Part shown: piece by piece, positions 1 through 64,000 of the stretch
Position numbering within the stretch: position 1 is the first letter of the stretch
How the letters are laid out: every line of letters starts with the position of its first letter
Source: Capsaspora owczarzaki ATCC 30864
Lineage: Eukaryota; Opisthokonta; Filasterea
Length of the DNA stretch: 64,000 nt
NCBI RefSeq assembly: GCF_000151315.2
Contig: NW_011887294.1
Location: 2,004,460 to 2,068,459, forward strand
Reading direction: 5' to 3'
Position numbers and translations under genes: made by a program
Notes under the pieces: model-generated
What the model saw: only the letters and a program-made list of their open reading frames with translations
Database searches by the model: none
What the model was told of the DNA's origin: nothing

Positions 1-932
1 GACTGTTGTCGAATGGGGGTAGAATCAAGGAGGCCGTCATCGAGTCGCGCGTCGCAGAGCTGCGAGAACAGCTGCTGAGCGAACTGCAGAGCGAGACGGC
101 CGCCGCACTGCTGCCGCAGCAGCAGGGCAACCAGCGGCTATCAGAAACACACCAGCTGGCTGCGGCACAGCAGGCCAAGAACGAGCGCACGCGATCGGCG
201 CTGGGCATCGAGGAAGGCTACGTCGAAGGAAGCGCGTTCGATCCCGAAACACAGCAGCGCAAGCGTGAAGAGCGCATTGCGCAGCGCGAGGCCCAGCAAG
301 CTGCATACGAAGCCCAGCGGGCGGTTCGCGAGGCAGAGCGGGCGGCCCGACTGGCAGAGCGGGATGCACGCGATGCCGAACGTCGCCAGCAGCAGCAAGA
401 GCAAGACCGCGAGCGTCGCTCACGTCGCAGCGAGGACAGTGACGCCGCCTCAAAGAAGAGCGATGCCCCCGAGGCAGGTGAAGCGAATCGAGGAGAATCT
501 GCTGCTCCACGACACGAATCCAAGCGACGACGATACGACTCGGAATCGAGCACTGTGGCGCGCCGTCGATCGCCCTCTGCGTCACGCTCGCGGTCGCGGT
601 CGCGGTCTCCATCTCGCTCCCCAGTGCGTCGCGGCCGCTCCCGTTCTCCTGCACAGCGACGAGCACAACGATCTCGATCGGGCTCTGGCTCGCGTTCTCG
701 TTCTCGCTCGCCACCAAGTCGGTCGCGAACCTCTCGGCGTCGGTCGGCATCACGGTCTCGATCCCGCTCGCCAGTTCAGCAGCGACGAAATCGCTCTCCA
801 TCGCCTGCGGCAGCTGAAGCGCCAAGACGGTCGGTGGCACGCTTGTCACGACGCGGTGATTCGTCTCCACCGCCGCAGCAACAGCCCCCACAGCCCGAGC
901 CTGTTCAACAAGAGAAAGAGGCAGAAAACTAA
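1..932 (+). CDS. SRRM2: SRRM2/CWC21-like spliceosome RS protein, 3' part
   Basis: Last exon(s) of a serine/arginine-rich splicing factor whose 5' end lies outside the window; frame is open from about base 6 to the TAA at 930-932. The first ~75 residues match the cwf21 domain of SRRM2 and yeast Cwc21: a short helix (VAELREQLL), then ETHQLA, KNER and the GYVEGSAFDP block, which in human SRRM2 reads SYVDGSSFDP. This domain binds Prp8/Snu114 near the spliceosome catalytic centre. A charged Q/E/R-rich helix follows (about residues 80-150), then an RS domain with many SR dipeptides and SRSP repeats (about 180-290), as expected for a nuclear-speckle protein. The missing N-terminus should carry the conserved YNGIGL motif. 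It is much shorter than human SRRM2 and closer to Cwc21 in scale. Assignment rests on remembered family sequence. Confidence 0.85.
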   Translation, partial: LLSNGGRIKEAVIESRVAELREQLLSELQSETAAALLPQQQGNQRLSETHQLAAAQQAKNERTRSALGIEEGYVEGSAFDPETQQRKREERIAQREAQQAAYEAQRAVREAERAARLAERDARDAERRQQQQEQDRERRSRRSEDSDAASKKSDAPEAGEANRGESAAPRHESKRRRYDSESSTVARRRSPSASRSRSRSRSPSRSPVRRGRSRSPAQRRAQRSRSGSGSRSRSRSPPSRSRTSRRRSASRSRSRSPVQQRRNRSPSPAAAEAPRRSVARLSRRGDSSPPPQQQPPQPEPVQQEKEAEN

Positions 933-1225
933 AAGTCGCTGATTGAGTTTAGGTTTTGCGTATTGGCGCCATTCAGGGCCATGGACAGTTGCGGGATTGT
1001 TTTCGGCTTTTGTTGCTCTGATTCTTTTGTTTTGATGCCCCCCTCGTTTTGAATACACCCTTGTACAACACTTGTGCAATATTGTCGACTCTTCAGCCCA
1101 ACGCAGTTTGCTCAGCTAGCACAAACGAAGGAAATTGCTCGGATCTCCTCTCAAAATCCCTGCTCAAAACGCATTGCAGCCTACTATGCGTCGCCTTGCT
1201 GCCTACTATGCGTCTAACTTTGTAT

Positions 1226-1979
1226 TTACAATGGTGCCGGATCGATCAGCTCAAAGAACAACGAATACGACCATGGATGTGCGCGCAGCAGCTTGCCGTC
1301 GCGCGACTTGACGTTGACAGACTTTGACGCCGGCCACTCTTTGCGGACTGCGACCAACCCCAAGCAAAAACAACAGCCAAAGGTCAATATACGTGTCACG
1401 CATGTTTTCCATCATGAAACAGACAAGTCCGGTTGAGGCTTTGACGTTTTGAGCGCAACGAAAGCGTCGTTACCTGGCATTACGACAAAGCTATCTGTGC
1501 GAACCGATCCGCCTCGACCATTCTGCGAAACGAGATTCATAATAACCGACTATAGATGCGCATCATCAGGATGAAAATAAAGTGAGAAGCTGGGTTTTGC
1601 AACCGTTTTGATTTTTGGCGGGAAAAAACTCAATGGTACCTGGATCTCCTGCTGTAGCCGGACGTCCTCCTCGATAAGTCTGCCATCGCGCGTCATTGAG
1701 TGCCTATCCAATCAAAGAAACCAAGGTGCGTGCCACGGCGTGGGCGGCGGAGGTTGGTGAGCGAGCGAGCGAAGAGGCGGCACAGCGCTCGGCTGCCAAA
1801 TGGAGCACCGCCGAGACACAGCGCCAACAGAGCAGGCCTGCTTGCTTGCATGTTTACCCGACGAGCAGAAACTTAACGTTGTAGACCGTGTCGTTGAGCC
1901 GCAGCAGCCGCGTCTCTTCGGCGGTGACGATTGGGTCGGACGGCGGCACAGCGCCGAGCACTTGAAACACGGGTCGCAT
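1226..1979 (-). CDS. Small orphan protein, 4 exons, 118 aa
   Basis: Hidden because its exons are short. Minus-strand exons, in order: 1979-1858, 1703-1640, 1522-1474, 1347-1226. The joins keep frame (phases 2, 0 and 1) and use GTAAAC/ATAG, GTACCA/GCAG and GTAACG/GCAG borders. The protein starts MRPVFQVLGAV, contains TVYNVKFLLVGHS and RLIEEDVRLQQEI, and ends FELIDPAPL. I see no signal peptide, membrane segment or known motif. A TGA lies just upstream in frame of the chosen ATG, so an additional 5' exon is possible but not required. It is convergent with the SRRM2-like gene (293 bp) and divergent from acetyl-CoA synthetase (289 bp). Three exactly phased introns and a clean stop make chance unlikely. 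I do not recognise the family. Confidence 0.65.
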
Positions 1980-2098
1980 CGCTCACTCAACGTCAATGGG
2001 ATTACGAAAAGAGTGGAGGTTTTGACATTGGCGTCGGACAGGAAAGCACCCAACGTACAACAGTACAAATTCACAATGGTGGGGCTTCCATCGGCTGA

Positions 2099-2142
2099 CC
2101 TTGCCAACGACCTTGCCAACGACCTTGCCAACGACCTCGCCA
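2099..2142 (+). repeat. 12-bp tandem repeat, about 3.7 copies
   Basis: Unit ccttgccaacga repeated three times exactly, then a partial fourth copy. It lies between the divergent starts of the orphan gene (1979) and acetyl-CoA synthetase (2269), so it may fall in a shared promoter or 5' UTR. Confidence 0.9.
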
Positions 2143-2268
2143 AGAGCAATAAATGCTCAAGTCTTGGCGGTCGATGGCAAGATCAGTCTTCTTTCTTTGA
2201 ATTCTATTTTATTGTATTCACTTTGCTTTCTGGTCTGAGCAGTCTTGGCGAAAAACCCATACAATAAC

Positions 2269-5236
2269 ATGTTTGCCTCTGTCGGTCGTCTCGCTGCTGC
2301 GGCTGCTACCGGTACGTCTCTCAAATCCCCCCCCTCTCTGTCTTTAATATCCATCTTCGACTGATGTTTGAGTGTTCGAAATGCATGGGGCATCAATCGA
2401 TTTTGATGAGCGGACGTTGATGACTGACGGATTGTCGGATGTCTTGCATGGGAAAACACACTCACACTCACAACAGGCGTCTCGGCTCGCTCGGTCGCTG
2501 CAACTGCTGCTGCCTCCACCATTACCACTGCTGCTGCGGCTGCATGCTGCGTTCCAACCACTGCTTGCACGCCTGCACGGTGCTGCTGCTGCGGGTGGAG
2601 CGAGTGCCCCGCCGACTGCCGCTCCCGCTGCTGCTCGCCAATCCTCCGTCGCCAGTCGGCCGGCTCGCTCGGTGCCATCCGTGTCGACGGTCGACTCGGT
2701 GCTGTCGAAGGCCTGCCTCAAACGACTCGCCATCGCAGACGCAGGCACGTCCCAGGCGCTGCTCAAGTCCGTCGAGGATTTGGATGACGCGCATCCGAAA
2801 CAGGCGAAAGGCCGACGCGCCGGCAGGAGCCACGGAGATATTCTGCCAGTCACCCACACGTACCTCCAGTCGGTTGCGCAGCGCCAGCAAATGTTTGCCG
2901 AGTATGCCGCGAAAACACTGACGTGGCGCAAGGCGTTCAGCAAGGTCGACGAGAGCGATCTGTCCGAGGGCGTTGTTTCGTGGTTTAAGGACGGCCGTCT
3001 GAACGCATCAGGTACACAAAAAATGGGCGTTGTGCTTTTGATCTTGCTTTTTATTGCAACGGAAACCGAGGGATTTTTTTGTGATTTGTCTTGTCGCGTT
3101 GATGTGGATGTGACGGATGAGGTCTGACTGTGTTTCGAATTCAATTTTCAGAGAACTGCATCGATCGCCACTTGCCGACACACGCCCACCGCACCGCGCT
3201 CGTGTGGGAAACGGACAATCCCGACCATGCGCAGAAAATCACCTTCCAGCAGCTCTCCGACAATGTCAATCGCTTGGCCAACGTTCTCAAGGCGCACGGT
3301 GTCAAGCGCGGCGATCGCGTGACGATTTACCTGCCCATGATGCCTGCCATTGTGTACAGCATGCTGGCCTGCGCCCGCATCGGAGCTGTCCACAGTGTGG
3401 TATTTGCCGGCTTCAGCGACACTGCCGTGCGTTCTCGAATTGAGGATGGTAAGCATGCCGGTTTCGTTTTTTTTTTTTTTTTTTTTTTTTTTGCCCAGGC
3501 ATCCCGGAAAGTGCTCATGTCTCTGCCTCCCATCACGCAGCTGAAAGCAAGGTTGTCATCACGGCGGACAACAGCATCCGCGCCGGCAAGATCATCCCGC
3601 TGAAAAAGACTCTGGACGCCGCCATCAAGGACCTTCCACAGGTGGAATCCGTGCTGACGTTCTCCCGTGTTGCGCGCGACGTGCCGATGCAGAGTGGTCG
3701 CGATGTTTTCGTCGAGGACGAGATGGCGGCCGCCAGCCCTGTTTGCAACGCCGAAAGCATGGGGGCGGAAGATCCCCTGTTTTTGCTCTACACGAGTGGA
3801 TCCACCGGCAAGCCCAAGGGCCTGGTTCACACCACTGGCGGCTATTTGACTTACACTGCCATGACGCTTCAGGTTTGTCCCCTCGCCGCTCGCACGCACT
3901 TGTTGTAAAGTTGTCGCTGTTTCATGCGCTCATGGTTTGCCACTCCTTGAAAACCCTTTGCCAGACCGTCTTTGACATTCACAAGTACGACAGCGATCCG
4001 TTTGGTTGCTTTGCTGACTGCGGCTGGATTACGGGACACTCGTACGTCGTGTACGGTCCGCTCACGCTGGGCGTCGGCACCCTCCTGTTTGAGAGCACGC
4101 CCACCTTCCCGACGCCGAGCCGCTACTGGGATGTTGTGCACCGTCACGAGATTTCCAAGTTCTACACCTCTCCGACGGCACTTCGCACCCTGATCAAGGC
4201 TGGCAACAAGCACGTCCACCGCCACAAACTCAAACGGCTCTCCATTCTTGGCAGCGTGGGCGAACCCATCAACGCCGATGCCTGGCAATGGTACAAGGAC
4301 GTGGTCGGCGGCGGCAAGGCCCATATCGCCGATACCTGGTGGCAGACGGAGACGGGCGGCATCATGATTGCACCGCGCCTTCAGACGCTGGGCAAGGCGG
4401 GTGCCGCCATGCATCCGCTGCCCGGTGTAGTTCCCGTGCTCCTCGACGCGCAAGGCGCCGAAATCCAAGGCGTTGATGTGTCTGGCGCCCTCGCTCTGAA
4501 AGCTGCAACGCCTGGCATGGCGCGCACCGTGTTCAAAGACCATCAGCGCTATGTCGACACGTACTTCCGTCCCCACAAAGGTACTTGTTCCGTGTTTGAT
4601 GCGCGAGTCGTTGGTTGGCAAGTGCTCCAGTGTTGCTCACGTTTCTCGTTGAATCACACCAGGCTACTACATTACGGGCGATGGTGCTCGTCGTGACAAG
4701 GATGGTCACATTTGGATTACCGGTCGCGTTGATGATGTGATTAACGTCAGCGGCCACCGTCTTGGAACGGCTGAGGTTGAGAATGCTCTTGTAAGTGCGA
4801 GTATTGGAAGTGGTTAGTGGAAATGGTTTTTGGTGTTCCACAAAAATCTCACAAGCATTCACTCCCGTTCCCATTGCAGCAAACGCATCCTGCCGTGGCG
4901 GAAGCTGCAGTGGTAGGCTTCCCGCACGCGATCAAGGGCGAAGGCATCTACTGCTTTGTCAATCTGAAGGACACCCACAAGAGCACTGACGCGGAGGCGC
5001 TGCAAAACGAGCTGCGACAGATTGTCCGCAAGGAGATTGGCGGATTTGCCTCACCCGACGTCATTCACTTTGCACTCACTGGTCTGCCGAAAACCCGCTC
5101 TGGCAAGGTGATGCGTCGCATTCTTCGCAAGATTGCCGCGGGCAACACGGAAGATCTCGGCGACACTTCCACGCTCTCCGAGCCTCAGGTTGTTGGTGAC
5201 CTGATTGCCAAGCGCAACGAGCTTCTTCCCAAGTAG
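2269..5236 (+). CDS. acs: Acetyl-CoA synthetase (AMP-forming)
   Basis: Converts acetate, ATP and CoA to acetyl-CoA, AMP and PPi. Exons: 2269-2311, about 2477-3011, 3152-3448, 3541-3872, 3965-4580, 4663-4790, 4880-5236. All joins from 3011 onward are frame-checked. Family motifs: [13 protein letters not shown] (ATP/AMP loop), [31 protein letters not shown], and the C-terminal [11 protein letters not shown] with the catalytic, acetylatable lysine. The first residues ([14 protein letters not shown]...) are alanine-rich and lack acidic residues, like a mitochondrial presequence. The exact N-terminus is unsettled: splicing 2311 to 2477 gives a frame that later hits a stop. A second intron at about 2580-2655 (weak GTGCTG donor, GCCAG acceptor) or an acceptor at 2738 would restore frame. 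The intron at 3449-3540 carries 26 Ts. Confidence 0.93.
3467..3492 (+). repeat. Poly-T tract in an acetyl-CoA synthetase intron
   Basis: 26 consecutive T, upstream of the acceptor at 3540. Similar T tracts occur in many introns of this window. Confidence 0.9.
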
Positions 5237-5454
5237 AATCTAGTGCATTGGAAACAGTGAAACAAAAAAGTCCAAGGGCAGGGAGTTGGGACAGAGGCGA
5301 GAAGATTGTTTCCTCTGGGAATTGAGGATTTGTTTGAAACGTGAAAAAATGGTCCCCCGCAATAAACGCAAACGTGAATGCTGTCGTTTAGTGTGCATGT
5401 ATACATACAGGATACTCTCAGTCGTCCATTTCCCGTTCTTCAGAGCTGAGCAAA

Positions 5455-8400
5455 ATGTCAGCGCTTCCATTGACGCTCAATGGACCCAAGGTGCGTGCCT
5501 CAACCGATCCCCACCCTTCCACCACCACCGCCGCCGATCTGTGCATCAATGTTCGCTCTATGCTCTGTCGTGATCATCCTTCTCATCATGATGACACCCC
5601 CCCCCCGCCTCTCGCTTCGTTTTAGGTCGCGCTGCTGAGCATTCTGGCTTGGTACTTTGACAATCCAGACGCCGAAGACAGCATCCTCCCGCTCGGCATC
5701 CACGTGCATCAGCTGCGCGATGATAGCGCAGATATTGCACTGAGCATGGGCGGCGTGGACTGCCGCGCCTGGTTCACTCTTGGCGAGCCGCTCTTCCGCC
5801 TGGACGACGAGATCCAGCGCCTGGCACTTCCAGACACCCCGCTGCCGACCTTCCTCAAGACCCAGGCCATTCCTCAGAGCAGGATCCGTGCTTGCTATGA
5901 GGTGCGACGCCAAAGAAAGACGGAGGGGAGGGAGGTTTGGTTGTTTCATTGCTGGGTTTCAGGCCGTTTCGTCCTGCTTTTTCCCGCGCTTTTCTGTCCC
6001 GAAGTTGTTCGACTCTCTGTTGTGCATTCCGTGTCTCAACTCACTCCAACAAACAATACCACAGCTCGTGAATCAGTATGCTCATTTGCCAGACCAGCTT
6101 CCGTTATCACGCCTGTTATCTTGTCTCAGCGACGATCCTGAAATCTATCCGACAGTTCTTCTTCGTGTAACGCGAGCCACTGCTATTCTGCTGCGTTGTT
6201 GTTCTTTGAAGTATGTGCTGTCGGTGGAGTTTGCTCACTTTGCCCTTGTGCTCGTCGCGTTGGCGCGTTGTTGCAGCTCTTTACAATTCTACAATCGGAA
6301 GTCCACTTTCTCGAGTTTTTCACAACCTTGCAACAGCAGCTGTACAGACAAGACGGACCTTCCTTTCTTCCACCCTCTTCGATTCTTGGTACGATGGTCG
6401 TTGCAGTGCTCATCAAACCTCAGCCGAGTATTTCTCACTTGACGTGTTTGTTGCAACCAGGCGTGTTTGTGCGATTGCATTTGCACATTATCAGTGTCCT
6501 CCCGTTTGAATCGGCCACGCCGTTGCTAGAAGAAACCCAAGCGTATGTCGAGCAATGGCGAGACGAGGTAGTGCGGGATGGCGGCATCCGGTCATTCCAA
6601 CTCGATTCCGCGCAGTCCCCCCAAACCGGAAAGCTGCAAGTTGCCGGCTTGCAGCATGCCCAACTGTTGGTAAAAGCCGAAATGGACGCCATCATGTCGG
6701 GGCATCGTGACGTTGCGAGCGTCCACGAGCGCGCCAACACAATCTTGAAGGTACTGCCAGCTCGTCGTTGTTTTTGTTTGCGGCTGGAAGAAGTCACAAC
6801 TTCTCACTCTCACACACATTTGGCTGGTCAGTGCGTTCCTCTTGCTGCTAGTGCACTCTATCTTCTATTTCTCAATAACTTGCGCGTGGGAGAATACGCT
6901 GGAGCCATGGACTTTGCGCACAATTACTTTGATTCGCGAGGAAGCGAGGACGTTTTCCGCTCGTGGTACCTCGGACGTAACGCCACACCAACCGAATCTG
7001 CGTCCACCAAGAGCTTTGCCTGCATGACCAAAGCCGCCATTCATTACACGTAACCGAAGGCTTTTTGCAACGAGAAGTTTGTGCCATTGATTTGCTTGCC
7101 ACTGACAACAACAACCACAAAAACTTTGCTGTCCGAAATCTAGATTTGGCCATTTTGCCAAAGCACGCGCGTCCATTGCGGAAGCCATTCGACTCGCCCA
7201 ACAGCTCAAGGCAGAAGGGGCATTGCTCGACTTGTTGGCTTGGAGCGTCCGATTGCATGAGGCGATGGCCTCCGAAAGCGCCGTGCGCGACTCGACCATG
7301 CCACTCATCACTCGCTGGATTGATCGTGCCGACGCAGCCGGAAGCGTTGCAAGCGCCTGCCAAGCGCGCATCGCAGGAGCACAGCATGTCTTGTTCTCTG
7401 GGCAGCCGCTTGGCGAATCTGTCGAGGCTCGTTTCGGGGCTGCCATGTACCGTTCCAACGCGACCAAGGTGGATAAATCCTCCATTGCGGGTGGTACGCA
7501 GCAAGAGCAGCTCCAACAACTCCAGGCAGCACTGGCTGCGGCAGAGGCCAAGATGAACTCTGCGCCCGAACATCGCGAGGCGTACACCCAAGCGCTCGAA
7601 GTCCTCACCTATGCACGAAAGTCCCAGCAGGCCGTCGGCGCGAGCGCCGCCAACACGCGTCAGGCCATCGCTCTGGCCCAGTCTGCGCATTCTCTCACAT
7701 ACCGCGAGTCGAGCACCATTTTGGACGCTCCTGCGCTCACGATGCAATTCCAGGCGGCGACGTGGAGGCTGCTGGGCAACTCGGCACTCGCCGACACTTT
7801 TGATCAGATGCTCCTGTCGCAAAGTCGGCACAGTCCGGCCGTGTCCTCGGTTGCCGGTGTCGCTGCATCATCATCATCCAGAACGGTGCCGCTGGCGGAT
7901 GCCCTCGACGCAGCGTGCCACTTGGCTCTCTCGCACGTGCTTCGGACTGCTGATCGGGCGGGTGCATTGCAACTGTTGACGCATGTGCACTCATCCTACT
8001 CGGACACGACGCTACACGAACCCACTCAGCTGATCCGCGCGTCGAATCTGATTCAGGAAACCATGCTGATGACCAAGGCGCGATCCGCGGGCGACGTTTG
8101 GAGTGCCTCTGTGGCGCTCGAGCGAATCCATGGTCTTGAGTCGACCAGAGCGTCGACGCGGGCCACAGACAGCGAGCAACGGCGTCGTGGCCTGTTGATG
8201 GAGGCTGGTCAATGGGCGTACGCGCGCAGGGCGGTCGTGAGTGCCCACAACAGCCAAGCATCCACCCGTGCCACTTTGACGTTGCCCAAGTTCTATCACC
8301 CCTCCAAGCGGTGGGATGACTTTAGTACGTTGGTTTGTTTGGGCTCGTGATTTTGTGTTTCAGAGAAGAAGGAAAAACAAACGGGGAGACTAATCTGGCA

Positions 8401-9109
8401 TTTCTTTTTTTTTGGGTTTTTTTTTTGCTGTTGTTTGCTTGTTCCAGACGCTGTACTCACCCAGTTCCAGCAGCAAGCAAACACATCTGTTACGTCCGTT
8501 CCGACGTTGAGCCTGACTGAGCCAAACCACGTCCGCGACATTCGGGTCTGGATGGATCGCGCGCACGTCTGCCTGGCTGCGGGCAACACCTGGCAAGCGA
8601 TCGAAGAGCTTGCACGAGCGCTCGAATTGTGCGACAAGCATCATGTGCCAAGCATCCATGCTGATGCGCTGTTCTTGCTGGCCAGGTGTTTGTTGCGAAC
8701 GGACGCGCCGAGCGCCGCACTTTATCATGTTCAACGGTGCTTGCCGTGGGTGCTGCAGAATGGCACGATGGAGCAACGAGCACATGCCCAATTTATCATG
8801 GCCAAGTGTCGCGTTCAACTCGCTCTGAGCGCGTGCGTGCCGCTGGAGGCTCTTGCGCTTCCGCTGAATGAAGATGCACCGGCTTTCAAGATCGACCTGA
8901 CCGAGACTGGCCGTCGCGCCCTCCTCGACGTGCTACCATTGTTGACAGAGGCGCTTGCGGCCTTCCGACTGGCAGGGACGCTCAGCGACGTTGCTGCAGT
9001 TCTCCATTTGCGCGCGCTCGTCTATGACTTTGTCGGCGACAAGGCTTCACGCGACCGCGACGCTGCATCCTTCAATCAGCGCGTGCATATGACGCAAGTT
9101 TCAGTTTGA
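5455..9109 (+). CDS. ANAPC5: Anaphase-promoting complex subunit 5
   Basis: Scaffold subunit of the APC/C ubiquitin ligase that drives mitotic exit. Exons: 5455-5490, 5626-5901, 6065-6166, 6277-6388, 6461-6750, 6832-7049, 7144-8324, 8448-9109; all phases agree, giving 958 aa (human 755). Conserved blocks: YLLFLNNLRVGEYAGAM followed by YFDSRG, matching human YLSYLNNLRVQDV...YFDR; TFGHFAKARASIAEAIRLA, matching FGHYQQAELALQEAIRIA; and a C-terminal TPR-like region (ADALFLLARCLLRTDAPS, AQFIMAKCRVQLAL). These define the Apc5 domain with TPR repeats. The donor at 6166/6167 (GTAACG) was chosen because it keeps phase 0; a GTATGT at 6211 would break frame. Extra length lies mainly between the TPR blocks. 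Confidence 0.92.
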
Positions 9110-9901
9110 GCAATGGAGAGGGAAACGAATGAAAAATGGAGATTTTTCGACTTTTAATACTGTATTTTTGATTTTTTGTTGTTTTTGCACACAAGACGAC
9201 TGCACATGTCTCACCATTCAGTAGATGGTCACGGCCGGTCCACATTTCTGTTTGTGAAGTCGAGTGACACAAACGACCAGCAGTTGAAGGCTGCAGTGAG
9301 AAAAAGAAAGAATAGCCAACGCCAAAATAAAAAGACAAGGAGTTTGATGAGGAGAGAGAAGGCCAGAAGAATGGGGCGTCTCAGAACCCACCGCTCGCAC
9401 ACACCTCCATCTAAAAAGACGGAAACACGCGCAAGCAACAGGCCCCTGCGGTTGTATGTCATCGACCGAGTGTGGTTGTGAATGGAAATGCTTTCTTCCC
9501 CCAAAAGAGATGGCTCTCATGAGAGAAGCAAAAGAATGGCCACCACGGCAGAGACGAGAACGCCACAGTCAGAGACAAGGCACCCGGCCGCCAGGCGCTC
9601 CAAAAAGGACGACCAAGGTCGCCCCAAAAGGTGCTAAAGCCACAATGCTCCGGGGTGTCTCATAGACCGAACGCTGCCCATCTCCCCACAACCCAGTCTG
9701 CGAATTAGCAAAACAAAGATGCGTCGTCACTGACGTTCACAATGAACTTCCGTCTGGCTGTTGAAAAGAAGGGACAGGATTGAAATGGTGGTGTGTTGAA
9801 ATTTACCTACAAAGACGAGAGAAGAAGCAATAAACGACACGTGAGAATCAAAACTGACAACAAGCAAAGCAATGTTGGAAGGTGAATGTGAGGAAACGGG
9901 T

Positions 9902-9938
<37 letters not shown>

Positions 9939-11080
9939 AAAAGTGAAACAAAGTGGTGTCAGACCTGTTGAGCTTGATATTTGTAATTTCTGCATATCAG
10001 CACCGTTCCAAGACGAAGAATCGAGGACTCTGAGGCAGGTATGGTTTCATCCACCACCACCGTGTTTCAAAAGAGCGAGAGAGGAGAAGTGGGAGAATGA
10101 AGTGGAAGTCGAAAGTTACCTCGAGAGATGCGCCTTTTCGAACAGCACCGGGCTTCACTTTGAAGTTACAACTTACCTGATTATCTACAAGACAAAGACG
10201 AGAGGAAAGTGAGATTCAAAAGCTAAACCAATACAAGTTGAATCAATGGAGAATGCATGAAGAAGGCGGAAAGAGGATCAGACAGCGATTGAAGCTATTT
10301 TGGTCTCGGTTGATCAGTCAGAATCGACTGCCAGTTAAATCCGAATGACTTATCATCACAAAAAAGCAAGAGAAGAGTGGAAGGAGCGTCAAAAGGAAAG
10401 GAGAAGAGAGACTGATGGAGTGAAAGCACATGGCGAGCACATGGCGGACGAGGGTGACTTACCAGCGATCATCCCTCTTCTTGCCTTGGTTTGCTTGTTG
10501 TGGGATTGCAACAAATGCCAGATCCGTATCGAGAAGGAAGTACAGCAGCCGCTTGCACGACCGCATCAGATCCAGGCACCAGGCACAATGGAGAGACAAA
10601 GCAAGAACGAAAAAAAAAAAGCGATCGCTTTGTTTTTGTTCTCACCACGCCGCGCATCCGCAGCACGCGAAGCCGCGCAGGACTCAAACAGCGGAAGCAT
10701 GTTCGATGTCTTCATGCTGAGCGCTCAGGCGAGGCGGTGGAGCAAGAGCGAAGAGCGAGCGAACGAACAAAAGGACAGGGTTTTTCCCGCCTTTTCCCTT
10801 CGCTTTCCTTCACGCTCGCCCCACCTCAGTCCCTTTCAAGGAAGGGAAGGCGTTCAAATGTACAACAAACACATTGAGCGAAAAAACAGGAAAAGACTGA
10901 TTCGAAAAAGAGTTGCTGTTTCCCGCGCTATTTCATATAAAATGAAAAAAGTGCTGTTGCAGTTGTGTTTTGCTCTGGCGCAGATCAGTAGCCGACGAGT
11001 GCACATCGTAGCACCCGCCAGTTCAGTATCGCGACTGAGCCCTTGAGGTCCAATCCGAATTCGGATTTGCAGAATGAATA
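9110..11080. other. Gene-poor, purine-rich region
   Basis: About 2 kb with no coding region I can defend. The plus strand is rich in GA/AAG, with a (GA)n run at about 9910-9931. On the minus strand several donor-like sites (GTAAAT near 9809, GTAACT near 10115, GTAAGT near 10171 and 10462) each follow an AG or a short stretch after an AG. One minus-strand start (MKTSNMLPLFESC, 10715) is followed by a GTGAGA donor. I could not link these into a convincing protein, so a spliced non-coding transcript or an undetected small gene remains possible. Confidence 0.5.
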
Positions 11081-11224
11081 GAGAGAACCCTCCTACAACG
11101 GGACATAATGCATTTCCAGTCATTTTGATTTTTGTCGCCCTCCTACAACGGGACAGAGGCGTTCTTGGGCTCTGAGTCTTGTTCTGCTACCCCCTCCTTG
11201 CGGATATCCACTAAATAGCATCTG

Positions 11225-11971
11225 ATGAACCCACTGGGCACACCGGGCGGAGTCGTCAGTCCGCGGAACGAGCGGGCCTTCGACCTGCTGCGGGAGGCTA
11301 GACAGGCCAAGGACGCCGACTCTCCTCGCTTTTTCAAGGCCGCCGTGCTGAAAACCTACTTTACACCATGTGCTGACATCAGTGGACCAGGTGGCGCGGG
11401 AGCCAAGGAGACGAAACCGTCCATCAGGCAGCTGGCGGCGATTTTCGAGGTCCCGCGATCTACTGTCGGCAACTGGATCGCGCATCACCGCCATCAAGCC
11501 GATCTCTTCGCCCGTTCTACCCTCGATCAGGCAGTTGATCTAGTTCAGGATGACGCCGTCCCGGGGGACCACAACGTCTTCCTCCGGTCGGAGGAGCTCA
11601 AGATCGTCAACTACCTTGTTCGGAGCGCATTTGCTCACGTCGCCCTCACCAAACCCGATACAATCGAACTCTTCATGCGCCTGTCTCAAGCTCCACGACC
11701 AGATGGAAAGCCTCGCCGCCAGTTCGGTCCCAACGGCCCGAGCGAGTCGTTTTTGGAGCGGTTTTTCGCCGAGTTTTCCGACGAACTCCGCTGGATCACT
11801 GCACACTCGATCGAAACCATTCGTACGGCCGCGATGAACGAGGAAACCCTCAGAAGCTTCTTTGAGCGCCTGCAGGAGCTTTGCGACAAGTCTGGAGGGA
11901 AGCTGTGGGCCGAGCCTGGGCGGATTTTCAGCTGCGTCCGGAAACTCAGCGCCTCCTTGACGCTTTCGTGA
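11225..11971 (+). pseudogene. Pogo-like transposase, N-terminal part
   Basis: 248-aa open frame in the transposon. Residues about 65-95 (SIRQLAAIFEVPRSTVGNWI) form a psq-type helix-turn-helix. Residues about 115-225 resemble the CENP-B/Tc5 DNA-binding region, ending in the typical EETLRSFFERLQELCDK helix. A PGRIFS block follows, which in pogo transposases precedes the first catalytic Asp (DET). Here the DET motif is absent and the frame runs into a stop within 15 codons, while a different frame stays open to the gap (LRPETQRLLDAF...). This looks like an internal deletion or frameshift that removes the DDE core, unless sequence is missing from the gap. Non-autonomous as assembled. Confidence 0.7.
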
Positions 11972-12072
11972 GTGATGTGCGCACCCTGCTACAGATTCCA
12001 TCGCTTCTCACATTCGAGGAGTTGCTGCGAGCGCCCCCGCTGACACCGTCGTCGAGCTGCACCGAGCCTGCC

Positions 12073-12172
12073 NNNNNNNNNNNNNNNNNNNNNNNNNNNN
12101 NNNNNNNNNNNNNNNNNNNNNNNNNNNNNNNNNNNNNNNNNNNNNNNNNNNNNNNNNNNNNNNNNNNNNNNN
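12073..12172. other. Assembly gap (100 N) inside the transposon
   Basis: Exactly 100 N. Round-number gaps are often placeholders of unknown length, so the missing sequence could be longer, for instance the transposase catalytic domain. Confidence 0.99.
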
Positions 12173-12955
12173 TCGGGAACAAGAAAGGCTCAGGTTGCGC
12201 CTCTCATGGAGGAGTACGACCGGGCAATGCGGACCTACGAGGACGCGATTGAGCCCGTCATGAATCAGCAGGACCAACTCAAGTCGACGATCGATGCCGA
12301 CCAGGCCCGGCTCGCAGAACTCGAGGTAGATGACTCGGCAGCCGCTCTGGTTGCAGACGTGCGTGCGCAACTTCACGCGAACCAGCAGAGGCTCGCCAAA
12401 GTCAACGCGACCGTGAAGCAAATGGTCGCCGCAAAACCCAAGCGCCCCGACGTCCGACACGTCCGCGCGCTTGCCGCCTCGAAAGCAGCAGCTGCAGCAC
12501 CGGCTTTGCAATCGGTTGCGACGATGGCGGTTGAGCAGGACGACTCTGACGACGAATGCGAAGAGGACGGCATTCCGCCGTCGCCCATGCAGGCGACTTC
12601 TGCCGCTCCAGCGCGCTCCAGGAAGAGAATCTATGAAAGAGACTCTGACGACGAGGCCGCTCCATCATTTGAAACAGCCCAGAGTGGCGGGTCGGACGAG
12701 AATGTGACCTATTCACTGTCGTCAAGATCGCTCGAGCGGCTGAAGGAGCCCCGTCTTGCTACCCGCAGCTCATCGCGGCTCATGTCGTCTCCAGGTGTGA
12801 CACTCAGTCGTGCCAACACAATTGGCGTGAGCAGCTGGCTGACAAACGACATGGCGGCGATGCAGCTTGTGTCAACCGAGGAAAATGTCTCGTCCACGCC
12901 GAAAACCGATCGCCGGAAGCGACTCGCGCTATCTGACCTCTCCAATTCGAACTAA
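12173..12955 (+). pseudogene. Transposase C-terminal part, coiled coil plus acidic tail
   Basis: Open from the gap edge to the TAA at 12953-12955; first ATG at 12206. The first ~90 residues form a heptad-rich coiled coil (LKSTIDADQARLAELE...). Then come an alanine-rich segment, two DDSDDE-type acidic patches and a basic DRRKRLALSDLSN end. It lies inside the TIRs in the same orientation as the helix-turn-helix part, so it is probably the C-terminus of the same protein. No DDE motif is visible. Confidence 0.55.
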
Positions 12956-13375
12956 ATGTGTTACATGTATGACTTTATGTGCAATTTGATGTATGTTATT
13001 GTTGTCGGGTTGATTAAACGACGATAATTCTTTGTCCCGATTCGAACCCGCGCACGCTCCCGGCCATAAGTACCCACAACATGACCCTATCGTCCACCAA
13101 TACGGATAATATCGATTTTCTTTGCATCTTCGCTGCATGTCCACTGTCGGGGGCGGGCGGGAAGGTGCCGGGAGTGCTGCGGAGGTTGTCCCTCCTACAA
13201 TGGGACAAGATTTTTCGCGCCCAGCCAAAGGTCAATGCAAAGTCAAAATTTCATATTGCTCCGACCGCCGCCATTTTTTGCACATCGTCTATATTAATAA
13301 TACTGAACAAGAATATGAAGAGAGCTAGATGCAGGGTGGTCTCCATTTTTTGTCCCATTGTAGGAGGGTTCTCTC

Positions 13376-13679
13376 TAATACAGTACATCCTGTTTGTCAA
13401 AAAAACACGAAAACTCCTTTGTCCTTGTTCAGTTTGACAGATCTTATGGATCTGTTAAATTCAGCAAAAATCTCGCGGTACATGTATTTTCCTTCTCGTG
13501 TGGCTCGTCTGGCCGAGAGAATTACCTGCATGGAAGGAAAACAATGGTTTGATTTGGCGCAAGTCAATTTCACATCAACCCTTTGCCTCTTCACTCATTT
13601 TTTTTGTATCTTCCTTTTCGGTCTTTTAATCAAAATCTTCGCCCTCTTCACAAACACGAACACGCAAACACGCAACACT
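13376..13679. promoter_or_regulatory. Catalase upstream region between transposon and gene
   Basis: 304 bp carrying the catalase 5' UTR and presumably its promoter. It is T-rich with a CAAACACGAACACGCAAACACGC stretch just before the ATG. No TATA box or operator is clear. Because the transposon abuts it, more distal upstream sequence may have been displaced. Confidence 0.4.
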
Positions 13680-16259
13680 ATGCCTCGAAAGGATGATTTG
13701 ATGGAGGCAAAAGAAGCCCAGCTCTCAGAGCAGAAGCAGCAGCCACCCTTCATCACGTCAGACCACGGTGTTTGCTTTGAAAACGACACCGACAGCCTGA
13801 AGGCAGGTGTCCGTGGGCCGGTGCAGATCGAAGACTTTCATTTACGCGAAAAAATCACCCATTTCGATCACGAGCGGATCCCCGAGGTATGTTCGTAATG
13901 CAACTTTCATGTACTCACGAAGAGAGCGCGATACGCATAATGAGAGAAAGGGCGAGGAGAAAACGCAAGAGCAAAAAGAACGCTGCTCAGGAAACAAACA
14001 AAAAAAAATACGCAAATTCACGGCGCCATTTTGGAAGACTGAGACCTTAAGAAATACAAACCCACGCAATTGTTTGTTGTCGAACTGCGTTTTGATGCGT
14101 GTCCATTCACCGATTTCCTCTCAAAATAATCGATTCGAACAATCTCTGAACAAACAGCGGGTCGTTCATGCTCGAGGATCGTCTGCTCGAGGATACTTTG
14201 AACTCAAAGAATCCTTGAGTGATGTCACGCAAGCTGCCTTCTTGACCGACAAATCCGTGCGAACTCCCATTCTTGTTCGATATTCTCAAGTCCTCGCAGG
14301 TCGCAACGGCCCTGACATGACCCGGGACATTCGTGGTTTTGCCATTCGATTTTACACGTCAGAAGGAAACTACGATCTCGTTGGAAACAACATCCCGGTG
14401 TTTCCAATCCAAGATGCCATGAAGTTCCCTGATTTGATCCACTCTGCGCGCCCTGAACCTGACACGGAGATGCCCAGTGCTGGAGTCACTAATCATGACA
14501 ACTTCTGGTGTGTAGAGTATCGTAGTGTGTAAATTGTCGTCGAGGTTCTGCTCACTTGTTGCTTTTCGTCGTTGAAACACAAAAGGGATTTCATTTCTCT
14601 GACACCAGAAAGCATGCATGCCGTCATGTGGATGCTTAGCGATCGTTGTATCCCGCGTTCGCTCCGCATGATCCAGGGTTTTGGGTAGGCTCCTCTTCCA
14701 AATCTTGCTTGAAGGCGATTCTTGTTTGTCACTCCCGAACTCTTCAACTGACACTCTCCCTTTGTTGATTGACATTCAGCGTTCACACCTTTGTCCTTCT
14801 CAACGCCAAAGGCGAGCGCAGCTTTGTCAAGTTTCACCTTCGCCCTTCAACGCTTGGCGTGCATGGCATTTGCTTTGATGAAGCGCTCCAGGTGAATGGT
14901 GTCGATCCTGACTTTCACCGACGAGATTTATTTGATGCGATCGCTCGGGGTGACTTTCCAGAGTTTGACTTTGGCGTTCAAGTGGTGGAAGAATCGCGAG
15001 AAAACTCGTTTGACTTTGATCTCCTCGATGCGACCAAGATCATTCCTGAAGAGCTCGTACCTGTGCGCTGGGTGGGAAAACTCGTCTTGAACAAGCATGT
15101 GGATCCGTTCGGCGAGAATGAACAAGTCGCTTTTTGCCCTGCAAACTTGGTGCCAGGCATTGACACATCGAACGATCCCTTGCTCCAAGGTCGCCTCTTT
15201 TCCTACTTGGACACCCAAATCAATCGCTTTGGAACGGTCAACTTTACCCGCCTCCCCGTGAATTGTCCTGTCGCTCCTGTTGTCAATAACCATCGAGACG
15301 GCTTTATGCAAGGCTGCATTTTCCGCGACAAGTTCAATTATTCACCGAATCGCGGAGCGAGCATTCGAGTTGATGCTCAGCGTGGTTGTCCAACCCATCC
15401 GACGCCGATCCAACCTGGAGCTACGAAGATCCGTGCCAAGTCGGAAAAGTTTGCAGATCACTACTCTCAAGCCATGCTCTTTTTCAACTCAATGACACCT
15501 ATTGAGCAGCAGCATATTATTGACGCCGCTTCGTTCGAGCTTGGTTCATGCAAGGAAAGCGTGGTTCACCTGCGCATGCTCGACCATTTCAACCACATCA
15601 ATCGAGATCTGGCTGTGAAAGTCGCAGCAAAGCTTGGATGCGCTTGCCCTCCTGCGCTCCTCGACTGGACGTACTCGACCCAGGTGTCAAAGCACTTGAG
15701 CATGCTGGATCCGCTCGGTGGCACTAGCGCCGGCTCGAGCGTGGAAACTCGTCAAGTTGCCGTGATACTTGCGGATGGGTTTGACGCGGAGCAGTTTCTC
15801 GCTGTCTCTCAAGGTTTAAAATCGGCCAAATGCGTTGCTAAAATCGTGGCGCCACGCAAAGGCAAGATTGAAAGCTCCAAGAAAACCGAAGACACCGCGG
15901 TCGAAGCCGACAGTACGTTTTTCACCACCAAATCTGTCGTATTTGATGGTGTCATTGCTATCGGCGGTGCTCCGAGTGTGCAGACCCTTGCAGCCTCTGG
16001 CGCTTGTCTGGCGTTTATCAACCAATCCTTCCGCCATTACAAACCGATTGGGGCTGTGGACGACGCACTTTCGCTGCTCTTGGACGTGTCCTCGTACGGC
16101 AAGGTGCAACTTACCGGCAAAGAATCGTCTTCCGTCTGTTCCGATCAAGGTGTTGTGTCGAGTGCACACGGTGCAAGTTCTGAGTTTGTCAAGGTCTTTC
16201 TTGACGCTCTTGGCATGCACCGATTCTGGATGCGTGATATTTCGCGTATTCCAGCTTAA
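13680..16259 (+). CDS. Large-subunit (clade 2) catalase
   Basis: Breaks down hydrogen peroxide to water and oxygen. Exons 13680-13886, 14158-14507, 14586-14684 and 14780-16259 give 711 aa with all phases consistent. The distal haem His73 lies in RVVHARG and the distal Asn in DLVGNN. The proximal haem-ligand Tyr361 lies in [10 protein letters not shown]. Length and the extra C-terminal domain (from about residue 545, starting [16 protein letters not shown], with [11 protein letters not shown]) match HPII-type catalases, which end in a flavodoxin/DJ-1-like domain. It carries no obvious C-terminal SKL peroxisomal signal (it ends RIPA). Small-subunit animal catalases lack this domain, so the gene is of the bacterial/fungal type. 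It starts 304 bp after the transposon. Confidence 0.95.
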
Positions 16260-16497
16260 GTGCTATTGGCTGAGCTTTAGTTTTTGATGTTTGGGGCATG
16301 ATGTGTGACGACCAACAAGAACCGTGTAAATAGAATCTAACAAAAACAAACAACTCGTTTGTAAATCTCAGAAGCAACACCAGCTGACCTTCCGAGCAAC
16401 CCCCAAACTCTGAAGCTCTCCATTCTATCGTTTTTCTGATTTCTGAGATCTTTTGCAGTCATCTTTTTTTCCATCGAACTACGCAACGACAGCTCGA

Positions 16498-17843
16498 ATG
16501 ACTGAATTCGCATTTCGAAGCCTCGCGTCGGACGCTGAAATCAGCCCGTGGCTCGATCATGTCGTCGAGTGCTTTGCAGACAAGGGCACGCCGCGATCGT
16601 ACTTTGAGCGCCACTGGGCGATGGACCCGTTCCGGTCGCTGAAGGGGATTCGGATTGCCACTGAGCAGAGCACGCTCAGTGCTGCTGCGTTGCCGCTCAC
16701 CAACGGCGTGATTGCCAGCTCTGTGCGCATCTACGATCGACGCGTCTCTCTGCATGGTCGCGTCCTCGGCGTTGGCGGCATTGGCGAGGTGAGTCGTTCG
16801 ATTTCGTTCGGGTTGGGCAGCCAAATTTCTTCCCTCCAACAAGCACAAATTTTAAGAACAATCCATCAATCCATCCCAACCTTGAACTGGATGACTTTGC
16901 ACAGGTATCTACGAAAAAGGCATTCCGGGGAAAAGGCCTCGCATCGGCACTCATGAACGATGCGCTCGAGTACATGAAACGCGAGGGAATTCCACTCGCT
17001 GCGTTGCACACCAGCAATCCGCTGACGGTGGCGTTCTATGCCAAACTGGGCTGGATCTCGGTACCACTATACTTTTACGAGCTTAGCATCGACCGGCAGC
17101 TGCTGGCAAGCGCGCCCAAGACACAATTTGACATTTGCGCCGTGCCAATCGCCAATCCAACGTCCAACCAGTCATTCGATGCCACTGAATGGCACGATAT
17201 TGCACAGCTGCATGCCCATGCAGTGTCAACCTTTAGTGGCAGCTTTGTGCGGCTAAAGCACCCCGAAGCTTCCATCGACGCGGACAATGCGGAATACTGG
17301 CGTACCTGGATTGCAGCTGAGGCGCTCGAGCGACATACCACCTATGTGCTTGCACTTTATCCAGCAACGTCGGCGCACCAACCAAACGAGAAACAACCCC
17401 TTCTGGCGTACGGGATTTTCCATGTGCGCATCCATCCGAAAACCCAAACCGCGCTGCTCGTGCACGCTCGCGATTTTATCGTGCGATCGGATGCATCCAC
17501 AGACGTGTCTGTGCTTTTGGCACTTGCCAACGAAGCAGCGTCCCTCTGGTATGGGTCGCATCACCAAGAGCCACTCCCTACCGTGATTGTCAAAGTCCAG
17601 CAAGGCCTGTTGCAAACCAACGCTGCATCATTCCCTTCCCTTGTTCAAAACCTGGAAAGCATCGTCGATCCAGGCTACATGTACAAGGTTGTGGACGGAT
17701 GTGCGGTTGCAAATGCGTTACGGCGACCGGATTTGGCCGTCGACAGTTTGGAAGGCGTCGCCATGATTGAACAGCAACTTGCAGCATTGATGACCTCTGG
17801 CAATCCTCAGCAGCACATCTTTTTAGAAATGGATGCGTACTGA
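16498..17843 (+). CDS. GNAT-family N-acetyltransferase
   Basis: Two exons, 16498-16788 and 16905-17843, joined in phase 0; 409 aa. The acetyl-CoA-binding motif is clear at about residues 90-115: GVGGIGEVST then FRGKGLASALMNDAL, i.e. the (R/Q)xxGxG/A signature, followed by HTSNPLTVAFYAKLGW, the typical helix-strand ending at the FYxxxGW turn. The remaining ~280 residues have no motif I know. The layout (N-terminal GNAT with the V-x-P-x-[FY]RGKG pattern, ~400 aa) resembles the Eis-like enhanced-survival acetyltransferases, but this is inference. The substrate is unknown. It ends 149 bp from the 3' end of presenilin (convergent). Confidence 0.8.
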
Positions 17844-17992
17844 GCCCCGACAACCAAATGGCAATTGTTTTGTACTGTATTTTCATGCGATCACACCAAA
17901 ACTACAAAACACACAAAAATCACACTCTTAATTCACAAAAATTCGCAAGGAAACAATGCTGTGTTGTTCACCTCAAAAGAAAAAAAAAGCGT

Positions 17993-20689
17993 CTAAACAA
18001 AGACTTGAACGGCTGACAATTGGTTGTTGAAGGGCACAAGAACCTCGTTCGAAACGTAGTAGAACAGCAGTCCAAACGCAATCGAAATGGGAAGCGCAGG
18101 GAGGGCACGTCGATAGATTGCGAGCAGCACAAGCGTGAGACAGAGGCCCTGTTGTGGCATCAAGAAGCGTGCGTTGGTATTTCAAAAAAAAAAAAAAAAA
18201 AAGACTGTGATGTCACGCAATGCTGATTACGTACCACAAGAATGGCAAAGAAGCAGGACAGAATGGTGCTCCAGTTGTTGGAGACGGAGGCCTTGCCAAC
18301 AAGCACACTGTAAAAGATAAAGTCACCAAGACCAAGCTTCACACCGTGCTCTGTCGTGCAGAAACATGACAGTGAGCACGAGCAAGCATGAAAATGCGAC
18401 AATGATGAGCTGCTGTACGTACCCTCGTCGTCTTCCGCAGGGGCAGTCGAGTCTTGGCTTTGCTCGGCAGCAGCGGTGGCGTTGGTGGCCTCATCTTCAT
18501 CAGCGGCAGCACCAGCATTGGTGCCAGTTCGGCGCTGGCGAGCGGCGGCGGGCGCGGTGGGCTGAGCAGTAGACACTGGGGCGGCCTCGGGGTCATTGCG
18601 CTAAACAAGCGATGATGAAAGTAAGTCGAAAGAAGGCACAGCACAAACCAAGACAAAACAAACAAACAAACAAAAAAAAACCCTACAGCTGCCTGCAGCT
18701 GCGGAACCTCCTCGGCATCTTCCGAAGGAACGGGCTTGTCGACAGCGGCAACAGCAATCCAAGCCATTGTGGCTACAAGTCAAGCACACGATCGAGTGAA
18801 TATGAAATGGCCAACGAACTTGCAATAAAAAAGGAAAATGTCGATCGTACAGGAATAGATCAAAGCGGGGAAGATCGGTTCGTTACGCTCCTGAGCAGTT
18901 TCGACGAGGACCTTGAGAGGACCACGCGGGCACAGCACGGCAAACAAATCTAAAGCGACAAAATAGCCAAAATGAGTCTGACAGGCCAAAAAAAAAAAAA
19001 ACCTTCTTCGCTGCACTCCCGGGACGCACCGTAGACGGCAATGGCGGCAAGCAACACCCAGGTAGTCCACTCAGGAAGATGCTTGATCAGGGTCAGAGCC
19101 AACAGCGCAGAAGTCGTAATCAGGTAGGCTTGCTGAAGCAGGAGAGGAGCCTTCCAGTGAACGGCGACCACACCCACGCACCCAAAGTTCCATATGACGA
19201 ACGCAAAGGTGACCCAATCCATTGCCACATTGTACCGATCAAAGACGAGTCTGAAAAAAAGGAGAAAAAAAAAAACAAAGTCGCGGACGAGTTAGCACGA
19301 GACAAAAAGCGCACGTCAACTATTTGGATCAACGGCTTACTCGAGGTAAATGTAGGTAAACAGGAACAAGAGCATGACGGTCGAGAGGAAGAGCCACATC
19401 CAGATAGCCTACCACCGCACAAAAAAAAAAAAAGAGATTTTAAAAAATCGAAAGCAAAAAAACGAAAGCAAAAAAAAAAAAAAAAAACCCGCAGCAGCTC
19501 CAACCTCAGCTCTCAGACACACAAAACACGCATTACCTTGTAGCAACGGTACTTGTACAGCAAAACGAGAACACACGTCATGACGAGAATGACACCGACG
19601 ATAATCAGGGCGTTGATGATGGCGCCGCCGAAATTCTCAGCGCCAGAATCCGAATCTTCCTTGAACGCAATGTACGCGAGGTAGTCGCCGCTGTCCTGCG
19701 CATAGTACGTGATGGACTGGATGGACGCGACGACAATGGCCATGCACAGCGTCACTGGCACGATCAGCGCCATGACTTCCTTGGCGCCGTACTTGAGCTC
19801 CTCGTCCTCGTCCTCTTCTTCTCCTTCGGCAGCATCGCCAGCGGCATTAGCGCCAGCGTTGGGCGAGCCAGCAGCATCCGTGCGCTCGTTGCCATTGAGG
19901 CTGTTTGCATTGCCCTGCGGCGCAACGGCACGACGCGGCGGTTGAGGAGCGGCAGCAGCGCCAGGCTGCGAATTCTGGGTTGCAGCGGCGGACTGCTGCC
20001 TGCGACGCTCCTGCGCGTCCTCGAGCAGCTGCTGCGATCGCTGTGGCTGTACAGAGATACGTGTGAGATGACGATGGTCCAATGGCGGCAGCAGAATCGT
20101 GAGAATTTGCGAATAAAATAGATCAAAAAATTTGAAGCAAAAGACACAAAACAACGATGAGTGAGAACTTGGCTGGAAAAGTGGTCAAAAAACGACCGAA
20201 ACCAAAAAGAGCGACGCAACGCTGCTGATATCGATGGTGTTGGTGGCGATGACGGTGGCGGAGGAGAAGAGGCAGCAAAGCGAGAGGGAAGAGCGAGCGA
20301 GCGAGAGAATGGAAAAACAACAAGAGTCGTACCTGCGTTGGGCTCAGGAGCAGCTGGTCAGTGCTGCTGACGGAAGACACGCTCTGGGTGTCAAAGTTGC
20401 CACGCGAAGCCATCTCTGCGTTGAGCGGAGCGGCGGCGGCAGAGGACGAGAAGGAAGACGAAGAGTAAGGCGAAGAACCGAGTGCGGCAGAGGCAGTGCG
20501 ACGACGCTGTTGATCCGACGAGCTTGAGCTGGCGGGGTTGCTTGGGGTGCCGGTCGTCGTCGTCGTCGTCGAGTAGGACGGGGCTGGGGCAGAGGTCGGC
20601 GAGGAAGGGGTCAGCAGCGGAGTGTCTGCAGTCACAGAGTCGGTCGAGTCGGTCGAGTCGGAACGGGCGAGCTTGCCTCCACTGGACAT
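17993..20689 (-). CDS. PSEN: Presenilin, gamma-secretase catalytic subunit
   Basis: Intramembrane aspartyl protease. Nine minus-strand exons: 20689-20333, 20046-19537, 19408-19341, 19250-19030, 18949-18851, 18772-18687, 18600-18423, 18350-18235, 18148-17993; all phases agree, 596 aa. Both catalytic aspartates are present: Asp386 in [13 protein letters not shown] (the GAT codon is split by the intron at 18950-19029) and Asp516 in [17 protein letters not shown]. The PAL motif is Pro562-Ala563-Leu564 in ALPALPIS. Other landmarks: [19 protein letters not shown] (TM1) and [10 protein letters not shown]. Unlike human PSEN1 there is a long S/T/A- and Q-rich cytosolic N-terminus (about 230 residues) with an acidic EEEDEDEE patch before TM1. 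The loop before Asp516 is Ala/Glu-rich. Divergent from NUDCD1 by 283 bp. Confidence 0.97.
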
Positions 20690-20796
20690 TCAGCCACAAA
20701 CGGGAAAGCAGGTTGTGGGGGGGGGGGAGAGGATGATGCGAGGGTTGCTAGCAAGAAACAACAACAACAAGGCTCGGAGAACTGAACAATGACAAC

Positions 20797-20821
20797 GACA
20801 ACCAGAGAGAGAGAGAGAGAA
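20797..20821 (+). repeat. GA-rich microsatellite in a divergent promoter
   Basis: (AG)n tract between presenilin (-) and NUDCD1 (+). The 283-bp interval probably serves both genes. Confidence 0.7.
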
Positions 20822-20972
20822 GGAAAGAGTGAGCCTCAAGAGTCTGAGAATTGACAGTGCGTAAAGGTGAAGATGGATGTATGAAATTGTAATGAATGAT
20901 AAGCGTACTTTGACGGGGATCAGTCTGCTCTCATCACTCTGTTTGGTCCGTCGTTCTACATCTAGACTTGCA

Positions 20973-23278
20973 ATGGCGCTGCCGACCAAGCTCCAAGTCG
21001 ATCGAAGCCTCATCAATCCAAAGTTTGATGGCTACAAACTGGCGCCATTGAGCGCATCTTCATCCAGCCAACCGAGCACTCATAGCACGAGTAGTAGCGC
21101 GATGGGCGGTGGTGCGACAGTGAGCGGCATTGCGCTCCCGCCAAGCAGCCTCCGTCCATGTAAGGCTAGATGCAAGAAGCGCTCGATCCGCTCAATCTTC
21201 CAACAGCCACGCACTCACTGAATGAATCTCGTAATGACTCTGGTGCTTGTTTGCTACTTTTAGTGCTTGTCCAGCCGAACGCAAGTCGCCACTTTGCGCT
21301 CAACTACTTGTCGCAGTTTGTCGCGCACAACCACCTCGTGGCGGATCCGTTCGATGCGGGCCAGGACGGCGAACTCGCCTATTACATTGACCAGCAGTGG
21401 CAAGTCGTGCGCGTACTCGCTCCCCACGCGGTCGAGCAAGACCAGCCGTGCGCTGTGGTGGAGCATGTCGCTGCTTCGATTCAAGCGCCCGTTTCAGCGG
21501 CTCCTGCGCACGATCCATTCAATCCGACAATCTCCTTCCCAAGCGCACATCTTGCAGTGATTGCAGACGGCCTCGATCGGCTCCTGCTGTTCGACCGCAC
21601 CTCAAAGCCCTGGCGACAGCTCGTGTCGACGTCGGTCGTCGTTCGAGGCGTTGACGGCAAAACGTCGCCCCTCGCCCCGCTTGTGGTCCGATCGACTGTC
21701 ATGGATGCAAAGCAATCCAGTACAGTCGTGTGCTTGGTACAGACAACAGAAGAACGGCCTGCGACCAAGCCAGGCGCGGACACTTGCCTCGTCGGATTGC
21801 ACGTTGTGCGTGTTTCTGTGCCACCCGTCGACAGCGCTCCCGCAGTCAACCCTTCAGCTACTGTAGCATTCTCGTTGATGACACCGGCGTCCCCGTTCTA
21901 TGCTCATTTAGATCCGGAACAAGGCAGTCTGGTTGTTGTGACCGACCGAACTTTGACTTCCACCCATCATCCTGCCGCCACCGCCGCCGCAACCCAAGCC
22001 AGTTCCGCATCGGATCCAAAAGCAAATACCACACACGCAAGCGCTGCTACTCCAGCAACCCCTTCCGCTCCATTCACTTGGTCACAGCACGTGAGCGAAG
22101 TTTCAATCCAAATTCCCGTTCACCGAAGCGTTACCAGCAAGCAAGTGTCGTGCAAGTTTGAAAGCGAACATCTCAAAGTGACGGTACGCGGAGCTGCAAC
22201 GACAGAGGTTGTGCCGGTCGACTTTGGCGGCGCTCTCTTTGATGAGGTCGATCCGGATGAATGCACCTGGAGCATTCAACGCCCGGCCAACGGTGGCCAA
22301 CCCTTCTTGGAGGTTATCTTGGTCAAGGTTGCGGAAACACGCATGACTTGGACCCGTCTGTTCACAGATGGACCCTTCAACCATGTTGAGGCAACGTTGA
22401 GCGATGCCCAAAAGGTCGCCATCGCCGCCAGCCTCGCCAAGTACACGACCGACGAATCCGAGCAAGATATTCGAGCCGCGTCCAAGCGAGGACTTGGCTG
22501 GTCGGCGACGCCGACTTCCCAGCCAACCGCAGCGCCAGCATCGGCGTCAGCACCATCGCAGAGCAAAATTGAAGAACTGATCGACGATGAGGATGATGGA
22601 CAGCCAATCGTTGGTTCCGATGCTGCTGCTGCTGCTGCTTCCCATCCACAACAGCCGACAGACATTCCTGAAGATTATGCAGCAGGGGCCTTTGCCCACA
22701 CGGTCGAGGAGTGCGACTTTGACGACGTGGACAGCAGCAATCTGGCTCTGAGCGTGTTTGACTCGCATGGCCACTGCACCAGTACTCTGGCGCTCGACAG
22801 CGCACAGTTCTTGTTCAGCACTGCTGCCTCGCGCTTGCCATCTGGCTCTGTTGCGTTGCCCGCCTTTGCTGTGCGGTACAATGTCGACGGAGTCGTGTTT
22901 TCCGTCCACCCGTCCCAATCTCAGCGGTCTATCGCGCATCACTCGGCCACCTTCAACGCGTTTGGCTATGTGCAAGCGTCCAAGCGCGAGAAGAAATTCC
23001 TAGGAGGCGCGGCCGACGGGCGGTTTGCATTCCTGTGCGAGGCCAGTCGGCATCTGTTTGTGTTTGAGCAGCCAGGCACAACTGGGTCTGCCACAAGCAG
23101 CAGCTCTTCTGCCAAGCAAACGCTGCCAGCGTTCCCCTTAGCTCCAAGCCAAGCCACGACCGCTCGCCAATTCCTTGCACCGATCGAATCTGGCGCAACC
23201 GTTCTTGGTGCCGCTGTCGTCAACCGAGCCATTCTTGCCCTGACGGAAGACTACCTGTCTGTTACTCGTGTGCCATGA
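20973..23278 (+). CDS. NUDCD1: NudC domain-containing protein 1
   Basis: Two exons, 20973-21159 and 21264-23278 (phase 1), 733 aa. A CS (p23/HSP20-like) domain lies at about residues 330-430, beginning FTWSQHVSEVSIQIPV and including the DECTWSI strand typical of NudC proteins; NudC CS domains act as Hsp90 co-chaperones. The N-terminal half is a beta-propeller-like region (SLINPKFDGYKL, matching the NUDCD1 start). The C-terminal third carries the signature VEECDFDD and [18 protein letters not shown], which human NUDCD1 has as [20 protein letters not shown]. Low-complexity Ala/Thr/Ser inserts account for extra length over the human protein (583 aa). Partners in animals include COPI and DHX15; nothing here tests that. 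Confidence 0.93.
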
Positions 23279-23430
23279 TCTTCTCAAATGGGGGTTTGAT
23301 GATGTGTCCTATTGGTACAATAAATAATGACAAGCAGCCAGCTCAGATACTTTGTTGTTTTCACGATTGGCAGGTGCTTGTCGTTTTGGTTTTGGCCCGT
23401 AGTTTGACATGAGCGCTCTTGGACGATTGT

Positions 23431-24058
23431 TTACTCAATGTAGCCGAGTACCAATGCAATCATGTATGCCAACGCGACGAGTAGCAGCGCGACGATCGCT
23501 GTTTGGCGGTTTTCCGCTCGCAATGCTTTCAACTGCGATTCTGTGCAAGCGAAACAAAAAAAAAAAGTTCAACCCATACACAATGAGCCATCAGTAAGAG
23601 CATTTTCGAATGAGGTACTGATCAATGATCACTCCAGTGGGCTCAATGGGCTCAATGGGCTCAATGCGTTCAACGATCGACCCCACAGCCACTGCACCAA
23701 CCACCAACGCCCCGATCCGATCATGGCTCCAAGTTAGCAAAAAGCCCAAACCTGCGTTGGATCCACACTTACGCAGTTGTGCGATTTCGGCCTTGACGGC
23801 GTCGCGATCGCGTGTGAGCTGCTCCACGAGTGCGGACTGTGGATCCTGCTGCTCGCTCTGTGCTGATGTGGACTCGCCCTCATGTGTTACTGCTGCTGCT
23901 GGATCTGTCTGCTTCTGCTTGTGTTGCTGTTGCTGTTGCTGTTGCTGGTGCTGGCGCTGCGCGGCTGCGAGTTGCCGCTCAATCGAGAGCAGCTTTGGCT
24001 CGACTTGGCGCGTAATCTCTGCTTCGAGTCGCTCAATGCGATCCACCACTGAAGTCAT
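23431..24058 (-). CDS. CCDC167: CCDC167-like coiled-coil tail-anchored protein
   Basis: Two minus-strand exons, 24058-23773 and 23540-23431 (phase 1; GTAAGT donor, CACAG acceptor), 131 aa. Residues about 5-35 and 70-105 form a coiled coil (VVDRIERLEAEI..., LVEQLTRDRDAVKAEIAQL). It continues across the splice into LKALRAENRQTAIVALLL, which resembles human CCDC167 LKFLRQENRKNMLLSVAIF. A single C-terminal membrane helix ends GYIE, so it is probably tail-anchored. A polyQ/His segment interrupts the coil. The intron contains four near-copies of gggctcaat (23637-23664). Reading through the donor stays open for another 60 codons and adds a different hydrophobic segment. Divergent from the RHL1 homologue by 197 bp. 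Confidence 0.75.
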
Positions 24059-24255
24059 CAGTGAACGTGAATTGAATTGAATTCAACCAAAAAATGAATG
24101 AGCGAGTGAATGGAAATCCCCCAATGATGCGCAATTTCAATGAGAAGGATGAAGCTCAGAATGCTCAGAATTCTCAGATTTTCACCAAGAACTCAGTCCT
24201 TTTTCCCTCTCTTCGATTTCAACAGACAGAACCACTACAACAACAAAAACTCCTG

Positions 24256-26593
24256 ATGACAAAGCGGCGCATCGACGACAGCGAGGATTCGGACGCAAGC
24301 TTTGGTCAGGACGACAATGATCGGAGCAAGGACGCGACGCCGCAGCGAGCGAGCAAGCGACCGCGCGCTCAGAGCAAGGCGTTGGTCGAGAGCGACAGCG
24401 ACAGTGAACCAGAACGCAGTCGCAGTCGCAGTCGGAAGGGAGCGAGCTTGGACGACGACGAGGACGATGAGGACGATGAGTTTGGCGGGAAATCCGCTTC
24501 AAGCCGATTTGGCGGGAAATCCACAGCACCAAGCCTGAAGCCAGCGACCAGTTCGGCCAGCTCGACTGGCTCGCGTCCCAAGGCGGCTGGACTGGGCCTG
24601 TCATCCGTGTTTGACTTTGATGACGAGATCGGGAACGACGACCGCGCTGCCAAGCCGAAAGCCCGAGCGACGCCCACGAAGACGCCGACCAAGACGCCAA
24701 GCAAGCCCACGACGCCGACGCCGGCCGCCAAAGTGGAACGAACGCCGTCGCAGATCAACAAGCCAGGTAATGGTTTGTGTTTCTTTGGTTTAAGCGCACG
24801 CCAGAGTGTTGCTCACTGATCGGTGGGTTTGGAACAGGATTGTCGCCTTCTGCTCAGGCGCTTCGACTCAGCTCCGCGACTGCTGCCACGCTCCAACGCA
24901 AGCCAACGCGAGAGGTTGATGCCGAAAAGGAAGACGCCACCCCGCGCATGGATTCGCCCGCCAAACCAGTCTCATCCCGGCGTTTGGTCACCGAGACGAC
25001 GACGCCAGCAAGCTTAGCCTCGGTTGTTGTTCTGGACGACTCGGAAGCCGATTCCGTTGCACCCATGAACATCGTTGCACCCAAGACAAAGTCTATTGCT
25101 GCCGCCACGCCGAGTAAAACGGTTGCCGCTCTGACAAAGACCGTGTCTTTGGAGCCGGAAGCGCCGAAATCTGCAACAAAACCAGCGATCGCTGCTCCAG
25201 CTCTCGCCCATGCATCCTCTGAAACCGCAACGCCAAAGCAACCTGCAGCGAAAAAGACACCCATTGTCCCCATTCTCGCCCCGTCGTCTGACGAAACCCG
25301 CGAGCAGCAGACGGAGTCCAAACGGTAGGGCTATCCGAGTTCTTGCTCGCGAGCTGACACTGACTCTCACTTGTTGATTTTGGTTGGATCAGTCTGCGTG
25401 AGCGCGCTGCATGGCTGAAGATGTTTTCATCACGAAAGACCAATCTGGATGGCATCGAGGTGCCAAAACTGCCAGCTGGTAAACGCGAGTTTGATGATGC
25501 TGCTTGCGTCTACACCATCTTGTTGTACTTCTCACTTTTTGTTGTATTTTGATTTGCGCCAGTCTTGCGGGACTGCCATGGAGCAGATATTGTTCGAAAA
25601 GGCGGAGCTCGCAAGGAACGCTACCTCATCTCATTTCCAGGACAACTTCAGGGCTTGACCTCGAGTGGCACCCCCACAATCGGGTCGCTGGCCAAGCTGA
25701 ACTCGCCCAATCCAGTCATGTATCTCGACTTTCCTGAGGTAAAGGTTGTTGATGTCAGAGGTGTTTTTTTTTTTTTTTCTCTTTTCTAACCATGCAGGAT
25801 CGCTCACTTGCATCAATTGCTCAAACAGGGTCGCCTCAAACTCTTTGGCACATTGGTTTTCACCAATAGCAAGTTTGTAGCGCTGCAAGCCAAGAAGCAA
25901 GGTTGGTTTTTTTTTTGTTGTTTTCGGTTTGGATTTAGTTGCGAAATGTCGCGCCTGGACCCCCTCACTTGGTACACACTTTTCGTTGACCTCCGCGTTT
26001 TCCCCTCAGCTATTCAATGCGAGGACGTTTTCGACAAGGTTGTCACGTTTTCCGAGGCCACTTGGATTGGCCATCTCCAGGACAATCCGAACGAAGACCC
26101 ATTGCCCCTTCCCGCATCGCTGATTGGCTTGGCCTCAGCAGCTCCGCCGTCGGTCAGTGCATCCCGGAGCCACAGCGCCTCTGCTGGAGTAGACATTCGT
26201 GACTTTTTCCGCGGTACTTCGGCCGCCCAGCCAACAGGCATGCCGGATTTGAGTGGCGACACGCCTCCAAGCAGTCAGACATTGGGTCGACGAGCCGTTC
26301 GCCGCCCACGCTACAATCCCGACTTTGGCGATGACAGCGACGCGAATGGCAGCGATCGTGACGATGGCGAAGCAAGCGCGGACGACGAGTTTGTCGCCTC
26401 GCAATCGTCCACCCGCCCGCGGCGGAGCGCGGCAGCTCGTGCAGCTGTTGTCGAGTCATCCGATGAAAGCGACAATGCCGAAGATGATAATCCCGACAAT
26501 GAGCCTGAGCACACTGCAAATCCGGAGGAGGAAGACGAGAGCGAGAGCGACGCTGCGCCGATGGATGTTGATGAAGATGAGGATGATGATTAA
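24256..26593 (+). CDS. RHL1: RHL1 homologue, topoisomerase VI-associated DNA-binding protein
   Basis: Six exons: 24256-24766, 24838-25324, 25393-25478, 25563-25738, 25829-25901, 26010-26593; all phases agree, 638 aa. The conserved core (about residues 360-490) matches plant ROOT HAIRLESS 1: RKGGARKERYLISFPGQL (plant RKGGQRKNRFLFSFPGLL), NPVMYLDFPEGRLKLFGTLV (plant NPVLYLDFPQGRMKLFGTIV) and CEDVFDKVVTFSEATWIG. In plants RHL1 joins BIN4 and the Spo11-like/TopoVIB subunits in topoisomerase VI, needed for endoreduplication. The N-terminal ~350 residues are disordered, S/T/P/K-rich and acidic, with a KTPTKTPSKPTTPTP repeat. The C-terminus is strongly acidic with a basic RRAVRRPR patch, fitting a nuclear DNA-binding protein. 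Function here is inferred. Animals are not known to me to have this gene. Confidence 0.88.
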
Positions 26594-26712
26594 GCTGTCG
26601 ATTCTATGTATCTCAGAGCCATGGAGGTCTGTCTGTCTGTCTGTCTTATGCGATGAAAATGTACTGCACTTGCACTCCATCTTTTCCATTACCAGTTACC
26701 TATTATTGGGGA

Positions 26713-28849
26713 ATGCTTCGTGGAGCAACAGTGCTGAGTGGGCGAGCCGCCGCTGCCGCCGTGATGGCGACCGTCACCACAACGCGATCTAAATCCTCGC
26801 TGATCATGTCGCGCATGCTCAACCAGGAGATGAAGCAACTGGCGGAGCAGCGCAAGCACGAAGAGCGCGCGCGGCTGAACGAGCTCAAGCAAGCCAAAAC
26901 GACCGAGATGCAGATGCTGATTGCCGAGATGCAGCGACCGTCCCCGCGAGCTCAGAGTGCGCAGCAGAGCAATGCTGCAAGTGCGTTGTCAGCAGCCGCG
27001 GGTGCGAGTGCGCCGCCGGCAACGTCGAGCTCAGGCTCGGTCTTGGCGCAGCAACACGAGGCCGAGACGAAGGTTGACATGTCATCCAGCACTGCCAACG
27101 CCAACCGGAGCGCATCGTCGGATGGTGCAGGCGATGATGTAACGAGCACCGAGAGTGCTGCTGCTGGTGCTGCTGCGAGTCGCGGTCGAGGCCGACGGAC
27201 ACGAGCTCGACTGGCTGCCATGAAACAGTCAGACGAGACGGCGGATCACACGGCCGATGCCCCTGCCGGCCACCGCAGGCCATCCCTGGGGATTGGCGCA
27301 GACCAGTACTTGAAGCAGCTGCAAGAGAAGGAGCCGCCGCAGGCGCGCGGTCGCAAGGGTGGACGTGTTGATGTCAACTTGGACCAGAATCTGAGCGGCG
27401 ATGGCGAGCGACGCTTGGATCTGAGCAACCCAGCTGACTTGAAAGAGTCCATTCGTCGTCGCATTGCACAGTGGCAAAAGCCGGGAAACGCCTACAAGCC
27501 CACAGAGCCAGATTTGCAGTTTGCCAACCGATTGTTCCAGCTTCCGTCGCAAATCGTTACTTCCACCTCTGATATTGGGCTCCATTCTCCTCCCGAAAAG
27601 TATCCCGAGGTAGGTTGGGGGGTTTTTCTTCTTTTTTTTTTGGTTGCAAGTGCTCTTTGCGCACACAGAAGGTTGCCTCACGCTCACTCACCTGAAATTG
27701 TCAGTTTGCCGTCATTGGCCGCAGTAATGTTGGCAAGAGCTCGCTCATCAATGCCCTTGTTCATTCGACCACTCTCGTTCGAACCTCTGCCACCCCTGTA
27801 CGTGTTGGGTGTTGGTTTTGTTCGAGAACTTTTTTCACTTGACCGGGTTTGTGGCTCATCATGCTTCGTTTCTTGTCTTTTCATTCGCTCAGGGCCACAC
27901 CAAAACACTCAACTTTTTCAGCATTGGAAGGCGAATCGGCGTTGTTGATTGCCCTGGATATGGCTATCGCGCACAAGAGGAATGGATGGACAACCTGGGT
28001 ACCATGCTTTCAACGCGCTCGACCATTCGCCAGGTTTTGCTGTTGATCGACCCGATGCATGGCTTGAAGACGACCGATCTTGAGGTGATGCAGCTGCTGG
28101 AGGAGCTCGAAAAGCCATTCCAAATTGTGTTTACCAAGAGCGATCGCATGGATGGCAAGCTGGACATGGCCGTGATGCGAGCCACCGAGATTATTGCTAG
28201 ACAAACCACGCACTGCATGCCATTCCCTTTCCCGGTCAGCGTGCTGCAAAACAAGGGCCTGGGTGTGTTGCGCCACTCGATTCTTCGAGCGCTTGACGTC
28301 AACAAGGACAATTGGCGACCGCAGCTCGAGCGTCCTTCCGATCTTCGCGCTGCGGCCAGAGCAGAGGCAGCGCAGCCCAGTTCATCGGACGATGATGCCC
28401 CTCCAGCAACGGTGGCGAAAGCCCCGCCTTCAGGTCCGCTGTCCGGCAAGGCGGCGCTGAAAGCCGAAATTGTGCGCTTGGCTCAAGAGCTCAAGGAGAT
28501 TGAGCAGATGGCTGCGGAATTGCCCGAGACGCAGCTCATGTCACTCCGAGAAGAGAAGGACCAGCAGCGACGCGAGCTCAAAGCGGCTCAGCTCGGCCAG
28601 AATGAGGACGAAGACGACGAGGATGAGGATGGAGACGACGACGATGATGACGACGATGATGACAGCGACGATGACAGCGACGACGACGATGATGATGATG
28701 ATATGCAAGCGTCAGAGCTCGCGGACGAAATGCGCGCGTTTGACGAATGGCGCGAGCAAACCCAACAAAGCCGGAACCAATCGTGGGCGCGCATCATGAA
28801 CGAGCCAGCTGCGAAATCGCCCTCTGGAGGTCGTGGTCGACGACGATAG
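26713..28849 (+). CDS. GTPBP8: EngB/YihA-type GTPase (GTPBP8-like), mitochondrial
   Basis: Exons 26713-27609, 27705-27797, 27893-28849, all phase 0; 648 aa. G motifs: G1 [11 protein letters not shown]2 GHTKTL, G3 DCPGYGY, G4 TKSD, G5 SVLQNKG, in the order and spacing of the EngB family, which acts in large-ribosomal-subunit assembly; animal GTPBP8 is mitochondrial. The first residues ([27 protein letters not shown]) look like a presequence, which decided the ATG. The GTPase domain is only ~210 residues: it is preceded by ~275 residues of low-complexity, charged sequence and followed by a coiled coil and an Asp/Glu run (about residues 585-610), both unusual for the family. Convergent with MEMO1, 127 bp apart. 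Confidence 0.92.
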
Positions 28850-28976
28850 CTTTGTGCCCCCAACAAACGATGACCTTGTGAAACGTTGTATAACAGTATA
28901 TTTGCTTTGTGTCGTCTGGCCGAGAGAGTTAAAAAAAAAAAAAAAAACAGCCAACAAAAACAAATCCAGAATTGGC

Positions 28977-30467
28977 CTAGTCAACACGAAGAGACGCAGA
29001 GGCGTAGGAAACAGAGCTGTCACGCTGGGTCTTGCAAGCACTCGATTGTGCATACTTGACGAACTTGAGATTGGGTTGGAAGGCGGTGTCGGTTGTGCGG
29101 ACTGCGCGAATTGCCTTGATGATCCCAAACAAGAAAATGAGCAAGCGCAGCAAATGCATCTGGAGGGCGGGGTGGGGGTTAGGGTTGAACAAGTAAAATC
29201 CAGTCGGAACGTACCTGCAACAACACTCCGATGGGATGGCGGCCGCAAATAGTGTTCTTGGTCGATTTGAGATAGGCCGCAAAACCATCGCAGTCGAGTC
29301 GCTCAATCAGCGCCATGCCCTGGTGATCCAGAATGTTGATGGACTCGTGGATGGGCACTTGCGACGAGGTGGTGTAGGTATAGTTGAATCGCGAGCCCCA
29401 GTGGCAAAAGTCTGAGCTCACGACAAAAATGTTGGCAGGATTGGCGAGGTACGGGGCGAGGATTTTGCCGTACACGGCCTCCTTCTCTGTCGCCAGGGCG
29501 CCCACAAGAATCGGGACGATGGTAGCGTTGGCATTTCTGTGAGGGGGTTGCATTTGCCGTTGAGCGACTCTCTCCGAGGCAGTGTGCACACAAACAAAAT
29601 GTTACATACTTGTTAAAGACTTTGCGAATGTATGGCAGGTGCATCTCAATGCTGTGCTCTTCTTCGTCCACGCTCTTGGTCATGAATTCGAACGACTGTG
29701 TCGCGTTCAGTTCCGCAATGACTAGTGCATGTGTTGGAACGTGGAATGTGAGAGATTGAACAAGACAAGTTGTCACGATTCGGAGAGCGACCTTACTGGC
29801 TGCATCCAGCTTTAGATTTCCCAGCGGAGTTGCGTATTCCGTGCAGCGGGAGAGTGCACATCCTTTCAGGTAGACGTGATGGGATGGCCCCAGGATGAAG
29901 ACGCGTTGCCTGTTTTTTTGTTTGTTTTTTTTTCGAAATGAGTGCAAGTTGGGCAGATGAGCGTATCACATGCTCGGCATGATTGCATACACGTTGTCAG
30001 GAATGATCTGCTTGTACGCGAACGCTGCCGTCGGACCACTGTAGCTGTATCCAGCGTGTCTGAGCCAATACGGTTGAGGTCAGAAGATTGAGTTGAGCTC
30101 GCTCGCTGCTTTCAGCACCCGACTGTGTGACTCCGAGCAATGTTATTACTCTGCGCTCTGTTTTGCTAATTGTTGTTTTTCCCCTTACGGCGCAATGATG
30201 GCTCGGGCTGGTGTGTGGTTTGAGTCGGCGTCGGAGTTCGCAGCAGCGAGCCAGCCGTCCAGCTGCGATTCCAGCCGCGCGCCTGCGCCAAGATGACACC
30301 AATTGGCAAAGGGGTCAGTTGACCAACGAGCCATGCATCCAACTCGAATGTGCATTGTCCAGGTGGTCAGGACTTGGATGGGGGATGCGAGCTGATGACG
30401 CGTTTCACTCACCGCCTTCGTCGTACCAGCTGCCTGCGTGGGAAGCCTCGCGCACAATGCTCGACAT
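28977..30467 (-). CDS. MEMO1: MEMO1 family protein
   Basis: Seven minus-strand exons: 30467-30413, 30282-30189, 30059-29970, 29909-29797, 29721-29610, 29536-29215, 29114-28977; phases agree, 307 aa (human 297). It begins MSSIVREASHAGSWY, like human VCREASHAGSWY. The metal-binding residues of the family are conserved: His in APHAGYSYSG, His in LGPSHHVYL, and Cys in NTICGRHPIGVLL. Also EEEHSIEMHLPY, VVSSDFCHWGSRF and the C-terminal KYAQSS...RDSSVSYASASL. I placed the last acceptor at 29115 (ATCAAG) rather than 29160, because it removes a 15-residue hydrophobic insert and restores the human length. MEMO proteins are distant relatives of extradiol dioxygenases and bind iron/copper; animal MEMO1 acts in cell motility and iron handling. 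Confidence 0.95.
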
Positions 30468-31221
30468 TTTTTTTTCGTTTTGGCAATGTTACTTTGCTCG
30501 CGTAGTAGTTGCTTTCTATTGCTTCGTGTTCGAACTCGAGCGAACGTCAGCTGGAAAGTAAGCAAAATGACGCAAAACAAAATGACTGCGAAAATGTGGC
30601 AGCTTCCAAACAAGGCAACAACATGATCACAACTGCGGTTTTGAGGGCGAAAAAATAAGAGTCGGGAAGAATGGGGCAAAATGCATAAATTGCTGTTACG
30701 GGTTGAGGAGGAGAAGTCGCCGGGAATGTGGAAAGCCGGAATTCGACTGTGTGTGCGATCGGAAGTCGCTCGAGTCGAGCATGCTGGAACTCACACAGAT
30801 GAAAGACAATCTGCTTCTACGAGTCTGATGAGTAACGTGCTGTCAGTGCGCTGGGCACGGAGCTCGTCAAGTCTTTCAACAATTTGATTGATCGACCACC
30901 ATTTTGGAGGGAAGCACCTCGACTTCCTGTCTCTGGACATTGCGTGCTCGTGTGCTTGTACTTGTGTTTGCTAGCGCTGGTGTTCGTTCTGTAACAGTTG
31001 TCGCTTCCGGTTGCCGTCAACCAAACTCCAAAATCCTGAAATATGATAATTGCGGTAAATCGCAATAAGGGCCCTTCCCTCCCTCAGCCCCTAAACTCCT
31101 TGTCCTTGTCAAAACAATGCAAAGCGAAAACCCAGATTGTCTTTGTTGCACAGCTGTTGTACAAGAGAGGCTTTCGAGCAACTGCTAAAAACAAAGTCAA
31201 TCAGAACAAGCAGCCATGAGA
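30468..31221. other. Intergenic stretch, no gene seen
   Basis: 754 bp between the MEMO1 start and the 3' end of the 101-aa gene. It contains the MEMO1 5' region and probably its promoter. I found no exon chain, RNA gene or repeat of note on either strand. Confidence 0.5.
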
Positions 31222-32167
31222 CTATGGGAAGGCGCCGCCCGACTGTCCATGGCAATCACACAAACCATTCAACACACAGAGAATAACAGATGTGAGCCCT
31301 TGCACATCAAAAAAGCCTCAGCAGCAGGTGTTTGGCAACAAGTCTCAGCGCTCCTTTTTACCTCGACAATGCGGATTTCCTCTTGCGTCAGAGCGTGCCT
31401 CCGTTGTCGCAGCAGGGAAGCAGCAGTGTATGGCACGTAGGATGCAAGTGATCGGTAGCGGGATGACGAGTTTGCCTGGCCAGCAGCGCTGTTCGGGATT
31501 GTCACCGCTTGCTTGGCAAAGATGCTTGCATTGATCGGGTACATTGCTGTGAACCAAGTCCAAAAAAAAAAAAAAAAAAATTCAAAGTGAGCGATTGCAC
31601 TTCACCATTTGACAGCATTGAGCTTGATCTTGGAGTGGAGTGATGGTCCAGCAGCGAAAGCGGGCGAAAGGGGGCCACAGTGAGAGAACGAAGTGGACCC
31701 AACTTGGATGACCGAGTCCCTGGGTCTGACTTTGCTTCATGATTCAAGCAGCGGAGTGTGTCCTCACTCAACACGCTGACAGAGCCGAGTCGAGAGTTGG
31801 GTTGGGTGGAAACGGGGACCCCCAGAGGAGACCAGCGAGAGAGAGAGACAAAGAGGGCGAGATCTCGCTTTCCCTTCTCTCTCTCTCTTGCTCACATTGC
31901 TGCTGCAGTCTCATCCAAACGCAATGCACAAGTCACTCCACGCTGAAAAGGCATTTCGAAAAGTGCCCCGGTCGCTTGGTTCCTCCCTCTCTCTGGCCGA
32001 CGCTAGCGAGAGACTGAACCCGTTCACTTCACTGTCACACTGCCCTTCGCTTCGCTTCCTGACGTACCAGAGCCGTCGGGCATGCGGCGCGCGGGAAAGG
32101 CAATCCGCGGGATGTGCTTCAGGACGGTTGCCGGAGCGAATGCAGCAGACGCAAAGAGCGATCGCAT
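31222..32167 (-). CDS. Small probable mitochondrial protein, 3 exons, 101 aa
   Basis: Minus-strand exons 32167-32068, 31546-31362 and 31242-31222, joined in phases 1 and 0 with GTACGT/CACAG and GTAAAA/GACAG borders. The last exon is only 21 nt (SGGAFP and stop). The start, MRSLFASAAFAPATVLKHIP, is positively charged with no acidic residue in the first 30, as in a mitochondrial presequence. The body is Ser/Ala-rich and ends LLRQRRHALTQEEIRIVESGGAFP-like, which reminds me of small respiratory-chain accessory subunits, but I cannot name one. An 18-base poly-A (31561-31578) lies in intron 1. The start is 143 bp from the divergent TELO2 start, so a shared promoter is likely. Confidence 0.65.
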
Positions 32168-32310
32168 GGTTGTTGCTATTGGATTGAGTGTGTTGAGAAC
32201 TAGACTGAGCGTCAGTCAGATTCACTCAGACCTGATGAATAAGGGGCGCTTATCTTTATCGGTTCATAACGGGGGAACTTCTCAGCTCAGTCTTGCCTTT
32301 CTTGCCTTCA

Positions 32311-34084
32311 ATGTCTCGCGCTGCTCAGTTGGACGAGCTCGAGGCGCTTTTGCAAGATGAGCAGACTGGCCGAGCAGCGTCATCGTCGCCATTGCTATTG
32401 GACATTCACTCGAGCAACCCTGAAGCTGTAGCCGAAGCCGACGCTGACGGAGGAGGAGTTGCCGCGGCAATGACAGACTGCCTCGCGCGCTGGATGTCGC
32501 GACCAGAGTCGTCGCAGCCAGGGTCAGCCACCGCACTCGCGCGGCTGCTCCTCTGCTCTGGATCTCCACGACGCGTACGGAGGCTTCTGACGCATCTGGG
32601 ACGCCAGCACGCGCAGGTGGCGGCGGGATCGACCCTCCAAGCGCTGGCCGCTCGGTTGCAATGCGTACCGTTGCCCGATCTCCTGCTGCTGCTCGTCGAC
32701 TCGCTGGGTCGATCATCCGTAGAAGCAAGTCATTCTGAATCCATTGGGTTTGCATTGGCCCTCCTGGATGACACGGTGCGCTCGCGAATCACCGCCTCTG
32801 CGCTCGCCCTTGCATTCACCGTGGTTGACGCGCCAGCGCCATCGCCATCGCCCTCTGTCGCAAGCACCCAGCAGCTGAATGCCAATCGGCACTTGCTTAC
32901 GTTAATCGTGTCGTTGCCCGACCGGGTCGCGAACGCAGTCCGTGGCCGGGTTGAACTTCCTCAAATTCTCGCCTCCACCGACGCCTACATCAACCACTTG
33001 TTAGAGGCAGTCATTCTGCCCGTTGTTACTGCGGCAGGTCTGCAAACGCTGCGTGCAAGCGTGGAAAAGCTCGCCCTTCAGAAACCCGCCTTTCAGGATT
33101 GGCTCGCCCAACTCCGCCGACCAGATGCGTTCGTTCCGACTTTGAGTACGATTAATCTGGTGGTCGAGCTATTCTCAAGACTTGGCAAACTCGGACACTT
33201 TCGTCGCTTGTGCCCGCGCGTCGCTCCAGTCTTTACATTGTTCTTTTCCATCGCCTTGCAGCAAAGTGCCGCCACTTCCACTGAATTTGCGCAACTGCAA
33301 ACGCTTACTGCTCGCTTTTTCCGCCCCGTCGATGACGCCTTAGTAAGCGCGTGTGTCTATGCCTGGCTACTATGCGCCGATGAAACGGTGCTTCCTGGCG
33401 TCAAAGCTCTGCCTTGCCTGTCCGCGCTTCTCGCCTCGCAACTCTCCAACTGTTGGACGTTGCCGAATGCGACCATTCTAGACGCGTCGCTGCACTATAT
33501 TATTGTCGAACGGTGTTTGATGGGACACCAGCCTCTGAGCGTACCCGCATTGACGGTTCTGCTCGACGCTGTTGCTTGCGTCAAGAGCCAGCCCTTGCTG
33601 CCCCTCACCCGCCGCCTCCTGACGTACTGGGGCATGCCAGCCACTGTCAAGCGCTCTGCGTACGACCAACACTTGCAGCTTTCGCAAGTATTGCTACTGT
33701 GCCTAGCTCGGCTTTCTGATGCGATCGTAAAACCGCTGGCCTCGGAAATTTTGGCGTCGCTGGTGGGCTCGGTGCAGACTCACCTCGAGAGCCCGCTCAT
33801 TCGGGTTCGACAGCTCGGCATGATCACAGCAGAGTGTTTTGCCGCGCGCCTGGCATCGACAGACAAGCCTCTTTCCTTCCAGCAAGCCGACGACGAGCTT
33901 TCGATCTTGCTGCGTTCGTTGGCGCAGCCGGTTGCTTCAAAGGATGTTGTCGCCAAACTGCCAGAGCCTGACGCCTTACAATTCAGCGAGATTTCGTCGC
34001 ATCTTGCTCCTACGCTGCCTACTTCCTACATTGCTTCCTCGTTCCGGCTTTTCGTGCCAAGCTCTGCCGTCGCGGCTTTGCCGA

Positions 34085-34115
<31 letters not shown>

Positions 34116-35520
34116 GACCGCTACACCAACACCTTTGCATTCTGCTCAAAAACGAATGATTACAGTGCTCAGCAGCACGCCAAATCCAAACACTTCATCC
34201 GACCCTTCCTTGGCTGCTGCAACTCCAACACTCGACGACGCAGATTCTGCCAACGATCTCGACGACGACGAGTTTGTACCTTACGCACTAGTTGATCCAG
34301 CCGATCGCGTCGAGCGAGTCGACACGGCCAATCCAAGGCAGACGCCGTCCGTTCCGATCGCAGACCGTCCCCAGCCTCGCGCGGCTGTCAAGCCTCCCAA
34401 ATTCTTGCGAGATTGCGCTCAAGGATTAATTGCACGCGACGATGTACCACGCGTGGAAGCCTCTCTGCAAGCTGTCGAGTCGCTTCTGACTACCAGTCCC
34501 ATGGAGCAAGACGATGTGAGCGTTGAAATCTGCAAAATGCTGCTCTACCTTCACAACGAGCACAGCATTGCCAAGTTTGAAGAGCTGCGCATGCGTGGAA
34601 TGGTAGCTGCATGCGTTCGCGCCCCTGCTGACGTCGCGCGGTACCTTTCTGCACAGTTCTATGTGCGCAACCACACGCTCAGCCAACGCACAGACATTGT
34701 GGACGTGCTCTGCAGCGCTGCGAAGGCGTTGGCGATGGGCAAGATGGCGGTGACTCCTTTGTCGCGCGAGTCCTTGACTGCCCAGCTCAAGACTGCCCAA
34801 GCTCAGACCAAGCGGGGCTTTGGCCGGGACGCGCTGCAACAACCACAGATCACATCTGTGTCACAAGATTCGCTCAATTCGCAGTCTTTCGTAGCTGCAG
34901 GCAAAGTGGTTCGCGCCTCCACTGCCTCGCTGAATGCCCGCACGGCTGGCAAGGTTGTCTGGCGAAATCGGCTCCAAAATGTCGCTGGCTGGTTCTTTTA
35001 CCCATTGCTGGAAAAGTTTGACAGCGACACTGGCGGCAACTTGTTTGGGCTTTTGGGCAACGAAGGCGTGTTTGTGCTTGGCCGCCTTTGCCACGGACTG
35101 GGTGTGATTATGCACTGTGCATCGAATTGCACGGACGCCCCGCCCATGGCTCGAGCGCTGATGGCTTTTGTCTGGGCGCTGCGAGGGACGGAGCATGCCT
35201 ACGTTCGTCGTGCGCTGGTGTTTTGCGTCAACATGGTTCTTCTGGCTGTTCCAGCGAGCATCCTTGTCGCTGACTTGGGGACGGACTTGTACGAGACGCA
35301 GAATTGGCTGGCTGGTAAGTTGTCGAGTTGGTTGAGAACGCGTTCAGCAGAAGTGATTCTGAAACTGGTTTTTTTTTCTTTTGCTCCTGATTTCTTTGAA
35401 ACAGATATCATGCAACGTGATTCAGACGACGAATCGCGTGATCTGGCCGTCTCGGCACTTTCGGCGCTGTTGGAAGTGCTCAAGAGCGCGCCGGGCATGG
35501 AGGTGGGCGATGATTCTTAA
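32311..35520 (+). CDS. TELO2: TELO2/Tel2, PIKK maturation factor
   Basis: Two exons, 32311-35314 and 35405-35520 (phase 1), 1039 aa (human 837). Tel2 is an alpha-helical repeat protein of the TTT complex (with TTI1 and TTI2), which works with Hsp90 and R2TP to stabilise mTOR, ATM, ATR and DNA-PK-type kinases. Diagnostic blocks: VRQLGMITAECFAARL (human VRRLGMIVAEVVSARI); an acidic DDDEFVPY motif (human DDEFVPY); KFLRDCAQGL (human YVRDCVEAL); AGWFFYPLLEKFD (human AGHFFFPLLQRFD); VLGRLCHGLGVIM and AFVWALRGTEHAYVRRALV. The second exon holds the conserved MQRDSDDESRDLAVSAL end. Ala/Thr tracts in the middle are insertions. It is convergent with the caspase-like gene (275 bp). Confidence 0.95.
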
Positions 35521-35795
35521 CGCGTGGCTGCAAACTTTCAATAATAATAATGTCATGGTTATTCATTCTGTTTGACCACAACACGTTCTTCCAATGCAAC
35601 AAAAAACAATAATCTCTAGATTCATCAACATTTCAACAGCATACAAAAAATCCACGAACCTGCGTGGTCAATCAGAACAAAACAAAACAAAAACGGGACG
35701 AAAACAACATCCAGCAAAAAGCGTTTCTACACGTCAAAAACAAACTTGTTCAACAACAACACACAAGCACAAACACAATTTGAACGACTTCACGC

Positions 35796-38531
35796 CTAGC
35801 GAGCATGGAACTGAGACGTACTGGCGCTCCGCCCGCGACTGAACGACTTTCTGCGCTTCTTTTCTTCGTCCTCGTGCGCAGCGGATGCAGCAGCCATGGC
35901 GGCGGCATTGGCATCCATTTTGTCCTTGTCCGGACTGCTGGAGACACTCACTGAAAACCGACGCAGCGGGGCCAGCAATCGCTGCGAAAGGCGCGACGAC
36001 GACATCCGACGCATAAAGCCTCCACCACGCGCAGCAACATCCGCTCGCTCATCCACAATATCAGTGTCTTCTTGGTGAAGCGACGCCTGCGAGCCAGCTG
36101 GCGAAAAGGAGCCGCCGCCGCCAGAAGAGGCCGGCGCGCCGAACGCGTTCAAAGCGCCAGTGCTGCCGGACATGGAGTGAATCGAGGTCATGGAAGCGCG
36201 TGATGCAAACGGCTCGGGAGTGCTCGCTCCGCTTCCCATAAGCACGCCATCCTCGTCGATCGGGACGCTTCGAGTGCTGATGAGCGAGCCGCGTGAAGAA
36301 GGCGAACTACGCAGCGTGACGCTGCGGTTGGCACCGTCGCAGATTTTCAGCATCATTTGCTCGAGCTGGGCCATCTTGTCTGTGCGCGTGCGATACTTTT
36401 GCAGCTCCCTGCTGACCATCTCGCTCTTGCCAGTGCCAGACGGGCAAAGGCAGACATCCTGGGACAGGGTGTGCACCATGTACGGCGTCTGCAAGCCTTC
36501 CGTGTCGGCAGCGACGACGGCGGCCGTGTCAAACAGCACCTTGGCGATGCCCTTGTCGGGGCTTCCGAGCTGCTGCGCGAGTACCGTCGGGTAGAAGAGC
36601 GAGCCGCGCGGAACGGACGTGCGAGGCTGAGAAGAGAAGGCCACCAAAAATCCCGGCGGGAGCGCCTTGATGGCACACAGCGCTGCAGTCGGCGGCTCGA
36701 GCCCGGCCAGACCTGCCGATTTAGCACCGAGCGCTGCTTGAAGCGAGATGGAAGCACGACGCATCACAGAGATTGGAGGAGTTGGAGGCGCGGGCGAGGT
36801 GGGCGTCGAGGATTCACTCGGCATCGGGCTCGGGATGCCAACGGGCACCACCTTGAGCGGGTTGCTGGCATAGCACGCGTCGAGGATGATGGCGGTTTGC
36901 GTGTCGGGGCCGGCAGACTCTGAAATCAGCGAGATAATGTCGGCGAGCGGGATGGCCACCTTGGCAAGCTCCTCGGGCCCGCCGCTCAAGGACGAGGGCT
37001 TGACGTGCACTGGCAGCAGGTAGTTTTCGCCCTGAAGATGGCACGCAAGCCCGTGGTAGACAAACAGAGCGAGTTTGGGTCGGTGGCCGCGAACCAGCTC
37101 GCAAAAGAGGTCGAGCTCGGCTAGGAACTTTTCGCGATGGACGTTCTTGGCCTCGACGCCGAGGCTCATGCCCGAGGCGATAAAGACGTGCGCACGCAGC
37201 GCTTCGTTGCAGGATTGTCGAGTCGGGCCCGAGGACATTTGGGCGGACGCCTGCGTCTGCTGCTGAAGCAGGGATTGGTGCTGTAAATGCTGGTGCAAGT
37301 TCGAGTACGAGCCGTGCGACCCGTTCGAGGTGACGGACGAGATCGAGTTGATGGACGTGGACGACGCGGCAATGGCCGAGTCGCGCGAGTCGCGTGTCAT
37401 GGACGAGACGAGCGACGCCTGGCTGCCCGAATTGCTGCTGCTGCTGCCGACATTCCCACGAAAGTGCGGCACAATTTCAATGCCCGAGTCGCGCGACATG
37501 GTGGACAGGGACAGCGACGCGGATCGCTGGACTGCCTTGCGCACGTTATGGCTGCTGCTGTTGTTGTTGTTGTGGATTACTGACGACGGCAATCCCGCGC
37601 TGTTAATGCTGCCATTGCTTCCGTTCAATGCATTCGCGCTGCCACTGCCGCTGCCACTGTTATTGGAATGCATGGCCATGCTGCTGCCAGCCTGCGAGGA
37701 ATGCGAGGAATGCGACGGCGACGGCGACGACGAAAAGGACAATCTGCCGCTCATTGCAGCAGCAGGAAGCTCCCCTCCGCTCGCAAGGGGTGCAGCAGTG
37801 GCAGCAGCAGAGGCAGCAGCAGCAGCATTGGGAATGAGGAAGGGCGGTGGTGCACCATGTGCTGCTGCCACATTGCTGCCCAGATTGCCTTTTGCGGCAG
37901 TGTGCGAATTCGCGCTCCCACTGCTGCCACTGCTGCCACTGCCACTGCTGCTGCCACTGCTCATCACAGAGCCGGGAATAAGGCCGTGGGGACCTCCTGC
38001 AGCGATGGCGAGTGCTGCTGCGGCGTGCGATGCGGCGGACGACGGGGTGGCGGGCGAGCTGATTGATGAGGTTGTTGGGCCGCCGCTCTGAGTCTGATTG
38101 TGATGAAGCAGATGATGATGATGAGGATGATGGTGGTGAGGGTGAGGGTGAGGGTGCTGATGATGGGAGCGGGACAGGCGTGATGCATCAGAGTGCTGCA
38201 CACTGCCACTGCTGCTGCTGTGGTGCAGCATCGTCGTCGCGGTGGGGTGCGGGTGGGGCGAAGAAGCGGGGCCGCTGCTGCTGTTGTTGAAGAGCGCCGA
38301 CGTCGACGCAGACGTGTGCAGTCCACGGGGTCCCTGCTGCTGCTGCTGCTGGGAGACGGATGCTGACGACGAGTAATGCTGATGCTGCTGGTGCGAGGGC
38401 GAGAACGAGAACTGCGTGTGCAGCGAGCTGGCCGACGCCGGTGTTGCTGGGGACGCCAATCCAGACGACATGGACTGTCGCCGATTATTACTGCTGCTGA
38501 TGCTGCTGCTGAGGGGTGACTGTTGTTGTTG

Positions 38532-38562
<31 letters not shown>

Positions 38563-38864
38563 TGTTGCTGCGCGTAGGCCATGGCTTGGGCGTGGGCAGG
38601 CGAGGCGGCCGCAGTCGGAGTTGCGGTGCCGGAAGCGCTTGCCGACAGTGCGAACGAGGCCGCGTCTGCCGCGCTGATGCCGTCGTCGCAGAGCAGCGCG
38701 GCAGGGTAGGCGAGATTGCTAATGTGGAGGTAGATGCAGTCCGACTTGCCCGAGGCGTCGAGGAGGTACCGCGCGTCCTGCGCCACAGCAACCGTCGCCA
38801 TGGACGGAGCGACGCCAGCAAGATCAGCCGGCAATCCCGGTGGCAACGACGACAGCCGCACCAT
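35796..38864 (-). CDS. Caspase-fold (C14) protein with degenerate His motif
   Basis: Intronless, 1022 aa. The C14 core lies at about residues 555-800. The strand-turn LALFVYHGLACHLQGENYLLPV aligns with the family pattern LALFxxSGHGVQxxGxNYLIPV, so the usual GHG is GLA here: Leu606 occupies the catalytic-His position, with histidines at 604 and 609 instead. The catalytic Cys664 is kept in IILDACYASNP. ALPPGFLVAFSSQP follows, as in caspase-like proteins. The N-terminal ~550 residues are low-complexity: polyQ (CAG/CAA, 38521-38575), His-rich, and Ser/Gly runs. The C-terminus is Ser/Arg-rich and basic. The ATG at 38864 begins MVRLSSLPPGLPADLAG; the frame is open further upstream through an AT-rich, probably untranslated stretch. 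Possibly a regulatory pseudo-protease. Divergent from the adenylate-kinase-like gene by 463 bp. Confidence 0.8.
38521..38575 (+). repeat. Coding CAG/CAA (polyQ) repeat
   Basis: Reads as TTG/CTG triplets on the plus strand and encodes about 18 glutamines near the N-terminus of the caspase-fold protein. A likely length-polymorphic site. Confidence 0.9.
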
Positions 38865-39327
38865 GTTGGTGATTTGAAAAACAAAAAAAAAAAGGAATAA
38901 CAATAAAATAAAAAAAGAAGAAGAAGAATAAAACGCCGGAAAGTGAAGCGTCGCAGAACTGAATGAAAGCAAAGGACGAAGAAGCAGCGAAGATTTTAGC
39001 CGAATGATTCATAATCTTAAACAAAAGTCGCACATAAACGCAGCGGGTTCAAATCGGCTTTTATTGAGTATGATTTTAACAATGTGAGTGAGTGGAGAGG
39101 GTTGGGTGTGGGGCGGTGGGCACAGAGGAAATGCAGCTCGAGGGCTCAAAGGAACAAGGTAGAATTATGTTGAAATAGCCCCATTCCCCGATTCCCCCTC
39201 CTTCCAGCACAGCAGTGCAAACTCGAAGGCATTATTCTTGAAGCAACTCGTCTTGTTTTGTAATGTGGCCACCTTTAGAGTGACAGTCACCCTTTGTTTT
39301 TGAAGCACAAAAAATCCCATTTTGAAG
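38865..39327. promoter_or_regulatory. Divergent intergenic region, probable shared promoter
   Basis: 463 bp between the caspase-fold gene (-) and the adenylate-kinase-like gene (+). The half near 38865 is A-rich (AAAAAGAAGAAGAAG). No TATA box or repeat is convincing. Confidence 0.4.
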
Positions 39328-41746
39328 ATGCTTCGAGTATTGACTGACGGTCGAGCGCGGTGCAGCAACCGACTCGTCACTGCCGTCACCGCAACTGCCC
39401 TTCTCAAGCAGCAACAGCAGCAGCGAAACCTCTGGCGCGGCGGGCAGAGTCGCTGCGCATCGCGTTGTGCGGTTGAGCAATCTGGCGCTGCAATCTGTGC
39501 CAACCTGAGCAACCAGACGTGCTTGCCGATGACGCTTCCACCGATGCTGCTGCGTCATCCGATTGCTCGTCGTAGCGCTGCTCCCATGCGCGGCTTGTCT
39601 CTGGACGCGGTGGCGTCGTCACCTTCGTCACCAATGCGACAATCTGCATTACCAGCATCAATCCCAGTCATCACTCCTGCGACCGCTGCTCGGACCAACA
39701 TGCGCGCCATCCCGTCATCAGTTGCTGCTGCTGCTGCTGCTGCTGCTCGGATGTCACCCATGCGAGCACTGAGCACGCTTGGAACTCCATCCGCTGTTGC
39801 TGGTGAACCACCCCAGACTGCCAATCCAATCATCCACACGCCAGTCGACGACTTTCTCGACAAGGTCCCAACCGGGTAGGAGATCAGAGTTGCTGAAGCC
39901 AATGTATATCGAGGTATTGAGGGACTAAGGGTACTGCGGCGTTGTGTTTGAACTGTTCATTGCAGAGGCTCAAGCCCTGATCCACAACCGGCGTCGCCTG
40001 CCACCGCGGAAGTCGCCGATCCCGAGATCAAAGACCCGGCCGTCATCTTTCAAACGGTCTGGCTGAAGCTTGAGGCTGAAATGACGGTCGAGAATATGTG
40101 GTAAGGGCCTGAATTCATCTGCGACACGCGTAAACATTTTCGCAAATGTCATTCATTTTTGGGCTCTGTCTTGGTTGCCCAGCTTCCCCAAAGAAATTAT
40201 TTGGTTGAACGGCGCCCCTGGTTCAGGTACTGCAACTATCGCCCAAATGGTCTCCATTGGAAGAGCCGCTGGGCGCTCACTCTCCTAATAATGCATTGAC
40301 TGTTTTCGTAGGCAAGGGGACCAACACGCCGTTCATTCTCTCCGCAAGAGGCATCTCGGCGCCCGCTATCGTCCTCAGCGACATGCTTCGCGGACCCGAG
40401 TTCCAAGCGATTATCGATCGTGGCGAAATGATCAGTTGAGTGTTCATCCGCAATGTTTTTGACCGTTTGCATCGAATTTGACAGCTCACTCAATTGTCCC
40501 CGCACAGGTGACAAGTACGTCGTAGAAGTCCTCTTCAGGACACTGCTCAAGCCCCAGTACCGTCTTGGTGCCGTGGTGGACGGATTCCCGCGAACTCCAG
40601 TCCAGGTGGAATGCATCAAGCTGCTCTTTGACAAAATGATGGCCCTGCGCAAGCAATTCCTCAACACGGAACTCGCGTACAAGTTCCCGCGACCCATCTT
40701 TCGCATTGCCATTCTCTACGTCTCTGAAAAGGAGTCCTTGGAGCGGCAGCTTGCCCGTGGTCAAAAAGTCAAAGAGCACAACCAGCGTGTACGTGTTTTT
40801 TGGTTTTGTGCCTTTTGTTTTTTTTTTTGGTTTTGTGCCAGCATTTCTGTTTGTGAAAGTGGATGATTGGTGTTTTGGATATGGAACTGCGCTTGAGGAA
40901 CGAGCCACTGACTTTGACGAAAAGGTGAGTGAGATTTTCAAACACCGAAAAACAACAAAAAACAAAACTAAAACTTTGATTGCCATGCGCCATTGGACAG
41001 CTCATTGCCAAGCGATACGGCGTCTTCAAGCAAAACTACGACACGCTTCTGGCGATGCGCGAGCACTTTGCCTTCTACCTGATCAACGCGCAGGGAAGCA
41101 TCGCCAACGTGCAGCACAGCATTCTCAAGCAATTCGAGTACCAAAGCAGCCAAGAATTGAGTGAGTCAAGGCTGTTGTTGTAACGACTTGATGGCTTGCA
41201 CGATTTTCACTCACCCCCTATCTGCTTCGACAGATCAAGAAACAAACGACAGCCTGCAACAGCTCCCGCTCGCGACCGACATTGCCATCAACGCCCGACA
41301 GCAGCTCGTGCGTCGGCTGGATACCTACCAGGCCACAAACAACGAGACATTCGTCGAGTGCATCAAACTCATCGACCGAGAGTTTATGCCGTTGATTCGC
41401 CGCAGCGCCTTTTCTGGATCGGTGCTCATTCGCAGCGAGAACCCTCGCTTGGGCGACAGTGCCATGGTCGACATGATTCTCGATGTGATGGCTGAGCGCG
41501 GCTTTTCCACGCAGTTTGATGTCAAGGTCCTAGAGCGGCCAATTCGTGTCGATCCCGCGACGATGGAGATTGTCGTTGCAAGGTACGTTTGGGCACAACT
41601 ACCTTTTTTTTTTTCTTTGTGTGAGTGGTTTGCTTGTAGCGCTGACTTGTTTTTCTGGATGCGTCTGCAGCAAAACATACTACAACTTGTTTATCAAGTT
41701 CCCGGGCGCCAAGTTGAGGGAGCGCGTTGAGACTCTCACTGGGTGA
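39328..41746 (+). CDS. Adenylate-kinase-like nucleotide kinase, probably mitochondrial
   Basis: Exons 39328-39875, 39966-40100, 40183-40226, 40312-40434, 40508-about 40792, about 40860-40924, 41001-41160, 41234-41582, 41671-41746; about 594 aa. The P-loop GAPGSGKGT is split by an intron (GAPGS|GKGT). VVDGFPRTPVQ matches the adenylate-kinase DGFPR motif; a lid-like region ends LEERATDFDEK. A C-terminal domain of ~190 residues follows (LLIRSENPRLGDSAMVDMIL...-type sequence) that I do not know. The Arg/Gln-rich, acid-poor N-terminus (MLRVLTDGRARCSNRLVTA) looks like a presequence. The sixth exon is uncertain: GTACGT at 40789 is the better donor but breaks frame unless a 27-nt exon at 40898 is used. 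The substrate cannot be read from sequence. Confidence 0.8.
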
Positions 41747-42315
41747 GACGAGACTGTGTTTGACAGTTCTGTAGCACAAAGAACGCCAACTCTTCCTAAC
41801 GAGCTTGACGAGTTGGCTGTGTGCTGTTATTTGCATTGACAATACGAATTTCGTTGTTATTTTCACCTAAAAACGAAACATTACAACATCTGATTGAGAT
41901 TCTATTCGACTGAGAATGAGAATGAGGCAGGAGGAGAGAGTCGGGGAAACCCCGCCCCCGCCCCCCTTCGCCTTTCACAATACCTTCCATCAATGCACCA
42001 ACCATCATCACTTCTATTCCTTTTTTGAGACATGTTTTGCTTTGCTGTGTATGCGAGCTCAGTCGCTTCACCAAAGTTGTGACCGCAGATTCGCGCCAAG
42101 CGTTTGTCACCAGTTTGCCCTTCTGTTCTGCTGCACCCGACCAGTCCCCCCAATCGTCCGTTCACCAAGCTCTTCTGCTTTCTGTGCTTCTGACTTCCGC
42201 CTCTTCAAAGGACCGAAACGGGGCGCATCGCAACAAATCCCCCCCCCCCACGCGAGCACAGCCAAACCCAACCCAAAAAGGCCGACAACGGCTTAGGAGC
42301 GCAACCACATCCCAG
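41747..42315. other. Intergenic stretch, no gene seen
   Basis: 569 bp between two same-strand genes, C-rich towards the GPR143-like start (CCCCCCCCC at about 42240). Presumably 3' UTR plus the promoter of the next gene. I found no exon chain on either strand. Confidence 0.5.
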
Positions 42316-43540
42316 ATGGCGACTCCGCACCAGGCGTCGTTCTGCTGCTCGCAGACACTCCCGAACGAGCAACTGGACGTGTTCAATGCAATGTGCCTCG
42401 TGTGTTCGCTGGCGAGCGCGTCTGCGTCCGTGTTCAGCCTCCTGCGCGAGGACAAGTTCTACCTGTCGAGATTGCGTGCGGCCGAAGAGAGGCGCTTCCA
42501 GCCGACCATTGTAGCGTGGCTATTTCTGTCAGACTTTATGGCATGCATTGGCGTAATAGTTCGCTCCATATTGTCGTTGTCGCGCACGGCCGGCGCCAGT
42601 GAAGACGACCCGCAGGGACGCCCACCCTACCCCGAGCTGTGCATCTCCGTCGACGTCTACATTACCTTCTTTTTCATCGTGACCTTCTTCTGGACGTTTT
42701 CGTTTGCGCTCGAGCAATGGCTGTACACTGCCGGCATCAAGCATCGCATGTGGTGGTTTCACGTTATTTCCTGGCTTGCTGCGCTCGCGCTCACCGCCAT
42801 CGGCAACGGCATTGTTGACGCGTCCTCTGGTTTTGCGTAAGTCGCGAGGGGGTTGGGGTTTCGGAAAATGTTGAAGGGTTGTGCAAGGATGTGGTGCTGC
42901 TTTGGTTGCGCGCGGGAGGCGTTTTCTTCGCTCACAAGTTTTTGTTCGCTTTTGACCCCGCTTTGTTTTGCAGATGCGAGTCGAGCGAGACCATGCTCCG
43001 TGCACGCTACCTAGCCATCTTTATTCCAATGCTGTTTGTGCTCCTGGCCAACCCAACCTTGTTTTGCTTGGCGTACGTCGCCCGACGACGGAATGCTCGC
43101 GCCGAGGGCGAGGTGACGGCCCAAACACGAGACCGCGCGCGTCAAGTGCTGCTGCAAATGGCCGAGATCTCGTTTGTGTTTATCGTGTGCTGGATGCCGT
43201 CGATTGTGAATGGCGTGATGGAGTACGCGGACGTGACGACGACGGGCAACTCACTGTTTGCTCTCTGGGTGATTCAGGTCAGCGGAAATTGCCCTTTGGC
43301 TGAGTGTTTTCATGCTGTTTTTTGGTGTTGTTTATTTACGTGCTGGTTTGCTTTGGTTTTTCGCAGGGCATTACGAATCCGTCGCAAGGGTTGCTCAACA
43401 TGTTTGTCTACTCGCGAGTGCCCTCATCCCACGTCGGCGTCGTCTACAACCGATATAGCACCGATGCCCTTGAAGAGCATTCGCGTCTTGTTCCTGCGCA
43501 GAGCAAGCCTCGCAACACGACTCCCGCTCCTCGTCGATGA
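42316..43540 (+). CDS. GPR143: Seven-transmembrane receptor, GPR143 (OA1)-like
   Basis: Exons 42316-42836, 42974-43277, 43367-43540 (phases 2 and 0), 332 aa. Seven hydrophobic helices are visible. Several stretches recall human GPR143: an FCC motif near the N-terminus (ASFCC vs GTFCC); FMACIGVIVRSIL (human LLGCLGMVIRSTV) in TM2; VLLANPTLF (human VLVANPILF) in TM5; FIVCWMPSIVNG (human LIICWLSNIINE) in TM6; and GITNPSQGLLNMFVYSR (human GILNPAQGFLLSLAFYG) in TM7. GPR143 is an atypical GPCR of melanosomes in vertebrates that responds to L-DOPA. The tail is short (~35 residues) with no obvious sorting motif. Other cAMP-receptor-like families are possible, but the TM5-TM7 matches favour GPR143. Confidence 0.72.
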
Positions 43541-46421
43541 GTGTTGTTGTTCCGGGTTTTTTTTTTTTTTTTTTTGTTGCACATAGTTCCTTGCGTGATT
43601 GTTCCTTGATGTTTTGCATTGTTATGCTTGTATATTGTTTTTCGCATGGGTGGCCTAATTTTGGCTGTCAAAATTAAAATGCCCGGCCCCATAAACCTCG
43701 CTCCGACCAGCCGAGCGACAACGTCCCGACGGCCTTTCGCGCTCTACCTCGGACGCCCGCATTTCCTGCTTTGTAGACGACGATGCTTTCTGCTCTACTG
43801 CTGTTAAATTAACAACCCCCCAGAATGCTCTGCTGGTGATTCGCAGGGGTGATCCACAATCAAAACCCCACGCCAGACCGCCGAACCAAAAACTCAGCTT
43901 TGTGTTTGATTGATTGCTGGGTGGCCACGCAATGCCAGATCATCCCCGTTCGTTTTGCCATCCATCTCCCGCGGCTGACCTCCCTGTCATTTCCCGCTCT
44001 TCAAAGGTCGTCTTTGTCTCTCATTTCCTAGCGTCGGTCTTTTCTCTCGAGTTCAACGTTTCGTTCGGGGTTCTTTGAACATTCGCATTTTTTGGATTTT
44101 TTGGATTTTTTGGATTTTTTCAGTCTTTTTTTTTTTTTTTTTTTTAATTTAATTCAGGTTGGTATTTTTTAATTTTTTTCATTTTTTTAATTTTTTGAAT
44201 GCTTTGAACGCGCACTTCTTTCCTCCTACACTCGCTCTTTCTCGCGTGCAATCGGAAGGGCTTGCAAACGAAGCAAACGACGCCCTCGATTCTTGCGCAA
44301 CGGCCACGACGCGTGATGTACGCGCTGCGGCGAATCTCATTTCTGAGCGCAATGCTCGTTTCGCTCCACGCGGCATTTTCTCCACTTCGCTCTCTCTCTC
44401 CCGTCGTTTGTTTCCCCCCCACCTCCCCCTCCTCTGCGTCGGTCTTCTCTCGGTTCTGTCGCTGTGCACGTTGTGCATCCATCCCCTGATGGGTGGCGTG
44501 TGCCTGGGGGCCCATCGCTCTTTTGCCACGCTTGCACCGACGCGACTGCTTGATTGCAATTTTTTTTTTTTTTTTTTTTTTGGTGCGCGTGCTTTGCAAA
44601 CAAAAAGGCCTGCTTGCATGCCAGGCCTCGTGTGACCCCTCCGTTCTCCCCCACCCCCACTTCCATCCCCAACCACCATCAGCGAGATCGGCACCTTGCC
44701 AGCGACTTGGGTGTCATTTGCCCAATGCTCGCTGAATGCCGAGTTGGATCTGCATTCGTTTTTGCTTTGTTTGGTTTTTTGTCGCGCCACTTCCAATCGC
44801 CCCGTCGCTGCGTGCCCATCTGCTTCCTATCTGCTCCCCAAAACCCGCAAAGAGAGAGAGAGCAACAGTCGCTGGTTAAAGCCCACAGAGCTCCGTTTTC
44901 TCCCCCAAAACACGACACGAGCCTCGCGCTTCGATCTCCCACTTTTGTGCTTTGCTCTTGGCACGGCTTTTTTATTGTTTGATCACGTATTGCACTTTTG
45001 CTCTGCGCCAATGAATCATCGTTTCGATGGCATGGCGATCCGATCCGATCCAACCGTCGCTCCCCTCGCGTCCTCCCCACTGTTGGGTTGTTGCGTTGCT
45101 TGATCCGCTGCCGATGCCAAGCAAGGCGAGCATAGGCACGATCTCTGTCTCTGTCGCAAAAAAAAAAAAAAAAAAAATCACGAAAAAATCACAAAAATGC
45201 AATGCGCGAGACTGACGATCGCGGCTTCGACCTCAGCCGATCTTCTTCCTCACCGAATGCGTTGTTGCCCGACCAACATTCCCCAACAATACCCGAGGAA
45301 AGAGCGAAAATCGCACCCCAAACGAAAAACCCACAAAAGAATAGAAAAAAAATCGTAATCAGGATGTTTTCGGTTTTGCTGTATTTTTTATCTCGTATCA
45401 TCTTCCGCTTCGCCTTCTTTCCCTTCTGTTTTTGAGTGTCGGATGTTGTTTTGTTTTTTGTTTCCTTATCACATACTTTGTCCATTTTCGTGCCTTGTTG
45501 TGGTGGGTTTTTTTCGTGATCTTGAATGGACCCGCCGCAGCCCTCGCCAATCAAATGACTGAGTGCACATCGGACTTTGATCAACTGACATTTGTGATCA
45601 ACTTCCGTTCTCTCTCTCTCTCTCTCTTGTGATTCTCTCTCTCTTGTGATTCTCTCTCTCTGTTGAACTCGTCATGTTCTTCCTCCCTCACGACGATCGG
45701 GTCACGGGCTCGTAGTGTGCGCAATCTCCGTGGGGAATAACGCACATCCTCATCAAATTATCGTTTTTACATTTAAACCAAAAAAAAAAAAAAAAAAAAC
45801 CGTGCCCATCGTGCTTGGTATTTTTTTCCTTGATCACCCTCAAATCCACTCTCCTTTCTTTGTGTACACAATCGCTCTCTCAATCACTCGTTGTTCTGTC
45901 CTTCTCTCTCGTCTCGTCCCGTGTGCACCCACTCACCATCGGGGGACGCTAGATCACCAAAACACATCCTTTTGGTCCCAAGGTGTTAGGGTGGGTTTTT
46001 GTTTTGGTTGCCGTGCATTTTGCTAAACAACAATACCTTTGTTTCGCTGTTTTTGGGTTGTTTGCTTTCCATACAGGTACCACTTATTATTATTATTCAT
46101 TCATTCATTCCTCTTTTTTTTTTTTTTTTTCTTTTTTCAATTGTCAATTCGCAACCGTCCATCCGTCCATCGTCAGGGAATCCTTCTCCGTCGATTCGTG
46201 ATCTTTTGCGTGATTGTCAAGGCATCCATCATTGTCCTCATCGTCCATCGATCTGTCATCCCAATCGCCCGTTCTCGAGCTGGACCTGCCACAAAACAAG
46301 GCCGTTTTGCCCTTCACACCTTTGCAATTTTTCCACACACCACTTCCTCCTCCCTCCTCCTCGTTTCCAAGGACTTTTACCAACCGCCGGCACTACCCGT
46401 ATCCCCCCGAATTCATCTTCT
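43541..46421. other. 2.9 kb pyrimidine-rich region without a gene
   Basis: No coding exon chain found on either strand. The plus strand is strongly C/T-rich with many T runs (e.g. 43559-43575, 44563-44580) and A runs (45159-45177, 45779-45798). A 9-bp GGATTTTTT repeat occurs at about 44094-44122, and a 21-bp TTCTCTCTCTCTCTTGTGA-type repeat at 45610-45660. The last ~500 bp lead into the small CxxC gene and could be its 5' UTR, possibly with an intron. The largest gene-free gap before 61.7 kb. Confidence 0.5.
45610..45660 (+). repeat. CT-rich ~21-bp tandem repeat
   Basis: Units of (TC)n followed by TTGTGAT, repeated about 2.5 times within the pyrimidine-rich intergenic region. Confidence 0.8.
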
Positions 46422-46976
46422 ATGACTGTCAACATGTTCTCGCGCTTTGGATTCGCCTCGTCAACGAATCATCCCGCTCAGGTCGATGTGCTGCCGCCCG
46501 CCCCGCACGACCGCCAGCCCCAGCATGGCGCAGGACACTTGCACTATGCGCACAACGTCGTCGCGACCACCGCCGTTGTCCACACGGGCAAGCACGCAGA
46601 GGTGAAGTTGCAATTCCCACTGCGCACCTCGCCTCCGCAGGACGTGCCTCCACGCCCCTCACTAGGATCCCGCGACGACGATCGCATTCTAAGCTGCAAG
46701 TTCTGCGAGCGAACGTTGCGAAGCGTGCGCACCATTTGTGGTCACTGCCAGTACGTCCACACTGGCGATGGCCGACATGTTCGGGTAAAGCTGTGCGATG
46801 CAACCTCGTCGCTCGGCGGCCTCGCCCACTTTGGCTCGCAGCAATCACGGCTCTCGCATCAGCAATTACATCGACCTCTAGCATCATACCACAATTCGCA
46901 GTTGCCTCAAGAGCATCGCGTGCAGCCCGTCCGTGATACCTCTGACGACCAAGAGCTGCAGTTCGAGATGGAGTAA
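46422..46976 (+). CDS. Small orphan protein with CxxC...CxxC motif
   Basis: Single exon, 184 aa, starting MTVNMFSRFGF. Residues about 88-115 contain SCKFCERTLRSVRTICGHC, i.e. C-x2-C-x10-C-x2-C, followed by a histidine (YVHTGDG) and a later Cys. This looks like a small zinc ribbon or treble-clef knuckle. The rest is His/Gln/Pro-rich, with LGSRDDD before the motif and an acidic end (DDQELQFEME). A second Met (residue 5) is equally possible as the start. Coding support is the uninterrupted frame, codon use like its neighbours, and the motif. The family is not recognised. It has an unusually long pyrimidine-rich upstream region. Convergent with cardiolipin synthase, 336 bp apart. Confidence 0.6.
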   Translation: MTVNMFSRFGFASSTNHPAQVDVLPPAPHDRQPQHGAGHLHYAHNVVATTAVVHTGKHAEVKLQFPLRTSPPQDVPPRPSLGSRDDDRILSCKFCERTLRSVRTICGHCQYVHTGDGRHVRVKLCDATSSLGGLAHFGSQQSRLSHQQLHRPLASYHNSQLPQEHRVQPVRDTSDDQELQFEME

Positions 46977-47312
46977 CGTCTCACTGCCTTCTTTTGCTAG
47001 CCTCTTTTTTTGAAGTCTAGCCTTTTCAACTCATTGCTAATCAAGTGTTTTCGACTTTTTTTTTTCCGTCTGTGCTCGTGTTGTTTTTTTGCTTTTCTGT
47101 TCTCGCTTCAAAATCGATTTTTCTTTTGCTGCTTTTTCCTTTTCTCTCTCTCTCTCTCCCTTTCTTGTCTTCCGATCTTCCCTCTGCGTCTGTTCCCGTT
47201 GCGCTTTTGTACTATGATTCTTTTGCTTTTTTGTTGTCGTTTATTTTTTTACGTTGAAAAATGTACATTTTTGATTCCTCATCTTTGAGCACACACCCAA
47301 TCAAATGTAATG
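46977..47312. other. Convergent 3' intergenic region
   Basis: 336 bp between the stops of the CxxC protein (+) and cardiolipin synthase (-), T-rich with CT runs. Likely the two 3' UTRs; nothing else seen. Confidence 0.4.
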
Positions 47313-49060
47313 CTACGACCGACGGGGAATTTTGAGCAGCTTGACGGCATTGTTGTTCCCAACATAGCTGAGTCCTGATGCAAACGTGGTGAAGGCCATT
47401 GTCCACCTGTCCAACACACATTCCGACGAGTGAGGAGGACTCCCCAGCTCTGCGCTCGTCTGACTCAAATCCTTACCACATCCAGTCCAACGTCGTTGCG
47501 CTCACGATCGAGTATGGTGTAAAGGTCAAAACAGCGCAAAAGATGGTGATGAACTGCACTGCCGTGTTAAGCTGCAGCAAAGCACAGAATGTGATGAGTT
47601 GCGCGCCGTTAAACCTACAAACACAACAGAGCAGTACTTTGCTAATTCGAGTCGGAATAAACTCCGTGGCCACTTGAGTAATATCCAAAAGTTTCGTCCA
47701 AGTCTAGATCGTGCCCAAAACAAACACCCGCCCCAAAAGCAAAACGGCAATTAAAAACCAAAAAGGCAGCCCAACAAACTAAACTCCTCGCAAACCGCAA
47801 TTAGTTACCCGAGGTCGTTCCGTTGTCTTCCAACGGTAGTAGCTGGCCCCAGTGATCAGACTGACATCACGAGCAATGACCAGCGTTGCGAGCGGCACTG
47901 TAGATGCACAACCAAATGAAAAAATGAGCCGTAGGGAAGAGTTTGCATCGCATCGGATTGCTTGCATCCATAACCATCGAGTCACGCGCGCGCCTTCCAT
48001 CGGCACCCTTACATGGCATCGACCCCACCCAGGCAAGCGCAGCTGCACTGCAAATCATGAAAAACTTGTCTGCCAGCGGATCGAGCGCGGTTCCGAGCAT
48101 CGACCGCTGACTAGGAAAGGCTCGGGCAATCATTCCGTCGAGCTGGAGGGCATCAAGTCAAGGAATGGATGGCGCGATGAGTCATGAGGCGACCAGCAAC
48201 GGCACCAAACACACACAAACAAACAAAACAAGCTGACGAAACAGAACAAAACAAGCGCTCACCAAATCGGAAACAGCTCCAAACACAAACAAGCCCGCGG
48301 CAGCATGGTACTGACTGCCTGCAAAGCAAACGAGAATCACTGGCGACGAGACCAAGCGAGCAAACGAGAGTGCATTCGGCACCGTCCAAACTCGCTGCAG
48401 CTGAGCGTCTGCGGCAGCAGCGTCGGGCGTTGCTGCGTTTTGCCCTGCGATGGGTTGATCTGTATGAATTGGTGGATTTTTCGCAGCATCGGCCTTGGGA
48501 GCGGTGCCGGGTGACGACGCTGTGGACTGCCATTCACTCAGCAAATCTCAGTCAGTACTCACAAACCCGCTCGCTTCTCCAAACCGAAACGCGATCAGAA
48601 ATCGGCAACATTCTCAACACGAATTGTGCAAGCACACTGACGCACCATCGATTGCTGGCGGGTCCTCAAAGTGCTCCAGTATGAAGCTGCTGCAGCACCT
48701 GTCATCGCAGCAGGCAGCAGCGACGTGGAGTGGAAACGGGACCACCGCTGCAGTCCAGTGTGCCATCGACGACTGCTGCCTGCTATTCAGAAGTGGACTG
48801 AACTGTGTGTGCTGATGGGCGCGCGCGTGTGNNNNNNNNNNNNNNNNNNNNNNNNNNNNNNNNNNNNNNNNNNNNNNNNNNNNNNNNNNNNNNNNNNNNN
48901 NNNNNNNNNNNNNNNNNNNNNNNNNNNNNNNNNNNNNNNNNNNNNNNNNNNNNNNNNNNNNNNNNNNNNNNNNNNNNNNNNNNNNNNNNNNNNNGGTGTT
49001 GGTCAGCGAGGCCCGGCTGAGCCAGCCGCGTGTGGCGCGCAGCCCGGCGATGGCAGCCAT
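47313..49060 (-). CDS. CRLS1: Cardiolipin synthase (CDP-alcohol phosphatidyltransferase)
   Basis: Condenses C CDP-diacylglycerol with phosphatidylglycerol at the mitochondrial inner membrane. Minus-strand exons: 49060 into the 163-N gap, gap to 48646, 48546-48263, 48142-48013, 47897-47809, 47703-47638, 47571-47477, 47406-47313; phases agree outside the gap. It begins MAAIAGLRATRGWLSRASL, a good presequence. The CDP-alcohol motif DGxxAR...GxxLDPxADK is LDGMIARAFPSQRS then GTALDPLADK, with its first part (SDL|LDG) formed across a splice. VPNALSFARL, VIARDVSLI, FIPTRISKLNTAVQ (human KPTFISKVNTAVQ) and TMAFTTFASGLSYV follow human CRLS1 closely. Several membrane helices are visible. The section hidden in the gap is N-terminal and poorly conserved. 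Confidence 0.92.
48832..48994. other. Assembly gap (163 N)
   Basis: 163 N within the 5' part of cardiolipin synthase, probably an intron plus the edge of an N-terminal exon. It abuts a GCGCGCGCGTGTG run, a likely cause of the break. Confidence 0.99.
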
Positions 49061-49227
49061 GCGATCGTGCTGAGAAACGCGTAAAGGATAGAACGGCTTG
49101 GTGTGGAAAATCCAAAGACTGGACGTATGTTGATACTCGCTTTTATTTATGATTGCAGCATCGCGAGTCAAAGACATTCAAAAAAAAAAAAACTCAACCA
49201 AAAAAAAAAAAAACGCAAAGAACGACA

Positions 49228-50325
49228 TCAAACCAAAGCCAACTGTGCACTACCCAGCACATCGAGCCATAGACACAGGCGCGATGCTCGAATCTCTTCG
49301 ATAGCCACGGCAAGTCGCTCGGCGGGAGCAGAATCGCTGCTGGTCGCGCCGGGCAAATCTTCATCCACCTGAAGCAAGAACGTGTACCGCCAAGGCGTCG
49401 ACCGATCGGGGCGTGATTCAATCTTGGACATGTTGAGGTGATGGTGCTTGACGACGACAAGCACATCGCTCAGCGCGCCAGGGGTGTGCGGCAGGGAAAA
49501 GCACAAGAACGTCCGACGAACCGAGGTTGCGTTCGGATTGAGCGGTTGATTCAAGACCGCGCGCGGAGTGAGATTGCGTGCTGCTTGGAGGACGTTGTCT
49601 TGCAGTGAGAACAGGACAAAGCGCGTAATGTTGTTGTCCAGATCCTGAATGCCCCTGGCTGCAATGTCGAGCTGGTACAAGTGGCCGCATCGCTCCGAGC
49701 AAATCGCAGCGGCATCCGGCTCGTTTTGGCACAACTCGGCCGCTCGAGCAGTGGATGCGACGGGAACGGGCTCGGCTCCAGGCAGGTTGCGTGCAAGCCA
49801 TTCACGGCATTGCGCCAACGCCTGCGGATGGCTATAAACGCGCTTGACCGTCCGCTCCAACGTTGGAGTTTCAGATTGTCGTTTTTGGACGAGGCAGTGC
49901 ACGATCGGTAACTGGAGTTCCGCGCAAATTTTGACGCTCGTTCGCCTTGCTTGTTCTTGATCTTGACTTTGAGAAGCAGCAGCATTAGCAGCAGCAGCAG
50001 CAGCAGCAGCAGCTCGCTCGGTGGCAATGCGCACAAATTCGTCCAAGGTCGCCGTGACTGAGCCTTCGGTTGAATTTTCAATCGGAACAACGCCAGCCAT
50101 CATTGTTCTGCTGCTGTGAGGATGGCCAGAGCTCGGACTGCTCGTCGCGACGCTGGCAATCACAGCTGGGATTGTCTCGCAGGGCACGACTTCGAAGGCA
50201 GCTCGCGAGCACGACGGCAGCGACATGCGATCGGTGAGCTGCCGAGCGAGAATCAGTGCCGCGTCGTGCGTATACGAGCCCTGTGGACCCAGGAAGCCAA
50301 TCCGCAAGACGCCCGTCGCGTCCAT
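49228..50325 (-). CDS. pheA: Prephenate dehydratase with ACT domain
   Basis: Converts prephenate to phenylpyruvate, the committed step to phenylalanine. Intronless, 365 aa. Motifs: IGFLGPQGSYTHDAAL at the start, VVPIENSTEGSVTATLDEF, a VYSHPQALAQCREWL block, and NNITRFVLF with the TRF catalytic signature. An ACT regulatory domain follows from about residue 265 (FSLPHTPGALSDVL) and keeps the ESRP phenylalanine-binding motif (KIESRP). No targeting signal is evident. A run of ten alanines interrupts the catalytic domain. The ATG at 50325 gives the motif-compatible N-terminus. Fungi, plants and bacteria have this enzyme; animals do not. Divergent from spastin; its stop is 167 bp from the cardiolipin synthase start. 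Confidence 0.95.
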   Translation of the reverse strand: MDATGVLRIGFLGPQGSYTHDAALILARQLTDRMSLPSCSRAAFEVVPCETIPAVIASVATSSPSSGHPHSSRTMMAGVVPIENSTEGSVTATLDEFVRIATERAAAAAAAAANAAASQSQDQEQARRTSVKICAELQLPIVHCLVQKRQSETPTLERTVKRVYSHPQALAQCREWLARNLPGAEPVPVASTARAAELCQNEPDAAAICSERCGHLYQLDIAARGIQDLDNNITRFVLFSLQDNVLQAARNLTPRAVLNQPLNPNATSVRRTFLCFSLPHTPGALSDVLVVVKHHHLNMSKIESRPDRSTPWRYTFLLQVDEDLPGATSSDSAPAERLAVAIEEIRASRLCLWLDVLGSAQLALV

Positions 50326-50532
50326 CGTGTTTGCGTGGCTTTTGGTTTGTGCCAAAATTGGGGTAGGGGAGGAGTGTGAGTGTGTGGTTGGTTGGTCAAG
50401 AGTGAGAATGAATGACGTGCGAATGGGGTCTAGATTTCTGAGACTTGGTTGAGGAGTGAAAATTGAAATCTAAGGCAATTTGTATGATTTCACCTCTACT
50501 GTTCGAATTCAACACCATTCCATTGCTCTGAC

Positions 50533-52807
50533 ATGCTCAGAAAACGCACGCGACGCTTCCAGTCCTCCTTTGCTTGTCGCTCGCCGAGTTCCCTTTCTCA
50601 CTCAACTCCTTCCAATTCGTCCCTCCCAGCAATCGTCATAACGTGAGCGACAACGTCGTCGACCGCAGCAAATCCCGCTCAGGCTCAGGCACAGGCTGGA
50701 CAAGAGGAAGCCGGCTGGTTTGATCGCTTGGGACGCTTCTTTGGATTGACCGACGCACCGCCGCCGCCGTCGTCGTCCTCCTCTGCCTCTGCTGACACTA
50801 CGCCTGCTAGTAGTAGTGCGCCTGGTGCGACTGGTGCAGCTTTGGGCGCAGGGCAAGCTACTCGTGGAAGCCCACTGACGTCATCATCGAGCAGCAACTC
50901 GCTTCATTCACGCCCTGCCGCAGCCGGAGCAAGCGCGTCCTTCTCCTCCTCATTTTTGTCGTCGTCGTCGTCGTCACAGCAGGGAACCGCCGGCATGGCT
51001 AGCTCGTCGGCGCCGCAGCAGCGCAGCCGCCCTCCGCAGGCCCAGTCTGGCCAGTCGCTCGTCCGGCTCAACTACTTCCACAAGCAGTCCTTCGACTCCA
51101 TCGCCCGCGCACTGGCTCTGGACGAGGCGGGAAACCGCCACCATGCTCTGGAAGTGTACCAGCGCGGACTAAATGAGCTGCAGAGCGGGCTGAGCATCCG
51201 CTTTGACCCGACCTCCGCCGCAGACTGCTCGGAAGCAGAGCGCGCTGAAGGGCAGCATCTTCAGCAGAGCATGGAGAAGACACGAGTTCAGGTGCAAGAG
51301 CGGGTTCGCGACTTGAGAGCAGACCAGGCCAGCGGGGTTCCCGCCCAAAAGACTGCCTCGTCGCAACCACCAGCTCGTCAGGTAAGATTGATAACTGTGC
51401 CCTGCAGAAGGAGGAGGAGTCCAGTGCTCGAGTCTGATTGTTTCGCCTTTGGCTTGCATAGACTACGCCTGCACCTCGAGCTGCCACTTTACCTCGGCAA
51501 GCTACGAAACCTCCGGCAGCCACCTCTGCTGCCCCCAAGGCCGCTCCTGCCGTTGCCGCTGCTGCGGCTGCGCCAGCCGTCAACAAAAACCTGGTGAACA
51601 TCGATCCCAAGATGGCCGACCACATTCTGAATGAAATTGTGGACAACGGCCCGCCAATCACGTTTGACGATGTTGTCGGCCTCGACACGGCCAAGCGTCT
51701 CCTGAACGAGCTCGTGATTCTCCCATCGCTCCGACCCGACGTGTTTCAAGGGTTGCTGGCTCCTTCCCGTGGTCTGCTGCTGTTTGGTCCTCCCGGAAAC
51801 GGTACGCAATGGTGTCCCGCTGACAACGACCACTTTTGTTTGCGCGAGTTTTCAAGAGGAGGATTTTGATTTGTTTGTGTCGGGAAAAACTCGCTCATGG
51901 CCGATTCTGGTGGTTGCCTCAACAGGAAAAACAATGCTTGCCAAGGCAGTCGCCCATGAAGCCAAGGCCAAGTTTTTCAACATTACTGCGTCCAGCCTGT
52001 CTTCCAAATATGTAACGTGTTTCTTGGTCTGCTTCGCTTTGCCGTTCGATTTCAGGTGCTGACCTTTGGTTTTTCTCTTGTTTGTTTCGCCCCATCTCTT
52101 TCTCTTGTCTTGACTTTAGGTTGGTGACAGCGAGAAGATGGTCCGAGCACTATTCGCCATGGCGCGCGAACTGCAGCCGAGTGTAATATTCATCGGTGTG
52201 TGACGTTCTCGTGTTTGGCGTGTGTGGATGAAGTGAGTGAAAAAACGCCCTTTACTCAACCATCTTGCTTTGAGCAGACGAAATCGACTCCATCCTGGCG
52301 GAACGCGGCGGCGGCAACGAGCACGAGGCGAGCCGGCGACTAAAGAACGAGTTTCTCATCTGCTTTGACGGTGTCGGGACACAACCAGACGAGCGAGTAT
52401 TGGTCATGGGCGCCACCAATCGCCCGCAGGACCTGGACGAAGCTGCGCGTCGACGGATGCCGAAGCGCGTCTACATCCCGCTGCCTGACCAGCGCACACG
52501 CGTCGCCATGGTGCAAAGCTTGCTCAAAAAGGGTCGGCATGCGCTCTCCGACCGCGACATTGACCAGCTTGCCAAGCACCTGGAGGGTTACAGCGGCAGC
52601 GACATGACCGCGCTCGCCAAAGATGCCGCTCTTGGGCCGATTCGCGAGCTTGGCAATCGAGTGTTGACTGTTAGTCCTGAAAACATTCGCCCTTTGAAAC
52701 TTGGCGATTTCCAGGCCGCCATGAAAAACGTGCGTCCCAGTGTGTCGGGGGAAAGTCTCCGGTCGTTCGAAAATTGGAATCTGCAATACGGTGCGCTTCC
52801 ATCTTAG
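50533..52807 (+). CDS. SPAST: Spastin-like microtubule-severing AAA ATPase
   Basis: Exons: 50533-50642, 50811-51381, 51462-51801, 51926-52011, 52120-52195, 52278-52807; about 570 aa. The MIT domain lies at about residues 170-250 ([20 protein letters not shown]..., human [20 protein letters not shown]). The AAA domain has Walker A GPPGNGKT (split by an intron after GPPGN), Walker [28 protein letters not shown] (arginine finger region) and a C-terminal [22 protein letters not shown]. It ends in the meiotic-clade tail ([10 protein letters not shown]). Spastin severs microtubules, including with ESCRT-III via MIT. The first exon is inferred: it starts [12 protein letters not shown] and needs the GTGAGC donor at 50643 with the CTGCTAG acceptor at 50810, both in phase. 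If wrong, the next in-frame ATG is at 50995. Confidence 0.88.
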
Positions 52808-52968
52808 ATAGTATGTGACTTTTGTTTTTGGACTTTTGAAGTGTGTCAAGCATCAATTGTATGTAATAATGAATGTGCATGGTCCTTCAACCAGACGGAA
52901 CGATGAGCGGTCGCTTTGGTGTTGCTCTTGTTCGCTCGCTACTCGTGCTCTCTGGTCCTGCATGCTTT

Positions 52969-53447
52969 TCAGGTCAGCGGCGGTGGCTGGATGGTCACCC
53001 GCGCCTCGCCGAGTGAATTCCAGATCCGGTACGAACTGGCGGTGAGCTCCCGAGTGATGACGGCCTTGATCTTGTTGGACGGATACAACACAATGCTTTT
53101 TGGGTCGACGGTGCACCCGCTCAAATTAAACTCGGGAATTTTGAAGAAGAGCTGGCAAAGTGTGTGTCAACAAGCGGAAAATTGTCAGCAGCCAGATGAG
53201 GGTCAGTCTTCCGCTGCGTTGATAACAGACACGCACACACACAAGAGCCATGAAGCAAAAGGGGCGAATCGTCTTACGTCAACAAAGGCATTGGGTCCGA
53301 CACAGAAAGGATCATGTGGGTACTCGCTATCATTCATCCCCTCCGAAGGATCAAATCCTGGCGCATTGCCGAACTGGACGACCGCAGTCAGCGAGACTTC
53401 CAAGTTGCGTCCTGTAAACTTTTGACCTAATAATTTGGCAATCACGC

Positions 53448-53482
<35 letters not shown>

Positions 53483-55529
53483 AGCCAAGTCAGGACAGCA
53501 CCGACACAATGTTCGCGAAACACGCAAACTGCGACGACAGCAGAGAGGCACTCTGATGCGAGCGCTACCGATGTTCCAGACAAGCATCCTTTGACTGGCA
53601 GAAAGCGTGACCGTTCCGCCTGTTGGTGCAGCTTCAAAATTGCGGATGATACCACTAAATAGTACCAAAAAGAGACACACTCGCGTCAGTATGGAGTCGT
53701 TGCGCACCAAGAGTCACTCGAGAAGACGGAAACAATTTACCGGTTGAAAAACGGCACACGCAATTCGCAATAGTCGAATTGGTTGTTCACGCGCTGATGC
53801 AGCTTGAGCTGGACGAGAAGTTTGATCATGTTTTCACCAGCCTCCTGTCAATTGCGGTGGACCATGGTGAGCAGAGACGCGAGGAAGGTCGCATAGGAAT
53901 GCTTCCAACGAAATTCCGGGCAAGCCAGAAACAACAGCAATCGCCCATACCTTCATTTGGTAGAATCCACGAATCGGTAGCTCTTTGATACCCGATGCTC
54001 GATAGTGACACAAGGAGAAAGTTTCGAGAGGTGGTGCAAAGGAGAGCTTGCGATTGCTGAGCACGCTCGCTTGGGCGGTTGACCCGCCGCTGACTTGCGC
54101 GTCATTGTTGCTCAGCACGCACGGATCAACCGAGATTTGATCAATACCCGCAGTTGAGCTCAGAGAGACGGTGACTTCAGGAAGCCCTTCGATTTCGGCC
54201 TTTGGCGGCATTTCAAGAATCACTCATCAATAATTTTTCGGCAAGACAGTCTCACAAATTGCAAAAGACATACCTTGCATTGGATCGTTCCAAACGCTTC
54301 CCACTCGTCCAGCACTTCAGGATTGTCGTACTGCACTGCCCGCACCGTCTCTGAAACATTAAACACAATTCGTTGTTTGCCTTTGAACAGAACGGGCTTC
54401 CAAGCAGGTTGCTGTTGATTTCAAGAACAGTGTGAGATTTCACAAAAGCAGGAATGGGGAATATAGCCAAAAACAAAACACAGGTCGAGCGTTGTACCTT
54501 CTCAGCGGAGGCCTTTGGAGGAAACTTTGTCGTAAGAAGGTTGCGAACGTTGGACGGGCTCGTATCGAGCGGGGCGCCAAAAGGCATCGCCACACACAAA
54601 AAGTTGTACACTTCATTCGCTGCCATGCCAGTCTGCACGAATCCGAGCGATATGGCGGTCAGTTTCTGTTCCGCACTGTTCTGCCGGGTGACAACCAAAA
54701 AGTATCGAGCCTTACAGTGTCGGTTAACAGGCCAGGACCAGCAGCCGTGGCGAGATCGTGCATCAATGTCACGCCTACTGTGATGGAGGGCCTGTTGTCG
54801 GATGGTGAGAGCGCAGGAACGTGAGCAGGTGGCCAAATGCAACGACTAGAAGCAAACACAAATCAAAGGCAGGCTTACAGCTCCACCAGCGGTGTCCGAA
54901 CCAAACCGGGTGTCTCAATCAGAGGCAGACAAACAAATGCCATGTCATTCTGTAATGTTTGCAGTTTGGATGGCCGGAGTGAGTAACACGCAAGTACATT
55001 GAACTGCAAACGCTTGAAAGACGCGCAAACCTGGCGAACAGCGACGAGAGGCCAGATATCGCCGTTGGACACGGAGAACACGGGCCATAGATCCGAACTG
55101 TCGCATGGTTGCTTGGACGTGGCGGCTGCGGCTCCTCCACCTTGGGCAGCGAGTGCAGCGGCAATCTGTGGAACGAGGCGCGCATCGTCCATCAGCGGCG
55201 TGTAAGCGCCCGTCGTGCCGGCTGCTGTCGTCGTAGTCGATGAAGTAGTAGTAGTAGTAGTAGCATTAGTGCTGGGCGATGTAGCGGAAGCAGCGCTCTC
55301 GCTTGGCGACGACGCAGCGAGCAGCTTGGCGCGGCGCTCAACCGTCGGATAGCGCCTGATCCCAATACACGCAACCAGATCAAGGCAAGTCAGTCCGACC
55401 GTCCCTCATGATCATGATCATCATCATCATCATCATCATCAAGCAAACCGCATTCGACTCTTGCCTTGCGACGAGAAGCTTTCCGGTTGGGAGCGAAATA
55501 ATCCACAATGCACGGACTGCGCACGACAT
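52969..55529 (-). CDS. AP5M1: AP-5 complex mu subunit (MHD protein)
   Basis: Eleven minus-strand exons: 55529-55465, 55355-55031, 54949-54879, 54791-54716, 54680-54498, 54411-54274, 54199-53951, 53844-53741, 53654-53569, 53426-53278, 53151-52969; phases agree, 542 aa (human 490). Matches human AP5M1: RALWIIS at the start, RRYPTVERRAK, LWPVFSV and NDMAFVCLPLIE, AWKPVLFKGK, EGLPEVTVSLS, FAPPLETFSLCHY with RGFYQMK, FDYCELRVPFFNRG, and the C-terminal TASSYRIWNSLG (human SSDYYIWNSKA). AP-5 acts at late endosomes with SPG11/SPG15. The first intron seems to be GC-AG (AG|GCAAGA...TCAG): this gives VARRYPTVE, whereas no GT donor keeps frame. Divergent from the P4-ATPase by 455 bp. Confidence 0.93.
55407..55440 (+). 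repeat. ATC/ATG trinucleotide microsatellite in AP5M1 intron 1
   Basis: CATGATCATGATCATC... with about eight ATC units, within the probable GC-AG intron. Confidence 0.9.
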
Positions 55530-55984
55530 TCTGAGAAAGAGTGAACTGTTCAGAACGGACATTACAATGGACAATCACTCGGAAATATAGTTTACTTTGT
55601 AATTGCAAAAAAATGGGAGTTCGTGCGATGCAACCGACAGGGAGACACGAAATCGGCAAACGCCAAATTGGTTTGCGTTGCTGCTGATCGGCTACTGGTC
55701 GAGATTGCGGTCCTAGGATGGAGATTTTGATAGGGTGCATTGTGCTTGAGTGCTTAAACAAATTTGTCGAGCAGAAATCCGTGAAGCGGAAAAGTTCGCA
55801 GAATTCATTCAAAACTGGGGTGACCAACAGTGTGTCGCGAAGCAATCGTCCCGACAAGCTAGTACCAGTCCACGGGTCCAAAAGCCATTCGCACTTTAGG
55901 AAGAGCTCAAACACATCAAAATAACAATCATTCATCAATTGTGTTGGGCAGAAATTCCTCACAACTACCCGAAAAAACCTGAGA
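55530..55984. promoter_or_regulatory. Divergent promoter region, AP5M1 / P4-ATPase
   Basis: 455 bp between divergent start codons. AT-richer than the flanking coding sequence; no clear TATA box, repeat or additional exon. Confidence 0.4.
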
Positions 55985-58900
55985 ATGATGAACGAGGAAG
56001 ATTCCAACTTGAACGCCTCCAACTCGATCGAGATGCGGAGGCCCGGCACCGAGGATCAGGAGCCTCCAGACCCCATCGTCCTGTTCCCAGAAAGCAGCGC
56101 ACGTACTCAACGAGGAGGCGGAGGTGGCAGACGCAGCGGCGGGAGTGAGCGTTTGCGCAGTCAACGCCAGGAAGGTCGCAGTGGTGATACATCTCGGTCT
56201 TCCCTGCCGCATCCAAACCAAGGGAGCCAAGAGCAGCCCTCCACCAGCAGCAAATATTCTGACAACAACAACGCTATTCGCAGAGATCACAGTCACGAAG
56301 ACGACGACACTGCAGTTGCGGCAGACGATCAATCACCAGCGGACGGCCATATTTGGTCGGCAGAAGCAAACTCGCAGCGGCGGCGCTCAGAAAATGCCCC
56401 CACCGCTTGCGGGCGAATTCGACTCGCAATGCAGCACCTGAAAGAACGCGTCAAGCGACTCTACTCCAAGCCAAGCGGCGCCGGGAACAACCAAAGCCGA
56501 CCCGGCGGCAACAACAACGACGAGCCAGACACTCCTCGACGCGTGGTCTTTGTGAACAACGCTGAACGCACATCCACACTCGCGAAAACAGACAAGCACC
56601 CGCTGCCCGACAACCGCATTCGCACCACAAAGTATACGTGGTGGAACTTTCTCCCCAAAAATCTGTTTGAGCAGTTTCATCGGTTTGCCAACATTTACTT
56701 TTTGGTGGTCGTCGTTCTCAACTGGATCCCCGCGATTGGAGCATTCGGACGCGAGCTGGCCATGATCCCTCTGCTGTTTGTACTTGCAGTCACTGCGATC
56801 AAGGACATTTACGAAGACCGACGGCGGTATCGCTCCGACACGGATGTGAACAACCGGCTGCAACACGGCCTTGTCGTCGCCCACGGGCATCAACCCAGCG
56901 GTGATGGCGGTGGTGGCAGTGAGCACGACGAGGAACAAGAGCATTTTCGCCGATTGAGACCTCACCTGCATCTCAACCTCCACCTGACTGGACATCACCA
57001 CTCGGCGAGCGACGAAGCCAACGCATCCTCCGACCGCAAACTCGTCTCGGAAGTGGTCATTTCCACGGCGTGGAAGCTGCTCAAAGTTGGGCATATCGTG
57101 CTTCTCCGCAAGGACGAAATCATTCCGGCAGACATGGTTGTGCTGCAGACATCCGAAAACCACGGGATGTGCTTCATCGAAACGGCTAATCTGGACGGTG
57201 AAACGAATCTGAAACAGCGCATGGCGGTGGATGAAACTCAAGAGCACTTCAAGTCCTTCCCCGGCTCAGAGCTGCTGTCCGCAGCGGCTGGCTCTTTGCA
57301 AGGGCCGTCCGTAGGCAACACGAGCGACGCTCCGCAAAGTCGCAGACAACAACAAAACCAGCAAGCACCACCGAATCTTTCGCCAACCAGCTCGACCGCG
57401 CTTCAGCCCAATGTCATCCCTAACTATGCTGCCACACAACAACAACAGCAGCAGCAACAACAACAACCACAACGAAACGTGCAAAACGTTCAAAATGTTG
57501 ATGCCATCGTCGACCGGTGCAAGAAGGACATTGCCGATTTCCAAGGCACAATCGTCTGCGAACTACCACACGCCAACATTTACGAGTTTGACGGCTTTTT
57601 GGTGCTTGGCGGCGAGCACATTCCCACCGACAAGGAGCTTCAGGAACAGTTGCACCGGCAAATGCGTGAGGCCGAGCAGAATCTCGAGGAGGAGCGTCAA
57701 CGCATGTCAGCACGGTCGACTGCGCGCCATGAGCGACACGCTGCCAAACACCAGCGACCGCAACAGCGGAGGCACGACGATGATTCGACCTACTCGATGC
57801 GCTCTACTGCGCACCTCACCACCGTCACTGAAGATGAGGGTTTGGGAAGCGAACTATCCGAGTCGAACAGCTCTCAAAGCAATTCGACTGATGATGATGA
57901 CGATAACGACGACGACGACGACGACCTGCCACAGTTTCACTCGCTTCCATATCGATCTTCTATTGGCAGACGCACGAGCCGCACTCCATCCCGAGCCCCT
58001 CCTTCTGCTGAAGGTAGCCGTTCAAGGCCATCTGCCACAGACGCTCAAGGCCAGTCAATCATTCCCATCAACTCGGCCAATCTGATTCTCCGTGGGTGCG
58101 TTCTCCGGAACACGCAATGGGTGCTTGGCGTTATTGTCTATGCCGGGCCCGACACAAAAGCCATGCTCAACAACAGCGGGCCTCGCTCGAAGCGCTCAAA
58201 GCTGGAGCGCAGCATGAACCTTGAGATTCTTGTTTGCATCGGGCTGCTCCTTTTCATGTCGCTGCTTTCTGCCATCCTCAGTGGCGTCTGGCTCGCCGAC
58301 CACAATCCCAGCAGCATTTACATTTACTTTGACTCGAGCGATCCGTCGCCGGCGCTGTTTGGGTTTCTGACCTTCTGGACCCAAATTATCGTGCTGCAGG
58401 TTATCATTCCCATATCCTTGTACATTACTATCGAGCTTGTCAAGTTGGCGCAAGCGTACTTGATTAGCTGCGACCTGGAGCTGTACCACCCTGAAACAGA
58501 CCGCCGAACCATGTGCCGTGCGCTCAACATCAACGAGGATTTGGGCCAGATTGAGTACCTGTTTTGCGACAAGACCGGCACGCTGACGCAAAACCAGATG
58601 GTGTTTCGGAAATGTTCGGTGAACGGGACCAACTACTCTGGGCACGCCGAGCCGCACACGCTGCCTCATGCGTTTTCGTTTGGAGATGGCTCGCCAAGTC
58701 AAGGCAGGGGCAAGCAGCCAATGGCTTCTCCGGACAGCGACCATGCAACAGCGGCAGCATCGCAGCGTCCCACGCCACCGCCCTTCAGCATGGACGAATC
58801 TGCCGAGTCCATCGAGCCCGACCACGCCAACGCGACAAGCAACGCGGACGCAATGACTGTCGATCCCGTACTCGTCAAAGCCGCCGCTGAGGCCACAGAA

Positions 58901-61708
58901 GACGATCCCATGGAAAACTTTTTCATTGCACTGGCCGTTTGCAACACGGTCGTGCCGGGATCCCCTCGCGCGCCATCCAGCAGTCGCCCCCAAGAGCAAG
59001 AGTCGCGCGGTAAGCGTGCTTGGAAGCAGCGCATGAAAGACCTCAAGGCCAAGCGCCGGGCTCGACGCCAGGCCAAGCTGCATGCACGCAAAATGACCAG
59101 AAAATCTGCCAACAAGCATGCACAGCAGGGCAAGGACGAGCAGGAGGCGACAGTTTCGGAGGAAGTGGAATCGTCGGGCTCTGAGGCACCGTTGCATCGC
59201 AGCGCTCCACCAAGTCGTGGAAAGAGCATGCTGCAACAGTTGCTCAAACGAAGCAAGCAAAGCCAGACAGCTCCACCTGAGACAGCCATTCCTCGCGAGT
59301 CTCAGGATGTCCTCCTTGAGGAGCCATCGAGTCTCGAAGCAAGTCAGGAGAATCTGAGGCGTGGAACCGAGCCAGTCCAGCGCACCAGTGCAAGCGCGTT
59401 GCCTCCACATCTCTCCGTTTCGGGCCGCCAGATGGCCATCTCTCCGAGCGCAAATGTGAGCATCGATCTCAGCCCGAGCGTGGACGAGCCGACCCGCACA
59501 TCGACACTGCGACCGTCGAATTCTGCCACATCTGCGGCAACATCCACTGCCGCAACAACAGTACGACAGTCTCAGTCGCCCGCCGCCGTCCCAAGCGCAG
59601 ACCAAGTCGCCGAGATTGTCTACGAAGCCGAATCGCCCGACGAGGCTGCACTTGTTCAAGCAGCTCGGCAGTACGGATACACGCTTTTCATGCGGTCGGC
59701 GCAGCGTGTGCGCGTGCTGATTCACGACGATCGAGCCGTGGAACTGCGACTGCTGCATGTCCTTCCGTTCGACTCTGACCGCAAGCGCATGTCTGTGATT
59801 GTGCAGTTGCCGCGCTCGGGCCAGATCCGGCTGCTTTCCAAAGGCGCCGACTCGGCCATCTACGAGAGGCTGGCTCAGAATGAACAGAACGACCGCGTCC
59901 GAGCCGACACACAGACGCACTTGGATTACTACGCGGCGGACGGACTGCGCACGTTGTGTTTGGCATATCGCGACTTGAGCGACAGCGAGTACCAGACGTG
60001 GCAGCTCAAGCATCGACAAGCCTCACTCGCGCTCAAAGACCGCAAGGAGAAGGTGTCTGCCTCTGCGGACTCGATCGAAAACGAGCTGACGCTGCTTGGC
60101 GCCACTGGCATCGAAGACAAGCTGCAGAACGGCGTACCAGACGCCATAGCAACGCTGCGAGCTGCTGGAATCAAGGTCTGGGTGCTGACGGGCGACAAGC
60201 AAGAGACCGCCATCAATATCGGCTTTTCGTGCAAGCTGCTAGAGGAAGGCATGCCACATGTCGTCATCAATGCGGCGGATGAAGATGAATGCGAAGCCCA
60301 GCTCAAGGACGCATGGGAGTGCAAGCTTCGCACTGCTCGCCGCGTGCAGGAGGAGCAAGACCTGCTGCTTCATTTGCCCTGGCACCAAAAGTACGGCCGC
60401 AAGTCGAGCGAAATCATGGCAGCTTTCAACGGGTTTGCCAAGCAGTGGCGAGATCGATTTTCGGACGGCGAGGAAGAGCTTTCAGTCGACACGACAAGCG
60501 TCAGCCTCAGCGGCAGCAGAAGCGCGCAACGAGCTACCAGTCCGGAACAAAGTCCATCATCGGCACCAGCAGCGCCAAGTCACTCGAGCAACAACGATGC
60601 TTCCAGCGACGAGGATGCAACGGAAGTGACTTCATCAACCCAACACGCGCTCATCATCGATGGCGCTTCGTTGGCGTTCGCACTCGGCGATAAACTTCGC
60701 CCATTGCTGCTCAACGTCTCCACGCTCTGCCGTGTCGTCATTTGCTGCCGAGCCACTCCTCTGCAGAAGGCGCGAGTTGTCCGCATGGTCAAGAAAGGCC
60801 GCGGCGCAATGACCATGGCAGTGGGAGATGGCGCAAACGACGTGAGCATGATTCAGACTGCCGACGTCGGGATTGGGATTAGCGGCCAGGAGGGCATGCA
60901 GGCGGTCATGGCGAGTGACTTTGCGATCGCGCAGTTCCGCTTCCTAGTGCGTTTGCTGCTCGTCCACGGCCACTGGAGCTACTATCGCCTGGCGTCCCTG
61001 ATTTTCTACTTCTTGTACAAGAACGCAACCTTTGTGTTTGTCATTTTCCTCTTCCAGTTTTGGTGTGGCTTTACGGGCGCGCCCATCATTGACCAGTATA
61101 CGATTCTGTTCTACAACCTGCTGTTTACATCCGTGCCTCCGCTGGTCAACGCCGTTTTGGACCAAAATGCGCCGGCCGAGGCCTTGATGCGTTTCCCAGA
61201 GCTCTACCAATTTTCGATGCAGAGTCTGTACTTTAGCACACGCAAGTTTTGGGTCGTGCTCGTCAACAGCCTGTACCAGGCGTGCGTCATTTTCTTCTTT
61301 TCTGTGGCGGCGTACCAGCAAACCAAGCTCGCCGACTACCAGTCTCTCGGCATGATTCTCAGCTCGTGCTGTGTCGTGATTGTGCTCTTGTACCTGGGTC
61401 TGGAAACGCGTCGATGGACAGTGTACCACCATATCGCGCTCTGGGCGAGCATTGCCGTGTACTTTGTCTTTGAGCTGCTCCTGGGTCTCATTGCAGGAAT
61501 CCAGCAGTCGACCTACTTTGTGATGGAGAACGCAATGACAACGGGCGTGTTTTGGTTTACCCTGCTGCTCTGTAGCGTGACTGCGTTGCTCCCATCGTAC
61601 CTGGCCAAGTACATCCGGCACTACTATCTTCCATTGCCCACAGGTTTGGTTCGCGAGGCCGACGTTCAGTCCAAGCGTGATCGTGTTCACGAGCAATCGT
61701 TTGCTTGA
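55985..61708 (+). CDS. ATP10: P4-ATPase phospholipid flippase, ATP10-like, 1907 aa
   Basis: Intronless. Hallmarks: FEQFHRFANIYFL with NWIPAIGAF (TM1-2, like ATP10); actuator DGET at about residue 404 (NLDGETNLKQ); phosphorylated Asp862 in FCDKTGTLTQN; VWVLTGDKQETAINIGFS; and hinge GDGANDVSMIQTADVGIGISG at about residue 1615. Together with QFHRFAN these are diagnostic of the flippase subfamily, which moves phospholipids to the cytosolic leaflet, usually with a CDC50 partner. It is about 400 residues longer than human ATP10 proteins: inserts lie in the disordered N-terminus, between TM2 and the DGET region (His-rich), after DGET (polyQ, then acidic DDDNDDDDDD), and in the nucleotide-binding domain (about 900-1200, Ala/Ser/Lys-rich). 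The ATP10 class is the best guess; substrate preference cannot be told. Confidence 0.93.
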   Translation: MMNEEDSNLNASNSIEMRRPGTEDQEPPDPIVLFPESSARTQRGGGGGRRSGGSERLRSQRQEGRSGDTSRSSLPHPNQGSQEQPSTSSKYSDNNNAIRRDHSHEDDDTAVAADDQSPADGHIWSAEANSQRRRSENAPTACGRIRLAMQHLKERVKRLYSKPSGAGNNQSRPGGNNNDEPDTPRRVVFVNNAERTSTLAKTDKHPLPDNRIRTTKYTWWNFLPKNLFEQFHRFANIYFLVVVVLNWIPAIGAFGRELAMIPLLFVLAVTAIKDIYEDRRRYRSDTDVNNRLQHGLVVAHGHQPSGDGGGGSEHDEEQEHFRRLRPHLHLNLHLTGHHHSASDEANASSDRKLVSEVVISTAWKLLKVGHIVLLRKDEIIPADMVVLQTSENHGMCFIETANLDGETNLKQRMAVDETQEHFKSFPGSELLSAAAGSLQGPSVGNTSDAPQSRRQQQNQQAPPNLSPTSSTALQPNVIPNYAATQQQQQQQQQQPQRNVQNVQNVDAIVDRCKKDIADFQGTIVCELPHANIYEFDGFLVLGGEHIPTDKELQEQLHRQMREAEQNLEEERQRMSARSTARHERHAAKHQRPQQRRHDDDSTYSMRSTAHLTTVTEDEGLGSELSESNSSQSNSTDDDDDNDDDDDDLPQFHSLPYRSSIGRRTSRTPSRAPPSAEGSRSRPSATDAQGQSIIPINSANLILRGCVLRNTQWVLGVIVYAGPDTKAMLNNSGPRSKRSKLERSMNLEILVCIGLLLFMSLLSAILSGVWLADHNPSSIYIYFDSSDPSPALFGFLTFWTQIIVLQVIIPISLYITIELVKLAQAYLISCDLELYHPETDRRTMCRALNINEDLGQIEYLFCDKTGTLTQNQMVFRKCSVNGTNYSGHAEPHTLPHAFSFGDGSPSQGRGKQPMASPDSDHATAAASQRPTPPPFSMDESAESIEPDHANATSNADAMTVDPVLVKAAAEATEDDPMENFFIALAVCNTVVPGSPRAPSSSRPQEQESRGKRAWKQRMKDLKAKRRARRQAKLHARKMTRKSANKHAQQGKDEQEATVSEEVESSGSEAPLHRSAPPSRGKSMLQQLLKRSKQSQTAPPETAIPRESQDVLLEEPSSLEASQENLRRGTEPVQRTSASALPPHLSVSGRQMAISPSANVSIDLSPSVDEPTRTSTLRPSNSATSAATSTAATTVRQSQSPAAVPSADQVAEIVYEAESPDEAALVQAARQYGYTLFMRSAQRVRVLIHDDRAVELRLLHVLPFDSDRKRMSVIVQLPRSGQIRLLSKGADSAIYERLAQNEQNDRVRADTQTHLDYYAADGLRTLCLAYRDLSDSEYQTWQLKHRQASLALKDRKEKVSASADSIENELTLLGATGIEDKLQNGVPDAIATLRAAGIKVWVLTGDKQETAINIGFSCKLLEEGMPHVVINAADEDECEAQLKDAWECKLRTARRVQEEQDLLLHLPWHQKYGRKSSEIMAAFNGFAKQWRDRFSDGEEELSVDTTSVSLSGSRSAQRATSPEQSPSSAPAAPSHSSNNDASSDEDATEVTSSTQHALIIDGASLAFALGDKLRPLLLNVSTLCRVVICCRATPLQKARVVRMVKKGRGAMTMAVGDGANDVSMIQTADVGIGISGQEGMQAVMASDFAIAQFRFLVRLLLVHGHWSYYRLASLIFYFLYKNATFVFVIFLFQFWCGFTGAPIIDQYTILFYNLLFTSVPPLVNAVLDQNAPAEALMRFPELYQFSMQSLYFSTRKFWVVLVNSLYQACVIFFFSVAAYQQTKLADYQSLGMILSSCCVVIVLLYLGLETRRWTVYHHIALWASIAVYFVFELLLGLIAGIQQSTYFVMENAMTTGVFWFTLLLCSVTALLPSYLAKYIRHYYLPLPTGLVREADVQSKRDRVHEQSFA

Positions 61709-63808
61709 TTTGTCAGAGTTGTTGGCTTTTTGTGTTGTTGTTGTTGTTTTTTGGGATTTTGTTCATGTTCTTGCACTGTGATTCGTGATTTGGTTTATCA
61801 AAAGAGTGATACATTGCTTTCAAGTCGGGTCGAGAAAAAAAGGCCATAAAGTTCACCAGGAAATTTGCGGGTATACATTTTGCAATGGGAATTTTTCCCC
61901 AGTTCACTGAGGCCACTGTGCACCACCGCCCGCCGCCCTGACCCCATCAGGTTTGTACATGACCTGACAGCACCCCGTGGCTGCATTGGCGAGGACGGGG
62001 GACACCTGCATCGTCGTGTACGGATACCCCCTTTTTGTGTGTCGCACCTGGTGACGAGGTCCCTCAAAACGGCACTGCAGCCCCTTCTACTGTACACCAT
62101 TGGAATGAGCCGATTTTTTAGATATAGAATCATGTGCGAGACGGCCAGGAGCGAAGCGCTGGAGGCCGCACCAGGTTTCGGGTCCGTCGCGGCCAAGCCG
62201 ACCGCTCGATCTCGGCCTAGACCGCACCCACCGCCGATATTATGGTCTCTAAAAATCTAATAGATGGGTCTGGTACCTCCATTGAACGGGCGGGCCTGGG
62301 GCAGTGTCCGACTGCTGGATATGGACAGCCGTCCACGAGCCCTCAGGGCGCCGACTAGGACAGCCCGTTAGCGCCACCTCTAGTATAGAAAGTTAGCGCT
62401 TGGCATGATGTATATGAATCCGGGATCGGTCGGGCGGTAGCGCTCGATAGCACGAAGAAGGACTGAATCGGCCTTTCGAATTTCGTCCAAAACCTGCTAG
62501 CCCCGAGATCGATGCCTTTCACCAGCTCTGTCCGTGTAATCCATACATATTCCGATTGTTCAATGTCTGATGAGTTGGAAACCGTTATGGCGAGTGAGAT
62601 GCCGCACGATGCGTCCGACTTGGCTTCGCACTCGTATCCAGCCATGTAGACACCTAGGAGCTTGACCAGCCATATATCAATGTACTCTATACACTCTAAA
62701 GTATCCGCTCTATATCGCGCGTGGACAGTGATCGTTGGTGTCTAGTTGATGCACCCGACCAAACATTCGACGGGCGTTAACTTGCGATTTCCGAGTCGCA
62801 TCCATGAAATATTTTACCAGACAACAGTAAATTAGTACTAGAGTCTAAATCATTGATGCGGAATTGCGGTGATATCTGGAGGGTGGATCACGAAGGGTCG
62901 GAAATGACCCATTTGGCGGGTGCTCGATCTTTGTCCAGCATCGTCCGATCTCTGATATTGTAACTTTTTCTTGCTTCTGACGTGCATTAGACATCACATC
63001 TGCGGAGGGGCGGATGTGGTACTAAATCATGCGGAGTGGGAGGAGGCCAAAGTTTCGGCCAACTCGCAAAACCATGGATCGAGTGCCCGGTCGTTTTACC
63101 GGCCGCCCATGCTGCCACCGGTACGTGATAATACTTAGCAATAGTGTTAGAGTTGCTTTGCTTTTGTTCCGACCGATTCCACTTGATAGAAGCCGACTTA
63201 GCGAATCGTGCAAATGGTCTTCTTGACGCTCCTCGTGTGACCACCACTGCCGTGATACAACAAGTTTCAAGGTTTTAAAAGTGTTGTCAGATAATTTACA
63301 TTTGAATCATAGCCGTTAGTGGCCATTGGTACTTGCGCTTCTTGTCGTGGGATGAGACTTGCTTTTAGTGACTCGACCGCGGCTTTGGGGTGCATGAACG
63401 CCTCAAGGTCCCATCCCCATCCATGTTTATCAGTATTGTATCGTTTTCTGTGATTAGTGGGCCTAGTCCATAGCACTGGCTGGTGGCAGAAACTTGACTG
63501 CGCTGAATTCCTCTTCGCGCTTGAGTCTGTCTCTTCAAGCTGATCTACCTCCAACAGATCGTGCTTCAGACCAGGTCTATGACATGTAACCGATAGTAGC
63601 ATCAATTCTAGTTACGTGGCTATCCAGGATGAGGCATGAAACGAATGTTGTACCCCTAGAATCATGTTTCTTCGGCGAGCTAGTTTTGCTGAACCAACTC
63701 CGTCTGTCTACGCTAGCTAAATCGTCTAAAACCGTACCCATATGGAATAGATGAAATTAAATACATAAATTAAACAATAAAACACAAGAGCAGCGGACTA
63801 AACACCCT
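61709..63808. other. Gene-free block of atypical composition
   Basis: After the flippase 3' UTR (to about 61800) the sequence changes character. It loses the homopolymer runs, CA/GA/CT repeats and poly-T tracts seen in all other intergenic DNA here; bases look evenly mixed and stops are dense in all six frames. The longest open frames (about 96-112 codons) are what chance would give in 2 kb. No TIR, LTR, direct repeat, tRNA or exon chain was found. AT-rich, native-looking DNA resumes at about 63720-63808. Confidence 0.55.
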
Positions 63809-64000
63809 TCAAGCCTTCGTTACGTGCGGTGTCCAGCAGCGGGCGGCATCAGCGAGCCACTTGAACCGCACATGCTCGGCAATCAGGAGCGACAAGGGAG
63901 GTACGGCTTGAGATCTAGAAGGTTGACCAACGGTGGGCGGAGGTGGATCGGTAGGGACCCACGGCCACGGGTTAGACGTGGATGCCTGCAAGTCTTCTGC
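63809..64000 (-). CDS. Possible 3' end of a minus-strand gene (partial)
   Basis: Open on the minus strand from the window edge to a TGA at 63811-63809. It ends LLIAEHVRFKWLADAARCW then TPHVTKA; a Pro-rich stretch (TDPPPPTVGQP) lies upstream. The following ~90 bp is AT-rich like a 3' UTR. Only ~63 codons are visible, so coding status is uncertain and no family is recognised. Confidence 0.3.
   Translation of the reverse strand, partial: AEDLQASTSNPWPWVPTDPPPPTVGQPSRSQAVPPLSLLIAEHVRFKWLADAARCWTPHVTKA

Follow-up and report, generated by a model that had tools for sequence, protein, structure and literature searches.

What does a homologue of plant RHL1 do in Capsaspora owczarzaki, a unicellular opisthokont of the Filasterea? 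Topoisomerase VI, of which RHL1 is an accessory subunit in plants, is usually associated with archaea and plants. A sequence-only reading of a 64-kb stretch of the Capsaspora genome (hereafter the window; G+C content 54.0%) pointed to a gene whose core closely follows Arabidopsis RHL1. Two options were proposed for its presence: a complex resembling topoisomerase VI might have been retained in the lineage, or the role of RHL1 might be an older and separate one, in chromatin. Here, the gene model is described, the rest of the genome is searched for the other parts of the enzyme, and the explanations are weighed against each other.

Part of the answer can be found in the literature. Filasterea, Ichthyosporea, and Choanoflagellatea have all kept topoisomerase VI, as reported by Allen & Maxwell (2024, PMC11302465), who cite Brinkmeier et al. 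2022. Since its retention in three holozoan phyla has already been published, the finding of RHL1 in an opisthokont is less surprising than it first appears. According to the same survey, RHL1, BIN4, and topoisomerase VI co-occur among eukaryotes, and RHL1 is found only in eukaryotes with topoisomerase VI; the one named eukaryote that bears the enzyme without RHL1 has a topoisomerase VI of bacterial origin (PMC11302465). Archaeal topoisomerase VI is reported to lack both RHL1 and BIN4, and plant RHL1 binds DNA in vitro (PMC11302465). The eukaryotic enzyme described there concerns the same lineage and the same enzyme as the present work. Its main text does not mention Capsaspora (0 occurrences), and its figure on RHL1 and BIN4 distribution covers the SAR supergroup, whereas gene models are given here. 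In the literature searched, the statement found on topoisomerase VI was this group-level one, and no species-level statement for Capsaspora was found. Retention of the enzyme in the holozoan group is thus already known; the gene models, the affinity of TOP6A to Asgard sequences, and a possible link to E2F can help in the choice of experiments.

The RHL1 gene and its core

The coordinates proposed from the sequence proved exact: the gene runs on the forward strand from an ATG at 24256 to a TAA that ends at 26593. In the splice model, six exons are joined into one open frame of 638 amino acids. The introns had been described as native in style, and all five have GT-AG borders. The motifs quoted in the same reading (RKGGARKERYLISFPG, NPVMYLDFPEGRLKLFGT, and FSEATWIG) are all present in the protein. 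The parts of the gene are as follows:

24256..24766, forward strand: exon 1, with the start codon and an acidic, Ser/Lys-rich tail (splice model)
24838..25324, forward strand: exon 2, a low-complexity linker (splice model)
25393..25478, forward strand: exon 3 (splice model)
25563..25738, forward strand: exon 4, first half of the core, RKGGARKERYLISFPG...NPVMYLDFPE (splice model and alignment)
25829..25901, forward strand: exon 5, GRLKLFGTLVFTNSKFVALQAKKQ (splice model and alignment)
26010..26593, forward strand: exon 6, last part of the core with FSEATWIG, followed by an acidic C-terminal tail and the stop codon (splice model and alignment)
25577..26122, forward strand, introns included: the core, amino acids 367-482 in exons 4-6 (alignment to Arabidopsis RHL1)

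Outside the core, the tails of the protein are low-complexity and acidic. The neighbours on both sides are ordinary genes on the same strand, namely a CS-domain protein upstream (21170-23278) and, downstream, a GTPase of the 50S ribosome-binding type (MMR_HSR1; approximately 26720-28849).

The proposed resemblance to the plant protein was borne out by alignment. In a one-sequence BLASTP search, 52 of 118 positions were identical between the core and Arabidopsis RHL1 (44%, 115 bits, E 2e-34); the plant sequence used was not a database copy. The alignment score of 270 lies far outside the distribution obtained from 1000 shuffles (mean 28.0, sd 4.5, maximum 50). The pattern HGxDIxRK...SFPG...NPVxYLxFPxGRxKLFGT...FSExxWIG was found in the core, and 52 of 125 columns were invariant, again with a plant row that was no database copy. 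At the level of sequence, the gene in the window is therefore confirmed as a real homologue of plant RHL1, with a similarity well above what chance would give if the plant sequence used is correct.

Other resources returned little for this protein. The 638-residue sequence had no Pfam match at E<=10, and a PDB search with the core gave nothing significant (best E 1.4). For exons 4-6, modelled with AlphaFold2 from a single sequence that included the translated introns (one stop read as Gln), the mean pLDDT was 33.4. A search of the host genome with the core (E<=1) returned no locus besides the exons in the window. The cores of RHL1 and BIN4 look alike by eye, and the idea that the two are distant paralogues was rejected when profile-profile comparison of two-row alignments gave a probability of 0.2% over 7 aligned columns.

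The Capsaspora and Arabidopsis proteins share a co-linear core, and the genomic company of plant RHL1, that is, TOP6A, TOP6B, and a BIN4-like gene, is also present here. The Capsaspora protein differs in having a 366-residue low-complexity region ahead of the core. Its host is a unicellular opisthokont rather than a plant.

Other parts of topoisomerase VI in the same genome

The searches covered the host genome, 27.46 Mb in 29 contigs, at the level of single exons. Two GAPDH qPCR primers published for Capsaspora owczarzaki (PMC9170242) match this genome exactly and lie in opposite orientation within one GAPDH gene; a 90-base coYki arm from the same table gave no match. Genes for TOP6A, TOP6B, a BIN4-like protein, and a separate SPO11 were found on four contigs other than that of RHL1, all of them with introns. 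The four putative subunits of the enzyme are thus spread over contigs C3 (RHL1), C4 (TOP6A), C17 (TOP6B), and C2 (BIN4), with at least 3 introns in each gene. The extra Spo11 paralogue, the TopoVIB with its GHKL and transducer domains, and the BIN4 for which the sequence-only reading recommended a search are therefore all accounted for, the last with a plant probe that was no database copy. The first of the two options, retention of a topoisomerase VI-like complex, is supported.

The Pfam model TP6A_N (PF04406) matched two loci, on C4 and C9, and Toprim (PF21180) was found at both. The C4 model comprises 12 exons and 585 amino acids, with the motifs KRDLFYTD, VEKDAAF, and VDSDPYG, which we take to be the catalytic tyrosine, the Toprim glutamate, and the DxD motif, respectively. 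In the C9 model, whose N-terminus is incomplete, the corresponding motifs are KRDLFYLD, VEKEAVF, and VDCDPHG. The C4 protein is closer to the archaeal subunit (164.7 bits to S. shibatae Top6A vs 49.2 to yeast Spo11), and the C9 protein is nearer to balance (90.5 bits to archaeal Top6A vs 72.5 to yeast Spo11), which would be expected for a SPO11. For this reason, the C4 gene most likely encodes the A subunit of topoisomerase VI and the C9 gene the meiotic SPO11, as judged from these scores.

The transducer model (Topo-VIb_trans) matched a single locus, on C17. The TOP6B model built there has 15 exons, the first of which runs further upstream. It carries FVENSLDAAE, DNGCGM, GRFGLGAKMA, and RGTEIS, which are presumably the GHKL boxes. 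In the PDB search, the protein was aligned to S. shibatae TopVIB with an E of 4.5e-79; in Pfam, the transducer scored 164.5 bits, HATPase_c_3 35.6 bits (above its cut-off), and HATPase_c 22.8 bits (below its cut-off). This reading of the catalytic motifs is supported by the PDB alignments of the TOP6A, SPO11, and TOP6B proteins. The main domains of TOP6A and TOP6B can be aligned with those of archaeal topoisomerase VI (Saccharolobus shibatae 2ZBK and Methanosarcina mazei 2Q2E). The spliced models of TOP6A and TOP6B contain one GC-AG intron each, and that of TOP6B includes an 11-base exon.

The BIN4-like locus on C2 was recognized with E 4e-16 and 39% identity to a plant BIN4 core, with a probe that was not a database copy. 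Its model has 236 amino acids; the N-terminus is uncertain, and an upstream exon may be missing.

Prokaryotic relatives and the origin of the enzyme

Patterns derived from the TOP6A/SPO11 pair were used to scan genome_contigs, a collection of 84,980 bacterial and archaeal species. Such patterns favour close relatives, so the scan is no census. Eleven of its 68 pattern stretches encode TOP6A relatives, which come from 8 genomes; all are archaeal and none are bacterial, and their best segments are 43-53% identical. Ten of the eleven bear names that we take to be those of Asgard archaea. The title of the remaining one (L072) says no more than "archaeon", but its genome belongs to the same phylum search as the Asgard set.

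TP6A_N is widespread in that set, where it was found in 212 of 227 Asgard genomes. The searches for RHL1 among prokaryotes relied on a pair of short patterns and a profile of two rows, which limits their sensitivity, and they gave no sign of a prokaryotic RHL1: 11 of the 227 Asgard genomes had a match at E<=0.1 (best 0.006), fewer than the approximately 23 expected by chance, and none of the 93 pattern stretches in genome_contigs were confirmed. Nor were any of the 70 pattern stretches in viral_contigs confirmed as RHL1. The presence of TP6A_N in most Asgard genomes, with RHL1 only at chance level, fits a core enzyme of archaeal origin to which RHL1 would have been added by eukaryotes.

A tree was built from 40 sequences, namely TOP6A, SPO11, and 38 Asgard Top6A proteins. 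The Asgard part began with 49 rows, from which 11 identical repeats were removed; these rows came from the scan loci and 30 loci of the TP6A_N search rather than from all 212 matching genomes. The deep nodes are weak, and the placement of SPO11 has 51% support.

Some of the Asgard loci have features of their own. An N-terminal ubiquitin-like domain was seen in the Top6A proteins of Sifarchaeum and Borrarchaeum (L065 and L066). Four Asgard Top6A proteins were scanned with Pfam: the Rad60-SLD and ubiquitin models passed their cut-offs in two of them, the ubiquitin-like match was below the cut-off in a Heimdallarchaeota protein (L071), and there was none in L072. In Borrarchaeum weybense (L067 and L068) and Sifarchaeum (L065 and L069), two Top6A paralogues share a contig, separated by approximately 11 kb. 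One member of each pair is located directly behind a Top6B-like reading frame, recognized by eye. No such frame was found within roughly 1.5 kb on each side of the ubiquitin-like paralogue.

Explanations for RHL1 in Capsaspora

Judging from the genes assembled above, RHL1 is very probably a subunit of a conventional eukaryotic topoisomerase VI holoenzyme, composed of TOP6A, TOP6B, RHL1, and BIN4 and most likely inherited vertically. The strongest competitor is the second option named at the outset, in which RHL1 would act mainly apart from topoisomerase VI and bind chromatin or DNA in a general way, its co-presence with the topoisomerase genes being incidental. The small core, the long acidic tails, and the DNA binding of the plant protein in vitro (PMC11302465) would suit such a role. 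However, the TOP6A, TOP6B, and BIN4-like partners are encoded in the same genome, so a separate role is not needed. In addition, the survey has RHL1 only where topoisomerase VI occurs, and the sole named case without RHL1 involves a bacterial-derived enzyme (PMC11302465). An incidental association is thus improbable.

Even less credit can be given to lateral acquisition of the set from an alga or a prokaryote. The patchy occurrence of topoisomerase VI among opisthokonts (PMC11302465) might suggest such an event, but the four genes lie on four different contigs and are all interrupted by introns, and the prokaryotic TOP6A relatives in the scan are all archaeal, at the identities given above. 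Moreover, the enzyme is reported from three holozoan phyla (PMC11302465). It is hardly conceivable that the core is a member of some broad, unrelated family and resembles RHL1 by convergence or chance. The plant sequence compared was no database copy and the protein matches no Pfam family, which leaves this explanation some room; against it stand a score of 270 with a shuffle maximum of 50, the co-linearity across 118 columns, and the fact that neither a Pfam family nor a significant PDB chain claims the core.

For the holoenzyme, a mode of action can be proposed because the catalytic parts of TOP6A and TOP6B are intact in sequence. Most likely, it would carry out ATP-dependent strand passage, in which RHL1 and BIN4 would assist by binding DNA, as their plant counterparts do. 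TOP6B would bind and hydrolyze ATP, and TOP6A would open one duplex so that another could pass through, by which DNA would be unlinked or relaxed. In plants, RHL1 and BIN4 bind DNA in vitro, and here they may anchor the enzyme to chromatin or modulate it. Two of the four genes carry E2F-type sites, which raises the possibility that the complex is active in S phase, beside topoisomerase II.

E2F-type words in the first exons

The word TTTGGCGGGAAA, which we take to be a consensus of the E2F type, has 212 copies in the genome, and the reversed word has 2; this roughly hundredfold excess is an enrichment based on the genome-wide count. Two exact copies are found in the first exon of RHL1:

24481..24492, forward strand: TTTGGCGGGAAA in RHL1 exon 1, exact E2F-type word, in-frame FGGK
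24508..24519, forward strand: second copy in RHL1 exon 1, exact word, in-frame FGGK

Another copy in the window is located at 1614-1625. Exon 1 of TOP6A has one exact TTTGGCGGGAAA, and exon 1 of TOP6B has one with a single mismatch. No exact word was found at BIN4 or TOP6B within the stretches examined; BIN4 has only looser sites, both intronic, and three looser E2F-type sites are present at the SPO11 locus. Over the four genes and 500 bases upstream of each, 3 exact words were observed, in two genes, against an expectation of approximately 0.099, which is the sum of four expectations from the genome-wide density, with the length of TOP6B approximated.

The surroundings of the word give a mixed picture. 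In an MCM control with 14 matches at eight loci, stretches of about 1.5 kb on either side of the domain were inspected; an exact word was present at one locus (C7, approximately 1.2 kb before the MCM match), and the other seven had none. Twenty long ORFs beside TTTGGCGGGAAA sites, one each from 20 of 30 loci, were also compared with Pfam, and half of them had a match at E<=0.001. Three of these ten belong to replication or repair, namely a DNA polymerase of family B, a member of the DNA polymerase epsilon N-terminal family, and a BRCT protein, and the other seven are apparently unrelated to replication. In the cell cycle of Capsaspora, replication genes fall in a G1/S cluster, and Rb and E2F7 are periodic, according to a published study (PMC7098662); topoisomerase is not mentioned in its main text.

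The exact sites in exon 1 of RHL1 and TOP6A suggest, tentatively, control in S phase. Since the motif was noticed after the sequences had been read, the E2F link is suggestive only. The words can also be read at another level. Six GCGGGAAA words lie in exon 1 of RHL1, TOP6A, and TOP6B, all on the coding strand and in one frame, where they read (G/R)GK. The peptides are FGGKS (three times), LRGKS, IGGKV, and KRGKS, within acidic or basic tails; in RHL1, they span 24481-24525. Because all of these words share strand and frame, they may reflect a motif at the level of the protein, instead of an E2F site or along with it. Both readings could be combined in a speculative and rather doubtful proposal, in which holozoan topoisomerase VI with RHL1 and BIN4 would be a conserved S-phase enzyme under E2F control, exerted through the exon 1 sites of RHL1 and TOP6A, together with the one-mismatch site of TOP6B. 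In this proposal, the same word would also encode a peptide of the FGGK type that three subunits share in their acidic tails, and it may therefore double as a regulatory site and a subunit motif.

Significance

If this proposal is true, the use of topoisomerase VI in plant endoreduplication would be derived from an older role in replication that predates the split of the animal and plant lineages. Capsaspora is a genetically tractable relative of animals (gene targeting is published for strain ATCC 30864, PMC9170242) with what appears to be the whole set, including RHL1 and BIN4, so the role of the enzyme outside plants can be asked in it. The same system bears on why animals and fungi could lose topoisomerase VI.
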